Positions 1-58,785 of a DNA stretch of 58,785 bases are shown here, piece by piece; position 1 is the stretch's first letter; every line of letters begins with the position of its first letter. Source of the DNA: a virus; IMG/VR virus record IMGVR_UViG_3300021507_000132, positions 1-58,785 of that record, one strand, 5' to 3'. A program made the position numbers and the translations under genes. The notes beneath the pieces are model-generated. The model searched no databases. It was not told the DNA's origin and saw only the letters and a program-made list of their open reading frames with translations.

Positions 1-291
1 GGAAGACAAGTTATTAGATCTTATATGATTAAATACAATATACCGAGAAGAAATTTGGGTCAAGCAAGACAGTTGTCTGTGGAGTTTGGTAGGTGGAAGT
101 CTCCAATAAGGAAAATGTTTCTGACAAAAGAAGAATTGTATGATTTGTATTGGAATCAAAATTTAAGCTTGTCTCAGATAGGTAAACAATGCGGAATAAG
201 CACAAATAGTGTTTTGAGATGGATGCGGAGATATAGCATTAAAACCAGAAGTTATAATAAATCTCAAATAAAACCCTTACAAAACAAATAA
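1..291 (+). CDS. HTH-repeat protein, C-terminal part (5' end off window)
   Basis: The frame is open to the left edge, so the gene probably begins outside the window; the first internal ATG is at 25. Two copies of a short helix-turn-helix unit can be seen: the tail of one before about 75 and a complete one at about 121-260 (start LTKEELYDLY, then SLSQIGKQCGIS, then VLRWMRRYSI). Such units occur at the C-termini of phage HNH or homing-type endonucleases and in small DNA-binding proteins. No nuclease motif is visible in the part present. It points away from the tail module and lies beside the tail-tip genes. Confidence 0.5.
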   Translation, partial: GRQVIRSYMIKYNIPRRNLGQARQLSVEFGRWKSPIRKMFLTKEELYDLYWNQNLSLSQIGKQCGISTNSVLRWMRRYSIKTRSYNKSQIKPLQNK

Positions 292-323
292 AAAAATTAA
301 TGTAAAAAGAATTGTTACTACTA

Positions 324-815
324 TTAAGTTGCACTTAGCACCGTTTTATGACTTAGAGTCAGTTGGTCTCCTGCACTAACATCTACAGAAAGTGTCGCTC
401 TCGCCAGCATTGTCCCTCCAGTCGCTGAATTAAACACACCCAATTCTCTTATGGATTTGTCCGCTGTTATATTGTTCCAAGTATGCGTTAGTTTGGCAGT
501 ATCATTTGTCACATTTGTTGTCTCTTGGGAACCTGTCCCAGCTGCTCTTGCCAATCCGCTATCTGTGATTTCCGCCCCAAGTGCCGTATCAGAAGCAGAA
601 GGTGCCGTTGAATCCGTGCCGACAGCAAGATAATCAAAAGCCGTTCCGCCGACATCAGACAACATCAATCCAGTAATCTCGCCAATTCCGGCAGTAACAA
701 CTAAATTGTCAGTTCTCCCCATGCTTTTTATGTTTCCATTTTTATCTCGCAAAATCCATTCAAACCAACCTTTTAATTTACCTTTTTCTGACCCTTCTAA
801 ATTTATGTTTTTCAT
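324..815 (-). CDS. tail-tip/fibre-type virion protein
   Basis: 163 aa, last gene of the minus-strand tail module. The N-terminus (GKLKGWFEWILRDKNGNI) followed by low-complexity G/S/T/A beta-rich sequence and a phrase SIRELGVFN is typical of small fibre or baseplate-decoration proteins at the end of siphovirus tail operons. The start is supported by a strong Shine-Dalgarno (GAGGTGATG) just upstream. The specific role is not established. Confidence 0.5.
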   Translation of the reverse strand: MKNINLEGSEKGKLKGWFEWILRDKNGNIKSMGRTDNLVVTAGIGEITGLMLSDVGGTAFDYLAVGTDSTAPSASDTALGAEITDSGLARAAGTGSQETTNVTNDTAKLTHTWNNITADKSIRELGVFNSATGGTMLARATLSVDVSAGDQLTLSHKTVLSAT

Positions 816-1018
816 TTTTCATCACCTCTCAAATCTTCTTTAAAATAAACAACATCAACTCTTGTAACAATTTTACCGTTAGCATACACGCAATACCTGT
901 CCCCTTCCTTTTTCACCTCAGTTTTCAAGGGTTTCCCCACACTAATTGCTTGTTTTTCCATAAATTTAGCCTGAGTTTTGGCATCTTCTTCACTCGTGCT
1001 TGCATATATTATTCTCAT
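812..1018 (-). CDS. small protein of the tail-tip operon
   Basis: 68 aa, overlapping the next gene by 4 nt (ATGA type), so translationally coupled. Alpha/beta composition with a basic middle and an acidic end (KEDLRGDEK). No family recognised; the position suggests an accessory tail or assembly protein. Confidence 0.55.
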   Translation of the reverse strand: MRIIYASTSEEDAKTQAKFMEKQAISVGKPLKTEVKKEGDRYCVYANGKIVTRVDVVYFKEDLRGDEK

Positions 1019-1047
1019 AAGTATTAATTACCTGTAAACTATTTATG

Positions 1048-2529
1048 TTAAGTGCTATAAAGAACAGCTAAAGTAGCTATTTTCGCCTCAGTCGAAGAAG
1101 TTTCAACTCTTATCTTTAATTGGTGCCCTTCAGAAGTTGGCGTAGTTAAAGTGTTTAGATTTACAGTTTGCCATGTCAATCCATTATCTACTGATACTTT
1201 ATACGTAACATTACCTATCAAATTATCTCCAGATGCTCTGACTTCAAATTTGCTTACATTAGAACCTGTATCTCTTGCTGTTGATTGCATGTAACCGGAA
1301 GCACTTGTAAACACCAAATATCCTTCCGAAGTATCGTAACCGCTTGAATTAGAATCGTCTATATTCGTCTTATCGTCAAAACTGAAAAAATAACTATGTT
1401 CTAATTTGTTAATATTCACAATATCTTGAGTTTCTTTTTGCTTTAAAAACAAGTCTCTGAATTCCAATGGAATGCTTGGTTTCCATTTTTCCAATTTGAT
1501 TTTAGTTTTAGGAATATTATTATTTTCAATAATATCCTCAAATTCCACAACTTTATAAGTGTCTGGTCCAATTCCTGCTGCTGGAGCAGAAACTCTCAAC
1601 ATATCTCCCGGATTTAAACCCACTAGAAGCGTTGATTCAACTTCACCTACTATAGGCGGATCTTTTTTCATAGCCAATTCTACATCTCCTTTTTTCTTTG
1701 CCTCATCATAAGTTGTTAAACTTGTATCTGTAATGAGTTCTTCTCTGGTTCCGTATTCTGAAATGGAAGTTGAATCTTCAGTAGTATATAATATTGGGAT
1801 TCCGTCCACAACCGCACCTTGAACAACAATTCTGTTTTTTACTTTGTCCACATCTCTGCTGAAACCTTTTATTTTCAATAGATTATAATTATGAACTACG
1901 GCATCTGTCGTGTTTTCTATTGATTTTTCCTCAAAGAAATGACATTTCTTGTCTTTATCAACATAAAAATCAAACCCAGCAATATTGCATAATATCTCTA
2001 TACACTCCATAGCAGATTTATTATTGAAAGATATTGTAATTGTTTCTCCTGTATTATTTACATAGTCGTCATATGTAAAATTTGTAGATATTTCAGCATT
2101 AACTTGATCTATTATGTTTTTTAGAATGTTGGTTATTTCTTGTTCGCTGTAATCTCCTGTTATATGAATATCTATTAGTTCTTTCGCTATGAGTTTTCCT
2201 GTAAGGCGAATACGGTGATTGGATTGATCTACATTCTCTATAATACCTACAGTTCTTATTGTTGTAGCAGAAGTTCCATAATCTTTCTTTAATTTTACTT
2301 TGTCTTCGGAACTGAATTTGTCTGTAAATTTGTCATTGGGATTCATTAGTACTACTTCAAAGGTACCTACCCCTGGTTGAATTGTAGATTTAAAAGAAGC
2401 TTTTTCGCAATAACCAGTAACATCTGTTGTCCCTTCTGAAGTCTCAACTTCTATAGCATAAGAACTTGTTACGGAAGGAGGAATCCAGACCGTTGGTCTC
2501 ACACGTCTAATAGCAGTTACAGGTCCCAT
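1048..2529 (-). CDS. tail hub / baseplate-like protein
   Basis: 493 aa. Residues 20-110 read as a beta-rich opening (PGVGTFEVVLMNPNDKF), followed by a middle region resembling hub proteins of the gpD/gp27 type (SAMECIEILCNIAGFDFYVD, then LLVGLNPGDMLRVSAP). Such proteins cap the tail tube and bind the fibres. The last 110 residues look like a beta-sandwich (SVDNGLTWQTVNL), possibly carbohydrate-binding. It lies directly after the giant adhesin gene and before the small tip proteins, the usual place for a hub. Assignment rests on sequence style and order, not a diagnostic motif. Confidence 0.55.
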   Translation of the reverse strand: MGPVTAIRRVRPTVWIPPSVTSSYAIEVETSEGTTDVTGYCEKASFKSTIQPGVGTFEVVLMNPNDKFTDKFSSEDKVKLKKDYGTSATTIRTVGIIENVDQSNHRIRLTGKLIAKELIDIHITGDYSEQEITNILKNIIDQVNAEISTNFTYDDYVNNTGETITISFNNKSAMECIEILCNIAGFDFYVDKDKKCHFFEEKSIENTTDAVVHNYNLLKIKGFSRDVDKVKNRIVVQGAVVDGIPILYTTEDSTSISEYGTREELITDTSLTTYDEAKKKGDVELAMKKDPPIVGEVESTLLVGLNPGDMLRVSAPAAGIGPDTYKVVEFEDIIENNNIPKTKIKLEKWKPSIPLEFRDLFLKQKETQDIVNINKLEHSYFFSFDDKTNIDDSNSSGYDTSEGYLVFTSASGYMQSTARDTGSNVSKFEVRASGDNLIGNVTYKVSVDNGLTWQTVNLNTLTTPTSEGHQLKIRVETSSTEAKIATLAVLYST

Positions 2530-2531
2530 AA

Positions 2532-5500
2532 TTAATCACATTTAACAGCATTTATAGTACAAGCTTTGAGCAAAAATTCCGGAATCCACCATCTCCAGTA
2601 AGGATCTGTATAGTTACAGTTGTAATCTGCTTTTAAATAAATGTATGTGTTTTGCGAGAGTGTTTTGTTTGTATCTACTACCTTATATGTCGTGTTTAAT
2701 ATATATGGGTATGATAAGAACCAATCATAACCACTAAAATCGCCAGTACTATCACCGACAATTATCCGCCAAGTACCTTGTTTTTTGAATGCTGTAGGTC
2801 CATTATTAGCACTCACACCTGTTGACAATTCTAGCGAAGTATTGCGGTTCCACTGCGTTCCATTCCATTTGAATATATGTATATCGCTTGAAGATCCGTA
2901 TAACAAGTACCAATCACCGTATACATTAAAAATTTCCGGCTTCATATGTGTTAATCCTGTGAAAATGTCTAAACCAGCTCCTATGCTGTTGTTTATTACC
3001 CAGCATGTTCCATTCCATTGATAACTACCATTAAATCCGTGCAGACTTCCAACAATCAACTTCCATGTGTTGTCACTTTTAAACACACTAGGTGCCATTT
3101 CATAATCTGTTTGTTCCAAACCACATGTTAGATTAGCATAAGATACCCACTGAGTGCCATTCCATTTGTAACCTTGCCAATCTGAGTTGCCTGTACCTTC
3201 TAACAAGTACCAAATGTTATCTTTGTAAAATACACAAGGTGCTGCATAAGAATCTACTGCAGATATTCCGGAAACTACTGAGCTGTTAGACACCCAATGT
3301 GTACCGTTCCAACTGTATCCATATATATTGCCATTCTCATAGCCAACTATCATATTCCAACCATCACCTTTGTAGTACACTTCTGGATAAACGGTATAAC
3401 TAAAACCACTCAAGCCATTTGTCAGATTTGAATTTTCTACCCACACATTAGACCATTCATACGCTAACTCATAAAGTGTACTGTAATTTGTACTAAAAGT
3501 AATATTAATACAAGGGTGAGTTTCGTTTATTTTTATATATAAGTCAGCGGGTTGATCGTAGTTTAACCAAGAAATATTTATTATAGGCTTATTTTCTAGC
3601 ATTCCAACAGCTGATACATTTTTGTCTGTAGGAGAATTCGGTGTGAATTCAATGTATCCATAGTTCACTGGGATCGAGTAGTTAAATCTTGAATAAACGA
3701 CCTTCACAATTTGGGTGTCATTTGAAGCATTATAGTCAGCATTCCCATCAAAATGAGCAGTAACAGTTATATTATCGCTTCCGTAGTAGGTTATATTTAT
3801 GTTGTCCACCTGGATTGTGGAATTTGTCTCGGAACTTATCTTTATAGGAATGTCGTAATAACCAGAAGAAGTTTGAGCATCTAAATAATTCTGGATTGCT
3901 GTTGCGTTTATGTTTCTTGTAGGTTCTATTGTAAATGTATAATTAACTTCTATGTTTGAAACTTCCAAAATGCCTGCTGAACCAGAGTAAAATAGTATGG
4001 GAACATTACAATAACCTTCTGAATCGGCAGTACATGTTGATAAGTAATCATTTATCAGAGTAGCATTTAAGTTTACTGTTTGGGTTCCATTGTCTGGTGT
4101 AAATTCTCCAGACCAATTCCATTCAGCAATTCCACCCGAGTTTGCTGATTGTATATATGGACTATTAGAATACGATGGAAAACTAATATTTAGTATGTAT
4201 TGTTTGTCCTGTATGACAAACATATTATTTTCATGAATTTCAACATCATAATATTCATGATCGTTGCACTCTAACATGTCAAATACAATGGTATCTACTA
4301 GATTGAAAGAAGAATTATATTTGTATAATATGTTACAATCAGAATCATGATCACGTGTGTAAAAATAACTCCCATTATAATCCAAACCTGTTCCACCACT
4401 AATGCTATAAGAGTTAACTTGAGTTCCTGAAGTTGTATATTCAACAACACCACCCAATTCTTTAACAAATAAATTAGTTCCATCATTTGTAATATAGCGG
4501 GAATAGTTGCCTGTATTAAAAGATGTTATTTCGTTCCAATTAGAGTCATATTTGGTTACAAAATTGTCTCCTGTCCCGCCATCATAAACTGTGTAAAAAT
4601 AAGAACCCAATTTAGTTACATCTACTTCTGAATACCAATGCAAGTCGTGTTCTTCAATGTACGAACCCAAACTTGAAAATTTCACAACTTTTTTATTACC
4701 TGTAGGAAAAGAAAGAACCCAAAAATAATTACCATCAAACTCCAAACCAGAAGCATCATTATCTGTGTATTCTCCTACACTAAAATTAGTGATTGTAGAG
4801 TAACCATAACTTTTTAAGTCTAAATAAGCACTTGTAACATTAGAACTTTTAGGCAATCTCAAATACCTTTTTTTTGTTCCTTCCCCGCTAAAACTCAAAT
4901 TTTCTGCTGTGTTTCCATTGCTCAATTCATTAAGAGTTTGGTTGCCTTGACCCAAATATCCTGTAATAGAATCAACCAAAGTATCATTTACATAAATTTT
5001 AATGTTAAGAGGCCAATCTGGATTTTGAAACCCAGTTATATTAATATAAGCACTCTGAACCTCGTCATATTTGTTTAATCTTATATAGAATGTCTGATTT
5101 TCAGGGGCATTGGTGTAGGAGAGATTTTTCACAGTAGTAGAATCATTAAACTCTCCCAAAATAGAGTTTGTGGTCAAATTGTATTCAATAGTTCCGTTAT
5201 CGCAGACATAATTGTCCCCATACCCTATTTGGTCTATATCCAAACAAACATTAGCGTCAGAAACTAAATTTCCTGCAGAATTTGTGACATTTGCTTTCAA
5301 AACAGCTACAGTCCCATGTTCGTAGTATCTGTCAGCACTCACTCCGTCTAAATACAATGTAGTATTGGTAGCTCCTTTTGTTATATTTATTTCTCTCAAT
5401 TCTGTTTGGTTTGTATTACCAGCTGTGTCATTCACCCAAGCATAAAATTGATATATTCCTACATGTAATTCTGTTTTGTTGCTCCAATAGTTAGAAGAAT

Positions 5501-7265
5501 CATTATTCAGGAAGTTTTCAGGCGTTCCATTCCAATAAAGTTTCACAGAATCTATGTTTGCATCAGAAACAGTTACATTTGTAAAAATCCAATTCTTAAA
5601 AGCAATATTATAAGTTCCTGAAGAATCTGTGTTTGAATTATAAGAGATAAAAGGATTTGTTGTGTCAATTGTAATTTGCCTCACTTCACTTTGATTAGTT
5701 ACTGAGCCAGCAGTACAGTTAATGTACCAGTTATAAGTCCCATCTGCGAGAGAAGAATTTGCTGTAATTACTACTGCTGTATTGTTATACAAAATGTTCC
5801 AATGAAAACCTTCAAATGTTCCAGCAACTTTTCCAGCAATCAAATGCCAAATATTGTCTTTGTGGTAAACTGTTGGACCTGGATCGTCTCCTATATCTCC
5901 CAGTCCTGCAATTATAGTGGGACTAATTGTCCACGATGTTCCATTCCATTGCCAACCTTGAAATGTTCCTCCACCCACTCCAGAAATCAAGTACCATATT
6001 GAATTCATTTGAAATACTGTTGGTGCTGAATCGCTTCCAACATCTCCCAATCCAGAGACTATGCTCGAGTTGGAAACCCACTGAGATCCATTCCATGTAA
6101 AACCATGAAAATACCCATCATAATCTCCAGAAATCAAATGCCATGTCGAATTCATTTGAAACACCGTCGGTGCTGAATAATATCCAACACCCCCCAATCC
6201 AGAAACTATGCTTGAATTAGAAATCCATTGGGATTCGTTCCATGTAAAACCGTGAAACTGTCCATAAAAATCTCCAGAAATCAAATGCCATGTCGAATTC
6301 ATTTGAAACACCGTCGGTGCTGATTCAAGACTAACGTCTCCCAATCCAGAGACTATGCTCGAGTTGGAAACCCACTGAGATCCATTCCATGTGAAGCCTT
6401 CAAAAGTCCCTGCAGTTCTTCCAGCAATTAAATGCCAGATATTGTCTTTTTGGTAAACTGTTGGACGTGAACGCGTACCAATATCACTCAAACCTAAAAC
6501 TATACTGGAGTTTGGAAACCATTGTTTTGATGTTCCATAACCTGTATCATTAATAAATAATTCACAAGAATAATTTGCTTCTGTTCCTGATACTGTAAAA
6601 CTGAAATCTGGTGTATTATCGTTCGTTACTGTTTGGTTAGCAGGAGAATTCAACGTTATAGAAAAGGAAGCAGGATCAAACAATCTCACATAAAATACCT
6701 CATAATCACTCTTAATATCATACTGAGCCTTCACAATTCCGCTTTTGTAAACCCAAGTCCACCTGTAATTAGGATGTAATTTAACAACTACATTTCTTCC
6801 AAATCTCAAATAAGTTTCTCCTTTTAATTTGTGAGTATTTCCAGAACAAGTCAAATCTCTGACTTCATACCTGTAAAACAAGCCAGAAGCATTGTAAATC
6901 TCTACTTTATGGTATATTGGAAACAACTTTTTGTCAGTAATGTTTCCTTTGAAGAAATATGTATCTTTAATAAAAGGTCCTCTCTTGAAAGGAGTCTCCC
7001 TTATAACAGTAGTTGTGTTTGAAGTTCTGTTTATGTATGTATAAATCTTAATATTTTTCACATCTCGGTACAATTTATGAGTCCCTTCAAATAATTTGTT
7101 GTATTCCCTTCCTCCCACTTTCCATCTTGAATCCTCAAAAACATATAGCGTAGTTTTGTCGTTGTCCACTCTAATTCTCACTCCTTCTCCTTGCAGAGTG
7201 ATATAAACAATACTACTTGTTATTAGTAAAATTAAGAACCCAACTATAAATTTGTCTCCTCTCAT
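2532..7265 (-). CDS. giant virion adhesin with beta-propeller repeats
   Basis: 1577 aa, the largest gene. Residues 5-30 form one hydrophobic segment (FIVGFLILLITSSIVYITL), a signal or membrane anchor. At about 240-520 five repeats of about 46 residues follow the pattern (N)SSIVSGLG...APTVFQMNSTWHLISG...GFTWNGSQW; about five more diverged copies lie near 1330-1545. Between them are Ig-like/Big-type segments and a further blade-like region with SYFYT and NYFWVL phrases. N-x-S/T sequons are very frequent, as in glycosylated archaeal surface proteins. Some repeats are nearly identical at DNA level (about 6050-6400). Likely the receptor-binding tail tip protein; its ATG overlaps the stop of the preceding tail gene. 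Confidence 0.75.
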   Translation of the reverse strand: MRGDKFIVGFLILLITSSIVYITLQGEGVRIRVDNDKTTLYVFEDSRWKVGGREYNKLFEGTHKLYRDVKNIKIYTYINRTSNTTTVIRETPFKRGPFIKDTYFFKGNITDKKLFPIYHKVEIYNASGLFYRYEVRDLTCSGNTHKLKGETYLRFGRNVVVKLHPNYRWTWVYKSGIVKAQYDIKSDYEVFYVRLFDPASFSITLNSPANQTVTNDNTPDFSFTVSGTEANYSCELFINDTGYGTSKQWFPNSSIVLGLSDIGTRSRPTVYQKDNIWHLIAGRTAGTFEGFTWNGSQWVSNSSIVSGLGDVSLESAPTVFQMNSTWHLISGDFYGQFHGFTWNESQWISNSSIVSGLGGVGYYSAPTVFQMNSTWHLISGDYDGYFHGFTWNGSQWVSNSSIVSGLGDVGSDSAPTVFQMNSIWYLISGVGGGTFQGWQWNGTSWTISPTIIAGLGDIGDDPGPTVYHKDNIWHLIAGKVAGTFEGFHWNILYNNTAVVITANSSLADGTYNWYINCTAGSVTNQSEVRQITIDTTNPFISYNSNTDSSGTYNIAFKNWIFTNVTVSDANIDSVKLYWNGTPENFLNNDSSNYWSNKTELHVGIYQFYAWVNDTAGNTNQTELREINITKGATNTTLYLDGVSADRYYEHGTVAVLKANVTNSAGNLVSDANVCLDIDQIGYGDNYVCDNGTIEYNLTTNSILGEFNDSTTVKNLSYTNAPENQTFYIRLNKYDEVQSAYINITGFQNPDWPLNIKIYVNDTLVDSITGYLGQGNQTLNELSNGNTAENLSFSGEGTKKRYLRLPKSSNVTSAYLDLKSYGYSTITNFSVGEYTDNDASGLEFDGNYFWVLSFPTGNKKVVKFSSLGSYIEEHDLHWYSEVDVTKLGSYFYTVYDGGTGDNFVTKYDSNWNEITSFNTGNYSRYITNDGTNLFVKELGGVVEYTTSGTQVNSYSISGGTGLDYNGSYFYTRDHDSDCNILYKYNSSFNLVDTIVFDMLECNDHEYYDVEIHENNMFVIQDKQYILNISFPSYSNSPYIQSANSGGIAEWNWSGEFTPDNGTQTVNLNATLINDYLSTCTADSEGYCNVPILFYSGSAGILEVSNIEVNYTFTIEPTRNINATAIQNYLDAQTSSGYYDIPIKISSETNSTIQVDNINITYYGSDNITVTAHFDGNADYNASNDTQIVKVVYSRFNYSIPVNYGYIEFTPNSPTDKNVSAVGMLENKPIINISWLNYDQPADLYIKINETHPCINITFSTNYSTLYELAYEWSNVWVENSNLTNGLSGFSYTVYPEVYYKGDGWNMIVGYENGNIYGYSWNGTHWVSNSSVVSGISAVDSYAAPCVFYKDNIWYLLEGTGNSDWQGYKWNGTQWVSYANLTCGLEQTDYEMAPSVFKSDNTWKLIVGSLHGFNGSYQWNGTCWVINNSIGAGLDIFTGLTHMKPEIFNVYGDWYLLYGSSSDIHIFKWNGTQWNRNTSLELSTGVSANNGPTAFKKQGTWRIIVGDSTGDFSGYDWFLSYPYILNTTYKVVDTNKTLSQNTYIYLKADYNCNYTDPYWRWWIPEFLLKACTINAVKCD

Positions 7266-7915
7266 GTTAATTCTTCGCCTTCATACACAGAAACTTTAAC
7301 TTCGTACTGTTCTTTAATAGGACCTACGTCTTTTAAAGATATTTTATTAAATGATATATTATATGTCGTTCCTCGGTATATTAAATTAGCACAACCTTTA
7401 TCAGCAACAATAGCCAATAAATCGTCTTTAGGATTGGTATCTAGATCTCTACTCACTATAGAATTACTAGGATAACTGTTAGATAAACTATCAACAACAA
7501 TATGCGTGTCGTCTGGAATGCTTGTAATAGTTGTTGTTTCTGATAATGTTCCGTCTGGAGAAACAATTGTAATATCTCCTGTAGTAAAACCGCTGCTTTT
7601 CTCAACAGGAATACTAACAGAAGCACCAGCACTAACACTGCTTGTGGTCAAAACTTGGTGAACTTTGTCTAAAATGCCTGTTATTTCAAAAGTATGTATT
7701 GGTGGTAAATGCAAATCAAATACTTTTGTTTTTGGGTCAGGTTCGCTTGGTTGAGCCCACCGCAAAGGTTTTGTGTTTTTAGTAATAACTTCTTCCAAAC
7801 CTTTGTCTTGTACTAATATAGTAACTATTTTAATCTCACCACTCCAACTTACGCCATTATAAGCTGCAACGTTGCTTCCTTCTTTCCAGATATTAATAAC
7901 AATAGGCACTACCAT
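7262..7915 (-). CDS. distal tail protein-like
   Basis: 217 aa between the tape measure gene and the adhesin, the usual slot for a distal tail (Dit-like) or tail-to-hub adaptor. Beta-rich throughout, with a Thr/Ser-rich insert in the middle (SSGFTTGDITIVSPDG) and a C-terminus ending EQYEVKVSVYEGEELT. Its last codons overlap the adhesin start by 4 nt, implying coupled synthesis. No catalytic motif; the function is inferred from order. Confidence 0.5.
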   Translation of the reverse strand: MVVPIVINIWKEGSNVAAYNGVSWSGEIKIVTILVQDKGLEEVITKNTKPLRWAQPSEPDPKTKVFDLHLPPIHTFEITGILDKVHQVLTTSSVSAGASVSIPVEKSSGFTTGDITIVSPDGTLSETTTITSIPDDTHIVVDSLSNSYPSNSIVSRDLDTNPKDDLLAIVADKGCANLIYRGTTYNISFNKISLKDVGPIKEQYEVKVSVYEGEELT

Positions 7916-7922
7916 AATAATA

Positions 7923-9983
7923 TCACCTTAACATAGATTTTAAGTCTTCTATCAATCTGGCATTTGCTTCGTCTATCATATCTTCTATTTCTTCCTTGCT
8001 AGACACACCAGTTATATTATATGTTGGACTCAAAGAAATGTTAATAGTCTTGCCTCCATAACTCTCTAATTTTTTGAGAGGTATTACTGCTTCTGGTCCA
8101 GCTTCAGCAATTAATCTTACGCTGGGTCTAGTAAATATTCCTCCAAATTGTGTTTTTCTTTTTTCAATTTCCTTTTCTGTTTTACCTGTTAAAAAACCTG
8201 CTATTGTTTTTCCAGCTTCATAAATTGTTTTTACTATGCGAGAAACAACAGTTGTTACTTTTATTTCTTGGTGAACTGTTGTATGTACATATGGAGGTAT
8301 GTCTCGCAATGCTTTAGTGTAATTTTGTACAGAAGTAGTGGCTTGGTCAAAAGCTTCCGCTGTTTTCTTGATTTGTCCGCTTAAATCTATATTATCAGGT
8401 ATCACATGCCGGTTTATAGTATCGGAAGTGATGTTAAATGCTTGATTTTGAGTATTTAACGAATCTATAACATATCCTACGACATCATTCAAAGAAGAAA
8501 CTTTATCTGTAGCATTACTGGTTTTGTTAGTATAACCCACTATTTCTGGTTGTATTGTAGATAATAGACTTTGTTGTCCGCTTGTAACGTCATTCAAACT
8601 AGATATATTTTCAATTTCTCCAACTAATGTTTTAGACAATTCTTGCTCAGCAGAATTTACTAAATTTGTAGCTTGTTGTAAAGTGCTGTTATACTGTGCT
8701 GCTAATTTAGTAATATCTATGTGGGAAGACATTGTTTGGTTAGTTGAATTTAAAATGTCATTTACTGCTTGAAGTTGTTTTTCCTGCTTTTCCATTTCAG
8801 TTGCTTGTTTTTTAGTTGCTGAAGTATCTTGTTCTTTTCGGAAAAATATTGTTCGCAAAACATCAGCAGCGAATGGACCTATGCCTGTGATGATTCCTAA
8901 AGCATGAGACAATGGTTTTGGAGCCCATTTAGCTGGCTCAAATGCTTTGGCAAGAGTATCACGAATATCTTTGAGAAATGGTATTTTTTCTTCTAAACCG
9001 CTTAGTGTATTGGATAAATCTGTTAATCGTTTGTTCCAAAATTCTGTTACTATATATGCAGCAGTCAATAAAAGAGCAATTTTACTCAATGGGACTATAT
9101 ATTTCCATGCATTACCTTCTACAGCACCCATGAACAATGCTGTTTGTGCGAGTTGAAACAAGAACTGACCGCCAAAGTAAGTAGCAATTAGCAACTTTGT
9201 AGCTACATCTTTTAACGGCTCTGGTAAGCTCATTAAAGTTTCCGCAAAACTTACGAAATCAGGCATCATTTTAGCTAATGTTGGTGCTGTTACTGCTTGT
9301 AATGTTGCTGTCCATACATCCGTTGCTCCTACCAGTTCTAAACCCGGACGTAATAAACTCCTTGCTACACCAGCTAGTTGCATTCCAAAAAACATTACAG
9401 ACAATAACTCCATTTTAAATCCATGTAAACCATGTGTTGTTTCTCTTACCCATGTAGCAAGTTTAGCACCAGTGCCTAAAAACTCATAACCTTGTTTTCG
9501 CAAAGCTATAAATGCGTCTCTGTCCATAGTCATTACTCCACCCCAACTAGAGTGTGCTTGTATTATCTTATCTATTGCCTTTGTATAAGGCATTGCTCGA
9601 CCAGTAGTCGCAGATATAAGTTTGCCCTCTTTGTTTATTGCCACGCCAGATTCTTCTAAAGTTTTCTTTAACATACCAGCAGGTATTCTTAAATGACTTG
9701 TCAATTTTCCAAAGTCTGCCATTTGCCTTTTGATTTCTTTTATTTGATCTTTTGTAATCTCAATAGCATTTGACAATTTGTCAATAGAAGGAACACCACC
9801 TTTTAATACGGCTTCCTTCATGCCAGCTCCTAATTTCGCGTAACCTTCTGCTTGCTCTTCTAAAGCTGCTTGCATTTCTTTTAATTGAGTTTTGAAAAAT
9901 CTCAGTTGTTGTTGGAGTTTTCTCAAGTCTCTTTCTCCACGTACACGCCATACAACATTCATGTCAATAGTATGTTCTGCCAT
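7923..9983 (-). CDS. tail tape measure protein
   Basis: 686 aa. The N-terminal 100 residues are a coiled coil (RDLRKLQQQLRFFKTQLKEM). Hydrophobic stretches at about 190-310 (LLSVMFFGMQLAGVA and others) match the membrane-active centre of tape measure proteins. A long helical Ser/Thr/Gln-rich part follows. The C-terminus carries the hallmark phrase RLIAEAGPEAVIPL. Directly upstream are two small overlapping chaperone-type genes, as in most long-tailed viruses. It sets tail length and probably enters the cell envelope with the DNA. For 686 residues the family rule of roughly 1.5 angstrom per residue gives a tail near 100 nm (inference). Confidence 0.85.
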   Translation of the reverse strand: MAEHTIDMNVVWRVRGERDLRKLQQQLRFFKTQLKEMQAALEEQAEGYAKLGAGMKEAVLKGGVPSIDKLSNAIEITKDQIKEIKRQMADFGKLTSHLRIPAGMLKKTLEESGVAINKEGKLISATTGRAMPYTKAIDKIIQAHSSWGGVMTMDRDAFIALRKQGYEFLGTGAKLATWVRETTHGLHGFKMELLSVMFFGMQLAGVARSLLRPGLELVGATDVWTATLQAVTAPTLAKMMPDFVSFAETLMSLPEPLKDVATKLLIATYFGGQFLFQLAQTALFMGAVEGNAWKYIVPLSKIALLLTAAYIVTEFWNKRLTDLSNTLSGLEEKIPFLKDIRDTLAKAFEPAKWAPKPLSHALGIITGIGPFAADVLRTIFFRKEQDTSATKKQATEMEKQEKQLQAVNDILNSTNQTMSSHIDITKLAAQYNSTLQQATNLVNSAEQELSKTLVGEIENISSLNDVTSGQQSLLSTIQPEIVGYTNKTSNATDKVSSLNDVVGYVIDSLNTQNQAFNITSDTINRHVIPDNIDLSGQIKKTAEAFDQATTSVQNYTKALRDIPPYVHTTVHQEIKVTTVVSRIVKTIYEAGKTIAGFLTGKTEKEIEKRKTQFGGIFTRPSVRLIAEAGPEAVIPLKKLESYGGKTINISLSPTYNITGVSSKEEIEDMIDEANARLIEDLKSMLR

Positions 9984-9987
9984 AATC

Positions 9988-10206
9988 TTATCTCCTTGAC
10001 TTTCTATTTATTTCGTCCGCCATTTTCTTTAATTGTTCGGACAAGTTCAAAAACGTGGGAATAGGTAAATTTTTAAATTCTTCCAAAGGAATCCAACCAT
10101 AATTAATCATAAAAGCATGGTGAGCCTGTATTAGAAAATCAGATCTTGGTTTTTTAGCAAAAGCTCTTGTTATCAATTCATTAACAGTTTTTTTGTTTTC
10201 AGGCAT
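9988..10206 (-). CDS. tail assembly chaperone, second part
   Basis: 72 aa, immediately before the tape measure gene. Its ATG overlaps the end of the upstream chaperone gene by 8 nt in another frame (the upstream stop lies within its second and third codons). This is the classic arrangement of the two-gene tail chaperone, often joined by ribosomal frameshifting; here the shift would have to be +1 or -2, so simple coupling is as likely. It would coat the tape measure during tail assembly. Confidence 0.6.
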   Translation of the reverse strand: MPENKKTVNELITRAFAKKPRSDFLIQAHHAFMINYGWIPLEEFKNLPIPTFLNLSEQLKKMADEINRKSRR

Positions 10207-10660
10207 TTTTAGCTTCTTTTGCCTTTTTCAACTGTTCCATATGAGCCTTCAAACTGCTCATTTTGCTTGTTTCCAACTTAGGAGCTCCCAAATCATTAAC
10301 TTCAAACAATGCTGTAACCAATGGAAAGAAATTGGCAAATATGAATTCTTCTATTATGTTTTGAGCTTCTTTTTTGGCTTCTTCTTCAGATTTCCCTTCT
10401 TTAACCAATTTTTCTGTAAATTCTTGCTCTAAATTCGGATAAGATTTCTTAATCATTGCTCTTACCAGATTTGTTAGAGTATTCACAGATTCTTTGTCCA
10501 GATTGCTTAAAGGAGCTTCAGTATTTATAGATAATTTGTTAATAATAGTAAACAATTCAGGCAAATACTCAACAGTCAATGGTTTAAAGTAAAAAGTATC
10601 ACTGCCTATTTTATACTCTCTTGCCTTTCCCAAATGAGACTTAAATTTTTCAATATCCAT
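10199..10660 (-). CDS. tail assembly chaperone
   Basis: 153 aa, all-helical and charged, with the opening FKSHLGKAREYKIGSDTFYFKPLTVEYLPELF common in tail chaperones (a short beta start naming the substrate, then helices). It lies between the tail tube region and the tape measure. A late-type promoter (TATA at about 10688-10697) sits about 28 nt upstream of the ATG inside the end of the preceding gene. Confidence 0.65.
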   Translation of the reverse strand: MDIEKFKSHLGKAREYKIGSDTFYFKPLTVEYLPELFTIINKLSINTEAPLSNLDKESVNTLTNLVRAMIKKSYPNLEQEFTEKLVKEGKSEEEAKKEAQNIIEEFIFANFFPLVTALFEVNDLGAPKLETSKMSSLKAHMEQLKKAKEAKNA

Positions 10661-10684
10661 CCTTCAATATTATATTAACAAAAA

Positions 10685-10700
10685 AAGTATATATATCAAC
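10685..10700 (-). promoter_or_regulatory. late-type promoter before tail chaperone
   Basis: Read on the minus strand the site is GTTGATATATATACTT, matching the GTTGATATAAATACTTCT element found before other structural genes. The TATA core is about 28 nt from the chaperone ATG, the usual archaeal distance for a leaderless or short-leader mRNA. Confidence 0.5.
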
Positions 10701-10947
10701 TATTTTCTTCCAGTTTCTTAACTCTTTCCTCCAAATCTTTGATTTTCTCATTTAATTGAAAGTTTATTTTGTCTCTGTTATACAACCAGAAATAAAACAA
10801 AAAATCCAAAAATGCTCCGTAATTGTTGTTAAAATTCTCTAATGCTACTTGCTGAAACTGCTCTTTAACAGTAGGAGAACCTATATACAAAGCTTTCGGA
10901 TTCTCTTTCAAAACTTTAAAAAGAGCTTCTTTAGTACTTTTATCCAT
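10696..10947 (-). CDS. small helical protein of the tail operon
   Basis: 83 aa. Starts MDKSTKEALF and ends in a C-terminal coiled coil (KIKDLEERVKKLEENS). No family recognised. It lies between the tail tube and chaperone genes, so an accessory tail role is likely. The promoter of the next gene overlaps its stop codon. Confidence 0.5.
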   Translation of the reverse strand: MDKSTKEALFKVLKENPKALYIGSPTVKEQFQQVALENFNNNYGAFLDFLFYFWLYNRDKINFQLNEKIKDLEERVKKLEENS

Positions 10948-10964
10948 AAAAAAACAAACAAAAA

Positions 10965-11543
10965 TTAACTAAAAGTTGGAACTGCATCTAAGCTGTCTGA
11001 ACTTGTTGCTGATTCTACTGTGAAGTTTCCTGCACCTGCTTTTGTATAAGGTGCTGCTTTGAATTTACAAGTTACTTTAAGAATTCCATCTCCAAAAGAA
11101 ACAGGTGTTGCTTCAACAAATCTGGCATTTGTTAGTATAAACCTGCATGCAGCTTTGTTGGTTATTGCACTATCAGCAGAAGTGACAGTAGTATCTTCTG
11201 TAAATAAAACAACCACTTTGAATTGATCTCTGTTTCTGCTATTTGTAACTGAAAGAGGTCCTGTGGTGTCCCAGTTTGCTTTTGTTGTGTGAAACAATTG
11301 TAAAATTCCGGAGTTATCTGTAGTATCTAAGTCTGTAAAGTAAATATCAAAAGACATAACGTATTCTCCTTCAGGGTTTGGTTTTTCCAAACAACCACCA
11401 TTTAATAAGTGTATTATATCAAAATCTTTAGTTCCTTGAGTTATCTCTAAAGAATCTCTGTCTATGCTTCCGTTATATTCTATAAAACTGCCTCCTTTGG
11501 GACAGATAGCTAATAGTCCCCATTCTGTCCAGGCATCTACCAT
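10965..11543 (-). CDS. major tail tube protein
   Basis: 192 aa, beta-rich with the domain flow of siphovirus tail tube proteins: an opening about a tag-like strand (MVDAWTEWGLL), a central ...EYVMSFDIYFTDLD, and a C-terminal KVTCKFKAAPYTKAGAGNF. It comes before the chaperone pair and tape measure gene, the expected place. No sheath gene is adjacent, which argues for a non-contractile tail. Codons 3-9 are perfectly complementary to an 18-nt segment at 55938-55955. Confidence 0.75.
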   Translation of the reverse strand: MVDAWTEWGLLAICPKGGSFIEYNGSIDRDSLEITQGTKDFDIIHLLNGGCLEKPNPEGEYVMSFDIYFTDLDTTDNSGILQLFHTTKANWDTTGPLSVTNSRNRDQFKVVVLFTEDTTVTSADSAITNKAACRFILTNARFVEATPVSFGDGILKVTCKFKAAPYTKAGAGNFTVESATSSDSLDAVPTFS

Positions 11544-11550
11544 ACAATTA

Positions 11551-11808
11551 TTATTCTGCAGAAGTATTTATATCAACTGCCAAATCTATCTCTTTATCTT
11601 CTGTTTCTTCTTTGTATTTCTTTGTTTTTTCTTGTTTTTTTCTGGTTGGTTTCGTATCTTGCTTTGTTTCTGGAGCTTTAGTGATTATTACTGTCTGCCC
11701 TGGCAGAAGTGTAATATCTCTCTGTCTGGCGTAATCATATACTGTTATTGGCTCTTGCGAATTGTTAAGTATCCACTGTTTATTGTCTTCCAAATTCTTT
11801 GTTTTCAT
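11551..11808 (-). CDS. small acidic/basic tailed protein, first gene after the island
   Basis: 85 aa. The N-terminal half is a short beta domain (EPITVYDYARQRDITLLPGQTVII), which resembles small capsid or tail decoration domains. The C-terminal 35 residues are a charged disordered tail (TRKKQEKTKKYKEE). The stop codon overlaps the tail tube promoter. The function is not identified. Confidence 0.5.
   Translation of the reverse strand: MKTKNLEDNKQWILNNSQEPITVYDYARQRDITLLPGQTVIITKAPETKQDTKPTRKKQEKTKKYKEETEDKEIDLAVDINTSAE
11560..11578 (-). promoter_or_regulatory. late-type promoter of the tail tube gene
   Basis: Minus-strand reading AGTTGATATAAATACTTCT. It shares 19 nt with the site at 19052-19070. 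The TATA core is about 25 nt upstream of the tail tube ATG. It lies inside the last codons of the upstream gene, so it is an internal promoter of the operon. Confidence 0.6.
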
Positions 11809-11988
11809 AATATTAATTCTTCAACTATTTATATTATGTTTTTTGCTGAGTCTTGGTAGAACTCTATTTATTTATGGATTCACTTCTTGTTTGGTAATTT
11901 TAACCTCATGAGCGGGAAGTCTCCTCCCTTCAAGAAGGGGATGAGAGCGAACCATAAATAATTTATAAATTTGGGTTATATAAATATT

Positions 11989-13113
11989 ATGGTAACCAAA
12001 ATGAAAACAACATATAAATTCAGGTTATATCCAAAGAAAGAGCAAGAAGAAAAACTAATAAGAACACTTGATATATGCAGAGATTTATACAACTATTTGC
12101 TTTCAGAAACAAGGAAAAGGAAGATACATAGATATGAAATACAATCAATGTTGGTTTCTTTGAAAAAAGATAGGAGAGAATTAAACGAAGTTTATTCAAA
12201 GGTATTGCAGATGGTCGTATTTATGCTATCACACAACCTAAAAGTATTACACCGATTAAAGAAAAAAGGCAATAAGGTTGGTAAATTGAGATACAAAAAG
12301 AAGTTCAAGTCATTTATATACAATCAATCTGGTTTCAAAATCATAAAAACGGGTAAAAGATTGGATATATTGAGATTGTCAAAAATAGGGGATATACCAA
12401 TAAGATTACATAGAGATATAGAAGGAAACATAAAACAGACAATAATCAAGAGATACAAATCTGGCAAATGGTTTGCTCTCGTTTGTGTTGATGGTATGAA
12501 AAATAAGGAAAGCGAAAATAATAGAATTGTTGGTATTGATGTTGGTGTAAAATACTTCCTAACAGATAGCGATGGGAGACACATAGAAAATCCAAGATTT
12601 TATGAAAAACTATTGAATAGAATAAAAATAGAACAGAGAAAACTATCAAGAAAGAATAAGGGTTCTAAAAATTGGGAAAAACAGAGAAGAAAATTAGCAA
12701 AATTATTTGAAAAACTTGTAAATAAAAGAAACGATTTTCTACACAAACTATCTAAATTCTATGCTAAAAACTACAAAATCATTTGTGTCGAGGATTTGAA
12801 GATAAAGAACATGGTTAAAAATAGAAATCTTGCACAGAAAATACTTGATGTTTCTTGGGGTGTTTTTATAAGACTGCTATCCTACAAGGTTGAAAGAACT
12901 GGTGGGATGGTGGTTAAGGTAAATCCAAAAAACACCTCAAGAGAGTATAAATTTGGAAAACTTGATAGAGATTATAATGCCTCTCTGAATATAATGATGA
13001 GAGGTTTATCGGGGTTGGGACAACCCTTTGTGCCTGTGGAGATAACACCTCTACGGGAACTCAAGTTAGTTCCCGCAAGTGTCATTGTTGAAGCAGGAAG
13101 CCCCATCCTTTAG
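11989..13113 (+). CDS. tnpB: TnpB RNA-guided nuclease, zinc ribbon missing
   Basis: About 374 aa from the ATG at 11989; a second ATG at 12001 is possible, and a TATAAAT-type promoter lies just upstream. The order is the N-terminal YKFRLYPKKEQEEKL signature, then RuvC motif I GIDVGVKYF, motif II CVEDLKIKNM and motif III DRDYNASLNI, so all three catalytic acids are present. The usual CxxC...CxxC zinc ribbon between motifs II and III is absent: the text jumps from NPKNTSRE to YKFGKLDRD. Its last codons encode VIVEAGSPIL, normal for the family. TnpB cuts DNA guided by the RNA from the element's right end. The ribbon loss could reduce or alter activity. Confidence 0.85.
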   Translation: MVTKMKTTYKFRLYPKKEQEEKLIRTLDICRDLYNYLLSETRKRKIHRYEIQSMLVSLKKDRRELNEVYSKVLQMVVFMLSHNLKVLHRLKKKGNKVGKLRYKKKFKSFIYNQSGFKIIKTGKRLDILRLSKIGDIPIRLHRDIEGNIKQTIIKRYKSGKWFALVCVDGMKNKESENNRIVGIDVGVKYFLTDSDGRHIENPRFYEKLLNRIKIEQRKLSRKNKGSKNWEKQRRKLAKLFEKLVNKRNDFLHKLSKFYAKNYKIICVEDLKIKNMVKNRNLAQKILDVSWGVFIRLLSYKVERTGGMVVKVNPKNTSREYKFGKLDRDYNASLNIMMRGLSGLGQPFVPVEITPLRELKLVPASVIVEAGSPIL

Positions 13114-13128
13114 GTTAGGGTAGTTCAC
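13000..13128 (+). ncRNA. candidate omega RNA (reRNA) scaffold of TnpB
   Basis: In this family the guide RNA comes from the 3' end of tnpB through the right end, and its guide is the flanking DNA. The segment contains paired pieces such as GGGAAC with GTTCCC and a GAAGCCCC segment before AGTTCAC. The guide would start at about 13129, which is the first unit of repeat array A. Extent is inferred from known elements. Confidence 0.45.
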
Positions 13129-13136
13129 CTTTTTCT

Positions 13137-13775
13137 GGCTTGTTCGCTTAAGCTTTGTGATTTGCTAAAAACATATGGCTCGCTTTGTTAGGTTGGGTTT
13201 CTAATTTTTTGTGACTCATTTTTCTCGCTTTTCTTTCCAGATTATTTTTTGTACTTCAGGCTCGCTCATAGTGTCTTCGGGCACCACTAGTTTTTCTTTT
13301 GAGAATGGCTCGCTCTCCTGCCATGGGTTCCCTAAACTTTAGAGGCTCGCTCTTTCTTTTTGGATCTACTGCTGGTGAATGGCTAAGTCGCTAAACTATA
13401 ATGGGTAATTTCCCTTTATATAGTTGGCTCGCTAAGCACTTTTGGTTTGACTTTTTCCCCGTTGGCTTTAATTCGCTTAAACTCCCAGAGTTTTTGTAAT
13501 CCTTCATAGCTGTTCGCTATTTTTAGGTGGTTTTCTTAAAGCGATTGGCTAATCGCTTCGTGTTTATGGGCTGCTAAATTATGATGGCTGAATTTTTACT
13601 CGCTTTATTTTTTGGGTATGACCTCATAATTATGGCTAGCTTTGGTTTTTAGGGTCTACTAAATATGTGTGGGCTGTAACTTCGCTTAGCTTCAGTGGTT
13701 TTGCTTTCTTTCCACATGGCTTAGAGTAGTTCGCTGGTCTTCTATGGTGAATTCTCTTTTTTAATGGCTGACGGT
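13137..13775 (-). repeat. degenerate spaced-motif array A, about 16 units
   Basis: The stretch from the TnpB element to the next gene contains no supported gene but a regular pattern. On the plus strand it reads GGC-(1-8 nt)-CGC-(about 10 nt)-GG(G)-(about 16 nt)-GGC. CGC elements lie near 13145, 13181, 13226, 13263, 13311, 13348, 13389, 13430, 13474, 13515, 13554, 13601, 13683 and 13732. The mean pitch is about 41 nt. The minus strand is A-rich and T-poor and reads AGCGAGCC..., the same grammar as array B at 35.6 kb. In that sense it lies directly downstream of the IS110-like gene. Function unknown. Confidence 0.75.
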
Positions 13776-13820
13776 TCTTTGTGCTTATAATAAAAAAAAA
13801 GAAAAAAATAAAAAAAGCAA

Positions 13821-14696
13821 TTAAAACAAGCCGTCGGTTAGTGGCGGTTCATCAATATGTTGGTGATTCAGCTTTTCTTCCACGTACGGCGGTCTTATCG
13901 GCAAACCTTTTAGTTTTCTCGCAACGACATAGTAGTGAACCAGAAACCTTTTAACCATCTTTCGCATTGCTCTCCTGTGTATATGCAAAGGCTTCAATTT
14001 CAAATCTGTAACTCCATAGCTGTTAGGATATTTCGCATGAAGTTCTCCTGGTTTGAATTCCATTGCTTCCAATCTTTGTTTTTCTTTGTCATATATTTCC
14101 CGATAATAAGGCGTCCTTTGCTTTAGAAAACTGTCTCCGATCAACCAACTAACAACTTTAGCTCTTGGTCTGTATTGTGCTTTTTCTCCTCGCTTTCTTA
14201 CTCTTGCTTTTCCGTCTACAACGTCAAGACCTGCAAATTTCCATATGCTAGAGGGCGATTTTGCCTCCTCGCAATAACCGAAATTTCTAATCAAATTAAT
14301 TGCCAAGACCTTGGAAATTCCTCTAATTCTTTGTAACCACTGCCATATTGGTTCGTGAGCCAAGAACTCGTCCATTAATTTCAAGCATCTCTTTTCAAGT
14401 CTTTTGGTTTCGTGAGCAATCTGCGTAAATTCTTCTATAAAGCACTGCTCTTCTTTGCTTAATTTGCCTTGTTTTTTGACTATCTCTTTAAGTAGAAATT
14501 CAAGATTTTTGTCTATATATCTATTAATATATGCTTTGTCTTCTTTCCTGTCTTCTGGTATGTTCAACGGCAAATCCTCATATCTCCTTCTGATAAGGTT
14601 TCTGATTCTACTGAAGTTGGCTATCCTCGCTGCCTGGTGTCCGTAGTATACATTTGCTATTATTGTTGCCATTTCCACATTTGGTTTTGGTTCCAT
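13821..14696 (-). CDS. IS110-like C-terminal (Transposase_20-type) protein, stand-alone
   Basis: 291 aa. Residues about 120-275 match the helix-hairpin-helix domain of IS110/IS116/IS902 transposases: LQRIRGISKVLAINLIRNFG, then SPSSIWKFAGLDV, RKRGEKAQYRP and a C-terminal HRRAMRKMVKRFLVHYY. The N-terminal DEDD (RuvC-like) half is replaced by a helical region, and the Gln-Ser-Gly segment expected after the Gly-Leu motif is VDGKARVRKRG, so the catalytic serine seems lost. It is probably a domesticated DNA- or RNA-binding protein rather than an active transposase. It has its own class A promoter and is followed by array A. Confidence 0.65.
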   Translation of the reverse strand: MEPKPNVEMATIIANVYYGHQAARIANFSRIRNLIRRRYEDLPLNIPEDRKEDKAYINRYIDKNLEFLLKEIVKKQGKLSKEEQCFIEEFTQIAHETKRLEKRCLKLMDEFLAHEPIWQWLQRIRGISKVLAINLIRNFGYCEEAKSPSSIWKFAGLDVVDGKARVRKRGEKAQYRPRAKVVSWLIGDSFLKQRTPYYREIYDKEKQRLEAMEFKPGELHAKYPNSYGVTDLKLKPLHIHRRAMRKMVKRFLVHYYVVARKLKGLPIRPPYVEEKLNHQHIDEPPLTDGLF

Positions 14697-14713
14697 GCAT
14701 AATTAATGTTATT

Positions 14714-14735
14714 TTTATATTTATTGTTTTCTGTT
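14714..14735 (-). promoter_or_regulatory. class A promoter (ACAGAAAAC + TATA) of the IS110-like gene
   Basis: On the minus strand GAACAGAAAACAATAAATAT lies 18-38 nt upstream of the ATG. The ACAGAAAAC block plus A/T TATA box is shared with sites at 34217, 38511 and 51562. It fits an extended BRE/TATA element. Confidence 0.5.
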
Positions 14736-14763
14736 CTTTATTATATATTTTAAAATAACTATT

Positions 14764-15180
14764 ATGCATTTGATTTTTCTAACAGAAGGACCAGAAACTC
14801 AACACAAACAATTTGTAAAATGGATAAGATCCAGACGATATAAAGAAGAAGGAAAATACAGAACTGGAGATGTTATACCTCATGTGTCTGAAATAAAATT
14901 GTATGATATTCGCATAAAAGCCTCTGCTAAAGACAGATTTTTGCAGGATCTTCAAAATCAAATAGGACTGACAACAAATACTGGTAATGTAAAAAGGCAT
15001 TTAGGCAAAACTCTGGACAGGTTGTATTGGCTCTTATCTAAGTTCACTTCATTAAAGAGAATAATCATTCCTGAACGCACAGAACCAAGAAATCCTAAAG
15101 AATTTAAAGGTTGGTTTTATGTTGTTCCTTTGGGCATGATTGAAGACTCTGTTAATGAAGAAGGAGAAGAATGGCTCTGA
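14764..15180 (+). CDS. protein paralogous to the 17702-18088 head gene
   Basis: 138 aa, opposite in direction to the surrounding module. It shares with the 128-aa minus-strand protein the start MHLI.L.E, an internal W-I-(H/R)-S, a ...ELRLLDI/EIKLYDIRI strand, and the ending LG.I.D..NEEG..L. One probably arose by duplication of the other. Function unknown; it opens a three-gene plus-strand group with overlapping stops and starts. Confidence 0.6.
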   Translation: MHLIFLTEGPETQHKQFVKWIRSRRYKEEGKYRTGDVIPHVSEIKLYDIRIKASAKDRFLQDLQNQIGLTTNTGNVKRHLGKTLDRLYWLLSKFTSLKRIIIPERTEPRNPKEFKGWFYVVPLGMIEDSVNEEGEEWL

Positions 15181-15512
15181 AGCCGAATGTTCTAAACTCT
15201 ATGCTGCTCCAATTTCGCAATAAAAACAAAGAGATTAATCTCATAACTAGCATATTTGATATTCGGATAGAGTATTCTGGAACAAAAGGTAAATTGGTTT
15301 TGGATTTTGATTATGTTTTGCCTAAAGATTATTACACTGTTATAATTGCTGCCAGTAACGATCCTAATTTTAACAAAGCAAGTTCAAGTGGTTCTTTAGG
15401 GTATTGGTTTATCAGGATTATTTTTAAACACGCTAAATTAATCAATACTTCACCTCTTATCCTTACTGGGAAAGCTTCAAATATCAAAAAAAACTGGTTC
15501 TCAGTATTATGA
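15171..15512 (+). CDS. hypothetical protein of the plus-strand island
   Basis: 113 aa, overlapping the preceding gene by 10 nt. Beta-rich, basic, with an internal ELxxxxDYVLPKDYYTVII-like stretch (LVLDFDYVLPKDYYTVII). No recognisable family. Part of the island inserted in the tail-completion region. Confidence 0.5.
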   Translation: MALKPNVLNSMLLQFRNKNKEINLITSIFDIRIEYSGTKGKLVLDFDYVLPKDYYTVIIAASNDPNFNKASSSGSLGYWFIRIIFKHAKLINTSPLILTGKASNIKKNWFSVL

Positions 15513-15787
15513 GTGAAGATTTGTATATACAAGATATACTATTTCCTAAAAATTTCAGAACAAGTTATATACTTATTATAACTTCTGTTTTCAGTTCTAA
15601 ATATAAATTTGGGCATACAAATGTGATCAAGTACTCTCTTACAAGATTTCATGACAATTTTACTGAAAAAGGCATTTTGTATTCTAAAGATTTTAGCAAT
15701 TGCGAAGACATGCTTAAAAATCATAAACAATTAGTAAAAAAATACAAAGTTAAACGCAAGAACCAAAAAATATATTTGGAATATTAG
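15509..15787 (+). CDS. hypothetical basic protein of the plus-strand island
   Basis: 92 aa, overlapping the preceding gene by 4 nt. Aromatic- and Lys-rich, ending KYKVKRKNQKIYLEY. Its 3' end overlaps the end of the convergent tail-completion gene by 4 nt. No family recognised. Confidence 0.5.
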   Translation: MSEDLYIQDILFPKNFRTSYILIITSVFSSKYKFGHTNVIKYSLTRFHDNFTEKGILYSKDFSNCEDMLKNHKQLVKKYKVKRKNQKIYLEY

Positions 15788-16359
15788 AGTCCGTATATTC
15801 TTGCGATTCTCTCAACTTCTTCGCTTATAATTCTGTCTATTTTCCTTAAAGTTCTTCTGTATGCTTTTCTAGTGATATATGTTGCTTTAATTCTTCTCTT
15901 GACCAAACTTCTGGCAATCATATATGCCAATTGTTTTCTTGATGGCGTATATGGTCTTCCATATTCTTTTTTAGTTCCCGGATAAGTTCTTCTTCTTGGT
16001 CTAGGTTGCAAACCTCTCAACAAAACCCACTCATACAAAGAATAGCCAATTCTTGTTTTCATTGGGTTTGGCGGTCTTTTGTTTCTGCTTCCTAAATCTA
16101 CATATATAGCATAAGCACTTCTTGGCTTACCAAAATACACAACAGTTCTATTTCTATCAACTTTTGAATAAATGTCATTTATCAAGTGTGCTGTTACTAC
16201 TTTCTTGTGAGCTCTTGTTTGAGTCACTAATTCATCTACTAACTCGTCTGCAATTCTTTTTCTTACTTCTTTTCCCAATCTTGTTGTTGCTTTTGGAAAG
16301 TTTCTCGTCAATTTTCTAAACCTTTCTAATCCCTTGACTTTCAATTCCAAGCTTAACAT
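15784..16359 (-). CDS. HK97 gp10-like tail completion protein
   Basis: 191 aa, strongly basic. It has the gp10-family outline: LSLELKVKGLERFRKL at the start, helices, then a central ...VVYFGKPRSAYAIYVDLGS segment (the Y-A-x-x-V-(D/E)-x-G-(S/T) block typical of the family), followed by a long basic C-terminal helix. It sits in the connector/completion cluster with the terminator-like gene and acts at the head-tail joint. Confidence 0.75.
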   Translation of the reverse strand: MLSLELKVKGLERFRKLTRNFPKATTRLGKEVRKRIADELVDELVTQTRAHKKVVTAHLINDIYSKVDRNRTVVYFGKPRSAYAIYVDLGSRNKRPPNPMKTRIGYSLYEWVLLRGLQPRPRRRTYPGTKKEYGRPYTPSRKQLAYMIARSLVKRRIKATYITRKAYRRTLRKIDRIISEEVERIARIYGL

Positions 16360-16361
16360 AA

Positions 16362-16835
16362 TTAATGTCCGTAATATCTAAATTGAAAACTAATTTTATG
16401 AATTCTCACTAAAACATCGTCTATTATTGTATCTTCATTAGAACCATTACAATTCTCAAACATCAAACTTTGCTCTCTGAAAGTTTTACTTCCATCTGAA
16501 GAATCTTGATCTGTAAGATATTGAGTAATTTCGTCAGCAAGTTGATTTCTATGCGTTTTAGCATTAGAACCACTGCACCATATTTCTATATCTATAAGAA
16601 CTGTTACAGGACCTATAACATTCGGAGCTTTAGCTTCTCTAGAACCGCCAGCGTAATCAATGTATACTCTTGGCAAATTGCCTTTTATATGAGCTTCATC
16701 TTCGTGATTCACCAATATCCATTCAGAACTACTCCTTGCTGGTGATTGCTTGTCTGTAAGGTTGTTTCTTAGCACATCAGCTATATATTCAGGCACTGTT
16801 TGTGCAATTGTATCTTTAGTTATATCTACACTCAT
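16362..16835 (-). CDS. tail terminator-like protein
   Basis: 157 aa, between the gp10-like and connector genes. The layout, an N-terminal helix (EYIADVLRNNL), then PRVYIDYAG and PVTVLIDIEIWCSGS strands, then a helix (RNQLADEITQYL), is that of tail terminators (gpU/gp17-type). It would cap the finished tail before joining to the head. Assigned by fold-like layout and order. Confidence 0.6.
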   Translation of the reverse strand: MSVDITKDTIAQTVPEYIADVLRNNLTDKQSPARSSSEWILVNHEDEAHIKGNLPRVYIDYAGGSREAKAPNVIGPVTVLIDIEIWCSGSNAKTHRNQLADEITQYLTDQDSSDGSKTFREQSLMFENCNGSNEDTIIDDVLVRIHKISFQFRYYGH

Positions 16836-16837
16836 AT

Positions 16838-17500
16838 TCAGATATTTCTACGAGGAAGTTCATTTCGTATATCCTCAAATGCAACAGTTTCGGTATCTTC
16901 GCCTCTCATAGACATTTTTGACTTTATTCTTGTTAATGTGTCTCTATACATTTGCATAAATCTATTGTAAGGATCTGGCATTCTTAAAATATCCAACGTG
17001 TCTAAATGCTTTAAAATTGTAGGGTCGCATTTAGCATAACAAAGAGCTGCTGTCAAATATATACAAGCCATTTTCAAATCATCACTTGTGATATTGGGTG
17101 GATATGAAGAATAAGTGACTTTTAGTGTATAATCTGTGGTGGGAGCTTCTGACAGAGTGATTTTGCCTCTTTCAGCGTCTATGGAACTTATTGTCATTTC
17201 TGTTCTGTTCCCTTCGGAATCAAACTTGTAAAATTTCACATCATCAGAATCTACAACACCATTTTGATTTCTGTCAGCAATAGGCCAGAAACGAGTGTAA
17301 TATACCTTATTAGAACCGTCTATAATGTTGTCTTTTTCTTCGTCAATATATTCTACTTCCTCATCTTCATGATAGACAAACAGTTCTTGAGCTATTTGTA
17401 TTTGAGCATATTTTATCAGCGAGTTTATTTGCTCGTCTGATATATCATCAGAGGTTAAACTAATTATGTTCCTTACTTCTGAAACTGATGCTAACGCCAT
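16838..17500 (-). CDS. head-tail connector protein
   Basis: 220 aa. The start SVSEVRNIISLTSDDISDEQINSLI and the helical end (LKMACIYLTAALCYAK, then YRDTLTRIKSKM) match gp6-type connector proteins that bind under the portal. A central beta insert includes an EF-hand-like DRNQNGVVDSDD loop that may bind calcium. The gene comes first among the completion genes. Confidence 0.65.
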   Translation of the reverse strand: MALASVSEVRNIISLTSDDISDEQINSLIKYAQIQIAQELFVYHEDEEVEYIDEEKDNIIDGSNKVYYTRFWPIADRNQNGVVDSDDVKFYKFDSEGNRTEMTISSIDAERGKITLSEAPTTDYTLKVTYSSYPPNITSDDLKMACIYLTAALCYAKCDPTILKHLDTLDILRMPDPYNRFMQMYRDTLTRIKSKMSMRGEDTETVAFEDIRNELPRRNI

Positions 17501-17533
17501 GTATTAATTACTCATAAGATATATTAATTCTAC

Positions 17534-17680
17534 CTAACGGGCTATAATAACACAGTAATTTGTGCCGTTATGTGTCAATGCTATGATATTGTCTTTAGAT
17601 TTTCCTTTAATAGCATTAGCTATTTCAGTAGCAGTGCCAACAATTACGTCAAAATTCCCAGCATCATATGTTGTTACCAT
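17534..17680 (-). CDS. 48-aa small head protein
   Basis: Reads MVTTYDAGNFDVIVGTATEI and continues to ...NYCVIIAR, beta-strand rich. It lies tightly in the head cluster between the connector and a 128-aa protein. A small alpha/beta decoration or spacer protein is possible; no family recognised. Confidence 0.45.
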   Translation of the reverse strand: MVTTYDAGNFDVIVGTATEIANAIKGKSKDNIIALTHNGTNYCVIIAR

Positions 17681-17701
17681 AATTTAATAATCCACAAATA
17701 T

Positions 17702-18088
17702 TTATAATAAGTCTAATCCTTCTTCATTCTTTCTGTCAGGAATCGCTCCTAATATTATAAAATAACAGAATGTTTGAGGTGGTTTTTGATTGTTTAATGT
17801 TTTAGTTCCCATTTTGCTTAAATCTACTGGTTGTAATGGCGTCACTGCTTGTATCATTTCTCTCATATTCTCAACGTCTTTAGGATTTACATGCCCTGTT
17901 CCTTTAGGCAGTCTTTCCAATAACTGATCAACGCAAGATTCGTCTAGAGTAATATCTAACAATCTTAATTCTCTGCAACAAGGATATGTAGTTTCGCCTT
18001 TCAAATTCTTAACTGGAATAGAATGAATCCACTCTTGTAATTTTTCCCAATCTCCTGAAGAATGTTCTATCAAAGCAATCAAATGCAT
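17702..18088 (-). CDS. head-module protein with an opposite-strand paralogue
   Basis: 128 aa; paralogue of the protein at 14764-15180, with the same start (MHLIALIE), W-I-H-S, ELRLLDITL and ending LGAIPDRKNEEGLDLL. Separated by 2 nt from the next upstream gene. Unknown role in head or neck assembly. Confidence 0.55.
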   Translation of the reverse strand: MHLIALIEHSSGDWEKLQEWIHSIPVKNLKGETTYPCCRELRLLDITLDESCVDQLLERLPKGTGHVNPKDVENMREMIQAVTPLQPVDLSKMGTKTLNNQKPPQTFCYFIILGAIPDRKNEEGLDLL

Positions 18089-18090
18089 TT

Positions 18091-18372
18091 TTAAAACTCA
18101 GGTTTTTTCTTTCCAGCTTGAACTGCTAGTATATCTGTAATTAGACCTTTCTTACTTCTGCCTCTTACTCTAAATTTATATCCAATTTCTCTCAATTTGT
18201 TATAATCCATTTTTTCTAACATTTCTTTAGTATATACTGTTCTTTTAGCTTCTGGTCTTGCTTTCTCCGGTTTAATCTCTTTAATTCCAAACTGCTTTTT
18301 AATTGCATCTGCCAATTTGTCTGGCAATTTCTCTCCACTTTTAATCTTTAAAGGACCTTTTATTGTTACCAT
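18091..18372 (-). CDS. basic SAP-like small protein
   Basis: 93 aa. The C-terminal half (MLEKMDYNKLREIGYKF then GRSKKGLITDIL) resembles the SAP/Rho-N helix-extended-helix fold, often found in phage head-region proteins that bind DNA. The N-terminus is Lys-rich. Placement suggests a minor head protein. Confidence 0.5.
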   Translation of the reverse strand: MVTIKGPLKIKSGEKLPDKLADAIKKQFGIKEIKPEKARPEAKRTVYTKEMLEKMDYNKLREIGYKFRVRGRSKKGLITDILAVQAGKKKPEF

Positions 18373-18403
18373 AATTTAAATAACCCTTAACTATAAATAT
18401 CAC

Positions 18404-18574
18404 CTACAACCAATCTTGTGCCATTTTTTTAAGCAATCTTCTAAATATTTCTGCTGCTTCTAAAGGTGTTGTTTCAAATTTAGCAATATGTATTGAATCG
18501 CCGTCAGTTTCTATAATTATCTGCCTTGGCAGTTTCTGTTGTTGAGTCTCTATACTGTTAGATTTATTTTCCAT
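18404..18574 (-). CDS. 56-aa small protein
   Basis: Starts MENKSNSIETQQQKLPRQII and ends in an amphipathic helix (AAEIFRRLLKKMAQDWL). Follows the fibre-like gene in the head cluster. No family recognised. Confidence 0.45.
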   Translation of the reverse strand: MENKSNSIETQQQKLPRQIIIETDGDSIHIAKFETTPLEAAEIFRRLLKKMAQDWL

Positions 18575-18588
18575 AATTTACAAAAATT

Positions 18589-19035
18589 TTAAAAAGTAAA
18601 GAAATTTGTTCCGTCAGAATATATCCTTAAAGTACCGTAATTGCTATTTATTGTTGCTGTGCTGCTTCCATCAATGGTTTCTGAACCTTCTGTAGCTACA
18701 GTTATATTATTGGATCCTGCATTTCCGCCTTCATCAGCAATTATATACACTTTGCCTGCAATAGCTCCTGCACTTGGCAGTGTAATTGTAACTGCTGAGC
18801 TAGTTGTATCTACACCAATAATAGAATCAGCAACACTAGCTGTGTAAGCAGAAGATTTGCTGACATGTTTCATTACCAAACCTCCATTAACAGTTAACCG
18901 ACCTGTAACAGTAAATGTATCTGCAGAAGCGTCACCAAAAGACATATTGCCTCTTATCTCTAAAGTATCCTTTACTAAAATGTCTTTTACAGTAAGCTTA
19001 CCAGAGTGAAAACCCCATCTGTATGCTTCTGTCAT
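18589..19035 (-). CDS. head fibre / decoration-like protein
   Basis: 148 aa, almost entirely short beta strands with Gly/Ser/Thr turns (NMSFGDASADTFTVTGRLTVNGGL), ending in a lectin-like strand set (YIIADEGGNAGSNNITV to NFFTF). This is the style of phage fibre and decoration proteins. A late-type promoter lies about 25 nt before its ATG, separating it from the capsid gene. Confidence 0.55.
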   Translation of the reverse strand: MTEAYRWGFHSGKLTVKDILVKDTLEIRGNMSFGDASADTFTVTGRLTVNGGLVMKHVSKSSAYTASVADSIIGVDTTSSAVTITLPSAGAIAGKVYIIADEGGNAGSNNITVATEGSETIDGSSTATINSNYGTLRIYSDGTNFFTF

Positions 19036-19051
19036 ACTATAACATAGTAAT

Positions 19052-19070
19052 AGAAGTATTTATATCAACT
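19052..19070 (-). promoter_or_regulatory. late-type promoter before the fibre-like gene
   Basis: Reads AGTTGATATAAATACTTCT on the minus strand, identical over 19 nt to the tail tube promoter at 11560-11578. The TATA core is about 25 nt from the ATG at 19035. Confidence 0.6.
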
Positions 19071-19111
19071 ATTGAAAATACCAAAAAAATACAAAAAAAT
19101 AAAAAAAGGAA

Positions 19112-20203
19112 TTAGGCGTCTGTCACTTTTATTAAACAGACTGCCTTTGGTTCCAATAGCTTCACTTTGTAAGCCTGATTTGCGTAGAATATGTGCTTGC
19201 TCTTGAGTTTGTGGTATTCATAGTCTACATTAGGCTTCTCTTTCCAAGCAACAACTCCTGCTACTAACTGATCCCAATTGTTTGTTCCTACCATTATACA
19301 ACAGTGTCCAGCTGCACCCCAGGTTTTTGTATTCTGGTTTGTATCTGTTGCTCCTGAACTGTATGCTGGTGTATTGGTTGTTTTTATTATTCTAATACCC
19401 AAGTACCGTCCAATTTCTCCTTTTAAGACCACTTCGTTGCTTCCATATTCACTTGCATTTACAAATTGACTGTCTTTTCTGAATGCTTTGACCTGTGCTG
19501 GTGAAACAAATAGCAATCTAGGCACATAGTTGTTGGATTCCAATTTTTCCATTGCGTCTGCTATTAAATCAGTTGTTAGCACGTCTCCAGTGGATAAACC
19601 ACTAGGATCAGAAACTCCAGAACCTCCAAATACTCTATTAGTTACAGATGTGTCTTGGAGTTCTGTAGCTATTGCTACGTCCAAATCTCTTGCCAAATCC
19701 TGAGTTATTACATGTCTTGCGTGTGCCAATAAATCCACCATTGAAGTCATAGCAAGTTCTTTTGAAATAGCTACTCCGCCTTTTTTGAAATCAGAAGCGG
19801 ATAATGTTACTGGTACAGTGCTTATATTGTCCATTTCTGTTAAAGTTCTGTCAGAACCTTCACTAGTTGAATAGTTTAGAGATAAATGACTTGTTGCTCT
19901 TGGCACCATAACTTCGTGTGCTCCTGTATTGACCATGTATTCGTTGTGCATGACTGCTTGGTCAAATCTTCTCAAGTCCTCTGCATATTTGATAATCTCC
20001 TTGAACCACAATATTCCCTGAATACCTTTTGTGGAAGGTGTGCTTGTCGCCATGCCAGTTGTTGAAGTTGTTGTATCTGCCAATTTGTATATTTTTCTCT
20101 GTACGTTTCCTTCTGCATCTACTTGACTTCTTTTCAAAAAGAAGTCGCTTAGTGTCTTCTTAGTAAAAGAAGACTGAACCAACCTATATGTTTGTGCGTC
20201 CAT
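19112..20203 (-). CDS. major capsid protein (HK97 fold)
   Basis: 363 aa from the ATG at 20203, chosen because AGGTGA stands 7 nt upstream and an upstream GTG would lie within that site. The outline is that of a HK97-type capsid protein: N-terminal arm, AHEVMVPRAT, the long spine region with AISKELAMTSMVDLLAHA, an A-domain PRLLFVSPAQVKAFRKD, and the end VDYEYHKLKSKHIFYANQAYKVKLLEPKAVCLI broken across strands. It follows the protease-scaffold gene, the standard order. No separate delta domain is visible; the scaffold is fused to the protease. Confidence 0.85.
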   Translation of the reverse strand: MDAQTYRLVQSSFTKKTLSDFFLKRSQVDAEGNVQRKIYKLADTTTSTTGMATSTPSTKGIQGILWFKEIIKYAEDLRRFDQAVMHNEYMVNTGAHEVMVPRATSHLSLNYSTSEGSDRTLTEMDNISTVPVTLSASDFKKGGVAISKELAMTSMVDLLAHARHVITQDLARDLDVAIATELQDTSVTNRVFGGSGVSDPSGLSTGDVLTTDLIADAMEKLESNNYVPRLLFVSPAQVKAFRKDSQFVNASEYGSNEVVLKGEIGRYLGIRIIKTTNTPAYSSGATDTNQNTKTWGAAGHCCIMVGTNNWDQLVAGVVAWKEKPNVDYEYHKLKSKHIFYANQAYKVKLLEPKAVCLIKVTDA

Positions 20204-20208
20204 TTTTA

Positions 20209-21417
20209 TCACCTTTCAGATAGAGTAGCTTGCTGTTCAAGCAAGAATTTTGCCAATTCAGCATCCAATTCTTCAAATTGGACTTCTGATAGTTTTTGAG
20301 TTTCTCCTGCTTGAGGAACAGTTTTCCTATTTTCTTGCAAAGATTTTTTGGTTTCTTCCTGTTCCTTCTCTTTCTGTTTTGCTTTCCACTCTTTTGCAGC
20401 TTTTTTCATTAATTCTGCTACACTTCCTTCGCCTTTGTGTTCTTTTATGTATTCTTTGACGAAGTCTGTGTATTCAGAATTAACTTCTCTCAAAGCCTCA
20501 ATAATGTCTTCTGGAAAGTCCTCACCCAATTTTTGTCTGTTTTCTTCTTCCATTTTTGGATATTCTGGGTATTTCTCTTTAGGATATTTCTCTTTCTTTT
20601 TCTTTGCTAATTCTTCGGGTGCAGGGTAATCTTCTTTCTTTTCTTCTGGATATTTGTCTTTCTTTTTCTTTAGTTCTTCTTTAATTGCTTTGTTTTCTTC
20701 TAGAACTCTCTTAAGCATTTCTTTTATTTCTGATAATTCCTGTGTAGATTCCTGAGAAGATTCTTGTTTAGGCTCTTCCTTGCTTGCTTCTTCAGTCTTT
20801 GTTTCTTCCTTGACGTCGTTCCCTTCTTTTTTCTCTTCGTCTTGCATATTCAAAATTCTCCCATTTTGCGGATACCAACGGCAAAGATTGCCGTCAGAAT
20901 CCACAAAACAGAAGCGTGCCATTGCAGGATCAACAACCTGCTCTATAAGAACTTCTTTCTCTGGTTGAGCGGAGAGAAAGAATTTTTGATTTATATAATT
21001 TGTCCTAACCTCTTTACCGTCTTTATTCAAATAAGTTGTTTTAACAGCAGGCTCAAATACCACATTAAAGTTAAGGAATCTCATTTCTCTCATTTCTCCA
21101 TTTTCTTCCCTTCCTTCTAATTCTGGAGATATTCCAAATTTAGCACCTGCTTCTAATTTATTAACCAAAACTGGATCGTAAATATAAATGTCTCCTTTTA
21201 AGCTATCGCCTTCTATATGAGGGTTTTTAACTTCGCCAACCCATGTAGCAGCTTCATATGGACGGTGATCTAAGAATATAGATAAGGTTTTTCTATCCCA
21301 TACTGTCTTGTCATAAGCATCTTTAATTACATCTACAGTATAATCTATACCATTAGCTTTTCCAGCAGACATTAAAGGCCAGTTTTTTCTGACAAAAGCA
21401 ATTTTTGCCTTTCCCAT
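20209..21417 (-). CDS. prohead protease fused to scaffold
   Basis: 402 aa. The N-terminal ~150 residues look like a herpes/S78-type head maturation protease: the His motif FLDHRP at about 48, the Ser in GAKFGISPELEG at about 93-104, and a closing FNVVFEPAVKTTYLN strand pair. Residues 190-400 are a very charged, disordered and coiled part (runs of E/K/P such as KKKKEKYPKEKYPEYP), typical of scaffolding. It processes the capsid shell and is removed from it. Coupled to the capsid gene by its stop codon inside the capsid ribosome binding site. Confidence 0.7.
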   Translation of the reverse strand: MGKAKIAFVRKNWPLMSAGKANGIDYTVDVIKDAYDKTVWDRKTLSIFLDHRPYEAATWVGEVKNPHIEGDSLKGDIYIYDPVLVNKLEAGAKFGISPELEGREENGEMREMRFLNFNVVFEPAVKTTYLNKDGKEVRTNYINQKFFLSAQPEKEVLIEQVVDPAMARFCFVDSDGNLCRWYPQNGRILNMQDEEKKEGNDVKEETKTEEASKEEPKQESSQESTQELSEIKEMLKRVLEENKAIKEELKKKKDKYPEEKKEDYPAPEELAKKKKEKYPKEKYPEYPKMEEENRQKLGEDFPEDIIEALREVNSEYTDFVKEYIKEHKGEGSVAELMKKAAKEWKAKQKEKEQEETKKSLQENRKTVPQAGETQKLSEVQFEELDAELAKFLLEQQATLSER

Positions 21418-21435
21418 AGATTTAAAAGATTAACA

Positions 21436-21453
21436 AGAGTATTTATTTTAAAG
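21436..21453 (-). promoter_or_regulatory. late-type promoter before protease-scaffold
   Basis: Minus-strand CTTTAAAATAAATACTCT. The AAATAAATACTCT part matches the late element and lies about 25 nt before the ATG at 21417. The upstream half is more diverged. Confidence 0.4.
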
Positions 21454-21487
21454 TAATAAACAGATGACAGAAATGACAGAATTGACG

Positions 21488-24097
21488 CTAATCTATCTTA
21501 ATTTTTTTAGGTTTCTCTCCTGGTTTGCACCATATCAACCACTTTTGTTTCTTCTGTTTTAACTCTGCTATTACTTCATTCAAATTGTGAGATTCTGCGT
21601 AAGGTGTCTGGTCTACTGGAAAATCTATAAGCCATTTTCTTGTGCCTGCAACAGGAGCATAAGTGATTAAAACTCTTCCTTTCATTTTGTTACCGTACAA
21701 GAAGTATTCGCGGCTGTGCTCTCTAACACAACCTAATTCGTAAGTGCCCCAGTCCAATGCAAAGAATTTAGCCCACTTGTTCGTTGTGCTTCCAACACCT
21801 TTTGGCGGAGATAAATAAGGTTTGTCTCGACCAACTAAGAGCCAGCTTCGTGGCTGACATTGTTTGGGAGCCACTTCTAATTTCTCAAACTTAGTTTCTC
21901 CTTTGTATTGTGCCATATATATCAATTTAGAACCTTCTTTTACCGGAATATCTTTAGCAGAACCTTCAAATACTGTAAATCCGTGTAATGTTCCATTATT
22001 GCTCAATCTTAAATCTCCGTGAACAGAGTGCTTGCCTTGTACCAATAAACCTCTAAGATCCAGAGTCTTTGCTTCTTGTTCAGACAAACCTCTGAAATGA
22101 AGCTGATATACCCATTCTCCTTTTCCAGACTTAGGATATAAATTATGCCAATTTTCTTCAAAAAACTTCTGAGCAGCTTCACTTCTCGTTCCGCCTTCAG
22201 AATCTTCTGTATCGTCAATACTTTCTTTAGGCAATTTGCTATTTCTCTTAACAACAACTTCTTGTTCTTCTACAACTTTAGAGCCAATAGAACACACTAA
22301 ATTATCCAATTCAGACAATGGCGTGGTTTCTTTTTTCTCTGTTATGTGCCTTATTTTTGGTTTGTGTATAGAGTAATAAATGCCTTTTGGAGTTTCATGT
22401 CTCCAAATATCCTCTATTTCTACACTGATAATATCTCCCGGTTTAAATGTTTCAGTAGTATTAAATGTATTTTTCAAATCCAGAACTTTTCTGCCGTTGA
22501 ATTCTGTTAGTCTGTCTGGATTTATTTTCTTGGCTTGCTCTTCTGTTACATACACACCTATTTTATAATTGTATGTTCCTTCTTTTGAAGTCTTGTTTTG
22601 CTGCAAAACAACGCAGTCAATATCATATAGTTTGTGATATTTCAACCAAGCACGAGATTTTTCGTCAAAGGTATAAGGAGCATTGGCTTCTTTTATAACT
22701 GCTCCTTCACTGCTTGGCAATGCTGTTGCCCATTTTACAGCTTTTTCAAGTTCTGCTTTTCCCTTAACTAGTTTGTAAGGAGTATCTGTGATTCTATTAG
22801 TTAGTTTAAGTTTTTTCAAGTATTCTTTCCTGTCTTTTAGTGGCAAATTTCTTAAATCATTGCCATCATAGTAAATAATATCCCAGATATGCAGCTTTAT
22901 GTTAGAATCGTCCACCTGCTTTCCAGATTCTACAGCTCCTATAAATTTCATTAATGGACGCCTTCCCAAAGCTTTTCCTTCTTTATCGTATGGCACTAAT
23001 TCTCCATCTACGTAAAAATCCTTGTCGCTTAGTTTTTTAATGTCCTCCACAAGAGTCTTGAACGCCGAAGTAATGTCTTTTTTCTGCTCTGAATATATCT
23101 TTACTGCCTCGCCTTTTTTGACAATAGAAGCATGAAAGCCGTTGAATTTCTTTTCAACGTAATATTCTGTGTCTTCTTTTGCCTTATTCAGCAAATCCTC
23201 AACTGAATTGTATGCAGAACCAAAAGGCTTTTGAGGCAAATAAGGCACTGGAATTTCCGATAAGTCTAACTCTTTCATTTCTATTTTCTTAAATGGATTT
23301 CTCAATTCCAATTTCAAATCATATAAAGGTATAAAAGAATCTGCAGGTCCAGTAGGCTCAAAAAACACATGAACATCCTTATCAATTCCTAACTTATCTA
23401 ATTTCTTTCTGAACAAAGTATAAATGGCTCTTTTTATGAAATCCAAACCATCTAATCTTATCAAAATATCTACATCATGTCCTTCTCCTTTTTCAACAGT
23501 AGATCCAACAAGACTTATAAAATCTTTGACAATTATTTTGTCTTCAAGGTTTGATAAAAGTTTACCCAAAACTTTATCTTTATGCTCCTCAATGCATTCG
23601 TCAATGATAAAGTCTTTTTTCGTCAAATTCTTGATATCTGAGCCTTTTACTATTGTAGCGTGCGAACACGAAGTATTAGTAAAATAATCGCTAATTTTAT
23701 TAAGTAATTCGTCTGTATTGGATACAACAGCCTGATCTAGCAGTTTTGAATTCTGATAAAACAAAACTAAGATTTTAGTATTGTTCTTTGCCAGTTCTAC
23801 TTTAAATTGTTGTAAATCTTTAATATATTTTTCGAGTTCTTCTTTGGATTTTGCTTGTAAGTCTTTTAATTGAGCTTCAACTTGCTTCAATTTCTTTGAC
23901 TTACTGTGTAGTTTTTGTTCTTGCAATTCATATTTTTTCTGTAATTTAGAATATTCGCGTTGTAAATTTTTTAATTCTAACTCAACTAATCGAGAATTGG
24001 ACTCCAGTTCTTTCAGTTGTTCACGCTTTTGAATTATGGTTTCCTGAAGTTCTCGTTTCTTTTTTTGATATTCCTGAGCTATTAGCTCTACGTTCAT
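21488..24097 (-). CDS. coiled coil - nucleotidyltransferase - ATP ligase - LigD-type phosphoesterase fusion
   Basis: 869 aa. Residues 1-105: long coiled coil. 135-265: pol-beta-type nucleotidyltransferase, with GST at 198-200 and DVD at 208-210, a GS-x-D-x-D pattern. 285-590: ATP-dependent ligase, with nucleotidyl lysine K317 in KFNG, DGELVPYD, EGAVIKE at 464 and WLKYHK at 484. 655-815: LigD 3'-phosphoesterase-like, with H667, H693-G-D695-L-R697 and H794-x3-Y798, the equivalents of the known catalytic set. Together these are end-processing, nucleotide-adding and sealing activities in one chain, resembling bacterial LigD without its primase domain. It sits between the protease and fibre genes, so it may be packaged or act on genome ends (inference). 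Confidence 0.8.
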   Translation of the reverse strand: MNVELIAQEYQKKKRELQETIIQKREQLKELESNSRLVELELKNLQREYSKLQKKYELQEQKLHSKSKKLKQVEAQLKDLQAKSKEELEKYIKDLQQFKVELAKNNTKILVLFYQNSKLLDQAVVSNTDELLNKISDYFTNTSCSHATIVKGSDIKNLTKKDFIIDECIEEHKDKVLGKLLSNLEDKIIVKDFISLVGSTVEKGEGHDVDILIRLDGLDFIKRAIYTLFRKKLDKLGIDKDVHVFFEPTGPADSFIPLYDLKLELRNPFKKIEMKELDLSEIPVPYLPQKPFGSAYNSVEDLLNKAKEDTEYYVEKKFNGFHASIVKKGEAVKIYSEQKKDITSAFKTLVEDIKKLSDKDFYVDGELVPYDKEGKALGRRPLMKFIGAVESGKQVDDSNIKLHIWDIIYYDGNDLRNLPLKDRKEYLKKLKLTNRITDTPYKLVKGKAELEKAVKWATALPSSEGAVIKEANAPYTFDEKSRAWLKYHKLYDIDCVVLQQNKTSKEGTYNYKIGVYVTEEQAKKINPDRLTEFNGRKVLDLKNTFNTTETFKPGDIISVEIEDIWRHETPKGIYYSIHKPKIRHITEKKETTPLSELDNLVCSIGSKVVEEQEVVVKRNSKLPKESIDDTEDSEGGTRSEAAQKFFEENWHNLYPKSGKGEWVYQLHFRGLSEQEAKTLDLRGLLVQGKHSVHGDLRLSNNGTLHGFTVFEGSAKDIPVKEGSKLIYMAQYKGETKFEKLEVAPKQCQPRSWLLVGRDKPYLSPPKGVGSTTNKWAKFFALDWGTYELGCVREHSREYFLYGNKMKGRVLITYAPVAGTRKWLIDFPVDQTPYAESHNLNEVIAELKQKKQKWLIWCKPGEKPKKIKID

Positions 24098-24911
24098 AAT
24101 TAAATAATTCTTCCAATGTATTTATATCAGCCAAACTTAGCAAAATCTTGTCACGTATTTCGTTTTGCTTTTCAATGTCAGACACTAATCGTTGAGCCAA
24201 ATCGTTCGCAAGCTTTTTTATTTGTTCATCAGAAAGTTTGGTTATTACAGCATTTAATTTTTTCAGCAAAGTTTCTAAATATTCCAAAATTTTTTCTTTG
24301 TCTCTCACAGTCAAAGGTTGTCGCGGTACAATACCACCAGTAATATGCTTAAGTTCATAACCAGTAGTATTAGCCTTTTGATGCTCATTTAATTTTTCAT
24401 CCCAGACTGCATCTGCAACATCTGCGGGAGTAGTGCCCTCCCACGAGCCACTACCATGTTTGCTCTCCAAAGATGTTTTATCGATAGAACCCGCTATCTC
24501 ATCATTTGGTAGCTTGCTCTGGATTTCATCTGTGTCTGCCTCAATTGCATCTATCTGCGCTTCCGTCTCGTCGGTTAAAACTACCTTCTCACCATCCAGA
24601 GTCGCTTTTATGTCTGTCCCAACGAAGTCCATCTTATCTGTCTGTGCTTTTATGTCGTCCGGGTAACCACCCAATATTATCTTACCTTGTTGTTCCTCTA
24701 TGCCATTGGTCATAATCCACAAGTATTCTGTTTTTGTTGTGACTGATTGCGAGAACAGATATTTAAATCGCCCGGTTGTGCCTATTTCGGAACATGTGGC
24801 AGCATCCACAACTTTTGTATCATCAGACAATCTGTAAATGGTAATGGTTACAGTATCGCCGGTTGTGAAATTGCCTAAAATATACGTAGATTCTGTTTTA
24901 AGGTATCTCAT
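24021..24911 (-). CDS. virion-module protein with ADVADAVWDE motif
   Basis: 296 aa. The N-terminal 85 residues form a beta domain (GNFTTGDTVTITIYRLSD). The middle carries GSGSWEGTTPADVADAVWDE, a phrase common in structural proteins of prokaryotic viruses. The C-terminal half is coiled coil. The 3' end overlaps the ligase fusion gene by 77 nt in another frame. Likely a fibre or tail-associated protein; function not proven. Confidence 0.5.
   Translation of the reverse strand: MRYLKTESTYILGNFTTGDTVTITIYRLSDDTKVVDAATCSEIGTTGRFKYLFSQSVTTKTEYLWIMTNGIEEQQGKIILGGYPDDIKAQTDKMDFVGTDIKATLDGEKVVLTDETEAQIDAIEADTDEIQSKLPNDEIAGSIDKTSLESKHGSGSWEGTTPADVADAVWDEKLNEHQKANTTGYELKHITGGIVPRQPLTVRDKEKILEYLETLLKKLNAVITKLSDEQIKKLANDLAQRLVSDIEKQNEIRDKILLSLADINTLEELFNYERRANSSGISKKETRTSGNHNSKA
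24115..24130 (-). promoter_or_regulatory. late-type promoter before the ligase fusion
   Basis: Minus-strand CTGATATAAATACATT, about 25 nt before the ATG at 24097, within the 3' part of the upstream gene. It matches the late consensus except at the ends. Confidence 0.5.
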
Positions 24912-26479
24912 GGTAACATCACCTCCTGGTCAACACAGACATTTGAATGAATTAACCTTATTAGCCAATCTATTTTCTTGTTCACGGTGAACTTCTTTCT
25001 ATATGTCTGATAACTAGGTTTGCTGATTTCTATGGTGTGCGGAGTATAATATGTTTCAGTTCTCTTCGGAGAAGCATTGTTGTCATAATGAACATAGATT
25101 TCTTTTAAGGTTTGCTCTGGCAATGTCCCATTTGTATCGGTAGTTGCATTCACAACTAATGCACCTGTTTTATCCCATATTTTAACTGTTGCTCCCTCAA
25201 TACCATTTCCGTCTTTATCAATAACTTTAAGATTGAAATGAAAATATTTATATACTCTATCATTTGTATCTGCCCAGTAGAATGTAATATTGTCATTTTG
25301 GATTATACAATCATATAAGTTAACCAAACTGTTATAATAAACTATTAGTTGTTGAGTATCTGAAAATTCAACATTTGAAATATTAGCATCTTTACCACTA
25401 AGAATTCCTTCACAATCTTTGGCTAATGTTAATCCATTTATATCTAAATTCTCAGAATACTGATATAATTTACTACTAACCGAATAATGCGTTCTGTGTA
25501 ATTTACTACCACTTGCAGTTGCTACAAAATAAAACAAACTATTTCCGTTTAAAACACTATCTCTGATGTCTATCAATCCTGGATTGCCGAATGCAGGGTC
25601 ACCGAAAGAACCATTATGATGGTAGTATACAGAAGCATAGAATTTAAAACTGCCTTTGATATAATTATAAGGTTCTCTACGAAAAGTTGTGTGATAAATT
25701 GAACCGCCGTTTATTCCAAATCCATCCGCATCTAATTCTCCAAATTGGATTGTCCCACCAGAATCTATAAAAAAGGTGTTGTAATAAGAACCACCATCAT
25801 AATGTCCTAATTGTAATTGTTCTCCGTCTTTTATTGTCAAAGTTCCGCCATTCTTTGCTCTAATATGTGCTTTAATCAGATATGCTTTTTCCCCTAATTT
25901 GTCTACTACACCCCAACCTCCACTATCAGAAGCATCTTTTAAATCCGAAAGACGCACAGAAGTATCAAAATCTATTGTCCAATCCTTTACTTTCACCGTT
26001 TGGTTGCTTTGGGCTCCTCCCTCTGTTAAATTAGTAAGTGCTGTAATCCTGCATCTCACCCAGACACATCTGCCATAAGTTGACCCTGTTAAATCATTTT
26101 TAGGTCTCATTGATGGTGGAACTGGAAATGTTACCCAATTTTCACCTGCATTCTGAAAAGCATTCGTATTATCCACAAGACCTGGAATAGCAACCCATGC
26201 ACTTCCATTCCAATACTCCCAAGCAACTGTTATAGAATCGGCTACCAAGGGAGTCCCAACAAAAAATTTTATATCGTGAAAACTTTGTTGTGGTTTTTTA
26301 TTTTTGTTTCCATAAGAATATCCCCAGCCGAAATATAAAGCATCACCAACTGTTGCATCATCATCAAAATAATCAAAGTCTGTTTGGTCGCAATAATTAG
26401 TTGTTATCCACTCTGAAGCACTTTCATCCCAATAAATTATGTTGCTTAACTCCTTTTCGTGGTCAAAAGTTATTGCCAT
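24908..26479 (-). CDS. beta-helix fibre-like virion protein
   Basis: 523 aa. The N-terminal ~170 residues are a beta-sandwich (WEYWNGSAWVAIPGLVDNT). The centre (LTIKDGEQLQLGHYDGG to GGSIYHTTFRREP) is parallel beta-helix-like. The C-terminal 110 residues are a carboxypeptidase-regulatory-like Ig fold (VIDKDGNGIEGATVKIWDK). A surface fibre or host-binding protein is likely. Its last codons overlap the ATG of the next gene. Confidence 0.6.
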   Translation of the reverse strand: MAITFDHEKELSNIIYWDESASEWITTNYCDQTDFDYFDDDATVGDALYFGWGYSYGNKNKKPQQSFHDIKFFVGTPLVADSITVAWEYWNGSAWVAIPGLVDNTNAFQNAGENWVTFPVPPSMRPKNDLTGSTYGRCVWVRCRITALTNLTEGGAQSNQTVKVKDWTIDFDTSVRLSDLKDASDSGGWGVVDKLGEKAYLIKAHIRAKNGGTLTIKDGEQLQLGHYDGGSYYNTFFIDSGGTIQFGELDADGFGINGGSIYHTTFRREPYNYIKGSFKFYASVYYHHNGSFGDPAFGNPGLIDIRDSVLNGNSLFYFVATASGSKLHRTHYSVSSKLYQYSENLDINGLTLAKDCEGILSGKDANISNVEFSDTQQLIVYYNSLVNLYDCIIQNDNITFYWADTNDRVYKYFHFNLKVIDKDGNGIEGATVKIWDKTGALVVNATTDTNGTLPEQTLKEIYVHYDNNASPKRTETYYTPHTIEISKPSYQTYRKKFTVNKKIDWLIRLIHSNVCVDQEVMLP

Positions 26480-26480
26480 A

Positions 26481-26741
26481 TTATAAACCTTTTAACATCT
26501 TGAGAAAGTCCTGTTTCTCTTTTAATCTTTTTTTCAATTCTTCTCTATCTATCATTTCTAATTGTGAATTCCAGTAATCCAATGTTTCTTGGTCTGGTTT
26601 TGTCTTTGGTTTGGGAGTATTATCCAGTTGTGCCTTTAGTTCCGAGATTTGCTTCTCAAGTTTATCTAGGTGTATTTCGCTCTCAATTATTTCTATTTTT
26701 TTGATTATGTTCGGGTTATTGGTTTTTTTGTATTCTGTCAT
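26481..26741 (-). CDS. small coiled-coil protein
   Basis: 86 aa, almost wholly helical: HLDKLEKQISELKAQLDNT then a second coiled coil (EELKKRLKEKQDFLKML). It precedes the fibre-like gene by 1 nt. Possibly a chaperone or trimerisation helper for it; function unknown. Confidence 0.5.
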   Translation of the reverse strand: MTEYKKTNNPNIIKKIEIIESEIHLDKLEKQISELKAQLDNTPKPKTKPDQETLDYWNSQLEMIDREELKKRLKEKQDFLKMLKGL

Positions 26742-26758
26742 AATCTATTATTTGCTTT

Positions 26759-29182
26759 TTATATATTTATACTTTGTTTCAAAGCTTCAAAATTAAGACT
26801 TATGCCCAATAAAATATTTCTTTCTTCTTTTGTCAAATCAACAGCTTCCCATAATTTTTTGTAAGCTTCTGAACCGTACTCTGGACTAGCAGTCCAATTC
26901 ATTCTTCCAGATTTCTTTCTTCTCGCTATCTCTTTTAATATCTTTGTTGCTAATTGAATGATTTGTTCTTTAGTGAATTTGATTTTCTTGCCTTGCAGAA
27001 TTCTGGAGTAATAAGCTACTGCCAATCTAAAATCGTCAGCCAGTACTTCATTTTCCATGTTATGAGCATTGTAATTGTAAATGTCTTGTATCAACTCTAA
27101 AGTCCTGTGAAATTTGTAGTCTTCTTGATTTTTAACAGTAGTTGCGAAACTCCAGTTCTCTACAAAAGTCTGCGTTCCTTTAGGAACTGCTGCTGGTTTG
27201 GGCTCAGGAAAATGCTCTACCCACTCAAATTCATACGCATATAATTCATTTTTATCATCCCACCATTCTTTTCGTTCTGTTTCTGTTATTTTATGTTTTT
27301 CTCGGAGTTCTTCAAATTCTTTCAGACTTATTTTCTTGACATTTGTAAGTTTGATAATGCCATAACAAAACTCATTGTCCAACAAGTAAAGAGGTTTGTC
27401 TAACATATTTTTGTAGTTTCTTGACTTCACTATCAGTTTTTTTTCATTATTGTATATCATTTCTGCGTGTGGTTTAACTAAATATATGCCTGTTCTTCTG
27501 TTTTCTGCTAGTTGAACTGAATCCTTAGCAATCCATAACAAATCTGTATACTCTCTGACTTCAGGCCTGACGCTAGACGGCTGAGTTCCTCTACTTTTTC
27601 TTTTGAGTTTCTTTACTGTTACTTCCTTTTTGTGTTGCGATAATATTTTTTTATAATCAATATATGGTGAATCAGAAGTGCTAACCAATATTATTTTACA
27701 TTTTTTGGCCAGTTTTTCAATGAGTTCTGGAATCTTTTGTCTATCAAATTCAGGTATTACAAAATCTTTTTGCATTAAGATTGAATTTATATTTTTATAC
27801 TGATGAGCAGTATATGGAACTTCGTCTCCTTCTTTAATGTCATAAGGAGGATCCCAGTAAATAACCTCAACATTTGGAATCTCCAAATCAAAAATATCTT
27901 TGTTAGTAACTACTGCTTCTCCAGGTATTATTTTTTTGAGAATATCAGCATAACTGGCTTTGGCAAATTCAACAGCTGAGTGGACTGTCCATTTGTAAGG
28001 TCTAAATACTCCAAAACTGCCCATAAATCTTGTAAGCATGTCAGCACAAATAGCTAACAAAAAGTCTTTAACAGGATTTTTCTGATCATGAGCATAAGTA
28101 ACCAAACCGTCTATATATTTTCTTAATTCCACAGAACCAGGTCTTTTTAGATTTGATTTAGTAAGCCAGCCTTCAACAGGTTTAGCTTTTAAGAATTTCT
28201 CAAACTCTTCTTGAGGCAGTTTATAGTTGCCTAAAATTGCTTTAGAATAGTAATATGCTACAGGACTTATATCATTAACAATTACTTTAGCTCCTCTTTG
28301 TTTCATTCTCCAAGCTATAACAGAACTGCCAGTCATAGGATCAAAAAATGTTTTTGTATCTTTTGGAATTTCTGCTAGTATTTCGTCAGCATTCAATCTT
28401 TTGCTCCCAACATACCTAAAAAGTTCATAAATTTCTTGTAAATTTTCAATTACCATCCCATCATAAGCCAATCTTACATCAGTAGAAATTCCATGAAATT
28501 TACAATATTCATTTATTCTTTTCTGAGCTTTATAATGATCTGGGTAAGTTTTGCCTATTTGAGTTAAAATTGCTCTTTTAGGTTTGTATTTCTTAATTAG
28601 TTGTAACGCTTGTTCAGTATTCATATGCCCTCTTATCTTGCGATCAAAATACATAGCAGCATCAATTATCATTAAATCTACATTTTCAAAATATTTTTCA
28701 GACTCAGAAGGCACAGATTCCATGTCTTCAGCATATAAAACATCATTAAATCTAAAGCCTAAACAAGGGTACTTTTCGCCAGTAGGAAACGGCTCTGCAT
28801 GAATTACTCTAAAAGGTGTGAATTGAACACCAAGAACTTGAAATGGTTTTCCGGGTGTTATGTCATGTTCTTCTAATTCTAAAGTCTGCCAGATTTCATG
28901 AATTAAGTTGAAATTGTGTTTTAGTGTATAAACGGGTATCTTGCCAAATCTCTCAACAACTTTAGGCAAACCTTTTACGCAATCACTATGCATGTGTGTA
29001 ATTAAAACAGCATCTATTTTATCTATAGCATTCTTGAACAATTGTTCTTCTATCATTGGTGTAGCGTCTATAAGAATATTGCCTTTTTTTGTTTCTAGCA
29101 GCAGAGAGGAATTGCTCCTGTAATTTTTTCCTCTGCCTTTTACGGCTATGGCAGGACCCGTTCCTAGGAATACAAGATTCAT
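26759..29182 (-). CDS. metallo-beta-lactamase + D12 adenine methyltransferase + ASCH-like fusion
   Basis: 807 aa. Residues 1-235: metallo-beta-lactamase fold hydrolase, with THMHSDCVKG at about 60-70 as the HxHxD signature, then later His and Asp residues (VIHAEPF, IIDAAM, IRGHMN), close to PhnP/RNase Z-type phosphodiesterases. 240-545: D12-class N6-adenine methyltransferase, with YVGSKR, FFDPMTGSSVIAW (SAM motif) and YWDPPYD. 555-675: a PUA/ASCH-like domain (YLVKPHAEMIYNNEKKLIVKSR, YAYEFEWVEHF). The tail is helical. Its ATG overlaps the end of the portal gene. It may modify viral DNA and cleave a nucleic acid or nucleotide. I do not know this three-domain combination. Confidence 0.75.
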   Translation of the reverse strand: MNLVFLGTGPAIAVKGRGKNYRSNSSLLLETKKGNILIDATPMIEEQLFKNAIDKIDAVLITHMHSDCVKGLPKVVERFGKIPVYTLKHNFNLIHEIWQTLELEEHDITPGKPFQVLGVQFTPFRVIHAEPFPTGEKYPCLGFRFNDVLYAEDMESVPSESEKYFENVDLMIIDAAMYFDRKIRGHMNTEQALQLIKKYKPKRAILTQIGKTYPDHYKAQKRINEYCKFHGISTDVRLAYDGMVIENLQEIYELFRYVGSKRLNADEILAEIPKDTKTFFDPMTGSSVIAWRMKQRGAKVIVNDISPVAYYYSKAILGNYKLPQEEFEKFLKAKPVEGWLTKSNLKRPGSVELRKYIDGLVTYAHDQKNPVKDFLLAICADMLTRFMGSFGVFRPYKWTVHSAVEFAKASYADILKKIIPGEAVVTNKDIFDLEIPNVEVIYWDPPYDIKEGDEVPYTAHQYKNINSILMQKDFVIPEFDRQKIPELIEKLAKKCKIILVSTSDSPYIDYKKILSQHKKEVTVKKLKRKSRGTQPSSVRPEVREYTDLLWIAKDSVQLAENRRTGIYLVKPHAEMIYNNEKKLIVKSRNYKNMLDKPLYLLDNEFCYGIIKLTNVKKISLKEFEELREKHKITETERKEWWDDKNELYAYEFEWVEHFPEPKPAAVPKGTQTFVENWSFATTVKNQEDYKFHRTLELIQDIYNYNAHNMENEVLADDFRLAVAYYSRILQGKKIKFTKEQIIQLATKILKEIARRKKSGRMNWTASPEYGSEAYKKLWEAVDLTKEERNILLGISLNFEALKQSINI

Positions 29183-30321
29183 CCTATTTCCCCGGTTTTA
29201 TCTTTCTTGACATCCTTTTGGACGCCTTCAAGTATGTTTTCTATATCTGAGGGTTTGGGAACAATTTTGGGAGTTCTATGCCAGTTGCGAGATTTAGCCA
29301 ATCGTGCTAATATTTGAGTATTGAATTGATCTGCAAACAATTTTCTTCTAGCGTCATTAATCTTCATAAATATTTTTATCTGAGATACTAATGTAGATCT
29401 ATTGACGTCTTCGCCTCTCCCAGTTGCTATTGCTCCTGGCAAACCCATTCCAGTTATTTGTTGTTCTATGAAATAGTCTAAAAACTCTTTCAATTTTTCA
29501 ATTCTTGTAACTTTAAGAGTGTCTACTTTCATGTAATAAGGAATTGACAATTCTGTTTTGTAATTAAGATCTCGTATCATGTTTAAACCTGAATCAATCA
29601 TATCAGGAGTTGGTTGGTGGTCTTCGTCACCTACGCTCATAATTATTATAGGAAATCCTACTTTGTGTATTACATGAGATAAACCCATTTCAGCTTCATT
29701 TTTTCCTAAGGTAACAGAATATATTGGTTCTATTAACCCCAAACCATACCACCCATTACCAATCTTATCAAAATAGAATCTGGCAACTTGATCGTTTCGT
29801 AGAGGTATTCCTGTAACACCGCCAATAGTTACAAGTCTTCTTTGAACTGCAGGATCTAGCATTTGTTCAGTATTTACTGTTTGTAAGTAGCCTACAGGAT
29901 TTCCATAACTATCTAATTTTATTGCTCCCATATCTGTTTTCTGATAATCTATTGTTCTTGGATTCAAACTCACAACACCTATTAGTTTATTGTATTTGTA
30001 AACTAATTCACACCAAGCATCTCCGTATACAAACGCATCTCTGGCAATATCTCTTCTTAATTGCGGAAAATCAATACTATCCAAAAAGTCTTCAACTTCT
30101 TCTTTGATTTTGTTCGTAGGAGCTTCTATATCATAATCGCAATCAAACAATTGAACAGAAGTGTTTATAGCATTTCGAACTAAAGCGTCTGTCATGTATA
30201 TCCTTTCTGCTTCTGCTAAGTCCAGTCTTTTGAATTCAGGAATTGTAGTTTTGACTGATGAAGTTTTAAACTGCGTTGCTGGTTTTTCTTCCCGCAATAT
30301 ATACTTGTTTAATGGTATCAT
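29179..30321 (-). CDS. portal protein
   Basis: 380 aa. Typical portal flow: IYMTDALVRNAINTSVQLFDCDYDIEA broken as helix and strand, a FPQLRRDIARDAFVYGDAWCELVY core, then ...NGWYGLGLIEPIY, and a helical wing with QQITGMGLPGAIATGRGE near 295. It lies between terminase and the head genes. It forms the dodecameric gate for DNA at one capsid vertex. Confidence 0.85.
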   Translation of the reverse strand: MIPLNKYILREEKPATQFKTSSVKTTIPEFKRLDLAEAERIYMTDALVRNAINTSVQLFDCDYDIEAPTNKIKEEVEDFLDSIDFPQLRRDIARDAFVYGDAWCELVYKYNKLIGVVSLNPRTIDYQKTDMGAIKLDSYGNPVGYLQTVNTEQMLDPAVQRRLVTIGGVTGIPLRNDQVARFYFDKIGNGWYGLGLIEPIYSVTLGKNEAEMGLSHVIHKVGFPIIIMSVGDEDHQPTPDMIDSGLNMIRDLNYKTELSIPYYMKVDTLKVTRIEKLKEFLDYFIEQQITGMGLPGAIATGRGEDVNRSTLVSQIKIFMKINDARRKLFADQFNTQILARLAKSRNWHRTPKIVPKPSDIENILEGVQKDVKKDKTGEIG

Positions 30322-30566
30322 CTTCTTCTTTTAATGTCTCGTACGAGTTCTACGAGTTCGTAACGAATAAAAAAGAGGACGTAGCCATAACCCAATACAC
30401 TAACATAATCGAACTTGCTGTTAAAGCAAGTCATTGCAAAACAATTAAATAGTGTTCCGGAAATTAAGATGTATGCTGCAGAAGCATAAACATATTTGGC
30501 ATTATCAGATTTTAGAAGTTTGGATAATTTAGTCCAAACCGAGTTGTTCTTTAAGCATTTCCACAT
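30318..30566 (-). CDS. small membrane protein between terminase and portal
   Basis: 82 aa from the ATG at 30566, overlapping the terminase 3' end by 38 nt in another frame. Two hydrophobic helices at about 26-47 (YASAAYILISGTLFNCFAM) and 53-68 (YVSVLGYGYVLFF), with a basic tail ending RDIKRRR. Holin-like in outline, but no family can be claimed. The 4-nt overlap with the portal gene implies coupled expression. Confidence 0.5.
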   Translation of the reverse strand: MWKCLKNNSVWTKLSKLLKSDNAKYVYASAAYILISGTLFNCFAMTCFNSKFDYVSVLGYGYVLFFIRYELVELVRDIKRRR

Positions 30567-31998
30567 GTTTTTCCCTCTGCTCAATATAACTTTTTTCAGC
30601 CCCATAATTAGATACATTATTATATATATTAACTTGTGAAGTTGCTCCATAAACAATACATGTCTTATATTTACAGGCAGCATAATAAGCTAAAGCTAAT
30701 GCTATAGCACAATCGTCGTGTCTTGTTTTGCTAACATATTTTCCATTAGTTATATCAATATATGAAAGTTCATGCAATAAAGTTTTCATTTTGAGTTCTG
30801 CTTCATTGTTGTAAGGTATCTTAATTTTCTGATCTTCAAAAGCTCTTTGTAATGAATGGAGAATCATTCCTCTTTTGTTTGGAGAAAAGTCAAAACCTAT
30901 TACTGGAAGTCCTCTGCTTTTCAGATTACTTATGAATGCATGACCAAACAAACTTCTATCTACTTCTATCCTTAGTGGCTTGAATCTTTCATACAATTCT
31001 TCCAGTTTTCTTTCCTGAATGTTTGGCGGAACACCCCTCATTCTTTCCATATGTGCTATAGCAAAACTGCCTTCGTCTTGTTGTTCAAGAACCATAAAGA
31101 CAGTATAGTCGCCCTTTCGTGATTCTGCTAAATCTACACCCACAAAATACTTTTTTGTTGTGTCTCCATATTCTAACAATCCTCTGTTGTGATCCAAACT
31201 TGATATAAGAACATCTGAAGGAAAAGCTCTGTCTTCGTCAGACATTAATTGTAGCAAATATTCTCTATTAAATCGAGGTTCTCCAATTGTTCTTTTTATG
31301 ACTTTCAGCCTAGAAATGGAATACCTTTCTGGCCATAAGGGTTTTCCGTCTTTAATAGCTGGATATTCCAAACTATAAAAATGAGGATTATTTTTCAATC
31401 TTGCTAATAGGTCATAACTTGTTTCTGGAGTGCCTATTGCTATGCATTTCCCTTTTTTAGCATATATTGTTGGCAAAACTGCTGACAAGAACATATCCAC
31501 TTCTTGTATCTGTCCGCACTCTTCAACTAAAAGATAATCCACTTGATAACCTCTCAAGTTGGGTGACAAACATTTGGAATAAAATACGCAGTGATTTGAA
31601 GTGTCTAATTTAGATTTAGTCCAAGTTCCAGACACACTTGTTGGCTTTAAGAATCTAAGCAGTCTGTTGTTTTCAACAGTATATCTGATTTTTTGCAAGA
31701 TTTCAAAAGCTCTGTCTTCAGTAGGTGATATGATTAAAAAAGTTTTATTGCTGTGATATGTTGCTATATACAAAGGCAATAAGACACCAAAAGTAAGTGT
31801 TTTTCCCGAACCTCTAGAAGCAGCAATAACAACATTCTGGTGTGTAAGTGCTGCGTCTATCCATTCTTCCTGAAATTTAGGTACTTTCAATTCTACGCCT
31901 TCAATTTCTTTTACGATATTCTCAACAAAATATTTGTAAGACAGACTGCCTTCCAGAAACATCTCCGTTGCTTTTTCCAAATCAATTGCTAATTTCAT
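30529..31998 (-). CDS. terL: terminase large subunit
   Basis: About 489 aa, with start at the ATG at 31998 (GAGGAG lies 6 nt upstream). N-terminal ATPase: Walker A-type IAASRGSGKTLTFG, Walker B-type VDYLLVEECGQ with the catalytic Glu pair, and the coupling motif AIGTPE. C-terminal RNase H-like nuclease: YFVGVDLAESRKGDYT, IEVDRSLFG and RHDDCAIALALAY. It cuts and packages genome DNA through the portal. Nearest neighbours are a 49-aa gene and the portal. Confidence 0.9.
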   Translation of the reverse strand: MKLAIDLEKATEMFLEGSLSYKYFVENIVKEIEGVELKVPKFQEEWIDAALTHQNVVIAASRGSGKTLTFGVLLPLYIATYHSNKTFLIISPTEDRAFEILQKIRYTVENNRLLRFLKPTSVSGTWTKSKLDTSNHCVFYSKCLSPNLRGYQVDYLLVEECGQIQEVDMFLSAVLPTIYAKKGKCIAIGTPETSYDLLARLKNNPHFYSLEYPAIKDGKPLWPERYSISRLKVIKRTIGEPRFNREYLLQLMSDEDRAFPSDVLISSLDHNRGLLEYGDTTKKYFVGVDLAESRKGDYTVFMVLEQQDEGSFAIAHMERMRGVPPNIQERKLEELYERFKPLRIEVDRSLFGHAFISNLKSRGLPVIGFDFSPNKRGMILHSLQRAFEDQKIKIPYNNEAELKMKTLLHELSYIDITNGKYVSKTRHDDCAIALALAYYAACKYKTCIVYGATSQVNIYNNVSNYGAEKSYIEQREKHVEMLKEQLGLD

Positions 31999-32131
31999 TG
32001 TATTTCTCCTCAATATCCAACAATATTTCTAACAGTTCCAACCACGAACTGGCTTTATACTTGACTTTAAGTTGTGCTAGTTTCCAATAAACTTGTTCTT
32101 TTTCCCGGTTGATATTTATATTCAGTCGCAT
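31982..32131 (-). CDS. 49-aa protein upstream of terminase
   Basis: Starts MRLNININRE and overlaps the terminase start by 17 nt. Wholly helical (WKLAQLKVKYKASSWLELLE). Its position is that of the small terminase subunit, but it is much shorter than usual and shows no clear DNA-binding motif. Confidence 0.45.
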   Translation of the reverse strand: MRLNININREKEQVYWKLAQLKVKYKASSWLELLEILLDIEEKYNEISN

Positions 32132-32147
32132 AATAAATACATGGAGT

Positions 32148-32198
32148 AAAAGAAGGACAGGATCAGCCCCCAGACCTACTTATCAGCCTGCCCTTCTT
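32148..32198 (-). other. 12-bp stem-loop upstream of the terminase operon
   Basis: On the minus strand AAGAAGGGCAGG pairs with CCTGTCCTTCTT (one G-U), closing a G-rich 25-nt loop that holds part of a GGCTGAT repeat. It lies between the divergent resolvase and terminase operons. It could be a 5' leader structure or a packaging-recognition site; not tested. Confidence 0.5.
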
Positions 32199-32249
32199 CT
32201 AATGCCTCCATAATATATATAATATAATAGAAATCAATATATATTCTTA

Positions 32250-32579
32250 ATGAGTAGTAAATATATGTATAGAAAAGGCTATGTAGGTGAATATTTGATT
32301 AAAAATAGGTTGATAAAAGAATATGGTAAAATAAATGTCCTGAAAATTGCAATATCGCAAGAAGGTTCTGATTTCATAGTTTTACAAAAAGGAAAGATTA
32401 TAAAAGTTGTGGAAGTCAAAGAAACCACTAAAGACAAGTATTATCCAAGTCAAAAAGAAAAAAGACAATTTGAAAGAATCAGGAGTTTTGCTAAAGAACA
32501 CAAAATACCTGCTGAATTATATATAGTATATAGAAAAGGCAGAGGCAAGAAGTCTGAAATTGTGAAAAAAGAATTATAA
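32250..32579 (+). CDS. Hjc-like Holliday junction resolvase
   Basis: 109 aa. Archaeal resolvase pattern: RKGYVGEYLIKNRL (catalytic Glu), then GSDFIVL (Asp) and VVEVKETT (Glu-x-Lys), the PD-(D/E)xK nuclease core, and a conserved helix QKEKRQFERIRSFAKE. It resolves four-way DNA junctions before packaging. A TATA-rich segment precedes the ATG. A copy of the palindromic operator overlaps its stop codon. Confidence 0.75.
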   Translation: MSSKYMYRKGYVGEYLIKNRLIKEYGKINVLKIAISQEGSDFIVLQKGKIIKVVEVKETTKDKYYPSQKEKRQFERIRSFAKEHKIPAELYIVYRKGRGKKSEIVKKEL

Positions 32580-32591
32580 CAGTGTAATAAT
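32573..32591. promoter_or_regulatory. palindromic operator, copy 1
   Basis: ATTATAAC-AGT-GTAATAAT, one mismatch between arms. Same 19-bp design as 35326, 45585 and 49683. A TATA box (ATATAAATACTTC, 32595-32607) starts 3 nt after it, so a bound protein would overlap the promoter of the 13-codon gene. Confidence 0.5.
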
Positions 32592-32622
32592 CCAATATAA
32601 ATACTTCACTATAACTGAAATT

Positions 32623-32664
32623 ATGAGATACGACGAAGATGATGAAGAAGAAGACGAGGAATAA
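32623..32664 (+). CDS. 13-aa acidic peptide gene
   Basis: MRYDEDDEEEDEE, then a stop. A TATA box lies about 25 nt upstream of the ATG and a palindromic operator upstream of that. Such acidic minimal peptides can be antagonists or DNA mimics, but translation is unproven. Confidence 0.3.
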   Translation: MRYDEDDEEEDEE

Positions 32665-32681
32665 TCCTCTAAGAAATGTCC

Positions 32682-33611
32682 TTATAATTTCTGATTTTGT
32701 TTTTTGAATTTTTTTCCTATTTCTTGTCCAATTCTTTTTTTAACAGCTTTTTCCAGTTTTTTTAACATTTCACTATCAAAATCTCCTTTTACTTTTAGTC
32801 TTTCCATAAACCAATTTACAACTCTCGCAGTCTTTTTGCTTATGTCTTCTCTAGTGCCAATGCAAGCTCTTTCTACTAAATCAAGATATTCTTTAAATTC
32901 TTTGTCTGTGAATCCTGCCTTTAATCCAAGTTCTGGTTCTGCATAACCTTGTAATACATGATCTAATATCACGTTTTCTGGTCTGGATTTCGGAACTTTC
33001 TTTATCACTTTTTTAATCCTGTCTTTAAACTCTTCAGGACAATCTTCCCATTTGTATTTCAATATTTTATTTCCGTCTACGGATTTCAAAACTACACCTT
33101 CGCAATATTCTGGCAATTTTTTCATTTCCTTTTTCAGTTTTTTCAGATTGCTAAACAAACCAATATTTCCAATAAAGTTCAAATCAAAAGTCTTACAGAG
33201 ATTTTCAACGACTTCAGCATTCAAAAACCTTGTCTTTTCTGGTCTTCTCAAATTCATGATGTCAAAAACAAAATAGTCAAAATCTTTATCACCTTTATAA
33301 TTGCTCATTGTATTCTTGCCAACAACTTCCATTACAAGCACTAGATTGGGATAGACTCTGAAAAACCTTTCCAGTTTCTTGCCAATGTTTTCTCTTATTA
33401 GATTGTTGGTCTTTTCGTCAATTAAACCACCTCTCAAAAATGCCACCCAATCTTTATCTACTTTTGCTACTCTCACGTTGTAACCGTTAATCTTCTGTTG
33501 AGCAAACATTGGTTCTTCTAATTTCACTAAATGCAGTAATTTTGGATACGGAGGTATAATTGTGTCTCCCACTTTTACTCTCCCCAAACTGCTTATTATT
33601 TCTGCTCTCAT
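32682..33611 (-). CDS. ATP-dependent RNA ligase, Pab1020/Rnl3-like
   Basis: 309 aa from the ATG at 33611, which overlaps the stop of the TFB-like gene (ATGA). K40 in KINGYNVRV is the nucleotidyl lysine; FLRGG, LVMEVVG (motif III), EGVVLKS (motif IV) and ILKYKWED (motif V) follow. Together these match the archaeal Rnl3 group. The helical C-terminus (CIGTREDISKKTARVVNWFME) corresponds to that family's dimerisation domain. It would join or circularise RNA ends and could repair host- or defence-cleaved tRNA. Confidence 0.75.
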   Translation of the reverse strand: MRAEIISSLGRVKVGDTIIPPYPKLLHLVKLEEPMFAQQKINGYNVRVAKVDKDWVAFLRGGLIDEKTNNLIRENIGKKLERFFRVYPNLVLVMEVVGKNTMSNYKGDKDFDYFVFDIMNLRRPEKTRFLNAEVVENLCKTFDLNFIGNIGLFSNLKKLKKEMKKLPEYCEGVVLKSVDGNKILKYKWEDCPEEFKDRIKKVIKKVPKSRPENVILDHVLQGYAEPELGLKAGFTDKEFKEYLDLVERACIGTREDISKKTARVVNWFMERLKVKGDFDSEMLKKLEKAVKKRIGQEIGKKFKKQNQKL

Positions 33612-34195
33612 TTTAATTCCAAACAATCACAAACTTTCCTAAGTCTGTAATAAAGATTAGGAATTTCGGCAGCAGAAAATCCATTCACGCTGTTTAACAA
33701 ATCAACAAATTCACTTTTGGTTTTGACAAGTCCTGCTTCTGCCATTGCCAAATACAAAATTGCCAAAGAAGTATACTTTGAATACAATAGAGAATATTTG
33801 CCTTGTTCTCTTATCAACTTCAAATAATAATTGGCTTTCCTTTTTACTTTGCCATTGCATTTTAACAATTTCTCATATTTTTTCAAAAACTCGTCAGCAG
33901 AAGCTGGTCTTACATTCAGATTTATTGTTTGTTTGATTTTTCTGCTCACTTTAGAAACTCGTCTGACGGGTGTATTTGCAATGCTGCTTAAATCCGAAAT
34001 TGCAACAGGATAATTCAAAGACCTTAAACCAACATACACCAATCCGCAAGCTATATCTTTAGTATCATGCAAAGCGATAAATTTTTCCTTAACAATTTTC
34101 TCATATAAATCTAATACTCTCTGCTTTTGTTTTTTATTGACTTCTAATGCTGCAAAAATATGTTCCAAATGTTCCAATATATTCTTGTTTCTCAT
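33608..34195 (-). CDS. TFIIB/TFB-like transcription factor (cyclin repeats only)
   Basis: 195 aa with two cyclin repeats: the first with KDIACGLVYVGLRSLNYPV and an HTH-like ISDLSSIANTPVRRVSKV; the second with LYSKYTSLAILYLAMAEAGLV. Host TFBs have an N-terminal zinc ribbon that binds RNA polymerase; none is present here. It may therefore compete with host TFB or work with another factor. A class A promoter lies 22-44 nt upstream, so it may regulate itself. Co-transcribed with the RNA ligase. Confidence 0.7.
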   Translation of the reverse strand: MRNKNILEHLEHIFAALEVNKKQKQRVLDLYEKIVKEKFIALHDTKDIACGLVYVGLRSLNYPVAISDLSSIANTPVRRVSKVSRKIKQTINLNVRPASADEFLKKYEKLLKCNGKVKRKANYYLKLIREQGKYSLLYSKYTSLAILYLAMAEAGLVKTKSEFVDLLNSVNGFSAAEIPNLYYRLRKVCDCLELK

Positions 34196-34216
34196 TCATA
34201 ATATTACTTAATTTTA

Positions 34217-34239
34217 TATTTATAGTTTTCTGTTGTCTA
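34217..34239 (-). promoter_or_regulatory. class A promoter of the TFB-like gene
   Basis: Minus-strand AGACAACAGAAAAC followed by TATAAATA. Shares AGACAACAGAAAACTAT with the 51562 site. The TATA is about 25 nt from the ATG at 34195. Confidence 0.6.
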
Positions 34240-34250
34240 ATATATACTAT

Positions 34251-34451
34251 TCAGAGCATATGACCTACTATCACTGAAAAAAGTGTAATAACAATTCCTG
34301 CAAGCAAATACCATAAACGACTATCCAATTTATCCATTTTCTTTTTCACATATTTCATATCTGTCTTAAGAGATCCTAATTCTCCATTTATTGTAGCAAT
34401 GTGTTTCCACACTTCTTCTAATTTATAACTCTTTCGTGTCATTATTAACAT
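34251..34451 (-). CDS. small coiled-coil membrane protein
   Basis: 66 aa (a second ATG gives 63). An N-terminal coiled coil (ATINGELGSLKTDMKYVKKK) followed by one C-terminal transmembrane helix (LLAGIVITLFSVIVGHM). Resembles haemolysin-XhlA-type lysis helpers in outline. Function unknown. Confidence 0.5.
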   Translation of the reverse strand: MLIMTRKSYKLEEVWKHIATINGELGSLKTDMKYVKKKMDKLDSRLWYLLAGIVITLFSVIVGHML

Positions 34452-34468
34452 AAGTGTTTATTGTATTT

Positions 34469-34621
34469 ATGGCAAGTCAAACAAATCTCCTATGTTTGAG
34501 CTGTAAAAGACATTATGACAGTACTTGTCCTGGTTGGGTAGAAGACATAACTGTTGCTGGGAAAGCTTGTAAGTACTATATTAAAAAAGATTCTCATGAT
34601 GTTCAACAACAACACTTGTAA
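34469..34621 (+). CDS. 50-aa zinc-finger-like protein
   Basis: Starts MASQTNLLCLSCKRHYDSTC and includes a later Cys in VAGKACKYYI, giving C-x2-C-x7-C-x13-C. Likely a small zinc-binding protein. Its 3' end overlaps the methyltransferase start by 26 nt, so the two are probably coupled. A TATA-like GTGTTTATTGTATTT lies just upstream. Confidence 0.5.
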   Translation: MASQTNLLCLSCKRHYDSTCPGWVEDITVAGKACKYYIKKDSHDVQQQHL

Positions 34622-35393
34622 AGTCTTGCTAGGAGACTGTTTGGAGCTAATGAAAGAATTGAAAGATGAATCTATAGACATGATTTTAACAGATCCTCCT
34701 TATATGATTTCAAGAGAAGCGAAAATTGCCAGAAGCAGAAATCCTCTCAAGAGAAGGATGAAATATCAAGGCAAAGACATTTCCATGATGTTTGGAGAAT
34801 GGGATATTTTTGAAACTGAAGACCAATACTGGAAGTTCATATATGCTGCATTGAAACAGTTTAAAAGGATACTGAAAATAGGAGGTCATATGCTTATCTT
34901 CTTTGATAGGTTCAAAATTACGCCATTAGTGGAATGGTGCAGAAAGAATGATTTTATAGCAAGGCAGCCATTATGGTGGTTAAAGAGTAATCCAGTTCCA
35001 ATGGCAAAGAAAGTTTCTTTTATGAGTGCTCATGAATTGATTTTCTGGGCAACAAAGCATACCACTTCTAGAAAATACTCTACATTTCACTACGAACTTG
35101 GACAACATCCAGACTATTTCGTTCATTGTATTCCGCCAAAAAAATCAAAATCAGATGGAATAAGACAACACCCTTGCCAAAAACCAGTAAAATTAATGGA
35201 ATGGCTTATATCATATCTTTCAAACGAAAACGATACAATATTAGATCCGTTTGCAGGTTCTGGCACTACTGGCGTTGCTGCTATAAACTTGAACAGAAAA
35301 TGCATCCTTATTGAAAAATCTCCGCATTATTACAGTGTAATAATTTCCAGACTAAAACCTCTTTTGTCCCAAAGAAATTTAAATAATATTTAA
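34596..35393 (+). CDS. DNA methyltransferase (beta-class, DPPY)
   Basis: About 265 aa from the ATG at 34596 (an upstream TTG is possible). The catalytic TDPPYMIS motif comes early, and the SAM-binding motif ILDPFAGSGTTGVAA near the end: the circular order of beta-class N6-adenine or N4-cytosine enzymes. DPPY suggests adenine. No restriction enzyme is adjacent, so it probably protects viral DNA. A perfect palindromic operator lies within its last codons. Confidence 0.8.
   Translation: MMFNNNTCKVLLGDCLELMKELKDESIDMILTDPPYMISREAKIARSRNPLKRRMKYQGKDISMMFGEWDIFETEDQYWKFIYAALKQFKRILKIGGHMLIFFDRFKITPLVEWCRKNDFIARQPLWWLKSNPVPMAKKVSFMSAHELIFWATKHTTSRKYSTFHYELGQHPDYFVHCIPPKKSKSDGIRQHPCQKPVKLMEWLISYLSNENDTILDPFAGSGTTGVAAINLNRKCILIEKSPHYYSVIISRLKPLLSQRNLNNI
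35326..35344. promoter_or_regulatory. palindromic operator, copy 2
   Basis: ATTATTAC-AGT-GTAATAAT, perfect 8-bp arms. Inside the 3' end of the methyltransferase gene, 72 nt before the AbrB-like gene. Coding constraint could explain part of the match. Confidence 0.45.
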
Positions 35394-35415
35394 ATATTTA
35401 AATGTTATATATATA

Positions 35416-35607
35416 ATGGAGGAAAGCACTGTAAAACGAACAGGAACAGGATTGCACATTCTAGTCAGCAAAAAGAAATTTAAAGAAGGAGAGTCTGTGG
35501 TAGTACTTACTGCTAAAGAATACAAAGAACTGAAAGAAAAAGAAGAAGTTATAAAACTGATAAACGAAAAAGTAGACGAGTTAATAAATAAACTGCATAA
35601 ATATTGA
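35416..35607 (+). CDS. AbrB/DUF2080-like small DNA-binding protein
   Basis: 63 aa. The N-terminal KRTGTGLHILVSKKKFKEGESVVVL matches the swapped-hairpin pattern of AbrB-type proteins and the transposon-associated DUF2080 group (split here as KRTGTGLHILVSKK and KFKEGESVVVL). The rest is a helix (EEVIKLINEKVDELINKL). It has its own TATA (TATATATA just before ATG). Repeat array B starts right after its stop codon. Confidence 0.55.
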   Translation: MEESTVKRTGTGLHILVSKKKFKEGESVVVLTAKEYKELKEKEEVIKLINEKVDELINKLHKY

Positions 35608-35647
35608 TTATGGAGCCTCTTTCTGCAAGAAAAACCTGCAAGAGATA

Positions 35648-36610
35648 GCGAGCCATAAAAAAATAGAAATCCTAAGAAAGTGAGCGAAAACAGCCAAATA
35701 AAGTAAGTAAAACGCCCTTTGGCTCATAGCGAAACAGCCAAAATACAAGAGAAAAACCCTTAAAAGTATAGCGAAATAAACAGCCATAAGATGAAAGCTA
35801 AACCTTAAAATCATAGCGGCAGCCATAAGATGAAAGAAAAGAACCATTAAAGCTTAGCGAGCCTAGTTCACACAGAAAAACCATGTGGAGATAGCAGCCA
35901 CACAAAAGAAGCAAACCTTGTTTAAAAAGCGAATTAGCCACCAATTAACAGAAATCCCAAGAAAGTTGAGCGAGCCTAAAGTCTTCAGACTACCAGAAAG
36001 AGCGAGCGAGCCATCAAGATAGAGTATACCCTTTGGCTAATAGCGGTTAGCCATGTTGAAGAAGCAAACCTTGGTTCTCTAGCATTAGTAGCAAAAAGAG
36101 CGAGCCAAAACCTACAAAGCCAAAAATAGTTAATGAACCTTATAAAATTAGCGAGCCAAAAATGAAGAACAAACTCTGAAACTTCCAGCGAATCTTTGTA
36201 TAGCTGGTATTTAAGAGAAAACTCATAAAAGTATAGCGTTAGCCAATGAAATAAAGAAACCCTAAGATAGATTGCGAGCCATATGAATTGAGAAACCCAT
36301 AATAATCTAGCGTTAGCAGCCAATGAAACCTAGAATCACCTTACTGCAGAAGCGAGCCTGAGAATACAAACAAGCACATAAACTTTGAGCGTGACAGCCT
36401 TATATATATAGCAAAACCCAAGTAACTTGAGCGAGCCAAAAATATCAAGGTGCCCATGAAAGTTGAGCGTGCCTTTGGTTCTTAGCAAACCCAAAAGCAA
36501 AAAGCGAGCCTGGTTTGCATAGCAAACCATAAAATTAAAGCGAGCAACTTAAAGCGACCACTACAAATAAGCGAGTCATATAACTATTGTCACCCATTTA
36601 ACACAAGCGA
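35648..36610 (+). repeat. degenerate spaced-motif array B, about 24 units
   Basis: About 1 kb without a supported gene. It repeats GCG-(1-9 nt)-GCC-(16-17 nt)-CC-(10-12 nt)-GCG. Checked intervals: GCC to CC is 19-22 nt in eleven successive units and CC to GCG is 13 or 14 nt in all of them. GCG starts include 35648, 35684, 35729, 35771, 35816, 35857, 35929, 35970, 36006, 36043, 36151, 36236, 36274, 36310, 36352, 36389, 36431, 36467, 36504 and 36540. The spacer bases are A-rich and T-poor. The pitch is not a multiple of three, so the short minus-strand open frames here are not genes. Same grammar as array A. Confidence 0.8.
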
Positions 36611-36621
36611 AAATCCCAATA

Positions 36622-37470
36622 CTACTCAAAAATTATCTCAAAATGATCTTCGCCTCTCAAATCTCTTTGTTCTATGCCAACTTTCTTTTTAATCACAGGT
36701 AAGAATTCAGGATTCAACTCTATCCCAATACAATTCCTTCTCAATTCTTTAGCCACTTTCATTGTGGTTCCAGAACCAAGAAAAGGATCCAGAACCCAAT
36801 CACCTTCAAATCCCAGTTCCGGCACAGCAGCAAAAGAAAACATTTTAATAATTCTGGCAGGCAATTCTTCAGGAAACATAGCAATATGTTCTTTCTGTCT
36901 TATCCCCGGAAATTTCCAATGTCCAGTAAAACATTTCCTCCAATCTTCCAAACTCAATTTTGATTCGTCTTTAATTCTCTTATCCAATTTCCTGCTTTTC
37001 CCAGGTTTCTTAAATATCAACACAAATTCATAATCATATTCCACAATCCCGTTCCTAGGATAAGGAAAAGAACCCATAACACTTGCTCCTCCACTGGGAT
37101 TGACATTTCCAACTTTCTGCCATATAATCCCACCCATATAATCAAATCCGATTTTCTCGCATTCCAGAACCAAATTTGCCTGAACCGGTAAAACTTTATA
37201 CCTGCCCAAAACAGGACTGGTATTATAGACGTCGCCAACATTGATAACAAGCCGACAACCAGATTCCAGAACTCTATAACATTCTTTCCACACAATATTC
37301 AGATCTTCAATATACTTCTCAAAAGAACTGCTAAATCCGATTTGATTCTCAATTCCATAATCTTTAATATGAGCATAAGGAGGAGAAGTAACAATTAATT
37401 GAACAGAATTATCAGGCAACCATTTTCTCATATTCCTCGCGTCTCCAATAATTATTTTATATTCGCACAT
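36622..37470 (-). CDS. DNA methyltransferase (beta-class, SPPY)
   Basis: 282 aa from the ATG at 37470. Early catalytic motif VTSPPYAHIKDYG and late SAM motif VLDPFLGSGTTMKVA, with target-region phrases PYPRNGIVEYDYEFVLIFKK. SPPY favours N4-cytosine methylation. It is convergent with array B. Second of three viral methyltransferases, presumably for host mimicry against restriction. Confidence 0.8.
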   Translation of the reverse strand: MCEYKIIIGDARNMRKWLPDNSVQLIVTSPPYAHIKDYGIENQIGFSSSFEKYIEDLNIVWKECYRVLESGCRLVINVGDVYNTSPVLGRYKVLPVQANLVLECEKIGFDYMGGIIWQKVGNVNPSGGASVMGSFPYPRNGIVEYDYEFVLIFKKPGKSRKLDKRIKDESKLSLEDWRKCFTGHWKFPGIRQKEHIAMFPEELPARIIKMFSFAAVPELGFEGDWVLDPFLGSGTTMKVAKELRRNCIGIELNPEFLPVIKKKVGIEQRDLRGEDHFEIIFE

Positions 37471-37474
37471 AATT

Positions 37475-37822
37475 ATGATAAGCACAAAAAACATAATACT
37501 AGTTGCTGTGTTTGTTTTTACAATTTTAATAGGAATTACCAGCGTATATTTGATTGTAAATACAAACTTGTCCAAATACGTGCCGTTAGGATATAAAACC
37601 ATAACCATGGATGGAATAGACAAATATGAAGAAATATCTAGTGATGTTCCTGTTATATTGGTTGTTGAAGGAATTGGCAATATAATAAAAATAAAGGACA
37701 ATACTGAAGTGAAAAAGATAAAAATTAGTGGAATAGATATTGTTATATACCTTCCTTTAGATTGTTATCCTGAAATAGAAGATGATGGCATTGATACAAA
37801 AATAATACATATAAGTAATTAA
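37475..37822 (+). CDS. membrane-anchored hypothetical protein
   Basis: 115 aa. One N-terminal transmembrane helix (IILVAVFVFTILIGITSVYL), then a beta-rich outside domain (PVILVVEGIGNIIKIKD). Its ATG is only 4 nt from the ATG of the divergent methyltransferase, so each promoter must lie inside the other gene. Function unknown. Confidence 0.55.
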   Translation: MISTKNIILVAVFVFTILIGITSVYLIVNTNLSKYVPLGYKTITMDGIDKYEEISSDVPVILVVEGIGNIIKIKDNTEVKKIKISGIDIVIYLPLDCYPEIEDDGIDTKIIHISN

Positions 37823-38508
37823 ATGTAATGCTTTGTAATCTTTTAGTATTATGTTGTGCTACTTTGTGATACTGTTATTTTTGTTATAGTATATTCTTAT
37901 TTTCATTTATTGTTATAGTATGTATGGGTTGTAGTATTTGTTATAGTATATGTGGGTTGGCGTGTGTTTATGTGTGTATTGGTGTATTGGTATATTGTTA
38001 TTTTGTTATTTTTGTTATAGTATATGTGGGTTAGCACCTCACTCCATATCTCATTTCTCTCCGTGAAACTATATTTTCCAGTATATAAATCACAAAATAT
38101 ATTTTCTACAATATAAATCTCTAAATTTTGTATTTATCTCTAAAATACTCCAAAAATATGAGCATATATAACATTTATTATATGTTTTGCATTATATATT
38201 TTTTATTGCATTTGTCAGATTTCCTAGGTCTAGAATATATAATGGATTATATACAACTGAGAATATAAAACAAATAAGAATTTATTTTTATTATTCTAAA
38301 ATAAAAAATCTAAATTTTTGGGTTTTTATATGGATTTTCTTAAAAATATGAAGATTTATATTCTTGATAATATAAAAATTGTATTCTTGATTATATATTT
38401 TGGATAATATAAAAAAATCTAATTTGTTAATATTCTCTTAATACTCTAAAAATTTTATGTCTTATTTTTGGATATTTCTTTTATTTTATATTTTTTGATT
38501 TATATTTT
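37823..38508. other. AT-rich non-coding control region
   Basis: No gene is supported in about 690 nt. The left part holds GT-rich iterons (37881-38033). The rest is very A/T-rich with many TATATAAAT-type stretches and no long frame. Together with the inverted repeats at 39.9 kb this is the best candidate for an origin or a master control region. Confidence 0.5.
37881..38033 (+). repeat. iterons TTGTTATAGTAT, four copies
   Basis: Copies start at 37881, 37910, 37938 and 38012 (intervals 29, 28 and 74). The last two agree over TTGTTATAGTATATGTGGGT. The surroundings are unusually GT-rich on the plus strand. Spaced iterons of this type are typical binding sites for a replication initiator or regulator. 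Confidence 0.55.
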
Positions 38509-38510
38509 TT

Positions 38511-38530
38511 GCAACAGAAAACTATATATA
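38511..38530 (+). promoter_or_regulatory. class A promoter before the 38.6 kb gene
   Basis: GCAACAGAAAACTATATATA. The same ACAGAAAAC + TATA element as at 14714, 34217 and 51562. The expected start of transcription, about 25 nt on, falls at the foot of the hairpin 38552-38592. Confidence 0.55.
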
Positions 38531-38551
38531 TTAATTATGTTTATTTTTATT

Positions 38552-38592
38552 ATCTTATCCCATCCCATCCTAGTGGATGGGGTTGGATAAGA
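38552..38592 (+). other. GC-rich 19-bp hairpin in the 5' leader
   Basis: ATCTTATCCCATCCCATCC pairs with GGATGGGGTTGGATAAGAT (17 of 19) around a TAGT loop. It stands out in AT-rich DNA and ends 9 nt before the ATG at 38602. It could act as an operator or an mRNA leader structure controlling that gene. Confidence 0.55.
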
Positions 38593-38601
38593 TTTCCAAA
38601 T

Positions 38602-39006
38602 ATGCAAGAAAAAGAAAAAGAAAAGGGTTCAGACAGTAACACAATAGACAGCAGAAATATAATAACAGCAGAAAAAGAGAATTTCCTTAATGAGATAAGA
38701 GAAAAGATAAAAAACAAAAGACCGTTAGAAGCAGGAAGACAAAAGACAAAAATATCTGTAAATCTAGAGAAGTTAAAAATGTTAAAAGAAGTAATGATAA
38801 GACAGCAAGAAGGTATTGTTTTGGCATTGGACGACTTCAATAATATATTTGATGCAAATCTAACAAATGAGATAAAAAACAGTAATGGCAGATTTTACAA
38901 CTATAAAAGAAAAATAAACGAATTGACAAAAGACGCAAAAGACAAAAGAGGGATTTGGTTGGAGAATAGTGATGTTGAGGGATATGTTGAAATAGCACTC
39001 AAATAA
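38602..39006 (+). CDS. hypothetical charged protein
   Basis: 134 aa from the ATG at 38602, preferred to upstream starts that would translate through the hairpin. Rich in Lys/Glu, helical, with an N-terminal disordered tail. The C-terminus ends in SDVEGYVEIALK. It may bind DNA; no family recognised. Transcribed from a class A promoter. Confidence 0.5.
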   Translation: MQEKEKEKGSDSNTIDSRNIITAEKENFLNEIREKIKNKRPLEAGRQKTKISVNLEKLKMLKEVMIRQQEGIVLALDDFNNIFDANLTNEIKNSNGRFYNYKRKINELTKDAKDKRGIWLENSDVEGYVEIALK

Positions 39007-39051
39007 TCTCTTTTCTTTTCTTTTTGTTTTTTTATATTTGTTTTTTTGAAT

Positions 39052-39549
39052 ATGAGAAGAAAAAGATTTATAAAATTAGAAAAATCTTATCAAGTTAAAA
39101 AATTAGACACATATCTAAAATTTTTATTATCAAATAAAGATAAATCCAAATTAGAAAATATAATAATTTATAAATTTCCTAAAAAGAAAAAACAAAGAAT
39201 TAAAAAAGAATTAAGAAAATTGGATAATGAGCATCCATTAAAAGACAACAATTTAAAAGAAAAATTAAATAATTCAAAATCAAAAGAAATTAAATTTAAA
39301 CCTGTTTATTTATGGAATGATAAAAAAGAAAAATTAAGGAATTATTTAAAAGAATTTGATAAATTAGAATGGTTGAAAGAAGAGATAAAAAGAGAAAAAG
39401 TTATAATAATGAATAAAGAAGATTTCTTTAAAATGTTTAAAAGAAGCATTATAGAGCATGATTCTGATTTAATAATGTCTGTTAAGCATAAAAGTAATGG
39501 TGAATTTGTTTATATTACTACAAAGCAAGTTGTATTAAATTCTCCATAA
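39052..39549 (+). CDS. hypothetical Lys-rich protein
   Basis: 165 aa from the ATG at 39052. Very basic first two thirds (KKKKQRIKKELRKLDNEH), then an acidic helix and a beta C-terminus (DSDLIMSVKHKSNGEFVYI). Likely nucleic-acid binding by charge. No family recognised. Base use is more AT-rich than in neighbouring genes. Confidence 0.5.
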   Translation: MRRKRFIKLEKSYQVKKLDTYLKFLLSNKDKSKLENIIIYKFPKKKKQRIKKELRKLDNEHPLKDNNLKEKLNNSKSKEIKFKPVYLWNDKKEKLRNYLKEFDKLEWLKEEIKREKVIIMNKEDFFKMFKRSIIEHDSDLIMSVKHKSNGEFVYITTKQVVLNSP

Positions 39550-39568
39550 GAAATAAAGGCGTTCAATT

Positions 39569-39682
39569 ATGGAATATAAATTAAGCGAAATAGAAGAAAA
39601 GTTTGAAAGAGGTCTAATAACGCAGGAAGAATACGCTCAGTATATTAAAGCCAAATTAAAGCATATTGAAGCATTTAAATAA
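39569..39682 (+). CDS. 37-aa SHOCT-like miniprotein
   Basis: MEYKLSEIEEKFERGLITQE followed by EYAQYIKAKLKHIEAFK. The helix-G-(I/L)-(I/T)-x-(E)-E-(F/Y)-helix pattern is that of SHOCT oligomerisation motifs. A paralogue lies at 45457-45591 (EKFERGLI shared exactly). Confidence 0.45.
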   Translation: MEYKLSEIEEKFERGLITQEEYAQYIKAKLKHIEAFK

Positions 39683-39932
39683 TATATAAATAATTTTGAT
39701 TTGAATGCTTAATATTTAAATAATATTTAAATGTTTTTAGTATTTTCTATGATTTTTGAGGTTTTGAAGCATAATAATTATGCTTATTTTTAATACCATT
39801 TAAATAATATATAAATATTCTCTTTTAAAAAGTCATTTATTTAAATAAAATATATATGCTTTTTTAGTATATTTTTAATGCTTTTAATATGGGTTTAATT
39901 GATTAAAAAATATAGAAAAATAAAATTTCAAG

Positions 39933-39993
39933 TAATTATGTTTATTTTTACTCAAGACTAAATTTAATACATTAACAAAAATAAACATAATTA
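39933..39993. repeat. 17-bp perfect inverted repeat
   Basis: TAATTATGTTTATTTTT at 39933-39949 is mirrored exactly at 39977-39993, with a 27-nt spacer. The same word occurs at 38532-38548, and with one change at about 39776-39792. Confidence 0.6.
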
Positions 39994-40016
39994 TTAAGAG
40001 TGGGTTTTGGTGAAGG

Positions 40017-40049
40017 CTGGGTGAGGGAGTGTAAGTATCCCCCACCCAG
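40017..40049. other. GC-rich 12-bp hairpin
   Basis: CTGGGTGAGGGA and TCCCCCACCCAG pair except at one A-C position, loop 9 nt. It lies 23 nt after the inverted repeat and runs into the first AGATTTTA repeat. It could be an origin structure, operator or terminator. Confidence 0.5.
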
Positions 40050-40165
40050 ATTTTACAATTGAATAGTTAAACCAGCTAGATTTTATTCTAAATAGTTAAT
40101 CCTTCAGCCAGATTTTACAATTAAATCGTTATTATCTATCTTCTCTAGATTTTAATTTATATTAA
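40046..40165 (+). repeat. AGATTTTA direct repeats, four copies
   Basis: AGATTTTA starts at 40048, 40078, 40110 and 40147. The first and third continue as CAATTRAAT.GTTA. About 100-215 nt upstream of the wHTH gene; probable operator set for it or for a replication protein. Confidence 0.45.
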
Positions 40166-40263
40166 ACAATAATATTTTTCTATTATGAAAAAAGGAGTTA
40201 TTAAAAGAATTAAAAAAATGAATAAAACAATAATTGTTACTGTTTTGTTTTGAATTATTCAGT

Positions 40264-40458
40264 ATGTTAGATCTAGAAGTCATAAGAAATATATTAAAGC
40301 AACTGGAAGCAGTAGGGCAAAAGAAAATCAGTTTAAGTGATCTAGCAATATACAGTCATTGTAATTATCAGCAGATTAAAAAAGATCTAGCAATTATCAG
40401 TAAATGTTTTAATGTTCAGCAAAAAGGAAGAAGCATATATATCAGTTTAAAGGATTAA
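40264..40458 (+). CDS. winged-helix DNA-binding protein
   Basis: 64 aa from the ATG at 40264 (upstream TTG rejected). Pattern: helix LEVIRNILKQLEAV, then ISLSDLAIYSHCNYQQIKKDLAII (HTH) and a wing strand VQQKGRSIYISL. First gene of the long plus-strand operon and downstream of the AGATTTTA repeats, so it may be the early regulator. Confidence 0.55.
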   Translation: MLDLEVIRNILKQLEAVGQKKISLSDLAIYSHCNYQQIKKDLAIISKCFNVQQKGRSIYISLKD

Positions 40459-40460
40459 AT

Positions 40461-40586
40461 ATGAAAATAGTAATTGAGTTTGGTAATAAATGGCAGAGAG
40501 CGGAAGTTAAACAAGTAAAAAGAGATGTGGAGAAGTGTTTAAAAAAGTTGATAGAAAGAGATTATCCTGTTTTGTATATTGAATAG
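40461..40586 (+). CDS. 41-aa hypothetical protein
   Basis: MKIVIEFGNKWQRAEVKQVK and on to ...DYPVLYIE. Stop-to-start spacing with the previous gene is 2 nt (TAA-AT-ATG), the layout seen through this operon. Alpha/beta; function unknown. Confidence 0.4.
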   Translation: MKIVIEFGNKWQRAEVKQVKRDVEKCLKKLIERDYPVLYIE

Positions 40587-40694
40587 TTTGAGTCTAACTT
40601 AATAGTATCCTGTGATCCAGTTTTAAAGGGCTGGTGAGGGTTTTTTGTAGAGAGGTGAGAAAAAAAATGGAAATTTTATTTAAATCTTATTTAT

Positions 40695-40976
40695 ATGTTT
40701 AAAAATATGGTGTGGGAATTGAAAAAGTTAAATAAAAAAACTTTAAAGGTTGTTACGTTTAGGGATCCAGTGGATGGAGATGTAAAGTGGGATGCTGTGT
40801 TTTTCAGTGAATTGTCGGAAGCGGAGTTACAAGAGAAAGTCGAGGAAATTATCAAGTGGTTTGAAAGCACAGATAACTATGACTGGGATTATGAAGACCT
40901 TGTTGATGAGTTGTTTAAAAGGAAATTGGCTGAAAAAGTGGATTGCGGTGTGGATTGGTGCGAGATTATTGCTTAA
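40695..40976 (+). CDS. hypothetical protein
   Basis: 93 aa, or 89 from the ATG at 40707, whose AAATATG context matches other starts here. Beta start (TLKVVTFRDPVDGDVKW), then an acidic helical part with KWFESTDNYDWDYEDLVDEL. No family recognised. Confidence 0.5.
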   Translation: MFKNMVWELKKLNKKTLKVVTFRDPVDGDVKWDAVFFSELSEAELQEKVEEIIKWFESTDNYDWDYEDLVDELFKRKLAEKVDCGVDWCEIIA

Positions 40977-40978
40977 AT

Positions 40979-41338
40979 ATGGTAGAATATAAAGTAGTTA
41001 GTGTTAAAAAATTACAGAAAAATAATCCTAGATTGTGCTTGTCGGCTTTAAGGGCTTTTGGCAAGTGTTTTTTGTGTCCGTATTATGAGAATTGCGAAAG
41101 CAGAATTGTTAATAAAAAATATGAAAGGTTGATGAAAAAGAAAAGAAAATTATTGATAGATTTAAAAGCAATAAATGATGAGATTGATAATATGAAAAAG
41201 AAAGTAATAATGAAAGTAAACGGGCATGAAGTTATAGAAGCAGATTTAAGGCCTCTAGGCTCTAAGCATGATAAAATATGTATTAAATGCGGGGTTACTG
41301 GGCTTAGAGAGCTTAAAAAAACAAAATGCGAAGCATGA
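40979..41338 (+). CDS. Cys-rich protein with two possible zinc sites
   Basis: 119 aa. Cysteines in RLCLSALRAFGKCFLCPYYENC and a C-terminal CIKCG...C, with a coiled coil between (KYERLMKKKRKLLIDL). The starting ATG overlaps the region after the previous stop by TAA-AT-ATG spacing. The N-terminal Cys cluster resembles iron-sulfur or zinc sites in small archaeal viral proteins. Unknown function. Confidence 0.5.
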   Translation: MVEYKVVSVKKLQKNNPRLCLSALRAFGKCFLCPYYENCESRIVNKKYERLMKKKRKLLIDLKAINDEIDNMKKKVIMKVNGHEVIEADLRPLGSKHDKICIKCGVTGLRELKKTKCEA

Positions 41339-41388
41339 AATGCGTTTAAAGACTTGATTGATTTGAATCTTGTTTAAATGCTTTTAAA

Positions 41389-41598
41389 ATGGCGAGAATT
41401 AAAGGTTGGAATAGAGTTTGGAAAGGTGATAGAATAAGGTATGATAATCGTTATGGAAACAGCATTGTTATACAAAAGAGTGACAACAAATATGTTGTTG
41501 TAATGTTTTATGATAATGTTAATTTTGTTTTGGAGTCGTTTAAAACCAAATTGAAAGCTTTAAAATATGCTATTAATTGGATGAAAAAGCATTGTTAG
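41389..41598 (+). CDS. 69-aa hypothetical protein
   Basis: Basic, beta N-terminal half (VWKGDRIRYDNRYGNSIVI) that looks like a small SH3/KOW-type barrel, helical end (KALKYAINWMKKHC). Role unknown. Confidence 0.45.
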   Translation: MARIKGWNRVWKGDRIRYDNRYGNSIVIQKSDNKYVVVMFYDNVNFVLESFKTKLKALKYAINWMKKHC

Positions 41599-41616
41599 GT
41601 TTGAATATTTTTTAGT

Positions 41617-41895
41617 ATGAAAATAGAATTGTATGAAAACACGATAAATCCGTTTGACAGAGAGACAGCGGTTAAGTTTGTGTGGCATCATAGAAATATA
41701 TACGATGACAAAACCATAAGGAGAGTTGTATTTGCGAGCGATAATTTGATAGTAGTTAAAGAGACAGGTTATTTTCAGGGCGAGAAAAGCGTCTGGTATT
41801 GGGGTTTTGGGAAGCAAGAAAGAGGCATTATTGTTGATGCTGATGGTTTGAAAACTAAAGAAGCGGTTGAGATTTTTTTGGATAAATTAAAATGA
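41617..41895 (+). CDS. 92-aa hypothetical protein
   Basis: Starts MKIELYENTINPFDRETAVKF; a central beta hairpin (VVFASDNLIVVKETGYF) and an acidic C-terminal helix (TKEAVEIFLDKLK). No family recognised. It overlaps a 27-codon frame at 41892. Confidence 0.45.
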   Translation: MKIELYENTINPFDRETAVKFVWHHRNIYDDKTIRRVVFASDNLIVVKETGYFQGEKSVWYWGFGKQERGIIVDADGLKTKEAVEIFLDKLK

Positions 41896-41975
41896 GTATG
41901 AAAACCTTGAAAGAGTTAAATAAGAGATATTCTTTTGAAAGTTGGAATACTTATGATGAAATATTTGTATTTTAG
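41892..41975 (+). CDS. 27-aa possible peptide
   Basis: MSMKTLKELNKRYSFESWNT..., ATG overlapping the previous stop (ATGA). Length is too small to judge; kept because of operon coupling. Confidence 0.2.
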   Translation: MSMKTLKELNKRYSFESWNTYDEIFVF

Positions 41976-41995
41976 GGACAGATGTAGTTTTTGGA

Positions 41996-42226
41996 GTGGA
42001 TAGAGAAGGTTATCCTGACTATATTGTAGAACTGTTGAGAGACATAGCTAAAAAGTGCAATTCTAAGTGGGAATTGGTTGGGAGATTGTTTGCAGAGTTG
42101 TGGGACTCTGAATTGTTAGTTTTGAATCCTTTAGAATATGCTTATGAGTATTATATTGACTTTGAAAATAACACAATAGAATATGAAGAAGAGGGTAAGA
42201 AAATTGTTAAAAAATTGAGACTATGA
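41996..42226 (+). CDS. 76-aa hypothetical protein
   Basis: GTG start (no ATG in frame after the last stop). Acidic alpha/beta: YIVELLRDIAKKCNSKWELVG, then EYYIDFENNTIEYEEEG. Coupled by overlap to a following 22-codon frame at 42223-42291 (MNFKQLVRLINK...), which may be a peptide gene. Confidence 0.4.
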   Translation: MDREGYPDYIVELLRDIAKKCNSKWELVGRLFAELWDSELLVLNPLEYAYEYYIDFENNTIEYEEEGKKIVKKLRL

Positions 42227-42292
42227 ACTTTAAACAACTTGTTAGGTTGATAAATAAAGAGTTGAAAAAGTTGGGTGAAGAACCTATTTAAT

Positions 42293-42493
42293 ATGTCAAA
42301 TACAAAAGAAATAATAAAGTTGTTAAAGCAACTGAAGAAAGCAGCAGTGGTGGATTTTGACATTACTTTAAACGCAGAAGAAATAGACATTAATGAAATA
42401 GCGAAGTTTTGTGGTGAAGAGTTGTATGAGTTTTGGATTTATGAAGATATTACAAAGCGAATTAGTAGAAAATTAATAAGAATAAGGGATTAA
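42293..42493 (+). CDS. 66-aa hypothetical protein
   Basis: ATG at 42293 after TAA-T-ATG spacing. Helix (EIIKLLKQLKKAAVVDF) then acidic beta/alpha. A 23-codon frame at 42496-42567 follows with the same spacing. Function unknown. Confidence 0.4.
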   Translation: MSNTKEIIKLLKQLKKAAVVDFDITLNAEEIDINEIAKFCGEELYEFWIYEDITKRISRKLIRIRD

Positions 42494-42550
42494 ATATGAA
42501 TTTGGAGTCTGTTATTAGTTTTGAGAATCTAGTGAAAATTCTATCGCAAT

Positions 42551-43591
42551 ATGAAATACGAAACTAAGTACGGGGTAGTGGAATTAAAGGCTTTGGAAAG
42601 TGGTTTTGAGCTGGTTTCGACAGTGCCTTTCAAGAAATACTCAAGACAATTTGGCAGTAATGAATACAATAAAGCTGTTAAACAATTCAAGCAAGTGAAA
42701 AAAGACGTAGAGAAAGTCATTAAGGAAATGGAAACTGTAAGAAAAACTGTTGTTAGCAGCAAATCTGTCATAAATAAACAGCTGAACAGCATAATGAAGA
42801 AAGGTTTTAAGAAGATATTGTTGTATGGGCCAACTGGAACTGGTAAAACATATACAGTAATTGAAATGTTGAAAGAATTGAAAAAGCAGAAGAAGTTGGA
42901 CGACTATTTGGTGGTGACATTCTCGTCAGGAATGGAAGATATTGACATATTAGGCAAGTTCATTCCTGACTCTGGAAAAGTAATAAAGTTCCAGCCAAGT
43001 GAATTGTATGAATTCATGAAGAAAAATAAAGACAAAAAAGTAGCAATAGTGTTTGATGAGTTTAACAGAGCAAACAGCAGAACTTTGAATATACTAATTC
43101 CGATGTTGGATGGTAGAAACGGCGAAGTAGTAATAAATAATTTTATAAAAGGAGAGACAGTAGCAATTCCAGAGAATAATGTTTCATTCTTGTTTACAGC
43201 GAATTTTGGAGCGAGTTATTCAGGGACATTCAGTTTGGATGAAGCGATTTTGAATAGAATAGATTTGTGTGTATTTTGTGATTATCAGAAAGAAGTTGAA
43301 GAAGCAATAATGGATGAGTTGCCAAAAGACAAAAAGAAATTATTGAAAGAAATAGTAGACTTCTTTAGAGATGCATTCAAGCAAGGCATGATACATCCAT
43401 TTACAACTAGAGATTTAAAGAATTCAGTAGTGTTAATGCAATCAGTTTCTATGGATTTGGATGGTGTGTTTGAGGGTTTGAAGCCAGTATTGGACAAATT
43501 AGTGAAAGTAGACCCGCAGGGTTATCCAGACACAGAGTTTTATAAGGAGTTTAAAGAGTTTTTGAAAGAAAAGATAAAAAGCAAAAAGTAA
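42551..43591 (+). CDS. MoxR/CobS-like AAA+ ATPase
   Basis: 346 aa. N-terminal helical region (about 40-80), then AAA+: Walker A GPTGTGKT at 93-100, Walker B IVFDEF at 166-171 with NRAN following, sensor-type FLFTANFG, and an arginine-containing LNRIDLCVF. MoxR-type ATPases act with a VWA-domain partner to remodel or insert metal into protein complexes; the partner gene follows immediately. First gene of the ubiquitin-like cluster. Confidence 0.75.
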   Translation: MKYETKYGVVELKALESGFELVSTVPFKKYSRQFGSNEYNKAVKQFKQVKKDVEKVIKEMETVRKTVVSSKSVINKQLNSIMKKGFKKILLYGPTGTGKTYTVIEMLKELKKQKKLDDYLVVTFSSGMEDIDILGKFIPDSGKVIKFQPSELYEFMKKNKDKKVAIVFDEFNRANSRTLNILIPMLDGRNGEVVINNFIKGETVAIPENNVSFLFTANFGASYSGTFSLDEAILNRIDLCVFCDYQKEVEEAIMDELPKDKKKLLKEIVDFFRDAFKQGMIHPFTTRDLKNSVVLMQSVSMDLDGVFEGLKPVLDKLVKVDPQGYPDTEFYKEFKEFLKEKIKSKK

Positions 43592-43633
43592 TTTTATTTT
43601 TTTTAGTTTTTTTCAAACTTATTGTTTTTGAAT

Positions 43634-44902
43634 ATGAAAAATATAAATGTTGTAAAAGATACAATTCCTTTTGGTTATGCCAAATCATACATATACAAGC
43701 AAGCATTAAACAGACTATCACCATATTTTGTGCATTATCAGCATGAAAGAGCTGCTTATTCTGATTTAATGAGTAATATTATATATTTGCCATTCATTGA
43801 ACCATTAGACTTTGGTGATTTAAAAGTATTGTTAGAGCATGAAGAAGGTCATTTCAAAATTACAAAAGAAGATGCAAAAGTGCCTGTAAGCTTAGATATT
43901 ACAAAAGCAAGAAAGGTTTTGAATATTTTGGAAGATATGCTGGTAAATGAAAGTATACCTAGAAATAGATTAGAAAGAGTATTCAAAAAATTGGGTGGAG
44001 AAAGTTTACAAATCACATTATGGAGCCAATACAGCAAAGACGAAAAAGAAAGAGTTGTAAATAGATTAAAAGGTAAATTATTTAAAGATTTAGACACTAA
44101 AGAAATAATAAAAACAATTGAAACAACAATAAAAGACAGAAAGTCTTTTGATGGTGTAAATAGATATGTAAACACGCATTTTGAAAAATTTAAAAAGTTT
44201 TACAATATATTTAAAAGTGATTTACCTAGAGACATACCTGGTAACGGTCCCGCAGAGTATAATTCAGGTTATTATTTACCAGATGTCGGGCTTACAAACA
44301 AATTCAGAAAAATATTTCAAAATTTAAAAGTTGATGTAGAATACATTGGAAACAAAGAGCAATTTTATGGTAAAAGAATAAACAGAAAATATTTAGAAAG
44401 CTTGGTATGTCTTAAACCATTTCTACAACGAGTCAGTTCTCATATATTTTCAAGACCTAAAGTTTTGTTGTTATTGGATTGTTCTGGAAGCATGATAGGG
44501 CAACCAGAAATAAAAGCAAAAAGTTTCATAGCAGCTTGTTTAGATACTCTTGATGCTACTCTTATAGGGCATAATCAATATTATCATGTTGTAACAAAAA
44601 ACAAAACTGAAGCAAGCAAACTGCCAATGACTGGAGATGAATGTTTTGACAAATTGAAACCAGAAGATTATAGCAGTGATGTATTTGTTGTAATTTCAGA
44701 TTTAGACATAAGCAGTGGTGAAGCAAGAGGTTTGCTTAGATTTGGAAAGCATGTTAAAGCGAAATATAAATATTTATTGGTTTGCTCAACTGATTATTAT
44801 TCTGCTTATCCTAGTTTAAATGAAGTTTATAAAAGGCATTTTGTTGGTGATCCAAAACAGTATATTGAATTTGCTAAAAAATTGACAAACAATTTAATAT
44901 GA
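43634..44902 (+). CDS. HExxH metallopeptidase-like + VWA protein (CobT/DUF2201-like)
   Basis: 422 aa from the ATG at 43634. HEEGH at 69-73 with a downstream EDMLVNE that may supply the third ligand suggests the putative metallopeptidase of DUF2201 proteins. The C-terminal VWA domain carries the MIDAS DCSGS at 282-286 and VVISDLDIS. In known pairs the MoxR ATPase drives the VWA partner. Here the pair opens a cluster of ubiquitin-like genes, so they may act together on tagged proteins (inference). Confidence 0.7.
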   Translation: MKNINVVKDTIPFGYAKSYIYKQALNRLSPYFVHYQHERAAYSDLMSNIIYLPFIEPLDFGDLKVLLEHEEGHFKITKEDAKVPVSLDITKARKVLNILEDMLVNESIPRNRLERVFKKLGGESLQITLWSQYSKDEKERVVNRLKGKLFKDLDTKEIIKTIETTIKDRKSFDGVNRYVNTHFEKFKKFYNIFKSDLPRDIPGNGPAEYNSGYYLPDVGLTNKFRKIFQNLKVDVEYIGNKEQFYGKRINRKYLESLVCLKPFLQRVSSHIFSRPKVLLLLDCSGSMIGQPEIKAKSFIAACLDTLDATLIGHNQYYHVVTKNKTEASKLPMTGDECFDKLKPEDYSSDVFVVISDLDISSGEARGLLRFGKHVKAKYKYLLVCSTDYYSAYPSLNEVYKRHFVGDPKQYIEFAKKLTNNLI

Positions 44903-45207
44903 GTTGGGAAACATTGGTTGTTGGACATATCCAGTTTAAAGAGAAAATAGACAGAAAAGTGAAGAAACAAATACTAGAAGAGTTAGAAGAAGTCGTTGAA
45001 TGCGAAATAAAATATGACAGAAAATGGCATGAGTACGCATTTCAAGACGTTAATTGGACATCTCACGTCTCTGGTGAAAATATAGTGAAAGTGATTGAGA
45101 AATACAAAAAACACATAAAATACATTGCTGTTTCAGTGTTTTATTTAAATGAACCGCACGAGAATATTACAATGGAAGATGGAGAATTGAAAGCACGTTT
45201 AATTTAG
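44899..45207 (+). CDS. 102-aa hypothetical protein
   Basis: ATG overlaps the stop of the VWA gene. Alpha/beta with two beta-alpha-beta units (LVVGHIQFKEKIDRKVKKQI, then HIKYIAVSVFYLNEP), ferredoxin-like in layout. No family recognised; in the Ubl cluster by position. Confidence 0.45.
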   Translation: MSWETLVVGHIQFKEKIDRKVKKQILEELEEVVECEIKYDRKWHEYAFQDVNWTSHVSGENIVKVIEKYKKHIKYIAVSVFYLNEPHENITMEDGELKARLI

Positions 45208-45250
45208 TCCAAAAATTTGCGATTTTCTGGATCATGCTTATCGCTTGAAT

Positions 45251-45454
45251 ATGGAAAGTCTAAATATAAAGAATTGGAAAAAATTGTCAGAAGACGAAAA
45301 ATTTGACAAAATAATTAAAGCACTAACAGAAGAAAAAACACTGATTGTTGATGGAAAAGTAGTAATAAGCAGCAAAAACTATGTATTGTTTGATTTTCTT
45401 GCGAGCAACTTAGAGATATTTAACAGAATCCTTCATGAATGGCATTTGTATTGA
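45251..45454 (+). CDS. 68-aa hypothetical protein
   Basis: ATG at 45251 in a TTGAATATG context. Helical start (KLSEDEKFDKIIKALTEEKT), beta middle, aromatic end. Unknown. Confidence 0.4.
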   Translation: MESLNIKNWKKLSEDEKFDKIIKALTEEKTLIVDGKVVISSKNYVLFDFLASNLEIFNRILHEWHLY

Positions 45455-45456
45455 AA

Positions 45457-45591
45457 ATGGAAGAAGATTGGGAAAATTTTAAGTTGAGTGAAGAAGAAGA
45501 GAAGTTTGAACGGGGATTAATCAGTCAAAAAGAGTATGCGAAGTATGTAAAGAAAAAGTTGAAGAAAGTTTTTGAAAAAGTAGAATTATAA
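45457..45591 (+). CDS. 44-aa SHOCT-like miniprotein
   Basis: MEEDWENFKLSEEEEKFERG, then LISQKEYAKYVKKKLKK. Paralogue of the 39569 gene. Follows the previous stop by 2 nt. Its stop lies inside a palindromic operator. Confidence 0.45.
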   Translation: MEEDWENFKLSEEEEKFERGLISQKEYAKYVKKKLKKVFEKVEL

Positions 45592-45603
45592 CACTGTTAT
45601 AAT
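45585..45603. promoter_or_regulatory. palindromic operator, copy 3
   Basis: ATTATAAC-ACT-GTTATAAT, perfect arms; the exact reverse of the 49683 copy. It precedes the tandem small genes and the Ubl. Confidence 0.6.
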
Positions 45604-45609
45604 CTTAAA

Positions 45610-45635
45610 GCCAGACAGTCAATTGGCTGTCTGGC
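45610..45635 (+). other. 9-bp hairpin before the tandem genes
   Basis: GCCAGACAG / CTGTCTGGC around an 8-nt loop, 10 nt before the ATG at 45646. Similar in size and place to hairpins at 46392 and 46741. Confidence 0.5.
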
Positions 45636-45645
45636 GAGATTGAAT

Positions 45646-45894
45646 ATGGAAGCCAAAACTATATGGAACATCAGAGAGTTGAAAAAAGAAAGAGGAGGAA
45701 TAAAACGATTTAGAGTGTATTGGAGTGAGACAAAAACAGATGTAAAGCGTGGTTATAGCATTGTAGAAGCAGCAAACGAAGACGAAGCTGAACGGGCATT
45801 TTGGCATGGAGACATTATTGATGAAGTAGAAGAAGACATTGATGTGGGTTGTTGGGAAGATTTACAAGTAGATGAGATTGAAGAAATTGATTGA
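45646..45894 (+). CDS. tandem paralogue 1 (DpnD/PcfM-like layout)
   Basis: 82 aa from the ATG at 45646. Shares with the next two genes the plan: N-terminal (W)NI(R/K)ELK, FRVYW strand, ...SIVEAANEDEAERAF (the V-x-A-x-(D/E)-x-E-A block seen in small DpnD/PcfM-type proteins), and an acidic end (VDEIEEID). Highly acidic. Possibly a target, adaptor or anti-defence protein; not proven. Confidence 0.5.
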   Translation: MEAKTIWNIRELKKERGGIKRFRVYWSETKTDVKRGYSIVEAANEDEAERAFWHGDIIDEVEEDIDVGCWEDLQVDEIEEID

Positions 45895-45896
45895 AT

Positions 45897-46133
45897 ATGA
45901 TAGACAAAACTGTATGGAATATAAAGGAATTAAAGGGTGAAAAAGAAGAAGGTACAAAGTTGTTCAGAATAGATTGGACAGAAGAATATAGAGATTATGG
46001 TCATGCAATTGTTAGAGCAAGAAACATAGAAGAAGCTAAAAAGAAGTTTTTGGAAAATGATTGTGAATCTAATGACGTAGATGATTCAGAGTTCATTGAC
46101 AGTTGGATAGATGAAATTGAAGAAATAAATTGA
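45897..46133 (+). CDS. tandem paralogue 2
   Basis: 78 aa, stop-to-start spacing 2 nt (TGA-AT-ATG). AIVRARNIEEAKKKF and ending DEIEEIN align with the neighbours. Acidic C-terminus. Confidence 0.5.
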   Translation: MIDKTVWNIKELKGEKEEGTKLFRIDWTEEYRDYGHAIVRARNIEEAKKKFLENDCESNDVDDSEFIDSWIDEIEEIN

Positions 46134-46147
46134 ATTGAAGAATGAAT

Positions 46148-46363
46148 ATGGTAAAAAAATTAAAAAGCAAAAAAGAAAGTGGTTTGAAGACATTTGAAGT
46201 GAAATGGACGGTAGAATGTAGAAAACAAGGTCACACAATTGTTAAAGCACGAGACACAGGCGAAGCTAAAAAGAAATTTTGGGCAAATGATTGTAAAGAT
46301 GACATAGTAGATGATGAAGAATTCATTGATTGTTGGATAGATGAAGTTGAAGAAGTAGATTAA
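46148..46363 (+). CDS. tandem paralogue 3
   Basis: 71 aa from the ATG at 46148. TIVKARDTGEAKKKF and DEVEEVD match paralogues 1 and 2; the N-terminal WNI part is lost. A T-rich terminator-like tract (46364-46389) follows, then a hairpin and the Ubl gene. Confidence 0.5.
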   Translation: MVKKLKSKKESGLKTFEVKWTVECRKQGHTIVKARDTGEAKKKFWANDCKDDIVDDEEFIDCWIDEVEEVD

Positions 46364-46389
46364 TTTTTGTTTTGTTTTTGCTTTTTTTG
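46362..46389 (+). terminator. T-rich terminator-like tract before Ubl
   Basis: TTTTTGTTTTGTTTTTGC then TTTTTTTG: long U tracts of the kind that end archaeal transcripts. A similar one lies at 46709-46738 after the Ubl gene. Confidence 0.4.
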
Positions 46390-46391
46390 AA

Positions 46392-46419
46392 GCCCTAGCA
46401 GTGATATTGCTGCTAGGGC
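46392..46419 (+). other. 10-bp hairpin in the Ubl leader
   Basis: GCCCTAGCAG / CTGCTAGGGC with loop TGATATTG, perfect. It is followed by A6 and a GGTGA ribosome binding site before the ATG at 46435. May mark a processed or re-initiated 5' end. Confidence 0.55.
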
Positions 46420-46434
46420 AAAAAAGGTGAAAAC

Positions 46435-46695
46435 ATGGAATGGAACGTCAATCCAAATAGAGTGACAGTAACTATACAGTTGCCAGAAGGCACATACACT
46501 AAAGAGTTTGACAGGAATACAAAATTGGCAGATGCAGTGATGGAAGTAGCACAAGAATACAATTTATCTAATGTTACTGTTAGAGATTCCAACGGTATGG
46601 AACTTGATGATAGTGAAGAAAACAAAAATAAAACTTTAGGAGCATTGGGAGCAGTAACAATATCAGCAAAAACTGTGGGAGCTGGCTTTCAGTAA
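46435..46695 (+). CDS. beta-grasp ubiquitin-like protein (Ubl)
   Basis: 86 aa, GGTGA ribosome binding site. Beta-grasp layout: strands RVTVTIQLPEG and TYTKEFD, helix KLADAVMEVAQEY, strand NVTVRDS, then TLGALGAVTISAKTVGAG. It ends GAGFQ, not the usual GG; a two-residue trim would expose AG, and a terminal Gln recalls Pup/UBact-type tags. The cognate JAMM peptidase and E1 lie 0.8-2.1 kb downstream, supporting a protein-tagging or sulfur-carrier role. Confidence 0.65.
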   Translation: MEWNVNPNRVTVTIQLPEGTYTKEFDRNTKLADAVMEVAQEYNLSNVTVRDSNGMELDDSEENKNKTLGALGAVTISAKTVGAGFQ

Positions 46696-46740
46696 TTGAA
46701 AGCCATAATTTGTTTTTTTGTTTTTTTAATTTTTTTGATA

Positions 46741-46765
46741 CTCCAATAGCGACATGCTGTTGGAG
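46741..46765 (+). other. 10-bp hairpin before the E2-like gene
   Basis: CTCCAATAGC / GCTGTTGGAG with one G-U pair and loop GACAT. It contains an in-frame ATG (46754); the ATG at 46775, after the stem, is the more likely start. Confidence 0.5.
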
Positions 46766-46774
46766 CAAATTAAC

Positions 46775-47497
46775 ATGGATTGGAAACTGGAAGTTGAAAA
46801 AATAAATAAGTTAAAAGAAGAAAATAAAAGATTAAAGACTGAGTTAGAGGCTACAAATAAAGCATTAGCAGTAGAAACAACAAATAAACAGTATTTAAAA
46901 GAAGAAATAGCACAATTAAAGCAACAATTACACGAAATTGAGTCTAAATATCAATTAATACATTATAGAGCAGTTCCAGAGTGGCTTACTAATGAAGATA
47001 TGATAAAGCATAATATCATTTTAATGCCGTTTAAAGGTTGTTTGTATATATTGAAGAAAGCAGATATTGTTATTAACAGCATAAAATTTTGTTATTCTGA
47101 AAAAATACACAAGTTGCCAAAAGTATATCATCTGCCTAATAAGTTGTATATTGGGTTATGTATAGCAAATAACAGTGTAGTTCATAGTGGAGTATTCTTT
47201 AAAAATCACAAATTATCTAGGTATATTTTTGCTCATTCTGATGATTATATATGTGCAACTTATTCTACTAATATTTCAAGTTTAGAAGATTATTTAAGAG
47301 CAATCAAGTTTATTTTAATGAGTTTTGAAACGTTAAATTTGCAATCTACATTTGACCCTCATCGTTTTAATAAGAGTTTTAAAAAGATATTTCTTGACAT
47401 TTTAAATGAAGCTATTAAATTTGCTCCTCGTGAAGCAAAAGGAGTAAATGGTGTGCTTTGCGTGAATAATCATGAATTTGACCCTGAAACTATCTGA
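46775..47497 (+). CDS. coiled-coil protein with candidate E2-like domain
   Basis: 240 aa from the ATG at 46775. Residues 1-65 are a coiled coil. The rest has an E2/RWD-like order: KLPKVYHLPNKLYIGLCI, later FAHSDDYICATYSTN (possible catalytic Cys after a His, compare HPN...ICL), then a helix SLEDYLRAIKFILMSF and STFDPHRFN. The gene stands exactly where an E2 is found in bacterial Ubl operons, between Ubl and JAMM. The match is by pattern only; it could instead be a novel partner protein. Confidence 0.45.
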   Translation: MDWKLEVEKINKLKEENKRLKTELEATNKALAVETTNKQYLKEEIAQLKQQLHEIESKYQLIHYRAVPEWLTNEDMIKHNIILMPFKGCLYILKKADIVINSIKFCYSEKIHKLPKVYHLPNKLYIGLCIANNSVVHSGVFFKNHKLSRYIFAHSDDYICATYSTNISSLEDYLRAIKFILMSFETLNLQSTFDPHRFNKSFKKIFLDILNEAIKFAPREAKGVNGVLCVNNHEFDPETI

Positions 47498-47499
47498 AT

Positions 47500-48240
47500 A
47501 TGTCGTGGGAAATAGATAATGAAGATAAATTAGTAAGCGAAAAGTGTCCAGAAATGGAAAAAGAAGGCAAAGAAGTTGTGTTAGAAAATAATGTAGTTGG
47601 CAAAATAATCACATTGTTGAACAAGTATCCAGATTTGGAATGGGGTGCGTATTTGATTGGTGAAGAACAAAAAGACAAATTTTTGATTAAAGATTTGACA
47701 TTAATGAAGCAAGAAGTAACTGGAACAACAGTAGAATTTGTAGAAGAGGATTTTCCAAAGAATTGCATTGGCTGGATTCATAGTCATAATTCAATGGACG
47801 CATTTCTGTCAAAAACAGATGTAAAAACAGCAATGCTGTATAAAGTGTCAATAGTAGTAAATAATGCTTTGAATTTTGTTTGCAGAGTTAAAAAGCAATT
47901 GCCTTGCGGCAGAGTTACTTTAGTGCCTTCAAAAGTAATATTACAAGGCATAGATGTTGATACAAGCAAAATTGTTGAAAAACCAAAGAAAGAATCTATT
48001 GTAATAGTAGACCAGTCATTTCAAAATATTTGTCCAGTTTGCGGTTGCAAATTGAGCAGAAGAAAGAGCAAATTGGCTTATTGTCCTCATTGTCGCAATT
48101 TTGTTCATAGGAGGTGTTTTAATGAAGAGTGGAATATGTGTGCTAACTGCGTAGAAATGTTTAGCAAAGATGAAAAAGAAAGATCTAGAGATTTGTGGAG
48201 AGAGTATTTTAATGAAGATTATCTTGACTTCTACTATTAA
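47500..48240 (+). CDS. JAMM/JAB deubiquitinase-like peptidase fused to RING-like zinc domain
   Basis: 246 aa. JAMM core: E47 in EWGAYLIG, then H94-S-H96-x7-S104-x2-D107, the full zinc-protease signature. Linker 150-172. C-terminal zinc domain with C178, C181, C183, C195, C198, H203, C206, C214 and C217, a binuclear treble-clef (RING/Prok-RING-like) spacing. The JAMM would process the Ubl tail or remove tags; the RING-like part could recruit an E2. Gene start follows the previous stop by 2 nt (TGA-AT-ATG). Confidence 0.8.
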   Translation: MSWEIDNEDKLVSEKCPEMEKEGKEVVLENNVVGKIITLLNKYPDLEWGAYLIGEEQKDKFLIKDLTLMKQEVTGTTVEFVEEDFPKNCIGWIHSHNSMDAFLSKTDVKTAMLYKVSIVVNNALNFVCRVKKQLPCGRVTLVPSKVILQGIDVDTSKIVEKPKKESIVIVDQSFQNICPVCGCKLSRRKSKLAYCPHCRNFVHRRCFNEEWNMCANCVEMFSKDEKERSRDLWREYFNEDYLDFYY

Positions 48241-48245
48241 AGAGT

Positions 48246-48821
48246 ATGGAAAAAATTGTAATAATAGGTTGTGGTGGTGTGGGAAGCAGAATTGCTGAGT
48301 TTTTAGTCAGAGACAATTTAAGAGAAAAATTCATGGACATGCTTTATTTAGTAGATCATGATACTGTTGAGTTTAAAAATCTGCAAAGACAATTCTATTT
48401 TCAGCAAGACATTAATTTCAAAAAAACAGAAGCTTTAAAAGCCAGATTAAAGAGCATAGACCCAGATTTGGTAATAGTTACTCACAATATACAAGTAAAC
48501 AAAGACAATATAGCGTTGTTTGACAGCAAAATGTTTTGTTTTTGTTGCACTGACGACATTAATGGGAAAAGAGCGATTTCAGAGCATTTTGAGAATTATA
48601 TAATAGCAAGCGTTGATAGAGATGTTGTTGAAATTACTGTAAATCCTGGGTATTTAAATGTCTGGTCTTTTGGAACAGGTTATTCAGTTTATCAAGATGT
48701 TGTAAATAACAATATGGCAGCTATGATTGCGTTTAAATTGTTTAAAAATTATTTGAATGGTATGGAATTGAAAAATGTAAAACTAAATATAAAAGAATTA
48801 ATTGAAAGGTCTATTTCGTAA
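48246..48821 (+). CDS. minimal E1/ThiF-like adenylating enzyme
   Basis: 191 aa. Rossmann ATP site IGCGGVGSR (GxGGxG at 8-13), D37 in YLVDHDTVE, N45 and R48 in NLQRQF, and CTDD at 101-104, where the Asp pair coordinates Mg-ATP. It is shorter than most E1s and lacks a separate catalytic-Cys domain; C100/C101 before TDD are the nearest thiols. It would adenylate the Ubl C-terminus. 5 nt after the JAMM gene. Confidence 0.8.
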   Translation: MEKIVIIGCGGVGSRIAEFLVRDNLREKFMDMLYLVDHDTVEFKNLQRQFYFQQDINFKKTEALKARLKSIDPDLVIVTHNIQVNKDNIALFDSKMFCFCCTDDINGKRAISEHFENYIIASVDRDVVEITVNPGYLNVWSFGTGYSVYQDVVNNNMAAMIAFKLFKNYLNGMELKNVKLNIKELIERSIS

Positions 48822-48822
48822 T

Positions 48823-49248
48823 ATGGGATACAATACAAACATAATTGTTGATGTAGAGGTAAAAGAAGACAAAATAGAAGAGTTCAGAAAAGCAATAGAA
48901 GAGCAGTTGAAGCAACTGGAAGCTGACGGAAATCACTGGTTTGGGTATTATGCAGATATTGAAGTGGAAGATGATGGCAGAATAGTGTTTGAAGATTATT
49001 GTAGGAAATTTTATGAAGAAGACGCATTTGCTGAATGGTTAGCACCGTATGTAGCAGAAGGGCATATTTGGTGTTATGGCGAAGAACCTGGAGATGTATG
49101 GGCAATACACTTTGACGGTAAAGGAAATTATCGGATTGAAGAAGCTGCAATCGTTTGGGAAGAAGAGAAAGAAGCATTATACAAAATTAGAGAATTGAGC
49201 AAGAAAACTGGGAAATCACCATTAGAATTGGTGAAATCTTTGGAGTGA
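48823..49248 (+). CDS. 142-aa hypothetical protein
   Basis: ATG at 48823 (stop-TAA-T-ATG spacing). Alpha/beta, acidic: NIIVDVEVKEDKIEEFRKAI, an aromatic middle (GHIWCYGEEPGDVWAIHF) and a C-terminal helix. Resembles small phage proteins of unknown function. It follows E1 in the same operon. Confidence 0.5.
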   Translation: MGYNTNIIVDVEVKEDKIEEFRKAIEEQLKQLEADGNHWFGYYADIEVEDDGRIVFEDYCRKFYEEDAFAEWLAPYVAEGHIWCYGEEPGDVWAIHFDGKGNYRIEEAAIVWEEEKEALYKIRELSKKTGKSPLELVKSLE

Positions 49249-49284
49249 AAAGCCTAACAAATTTAACATTTAAAACGCAAATCA

Positions 49285-49316
49285 GCTCAAAACTACAAAA
49301 TTTTAAGGTTTTGAGC
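49285..49316 (+). other. 9-bp hairpin, operon internal
   Basis: GCTCAAAAC / GTTTTGAGC, perfect, 14-nt loop, in the 120-nt gap before the next small gene. Possibly an mRNA processing or leader structure. Confidence 0.45.
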
Positions 49317-49368
49317 ATTAATATCACACAGCATAACACTTTTAACAAAGAGTGTAACACTTATAATT

Positions 49369-49500
49369 ATGGAAAAAGACATTACAGAATGGGTATTGAA
49401 AGTATGGCAGGAGAATAGAAAGTTGAAGAACAAAATAAAAGCACTGGAGCAAGAGAATAAAGAATTAAAAGAAAAACTATTTGGGATTGAATACTTATGA
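49369..49500 (+). CDS. 43-aa coiled-coil peptide
   Basis: MEKDITEWVLKVWQENRKLK and a leucine-zipper-like end (ALEQENKELKEKL). Preceded by ATAATT; overlaps the next gene (ATGA). Confidence 0.45.
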   Translation: MEKDITEWVLKVWQENRKLKNKIKALEQENKELKEKLFGIEYL

Positions 49501-49655
49501 AAATGATAAGTCTAGATCCAGAAGAAGTTAAACTTTTAGCAGAAGGCAAAACCCATCCAGAACTAGAAAAAAAATTAAAGATATTGAAAGCAATATGGGA
49601 AGAGAAAGCAAAAGAAGCTAAATTAGAACAATTGAGAGAATTTGAGAGTGCCTGA
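49497..49655 (+). CDS. 52-aa helical protein
   Basis: MKMISLDPEEVKLLAEGKTH and a helix rich in Lys/Glu to ...LREFESA. Coupled to the previous gene by 4-nt overlap. Unknown. Confidence 0.45.
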   Translation: MKMISLDPEEVKLLAEGKTHPELEKKLKILKAIWEEKAKEAKLEQLREFESA

Positions 49656-49682
49656 AATTTAAAGTTATTTGTTTCAGATTTG

Positions 49683-49701
49683 ATTATAACAGTGTTATAA
49701 T
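49683..49701. promoter_or_regulatory. palindromic operator, copy 4
   Basis: ATTATAAC-AGT-GTTATAAT, perfect arms, 38 nt before the AAA+ ATPase ATG. Reverse of copy 3. Confidence 0.6.
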
Positions 49702-49738
49702 TAAATTGGTGAAAGATGTTTATTCTTGAATTTAAAGT

Positions 49739-50521
49739 ATGCTATATCAATATGAATTGTTAAGAGAATATATAGAAGTATGGAAAAAAAGCAAGGATAT
49801 TCATGGACTGCTTGTTAGTGGGCCAGTAGGTCTAGGGAAAACCTGGTCTGTGGAACAAGCTTTAAAGAATGAAGAATATGTATTAATAAACACTCATATA
49901 ACGCCATTAAAGTTGTATATCAATTTGTATGAAACAAGAAATTCATATTTGGTTGTAGATGATGTGCTGGATCTGTTTAAAAACAAAGACACGAGTGGTT
50001 TATTGATAGCAGCAACTCAAACTGGGACCAAACCAAGAATATTGACGTGGCATACAACTTCAGAAAAATTAGAAGTTCCGCCTCAGTTTGAGTATAACGG
50101 TAAAATTGCGATAATATGCAATAAATTACCTGTGCATTTAGAGCATTTAAAGTCAAGGTGTTTCTATTTTGAATTGAAATTGAATTACAATGAGATATTG
50201 GCAAAATTGGAAGAAATACGCAAAAGCATGAGAATGCCTAAGAAATTATTAGAGTTTATAAAAGAAAATACAAACGAAGCAACTCCTGAAGAAGTATTAA
50301 ATATAAGATTGCTAATCAAATTAAATAGTTTATACAAAAAATACCCTAAAAAATGGAAAGACATGGGTTTATATTTGATTAAACAAGATAAAAGGTTATA
50401 CATTCTTAAAAAGATATTGGATAAGTATGATAATGTATCTGACCAGATAAAAATGTATGAGCAACTGACTGGCAGGAAAAGAAGTTCATTTTATAAAGAC
50501 AAGCAGGAATTAAAATTATGA
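49739..50521 (+). CDS. AAA+ ATPase, replication/loader-like
   Basis: 260 aa. Walker A GPVGLGKT at 28-35 and Walker B YLVVDD at 70-75; sensor-like AIICNKLP; a C-terminal helical part ending in an HTH-like LTGRKRSSFYKDKQEL. The size and layout fit DnaC/IstB- or Orc-like helicase loaders of viruses. No polymerase or helicase gene is visible nearby, so it would recruit host machinery. Operator copy 4 controls its leader. Confidence 0.65.
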   Translation: MLYQYELLREYIEVWKKSKDIHGLLVSGPVGLGKTWSVEQALKNEEYVLINTHITPLKLYINLYETRNSYLVVDDVLDLFKNKDTSGLLIAATQTGTKPRILTWHTTSEKLEVPPQFEYNGKIAIICNKLPVHLEHLKSRCFYFELKLNYNEILAKLEEIRKSMRMPKKLLEFIKENTNEATPEEVLNIRLLIKLNSLYKKYPKKWKDMGLYLIKQDKRLYILKKILDKYDNVSDQIKMYEQLTGRKRSSFYKDKQELKL

Positions 50522-50769
50522 AGAAGTCTAAACAATTGGAGGAATTGTTCAAGTTGGCAGACGAAATTTTCAACTATGTGCTTCAGAAGTGTGCAATAGG
50601 CAATGAAGTAAATTTTGACGAGTTGGATATTGTGATAGACAGGTTGAAACTGTTAAAAGACAGACTTATTGCATTTGAGACTAATCAGAGATATACTGTT
50701 GAGGAAATCAAGAAAGCTTTGAAAGAAGTGCGTAAAGATGATCGTAGATATGTAGAATATATAGATTAA
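50518..50769 (+). CDS. 83-aa helical protein
   Basis: Coupled to the ATPase (4-nt overlap). Helices KQLEELFKLADEIFNYVL and IDRLKLLKDRLIAF, then VEEIKKALKEV. Unknown. Confidence 0.45.
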   Translation: MKKSKQLEELFKLADEIFNYVLQKCAIGNEVNFDELDIVIDRLKLLKDRLIAFETNQRYTVEEIKKALKEVRKDDRRYVEYID

Positions 50770-50770
50770 T

Positions 50771-50911
50771 ATGAGTGAAATATTCTTTGTTTGGGGCATG
50801 ATGGAATTAGAGTATCAAGAGCAGATTAGAGAAAGCATTAGAGATGAATTAAAGGAAAAAGGTTGGAGTGAAGTAGAGATTGAAGATTATTTATCTCAGA
50901 TAGGACTATGA
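50771..50911 (+). CDS. 46-aa small protein
   Basis: MSEIFFVWGMMELEYQEQIR to ...YLSQIGL. TAA-T-ATG spacing from the previous gene, ATGA overlap with the next. Unknown. Confidence 0.4.
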   Translation: MSEIFFVWGMMELEYQEQIRESIRDELKEKGWSEVEIEDYLSQIGL

Positions 50912-51111
50912 AAGCGTTTATTGAATGCGGAATTTGTAAGAAAGCATTTGAGTGTAAATTGTCTGAAAGTCCTGATTCTTGTGCTAAAAAGCATAAAATG
51001 TTTGTTTTAACGTTTGTGGATACCAGCACAGATTATTCTGAAAGCATATTTGTATGCAGAGAATGTTTTTTCAAGCATTTAAATATCAAAATATTTAATA
51101 GAAGTTTTTGA
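50908..51111 (+). CDS. zinc-ribbon-like protein
   Basis: 67 aa. Cys pairs CGIC and CREC with further Cys at FECKL and SCAKK: a small zinc ribbon. It precedes the SWIM protein. Confidence 0.5.
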   Translation: MKAFIECGICKKAFECKLSESPDSCAKKHKMFVLTFVDTSTDYSESIFVCRECFFKHLNIKIFNRSF

Positions 51112-51114
51112 AAC

Positions 51115-51378
51115 ATGAGAGAAAGAGTTGAAGAAAAAGCAGAAAGATTGGTAAGAGAAGGAAAAGTTAAACTTGTTAGCAATAAAAAGTCTGTGATATT
51201 TGAAGTTGAAGGTTCTACGGAAAAACACACAGTTATATTTAAAGATGCTGGTTTTAGTTGCGATTGTATGTGGTGGAGTTTGAGATCTACTCCGTGCAGT
51301 CATGTTTTAGCAGCAATGATATACGCAAAAAACAACAATATTAAATTGCCTGGTTTATTCATAAATGAATTATCATGA
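51115..51378 (+). CDS. SWIM zinc-finger protein
   Basis: 87 aa. C-x-C...C-x-H in FSCDCMWWSLRSTPCSHVLA, the SWIM signature. Archaeal SWIM proteins bind DNA or RadA-type recombinases. Sits with replication-type genes. Confidence 0.65.
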   Translation: MRERVEEKAERLVREGKVKLVSNKKSVIFEVEGSTEKHTVIFKDAGFSCDCMWWSLRSTPCSHVLAAMIYAKNNNIKLPGLFINELS

Positions 51379-51542
51379 ACGAAGCAGATAGACAAACATT
51401 GGTAGTGATATTAAGCGAAATCAGAAAAGAACTGGAAAAAGCTAAGAAGTTCCATGACAGGACAGACATGTTAGTATATATTGACTTTGCTCTTTCAGAC
51501 GTTAGAAAAGGTTTGGCTTTCTTGAACAAATTAAAAAAATAG
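51375..51542 (+). CDS. 55-aa helical protein
   Basis: MNEADRQTLVVILSEIRKEL to ...GLAFLNKLKK; 4-nt overlap with the SWIM gene. Unknown. Confidence 0.45.
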   Translation: MNEADRQTLVVILSEIRKELEKAKKFHDRTDMLVYIDFALSDVRKGLAFLNKLKK

Positions 51543-51561
51543 TCAATTGAATATATATTTT

Positions 51562-51585
51562 AGACAACAGAAAACTATTTATATA
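51562..51585 (+). promoter_or_regulatory. class A promoter before the SSB-like gene
   Basis: AGACAACAGAAAAC followed by TATTTATATA. Nearly the same as the TFB-like gene's promoter. About 20-25 nt upstream is an ATG at 51604 that opens a 19-codon leader (MARKFVMVIQNERK...), which overlaps the next start. Confidence 0.6.
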
Positions 51586-51634
51586 TAAATATTATTTATA
51601 TTTATGGCAAGAAAGTTCGTAATGGTGATTCAGA

Positions 51635-52165
51635 ATGAGAGGAAAGATAAAAGCGATATTTGAGAAGGAGAAAACCTACGGAATCACTTTTAATGGCAAT
51701 GACTGGTATGTTGGATTTATATCTGATAAACCAGATTGGTTGATTAAAGGAGAATCAGAAGGCACAGAAGTTGAATTTGAATATACAAAGCATGAATCTG
51801 ATGGTAGGGTGTATAACAATATTGTTAAAGGCAGTCTAAAGAAAGTGGAAGTTGAAAAACCAAAAGAACCTGAACAAAAAGCAAATAATTCTAAATCTTT
51901 TATAAAAGACAGAATAAATGAATTAAACAAACAAGTGTTAGAATTAAGCAAGCAATTGGTGTATGAAAAGACAAAACAACATGATTTGGAAAGGAGAGAT
52001 ATAAGAAAATCTGTTTGTTTGAAAGCAAGCATAGACTTAATGAGTAATATGGAATCTCTGTTTAAAAACAGAGAATTATCTAATGAAGATCTTGTAAAGT
52101 TAGTATTGTATTTTGCTAAAGAATTTGAGAAGTATTTTGAAAATGAAATAAAGATTCAAATATGA
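51635..52165 (+). CDS. ssDNA-binding-like protein (OB-fold)
   Basis: 176 aa. The N-terminal ~70 residues look like an OB/SH3-type barrel (KTYGITFNGNDWYVGFIS, then GTEVEFEYTKHESDG), followed by a linker and a helical C-terminal part with IRKSVCLKASIDLMSNM, a pattern shared by small phage proteins annotated as ssDNA-binding or annealing. Supports replication or recombination. Confidence 0.5.
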   Translation: MRGKIKAIFEKEKTYGITFNGNDWYVGFISDKPDWLIKGESEGTEVEFEYTKHESDGRVYNNIVKGSLKKVEVEKPKEPEQKANNSKSFIKDRINELNKQVLELSKQLVYEKTKQHDLERRDIRKSVCLKASIDLMSNMESLFKNRELSNEDLVKLVLYFAKEFEKYFENEIKIQI

Positions 52166-52527
52166 CAGAAAATAAAGAAGAATTTTTGAAGAAATTAGCA
52201 GAGTTTAAGCCAAGTTTTGAAGACGTTGTTAAAGCTATCAATCAATTTGCAGGTGGCAGCATAGATTGGATTGCAGAAGTAGTTACAAAACATCATGAAG
52301 ACATGGTGCGTGAAATAATTGCAAAAGCAGAAGAAAAAAAAGCATCGCCTTTTATAATATTTAGTGTGCTTGCTGCGATAATGCAATCGCATGCTGAAGA
52401 TGTAAAAACACTTGCTAAATACGCAGGGGATAGAGAACTGGATCAGATATGCAAATTAAGAGGCATAACTCGTGAAGAAGTAAATGAAGTGCTTAAAGGC
52501 AAAAAAGTTGTTGATTATATAAGTTAA
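52162..52527 (+). CDS. 121-aa hypothetical protein
   Basis: Overlaps the previous gene by 4 nt. Helical, with VVKAINQFAGGSIDWIAEVV and a C-terminal RGITREEVNEVLKG. Unknown. Confidence 0.45.
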   Translation: MTENKEEFLKKLAEFKPSFEDVVKAINQFAGGSIDWIAEVVTKHHEDMVREIIAKAEEKKASPFIIFSVLAAIMQSHAEDVKTLAKYAGDRELDQICKLRGITREEVNEVLKGKKVVDYIS

Positions 52528-52529
52528 TT

Positions 52530-52766
52530 ATGGCGAGAAAGTTTACGGTTGAGGAGATTAAGAAAATTGCACAGATATGCTATAATTACAAGTGGAGAAT
52601 TGGAAAAGATAATTTTGAAGGTTTGTTTGCTTTCCTGCAAGTATTGGATATTATGGAAAAGAAAAATTTGAGCATAAAAGCATTGCCTGATTATTTAAAC
52701 ATTAAGAGAGAATTGGTGATTAACGCAGAAGATGAAAAATATATTGTAGAAAAATATCCTTTATAA
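52530..52766 (+). CDS. 78-aa hypothetical protein
   Basis: Opens MARKFTVEEIKKIAQICYNY; helical, ends EKYIVEKYPL. 2 nt after the previous stop. An unannotated frame without a clear start (52770-52896) follows and reads RRIIDVRRFGNWLIIAYKG; it may be a small gene with a non-standard start. Confidence 0.4.
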   Translation: MARKFTVEEIKKIAQICYNYKWRIGKDNFEGLFAFLQVLDIMEKKNLSIKALPDYLNIKRELVINAEDEKYIVEKYPL

Positions 52767-52878
52767 AAAGCGAAACATGAGAGAAAAAGGAGAATAATAG
52801 ATGTAAGGCGATTTGGAAATTGGTTGATAATAGCTTACAAAGGTCCTTGGGGCATATCGTTTGAAAAGCTTAAAATCA

Positions 52879-53154
52879 ATGGTGGAGAAAATGAGTGAAG
52901 TGAAAACGGAAGATATAAGAAAAGAATTAAACAAATGTTATAGAAAATTAAGAGATTTACGAAGTAAGACAAAAGTCGGAACAAAGAAGCACAGATGTAT
53001 TTCAGTTATGATGAATTGGCTTTGGTTTTTGAGACAAATTACATTACAGCATTCTAAAAATTTAATGTTTTTAGACATTTCGGATGTTATAAAAGTAGAA
53101 GAATGCAAGACAGGAAACAAGGTGGGAATTTGTGTTAAAGGTGAAAGAAAATGA
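52879..53154 (+). CDS. basic helical protein
   Basis: 91 aa from the ATG at 52879. Basic helices (KCYRKLRDLRSKTKVG) and a beta C-terminus (TGNKVGICVKGERK). Coupled to the next gene (4-nt overlap). Unknown. Confidence 0.45.
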   Translation: MVEKMSEVKTEDIRKELNKCYRKLRDLRSKTKVGTKKHRCISVMMNWLWFLRQITLQHSKNLMFLDISDVIKVEECKTGNKVGICVKGERK

Positions 53155-53369
53155 GTGAAGAAAAAACTTTGGATTTGGATATAAAGTTAAAACCTGTTCT
53201 CAGGTTTAAATGGGGTAATGAAGAAGGTTTTAACAACTTCAGAAAAGGTTATGAGAAAGGATTTGAAGAAGCACAAGAAATTATTATAAGAGAAGTCAAA
53301 CAAAGAATTCAGGAGGTAGTTCAAGGATTATTACGAGAGATCGAAAAGCAAGAAGAAAAATTTTCCTGA
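53151..53369 (+). CDS. 72-aa helical protein
   Basis: A beta start, then a helix rich in Glu/Gln (EAQEIIIREVKQRIQEVV) that could be a coiled coil. Unknown. Confidence 0.4.
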   Translation: MSEEKTLDLDIKLKPVLRFKWGNEEGFNNFRKGYEKGFEEAQEIIIREVKQRIQEVVQGLLREIEKQEEKFS

Positions 53370-53381
53370 TGAGGTGAAAAG

Positions 53382-53534
53382 ATGAATGAATTAGCAGCAG
53401 ATATATTGGGAATTTTGTTTTTGATTTGGTTTCTTTTAGTCGTTCCTCTATTAATCAAGTATCCTGCTGACTATAAATCAGCTATTATTATTGTATATCT
53501 CTTTCTGGCGTTATTGATAATGTTTAAGAAGTAA
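53382..53534 (+). CDS. 50-aa two-helix membrane protein
   Basis: MNELAADILGILFLIWFLLV, a short polar loop, then IIIVYLFLALLIM. Strong GAGGTGA ribosome binding site. Small holin-like or envelope protein. Confidence 0.5.
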   Translation: MNELAADILGILFLIWFLLVVPLLIKYPADYKSAIIIVYLFLALLIMFKK

Positions 53535-53536
53535 TT

Positions 53537-53722
53537 ATGGCAAGAAGTAGTTTAGAAGGGAAATGGTATGGAAAAGTAGATGAAGTAAGAATTGTAACTG
53601 GAACGAGCGGGACTTACAGAATTGAAGTTGTAACAGAATTATTAAGAAAAGAAGAATTTGATGAAATGCTAAATGATATTCTTGCTTTGATCCGAGCTCC
53701 TAAAAGTGTTGAGGAAATTTAA
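53537..53722 (+). CDS. 61-aa hypothetical protein
   Basis: MARSSLEGKWYGKVDEVRIV, beta then helix. 2 nt after the membrane protein gene. Unknown. Confidence 0.4.
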   Translation: MARSSLEGKWYGKVDEVRIVTGTSGTYRIEVVTELLRKEEFDEMLNDILALIRAPKSVEEI

Positions 53723-54115
53723 ATGGTGATAAGTATGGATTTAGTAACCGAAAGAGAAAGGATTGCGATTGCAGAAGCAATGATAAAATACGGAGGCAGT
53801 TTTGTTAAAGCACTGGGACAGGCACTTTTGTTAGCAGATATACACAATGTCAGAAGAATAAAAAGTGCTTTCAAGGAGTACTGGGAAGAATACAAGAAAT
53901 GGGCTAAAAAAGATGGATATGAATGGGAAGAATTTGAGTGGGAAGCAATAGAAAACAGAAAAGAGAAAGAGAAGCAAAAATTGGAACTTATGAAAGCAAA
54001 TATTAAGTCTGCCATAGCGATTCTTGAAACTGCAGCGGAAATGGATAGTAAAGAAGACATGATGGCAGGCATGTATGAAGCGATCAGGTTGTTAAAAGAT
54101 ATTGATAAATTGTAA
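53723..54115 (+). CDS. 130-aa helical protein
   Basis: Starts at 53723 or 53735. Helical throughout with an Ala/Leu-rich domain (AMIKYGGSFVKALGQALLLAD) and an acidic coiled coil. Reads like small phage proteins of unknown function. Confidence 0.45.
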   Translation: MVISMDLVTERERIAIAEAMIKYGGSFVKALGQALLLADIHNVRRIKSAFKEYWEEYKKWAKKDGYEWEEFEWEAIENRKEKEKQKLELMKANIKSAIAILETAAEMDSKEDMMAGMYEAIRLLKDIDKL

Positions 54116-54116
54116 T

Positions 54117-54812
54117 ATGAAAGGTAAAAGGTCGTTTGATTTGGCGATAACTATATGCATTATTTACCTTACAATTTCAATGCTTCGGCTTCACTACCAA
54201 GAAGAAACTATTGTAAACAGATTAGATAGTTTAAATGACACTATACAGCAAATTGAAGTGAATTATACAAGAATCACAGACAAACAAACAAGTATGAGTA
54301 GTAATTTGTCTCAATACATAGCAAACATATCTCAGCAAATAGAAGATTTACAAACAGAAATATGTGATTTGAAAAAAGAACTACAAGCAGAACACAAACG
54401 TAATAATGAATTAAAAAATCAACTGGAAAGTGTAAAAAAATCAAAAGGATTGATAAAACCAACATACAAGCAATTGAAAAGTTTTGTTTTAAGAGACGAT
54501 ACTGACTTGTTGAAGTGGAGCAATGATTTTGATTGCACAGAATTCAGCAACAAATTCATTGAAAATTTTGCTGAAGAAGGTTTCTTTGCTTGCACAACAG
54601 AGTTAGATTTAATTATTGATGGTGAAGCAAAAGGACATATTATTGTTGCTATTGACACTAAAGACAAAGGTTTGTATTATGTAGAACCGCAAAGTGATTC
54701 AATATTCTCAGCAGATGAATTACGGGTTGGTAAAAATTATTGTAGTATTGTGGATTGGAATTGTAATTGGGAGATAACTAAAATATCAAGTTGTTTTGAG
54801 TTGAAAATATGA
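54117..54812 (+). CDS. membrane-anchored coiled coil with transglutaminase-like domain
   Basis: 231 aa from the ATG at 54117. N-terminal transmembrane helix (AITICIIYLTISMLRL), a coiled coil to about 125, then a cysteine-protease/transglutaminase-like fold: Cys in FDCTEFSNKF, His in AKGHIIVAIDT, Asp in DTKDKGLYYVEP. Many archaeal virus and host surface proteins have such domains. Likely exported; a role in cell-surface modification or release is an inference. Confidence 0.6.
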   Translation: MKGKRSFDLAITICIIYLTISMLRLHYQEETIVNRLDSLNDTIQQIEVNYTRITDKQTSMSSNLSQYIANISQQIEDLQTEICDLKKELQAEHKRNNELKNQLESVKKSKGLIKPTYKQLKSFVLRDDTDLLKWSNDFDCTEFSNKFIENFAEEGFFACTTELDLIIDGEAKGHIIVAIDTKDKGLYYVEPQSDSIFSADELRVGKNYCSIVDWNCNWEITKISSCFELKI

Positions 54813-55249
54813 GAGCCAAGATCATTAAGATAATTAATACTGAAATAGTAAAACATAAAGACTTGGCTGAAAAGTATTTGTCTTGCGTTACAGATAGTTA
54901 TAAAAAGAAATATTCTTTCATAAACTGGTTATTTTCATTTATAAAGCCTAATAAAGCGGACAAAACAGACCTTGTCAAAAGTTATTTCAAAAATTACAAA
55001 TATCATAAAATTGCCTCAGCAGAATTTGAAATATTGAAATATGTTGTCAGTCATGTAATACAAAGACTGATTAAATTAAAGAAAAATAAACAAACTATTA
55101 AAGCTGAAGTTTTAGAACTAATTGACAGAAAAATGAATGCCATTAATCGATATATAAAATCCTCACAAATAGCTTCAACAGAGTATGAATGTTATTTACG
55201 ACTGTATTATGGTTACAATAGTATAAAATTACAAATAGAAAAATTATGA
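54809..55249 (+). CDS. 146-aa helical basic protein
   Basis: Overlaps the transglutaminase-like gene by 4 nt and the RNase HII gene by 4 nt (ATGA). Helical with a long basic stretch (VIQRLIKLKKNKQTIKAEVL). Unknown. Confidence 0.45.
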   Translation: MRAKIIKIINTEIVKHKDLAEKYLSCVTDSYKKKYSFINWLFSFIKPNKADKTDLVKSYFKNYKYHKIASAEFEILKYVVSHVIQRLIKLKKNKQTIKAEVLELIDRKMNAINRYIKSSQIASTEYECYLRLYYGYNSIKLQIEKL

Positions 55250-55937
55250 TATATGAAAAGGATGTAAGGAATAAACAAAGTGTGAACGCGGGGATTGATG
55301 AAGTAATATTACAAGCGAAATGCTTGTAATACTTTAACGCAAATCCCCGGTTCTAGGAAGCATAGTATTGTGCGTGGCTTTAATACCAGACAAAGATGAA
55401 GAGTATTTGAGAAACAGAGGTGTAAAAGACTCTAAATTAATTGAAAGGAACAGATTACACAGACTGGCAAAAGAATTGATGGAAACTTACAAATACAAAG
55501 TTGTTAAAATAAAGCCGCATATTATCAGCAAAGCTGACAATTTGAACTTGTTGGAAATTGAATATGTAATCAAATTAATCAAATGGGTTAACCAGTTTGA
55601 GCCAAAAAATATCTATATGGATTGTTTAACAGCAAATGTCAATACTTGTTGGAACTATTTTCTAGATCTTGGATTTAAACAAGATAACCTAAAAATTGTT
55701 CCGAAAGCAGATGAGAAGATTATAAGCGTTCAGGCAGCAAGCATTATTGCTAAGTATCATTCAGATAAAGAAATAGAGCATTTGCAAAAAAAGTATCCAG
55801 ATATGGGTTCTGGAGAACCTTCAGATAGAAAAACAATTGAGTTTCTGAAAAAGCATTTGGACAACCCTCCATTAGATTGCATCAGAACGAGCTGGATTAC
55901 ATTCAAGAGACTAAAGCAGAAACAAGAAAATGACTAG
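55246..55937 (+). CDS. rnhB: RNase HII, interrupted at its catalytic motif
   Basis: The frame from the ATG at 55246 gives MIYEKDVRNKQSVNAGIDE, the first catalytic block of RNase HII (GIDEAGRG), up to 55302. The expected next part PVLGSIVLCVALIPD starts at 55347 in another frame and continues to 55937 with KDSKLI, YMDCLTA (catalytic Asp) and KADEKIISVQAASIIAKYH. Between them are 44 nt (55303-55346) that shift the frame and replace AGRG. They hold a strong hairpin. Either an RNA-level event (splicing or ribosome hopping) restores the enzyme or it is a recent pseudogene; the rest of the frame is intact. A shorter product from the TTG at 55368 would lack the GIDE acids. Confidence 0.7.
55289..55349 (+). 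other. hairpin spanning the RNase HII interruption
   Basis: CGGGGATT (55289-55296) pairs with AATCCCCG (55342-55349). AAGT (55301) pairs with ACTT (55331), and ATTACAAGC (55308) with GCTTGTAAT (55322), loop GAAAT. Opposite 3-nt bulges (AAT and TAA) flank the 4-bp AAGT/ACTT helix, resembling an archaeal bulge-helix-bulge splice site. Confidence 0.5.
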
Positions 55938-55955
55938 CCCCATTCTGTCCAGGCA
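55938..55955 (+). repeat. 18-nt word shared with the tail tube gene start
   Basis: CCCCATTCTGTCCAGGCA occurs here, right after the RNase HII stop, and at 11518-11535 inside the tail tube gene. A transcript from this operon would be antisense to codons 3-9 of the tail tube mRNA. A T-rich tract follows at 55958-55990. Confidence 0.6.
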
Positions 55956-56077
55956 GCTGGTTGTTTTCTTGCTGTTTATTTATTTTTGTAAACAAAAGTA
56001 TTTAAAGGTTTGTTTATTTTAATAAACAATTACAATTCGTTAATAAAGTTATTTAAATTCGCAATTCAAGGATTATT

Positions 56078-56302
56078 ATGAGAAGAAGCAAGTTCCCAGA
56101 ATTTATGGGATGGTTTAATTCTCTTGAAATGGGAGAGATGCCGAACGTTTCGCAGGCACAAATAACTCTTCACATCAATTATGTTGAGTTGCGGAATTAT
56201 TATGAACTTCTCAGAATGGCTGGTTGTATTATGACAAAAGGCAATACGAAAAACAAGAAATATTTTAAGATTTCTAATATAAGAATTCCAACATATTATT
56301 GA
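56078..56302 (+). CDS. winged-helix-like small protein
   Basis: 74 aa. SQAQITLHINYVELRNYYELLRMAG resembles a recognition-helix region, and MTKGNTKNKKYFKI a wing. Own promoter-like AT-rich leader. Last plus-strand gene; convergent with the next regulator gene. Confidence 0.5.
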   Translation: MRRSKFPEFMGWFNSLEMGEMPNVSQAQITLHINYVELRNYYELLRMAGCIMTKGNTKNKKYFKISNIRIPTYY

Positions 56303-56389
56303 ACATTTTTTTATTTTTTGCGTTTCAGTCTGTACACTCTATATATTTTAAAGGGCAATTTTTAAAGGGCGATTTGTATAAGATCTCAT

Positions 56390-56770
56390 TCATTGGTAGT
56401 ATACAGCTTCTTCTAATTTTTGCAGTATATACTCTTGTATGGTTTTTCCTTCTTTGAGTGCTTTTATATCCAAATCTTGCATGAAACTGCTAGACACTTC
56501 TAATATTATCCTTTCTTTCAAGCCTTTTTTTAGAAACCAGTCCCCATGTCTGTTTCTATACACTAAATTTCTACTAGCTAAGTGATTAAGTAAGTGACTG
56601 ATAGACACTGGATGATAACCTGTCATTCGTGCTATATCTTTCAATCTCAATCCACGTAAGCTGTTGATCGTATGTTTTTCTAATACTTGTAGTATTGCTA
56701 ATTCTGCTTGAGTAAGCCCTTCATATCCCTTCCATACATAATTGTCTTTAGGTCTGCCGCTTCGTGCCAT
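56390..56770 (-). CDS. winged-helix regulator with RHH-like tail
   Basis: 126 aa from the ATG at 56770. N-terminal SGRPKDNYVWKGYEGLTQAE, then wHTH (LRLKDIARMTGYHPVSISHLLNHLASRNLV, split by turns) with wing NRHGDWFL, and a C-terminal ribbon-helix-helix-like element (DIKALKEGKTIQEYILQKLEE). Its ATG directly borders the 26-bp inverted repeat, which probably holds its operator. Confidence 0.65.
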   Translation of the reverse strand: MARSGRPKDNYVWKGYEGLTQAELAILQVLEKHTINSLRGLRLKDIARMTGYHPVSISHLLNHLASRNLVYRNRHGDWFLKKGLKERIILEVSSSFMQDLDIKALKEGKTIQEYILQKLEEAVYYQ

Positions 56771-56927
56771 AATAATTATTATTATATTATTATTAATAAG
56801 GCATTTTTGTCGAACAAGTACAATATACATTCAAACTCGCTCTTAACTACTTAAGCATAGTAGCAGTAGTTTGAGTGCGTCTCTACTAGAAATAGTATAT
56901 GTTAATAATAATATAATAATAATTATT
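56771..56927. repeat. 26-bp perfect inverted repeat around a 105-nt spacer
   Basis: The left arm 56771-56796 (AATAATTATTATTATATTAT...) is the exact reverse complement of 56902-56927. The spacer has nested short arms (ATTCAAACT/AGTTTGAGT, CTACT/AGTAG, ATATAC/GTATAT), so the whole could form a long cruciform. It lies just upstream of the regulator ATG. Confidence 0.65.
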
Positions 56928-57209
56928 CTTCGTTACTACCAACCAATCATACTTTTGCTATATATTCCATATTTTTGCTCCAGCTTCAGTTTGCAGGGGT
57001 TGTAAAAATTAAAGTATAGAAAATTTATAACATTTATGGAATTTATGACAATTTACTATCTGACAATAGTAGATTGGTCATAAGTTCCACATTGGTCATA
57101 AATTTTCTTTACTTTAATATATAGGCGTCTCACTAAGCCTTAGATCAAAGAATTTTGAATCCAATGTGGAACTTTTAGCCAATCCACCACTTTCTGATAA
57201 TAATGAGTG
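56928..57209. other. non-coding region with nested inverted repeats
   Basis: No gene supported. Inverted pairs: about 57014-57034 with 57099-57119 (about 19 of 21); AAGTTCCACATTGG (57082-57095) with CCAATGTGGAACTT (57161-57174), perfect. Direct repeat ATTGGTCATAA at about 57073 and 57091. Candidate regulator or replication-protein binding region. Confidence 0.5.
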
Positions 57210-57422
57210 CTAATATTTCTTCACAACATCCCCATAATCCGCTTCTCTGATTAAGTTTTCTCTAACTTTAAAGGTCTTTCCACAAAAGATGCACCTTTTG
57301 ACTTTTCTCGGACTAATTTTCTTATTGCGAGGGACATACGCCTGGACACGCGAGCAGAAGGGACACTTCAAATAGAATTTGTATTTCAAAAGCATGCCAA
57401 ACTGCTCTGGTTTCCTTACCAT
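57210..57422 (-). CDS. zinc-binding protein (two CxxC)
   Basis: 70 aa. CPFC near 20 and CIFC near 44, basic between: zinc-ribbon type. Directly downstream on the minus strand from the structured RNA-like region; its ATG is at that region's edge. Confidence 0.55.
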   Translation of the reverse strand: MVRKPEQFGMLLKYKFYLKCPFCSRVQAYVPRNKKISPRKVKRCIFCGKTFKVRENLIREADYGDVVKKY

Positions 57423-57658
57423 AATTCTGCTCTCGAGCTATATTGCCTGCTTCTCTCCTGCTCATTATACGCCTGCTATTCGCACAGCGTATAAACCTAT
57501 GGTGTTCCCACAAGCAGGATATCGGGCTCGGCAAGGTGGGAACTGCTTGCTCCATACCTCACAGGCAATATATTTCTCGGAATGTTTAAGACCCAAACTG
57601 ACTATAAAACAGTGTACCTCAAGGTACACAAGTCAGCTTGGACTTACCCATAATATAT
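57423..57658 (-). ncRNA. candidate structured RNA, GC-rich
   Basis: A GC-rich block in AT-rich DNA between two minus-strand genes. Stems: TATATTGCCTG (57439) / CAGGCAATATA (57562) encloses TTATACGC (57465) / GCGTATAA (57487) and TATGG (57498) / CCATA (57552), which encloses GTTCCCAC (57504) / GTGGGAAC (57536). AAGCA (57512) can pair with TGCTT (57544), a possible pseudoknot or switch. A second domain: CCAAACTGACT (57593) / AGTCAGCTTGG (57631) around GTGTACC-TCAA-GGTACAC. Strand not certain; short open frames here on both strands are rejected. Confidence 0.65.
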
Positions 57659-58264
57659 TCAATTAATATGATATATGTGAAACAATCCATCACGTTTAAG
57701 TTCTACATTTTCTATTGGTTTCCACAATGTCAGATCAAAAGGTTCAACCAATATATGCATACCGTTTTTGGTTTTGCTTTTAGTTGAAACAATTAGCTTT
57801 AATTTGTCTATTTGCGACCAGACAGCATCTGCTTTGGACATATCATCTATATCTATCAAAAAATGCCATTTTCTTGATCTTGCTTCTGGCTTTTGCAGGC
57901 AAGATATGAATTCTCTATCTAATTTCTTTAAGTGCGTTAGATATTGATACACATCTCCTGAGTTTAATGCAGTAAATTCCCATTCAACCAATCTCTGCTT
58001 AAACAATTTTGAAGCCTTAATCAAACTTCTCGGATTGTAAGTTATGTAAATAGAATAATCTTCTGGTCTGGCTTGACTGGGGTAGTTCTCAACTAATGTA
58101 ATAAGTTTTCGGTATTTCCTGCCCCAATTTTCTTTATCAACAACTTCTCTAAAAACCACTTCTTCCGACTTTAATTTATCATTATACTTTTTTCTCGCTA
58201 TTGCCAGCATAACAAGCACTTCGTCTGCTCTTAATAAATCAAACCAAGACACCCAATTAGACAT
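57659..58264 (-). CDS. candidate primase-polymerase-like protein
   Basis: 201 aa from the ATG at 58264, because earlier starts overlap the next gene. WHFLIDIDD (DxD) followed about 25 residues later by STKSKTKNGMHILVEPFD resembles motifs I and II of archaeo-eukaryotic primases (hhDhD and sxxGxH). Helical N-terminal region. Could start replication at the nearby repeats. Weak assignment. Confidence 0.4.
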   Translation of the reverse strand: MSNWVSWFDLLRADEVLVMLAIARKKYNDKLKSEEVVFREVVDKENWGRKYRKLITLVENYPSQARPEDYSIYITYNPRSLIKASKLFKQRLVEWEFTALNSGDVYQYLTHLKKLDREFISCLQKPEARSRKWHFLIDIDDMSKADAVWSQIDKLKLIVSTKSKTKNGMHILVEPFDLTLWKPIENVELKRDGLFHIYHIN

Positions 58265-58266
58265 AA

Positions 58267-58785
58267 TTAGTATATCAGAAAAGCCCAAATCATAAGTGCT
58301 ATAAATAGCAAAGGAATTCCAATAAGCAGCAACCAAGCACAAATTGTGTAAAAATTACAAAAATACCAGTACCAAGGTTTAAAGTCCGTTTTACTCATTT
58401 GCTCTCGTATGTCTTGCAGACTTGTAGCATAATCCATGCTTCCTTTAGGGTATTTTTGAACTTCAATGCACCTGTTTTTCAACATTTCAAAAACACGATA
58501 ATCAAGAGCAACATCATTATGCGGATTTTTAAAAAACAAAGCATAATGCCCATGTGTCATGTTTTTGTCTTTCATTTCTTTAAGAAGTTTGTCTAGCCAC
58601 ATTTCCATTTGTTCGGCATCTGCTGCTGAATATGCTTGCTCATACCAGCCTTTTACCGGCAAAGCTTGAAAGTAAGCAGCTATATATCCAATAGTACCGC
58701 CTGTAATAAACACAAGACTTATTATAATTAAACATACCACCCAATTGTCTATCAAATAGAAAACCAAATTCTCTAATCTGCTCAT
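58267..58785 (-). CDS. membrane protein, start at window edge
   Basis: 172 aa; the first codon is the last base of the window, so an upstream extension cannot be excluded. Hydrophobic helices at about 15-40 (WVVCLIIISLVFITGGTIGYIAAYF) and 145-170 (AWLLLIGIPLLFIALMIWAFL, each quoted in part), with a soluble middle domain. Unknown. Confidence 0.45.
   Translation of the reverse strand: MSRLENLVFYLIDNWVVCLIIISLVFITGGTIGYIAAYFQALPVKGWYEQAYSAADAEQMEMWLDKLLKEMKDKNMTHGHYALFFKNPHNDVALDYRVFEMLKNRCIEVQKYPKGSMDYATSLQDIREQMSKTDFKPWYWYFCNFYTICAWLLLIGIPLLFIALMIWAFLIY

Follow-up and report, generated by a model that had tools for sequence, protein, structure and literature searches.

The window analysed here, the whole 58,785-nt stretch of the IMG/VR record IMGVR_UViG_3300021507_000132, probably carries at positions 46435-48821 a compact, virus-encoded and reversible ubiquitin-like (Ubl) conjugation cassette, with a neighbouring MoxR/VWA pair standing apart from it. 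The assignment is based on the beta-grasp fold of the Ubl, the JAMM core, the adenylation site of the E1, the operon-like contiguity of the four genes and the conservation of the gene set in other viruses. A first-pass annotation had described a plus-strand run of six genes at 42551-48821, and all six ORFs are present there in the ORF list, with intergenic gaps of no more than 72 bp; between the two modules lie three small paralogous ORFs in tandem (84, 80 and 73 aa; 45640..46363, plus strand), which match no Pfam family above its cut-off. The evidence supports a tailed virus that infects archaea, and the proposal of a Ubl/E2-like/JAMM/E1 cassette borne by such a virus is likewise supported. 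Within the genome the cassette is located in the accessory half, more than 10 kb away from the structural genes.

The first gene of the cassette (46435..46695, plus strand) encodes an 86-aa Ubl consisting of a single beta-grasp domain and ending in SAKTVGAGFQ. A structure check bore out the beta-grasp fold claimed from the sequence: the AlphaFold model has a pLDDT of 82.8 and a pTM of 0.68, and its top Foldseek matches in the PDB are ubiquitin, ubiquilin and SUMO, with 8tyx, a bacterial Ubl-deubiquitinase complex, also among the best. Family-library searches with this Ubl gave no match, and profile comparison from sequence alone was not significant. The protein is alignable with 19 phage Ubls, most of which end in K-x-x-N-A or K-x-x-N-G. 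The window Ubl ends in GAGFQ instead of GG, and a glycine becomes terminal only after FQ is trimmed. In about 20 phage loci the Ubl and a downstream domain are fused at a conserved VVKADNA-A junction, which is consistent with processing by the JAB peptidase.

The JAMM metallopeptidase (47500..48240, plus strand; PF01398, E=2e-7) retains an intact core of E47, H94, H96, S104 and D107, that is, E47 followed by HSHNSMDAFLSKTD. Its C-terminal domain has eight intact C/H ligands (CPVC-x13-CPHC-x4-H-x2-C-x7-CANC) and matches Prok-RING_1 below the family cut-off (E=0.0023 when the domain is scanned alone); the reported fusion of an intact JAMM domain to a RING-like domain holds. The last gene (48246..48821, plus strand) encodes a minimal E1/ThiF-type adenylyltransferase of 191 aa (PF00899, E=8e-22). 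The adenylation site, which had been described as intact, is complete (GCGGVG, D37/D39, R48, K60 and TDD), but the protein lacks the VSAC-type later-cysteine segment that 46 of 48 related viral E1s retain; the cysteines are at residues 9, 98, 100 and 101, with none after residue 101. The E1 is ThiF-like by its match to NF006395 (E=6e-26, below the model cut-off), and in a PADLOC scan it matches only the E1 part of E1-E2 models. In a phylogenetic tree the 47 phage E1s form one clade (99/92); membership of the window E1 in this clade is rejected, with caution because it sits outside on a long branch, where it adjoins thiamine-type E1s with weak support.

The protein between the Ubl and the JAMM peptidase (46754..47497, plus strand) is 247 aa long, with a probable start at M8 (position 46775), an N-terminal coiled coil and a C-terminal H161-x5-C167 domain. 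Its "E2 slot" label is positional: the place in the operon agrees with the earlier designation, and no library or structure match attests an E2 fold. By alignment, H161 and C167 pair with a His that is nearly invariant and a Cys that is invariant in the phage E2-slot family, the Cys being kept in 39 of 39 phage homologues. The hhalign comparison gives P values of 0.024-0.039 and 19 of 300 shuffles score equally well, a similarity not clearly beyond chance. No library match and no significant family match were obtained for the window protein; neither a search for E2 family D (PF14460/PRTRC_B) nor hhalign to an E2-D alignment gave a match. A motif expression for the E2-slot core does not match the window protein and is given no weight here. 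An AlphaFold model of the protein, built with 33 relatives, is unreliable in the core (pLDDT 60), and a PDB sequence search with the phage family returned coiled-coil and chance matches only.

The nearest relatives of the window cassette are viral. The 161-kb viral contig L100 (IMGVR_UViG_3300027917_000020) has the same four genes, namely a Ubl, a coiled-coil E2-slot protein with H-x5-C, a short minimal E1 and a JAMM peptidase that is 38% identical to that of the window (E=6e-16); its E1, as in the window, has no Cys after its CTDDD. L100 differs in its gene order (Ubl-E2-E1-JAMM), in a JAMM zinc finger that is N-terminal whereas the RING of the window protein is C-terminal, and in having no match to the window MoxR; its four-gene set has no description in the literature or libraries used. 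A second group consists of gut/rumen-type phage cassettes (L007 and L011-L056), in 40 of whose 47 loci the order Ubl-E2slot-JAB-E1 is followed by a retron-like reverse transcriptase. These share with the window the gene order and a non-GG Ubl tail; in their E2-slot protein, too, a coiled coil precedes conserved H/C residues, with which H161 and C167 align at a score not clearly beyond chance. They differ in the length of that protein (about 480 aa versus 247 aa), in E1s that keep the later Cys and in a JAB without the CxxC tail; no reverse transcriptase is found among the window ORFs downstream of the E1. The gut-phage cassettes occur in dozens of unrelated phages and are barely recognised by protein-family libraries. 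Viral scans with the single window E1 or JAMM sequences gave no match, and alignment-based scans with E1 and JAMM recovered the relatives. PRTRC-like operons are present in Vibrio phage D69 and Salmonella phage Arash; in the latter, the products of the E1, E2 and further adjoining genes are annotated "structural protein". The genome scan also returned some thiamine-type ThiF loci, such as L058 with thiamine-type neighbours, and an Archaeoglobus operon (L067) with a Ubl-E2-like fusion. Comparable cassettes are widespread in tailed phages, and one isolated capture is not supported; the Ubl neighbour of JAMM and E1 is kept in L100 and in the 40 phage loci. Beyond lambda-type tail genes, searches of an open-access library turned up no account of a Ubl operon borne by a phage or an archaeal virus. 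Borgs have JAMM proteases, and one Borg carries a SAMP.

Among known systems, the type 6d operons described by Iyer et al. 2006 (PMC1779556), alongside which the PRTRC system is grouped, likewise combine a Ubl, an E2-like protein, a JAB and a separate E1 in one operon, and the two are very close in the JAMM motif HSHNxMxAFxSxTD. They feature E2 family D, which is undetected here, and an N-terminal alpha+beta JAB-N domain, for which the window JAMM has no room (its JAB match starts at residue 23). An extra alpha-helical gene is absent from the window, whose run Ubl-E2slot-JAMM-E1 contains no other gene, and the tail of their Ubl is TGTKG, with a highly conserved C-terminal glycine, against GAGFQ in the window, where a glycine would be terminal if FQ is trimmed. 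The window cassette is best read as a variant of a known Ubl-operon type not previously described in this form. The FtsH-ternary vWA-MoxR conflict systems combine Ubl, E2, RING and JAB (PMC7159879) and resemble the window in having MoxR/vWA beside Ubl, JAB, E1 and a RING-type domain; they have a beta-propeller-vWA and a Ubl-E2 fusion, whereas the window has an HExxH-VWA and separate Ubl and E2-slot ORFs, and FtsH and EAD1 effectors were not seen among the window proteins scanned.

Among bacterial Ubl systems, Bil and CBASS-linked conjugation defend against phages, and kinship with these had been suggested for the window genes. The Ubl of Bil is ISG15-like with two beta-grasp domains, in contrast to the single domain of the window Ubl. 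CBASS type II (Cap2-Cap3) has an E1-E2 fusion, whereas the window E1 is a separate protein; the PADLOC scan relevant to the CBASS CD-NTase covered six proteins of the window cluster. The suggested kinship is not supported: in the Ubl-E2-JAMM-E1 part E1 and E2 are not fused, a tandem Ubl is lacking and the closest relatives are viral or PRTRC-like cassettes, so that it is read as neither Bil nor CBASS.

The upstream genes encode, as originally identified, a MoxR-type AAA+ ATPase (42551..43591, plus strand; AAA_5, E=2e-14; Walker A GPTGTGKT) and an HExxH metallopeptidase-VWA protein (43622..44902, plus strand) with HEEGH at 73-77 and a MIDAS DCSGS at 286; the match of the latter to Pfam VWA is sub-threshold only (VWA_2, E=0.21). 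Viral contig L002 encodes a MoxR 44% identical to that of the window and, next to it, a protein 37% identical to the window VWA protein with both HExxH and MIDAS kept, and has no Ubl genes. It was the only relative in viral scans with MoxR and VWA, single or aligned. Among 47 viral records carrying Ubl-type genes none matches the window MoxR, and the window VWA is unmatched in 43 of them; the VWA was also unmatched in a scan of 393 genomes from an archaeal phylum, which lacked a positive control. The placing of MoxR/VWA and the Ubl genes in one system is not supported, and the pair is probably a separate module. A MoxR with a metallopeptidase-vWA partner is known from group 2.2 jumbo phages (PMC7824862), which the window resembles in gene layout and motifs (MoxR adjoining VWA, an N-terminal metallopeptidase motif in the VWA protein); a MoxR-vWA pair also occurs in Acidianus two-tailed virus, and such pairs have been described as virion-assembly chaperones. 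The window pair most likely works on its own as an assembly-chaperone module.

For the E2 chemistry, the C-terminal processing of the Ubl and the E3-like role of the RING-like tail, we infer the following route. The JAMM peptidase would trim the Ubl C-terminus near GAG-FQ, and the minimal E1 would adenylate it. The activated Ubl would pass to the coiled-coil E2-slot protein at Cys167, presumably by direct transfer from Ubl-AMP given that the window E1 has no later cysteine, and would then be conjugated onto host or viral proteins, from which the JAMM peptidase may later strip it; the RING-like tail may act as an E3-like or substrate-docking module. The place of the cassette in the accessory half, at a distance from the structural genes, makes host or rival-element proteins slightly likelier targets than virion proteins. 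Several points speak against a conjugation cassette, including the missing family match and poor core model of the E2-slot protein, the Ubl without a GG end, and the E1 without a later cysteine and outside the phage clade.

Some of these features would suit a sulfur-carrier system, in which a ThiS/MoaD-like Ubl is served by a MoeB/ThiF-like E1, the JAMM peptidase acts only in processing or recycling and no protein is conjugated. The minimal, ThiF-like E1 without a later cysteine and its weakly supported neighbours in the tree point in this direction; no sulfurtransferase or biosynthesis genes are seen near the cassette, however, the Ubl lacks GG, two further proteins lie between Ubl and E1 (the coiled-coil one with its conserved Cys motif, and the JAMM-RING fusion), and the four-gene set is kept in relatives, so that we regard this explanation as unlikely. 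The remaining alternatives appear weaker. A virion-assembly or maturation machine, in which MoxR, HExxH-VWA and the Ubl cassette jointly remodel capsid or tail proteins with the Ubl as a removable assembly tag, would agree with the same strand and close spacing of the window genes and with the Arash annotations; it is rather improbable, as the MoxR/VWA and Ubl genes are separable in both directions and the structural genes are distant. It is very improbable that the locus is a degenerate, inactive remnant of an acquired Ubl operon, as the shortened E1 and the very divergent E2-slot protein with its unreliable core model might indicate, because the four ORFs are intact, the JAMM, zinc and adenylation residues are kept and L100 shares the short E1 form.

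Beyond the conjugation cassette of the window, we tentatively propose that tailed bacterial and archaeal viruses possibly carry their own unrecognised class of Ubl-conjugation operon, with a non-GG Ubl, a coiled-coil E2 from a family not yet described, a JAMM peptidase and an E1. It would be coupled to a reverse transcriptase in most gut-phage members, and the archaeal virus version would be stripped down (JAMM-RING, E1 without the later cysteine) and would tag proteins of the host or of rival viruses. The phage version linked to a reverse transcriptase hints at a system yet to be characterised, and with four small proteins it becomes possible to test how ubiquitin conjugation arose and what its minimal form is. 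If a virus-carried set across bacterial and archaeal hosts is real, viruses write and remove ubiquitin-like tags themselves, and viral use of ubiquitin-type tagging may be far commoner than thought.

The gene cluster is real: all six ORFs that the first-pass annotation placed in a single plus-strand run were found, and MoxR, JAMM and E1 each have a Pfam match. The reading of four of these genes as a ubiquitin-like (Ubl) conjugation cassette is probably right. The Ubl (46435..46695) has no family match; its AlphaFold model, which used an alignment of phage relatives, is arranged strand-strand-helix-strand-helix-strand (pLDDT 82.8), and its best PDB matches in Foldseek are ubiquitin, ubiquilin and SUMO, including a bacterial Ubl-deubiquitinase complex, so that the claimed beta-grasp fold is upheld by the prediction. 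A phage Ubl query against 303 window ORFs ranks the window Ubl first, yet at E=0.33; its putative kinship with the phage Ubls is weak by score and is carried by fold and position.

The next gene (46754..47497) occupies the slot where an E2 is expected, and in its product a coiled coil precedes a domain bearing H161 and C167. Aligned with 33 phage members, these residues correspond to the family's conserved His and invariant Cys; among the 39 phage members the Cys is absolutely conserved in a PNPH-x5-C context, and a Pfam search gave no consistent match. The phage family shows a weak profile alignment, centred on the Cys, with true E2-D proteins (P=0.039). Comparison of the window protein with the phage family by hhalign gave P=0.024-0.039. 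Because 19 of 300 shuffles scored as well and AlphaFold left the H161/C167 domain unresolved, the assignment as an E2, which we regard as moderately likely, depends mainly on position and motif.

About 20 phage loci encode a fusion in which a conserved VVKADNA-A junction links the Ubl to a second domain, which suggests Ubl release by JAB cleavage; the counterpart in the window Ubl is KTVGAG-FQ. It is proposed that the window Ubl would be matured by the JAMM (47500..48240), adenylated by the E1 (48246..48821) and accepted by Cys167 of the E2-slot protein, and that the JAMM would also reverse conjugation, with its RING-like tail as a docking or E3-like part. A rival reading takes the cassette for an inactive remnant; the JAMM motif is intact as first described, with E47 and H94/H96/S104/D107 all kept, and the adenylation residues of the E1 are present. 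Another assigns the cassette to sulfur transfer. The claim of an intact E1 holds only for the adenylation site; there is no Cys beyond residue 101, unlike in related viral E1s, 46 of 48 of which keep a later conserved segment with a Cys. In the RING-like tail fused to the JAMM, eight zinc ligands follow one another in RING-like order, and a Prok-RING_1 match falls below threshold. For the conjugation route, adenylation by the E1 and proteolysis by the JAMM are supported by these residues; we infer the Ubl transfer to the E2-slot protein, the part played by the RING-like tail, and the substrates.

A third rival makes the Ubl a virion-assembly tag in a system shared with the upstream MoxR (42551..43591) and VWA (43622..44902) genes, which the first-pass annotation had included in the Ubl system. 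The VWA protein features HEEGH and the MIDAS motif DCSGS, with a sub-threshold Pfam VWA match. MoxR/VWA pairs are known from group 2.2 jumbo phages, with an N-terminal metallopeptidase and a proposed role in virion assembly, as in Acidianus two-tailed virus (PMC7824862), and haloviruses too carry vWA/AAA pairs (PMC7911831); this part is therefore ordinary in kind. The only relative found for the window pair is likewise two neighbouring MoxR and VWA genes, in viral contig L002 (IMGVR_UViG_3300026512_000018; 44% and 37% identity), which has one other clear protein match to the window and no E1 or JAMM match; this contig starts just 5' of MoxR, so 5' neighbours lie outside it. The window MoxR query found none in 43 + 4 whole viral records with Ubl-type genes and recovered its positive control, L002; the VWA query had no match in the 43 records. 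By these comparisons MoxR/VWA is probably a module separate from the Ubl conjugation cassette, and combining the two into one system is not supported. Between the two lie three tandem paralogous small acidic ORFs (45640-46363), alike in core and with acidic tails, for which a family search gave no match over the cut-off. Shortly 3' of the E1, an AAA-type protein (49739-50521) matches PHROG 1250 (E=3e-28, unknown function).

Searching by tblastn with the window E1 gave three phage records having Ubl-type genes nearby. Two contain PRTRC-like Ubl-E2D-JAB-E1 operons: Vibrio phage D69 (L008:1391-5948) encodes a triple Ubl with a TGTKG end, an E2 family D protein, a JAB and an E1, the last two matching PRTRC_A (4e-20) and PRTRC_ThiF (6e-18), both under curated cut-offs, and Salmonella phage Arash (L009:82-4514) has one single Ubl with the same enzymes. 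In the Arash record, E2 and E1 bear the annotation of structural proteins. Faecal phage MT835544 carries a third type, unlike these two, to which almost all of the 46 viral loci from an alignment-based scan belong. A scan with JAMM relatives yielded the nearest known relative of the window, the 161-kb viral contig L100 (IMGVR_UViG_3300027917_000020), with a Ubl, a coiled-coil protein with H-x5-C, a short E1 and a JAMM (JAMM 38% identity, E=6e-16; E1 E=2e-11); its E1, like that of the window, has no Cys beyond CTDDD. An E1-like ORF and a JAMM, together with a small protein containing YHPQIGIGNFC, are present in viral contig L101 (95 kb).

The order Ubl (free or fused), E2-slot protein, JAB, E1 and reverse transcriptase (RT) is found in 40 of 47 phage loci (L007 and L011-L056; for example L011:4969-10264). 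The fusion partner of the Ubl is ~130 aa and the coiled-coil protein with the invariant Cys ~480 aa; the RT has TRYADD, and its top PADLOC model is retron RT_II-A. PHROGs recognised the E1 and RT and no other gene of the L007 cassette. In many of these cassettes, palindromic hairpins of ~54-115 bp follow the RT gene within roughly 30-130 bp (L047:10121-10196, L038:5198-5311, L021:9875-9938, L031:9954-10007, L032:10276-10344, L034:10125-10178, L046:2981-3050 and L013:10211-10296); they are candidates for a structured RNA that would serve the RT.

The window spans a complete IMG/VR virus record (58,785 bp, GC 33%) with the structural module of a tailed virus (major capsid protein, portal, large terminase and tail proteins) on its minus-strand half. 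An archaeal host is supported by four sequence results: a TFIIB repeat (PF00382, E=5.5e-5, slightly below cut-off) in the protein at 33608-34195; an Altiarchaeum virus as the top phage-collection match of the capsid protein (32% over 82%); a contig from an archaeal genome bin with a 40% identical capsid protein and additional matches to the structural half; and copies of the TnpB-type transposase in archaeal genomes at up to 58-59% identity. The TFIIB-like protein also suggests transcription control encoded by the virus. The TnpB-type gene (11971-13113) and a weakly matching IS110-type transposase (13821-14696) sit as insertions close to the tail genes.

Iyer et al. 2006 (PMC1779556) described types 6a-6e of bacterial operons as well as the Ubl/JAB tail genes of lambda-type phages. 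Type 6d is closest to the window cassette by content, but the latter is without the E2-D domain, JAB-N and helical gene. Kinship with Bil and CBASS, as initially suggested, is not borne out, the features examined being absent from the cassette. Bacterial MoxR-vWA systems with Ubl, RING and JAB components (PMC7159879) differ from the window in having Ubl-E2 fusions, FtsH and propeller-vWA. Archaeal Borg elements encode JAMM deSAMPylases, and one Borg a SAMP (PMC12660748); in an Archaeoglobus MAG contig, consecutive genes encode a Ubl-E2-like fusion, a JAB and an E1 (L067:2963-5384), a cellular archaeal Ubl operon different from the viral one. In the open-access literature no description was found of the four-gene set in an archaeal virus or of the phage Ubl-RT cassette. 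The window cassette is probably a new form of prokaryotic Ubl conjugation, and its interest lies in the broad, mostly unannotated viral repertoire to which it appears to belong.
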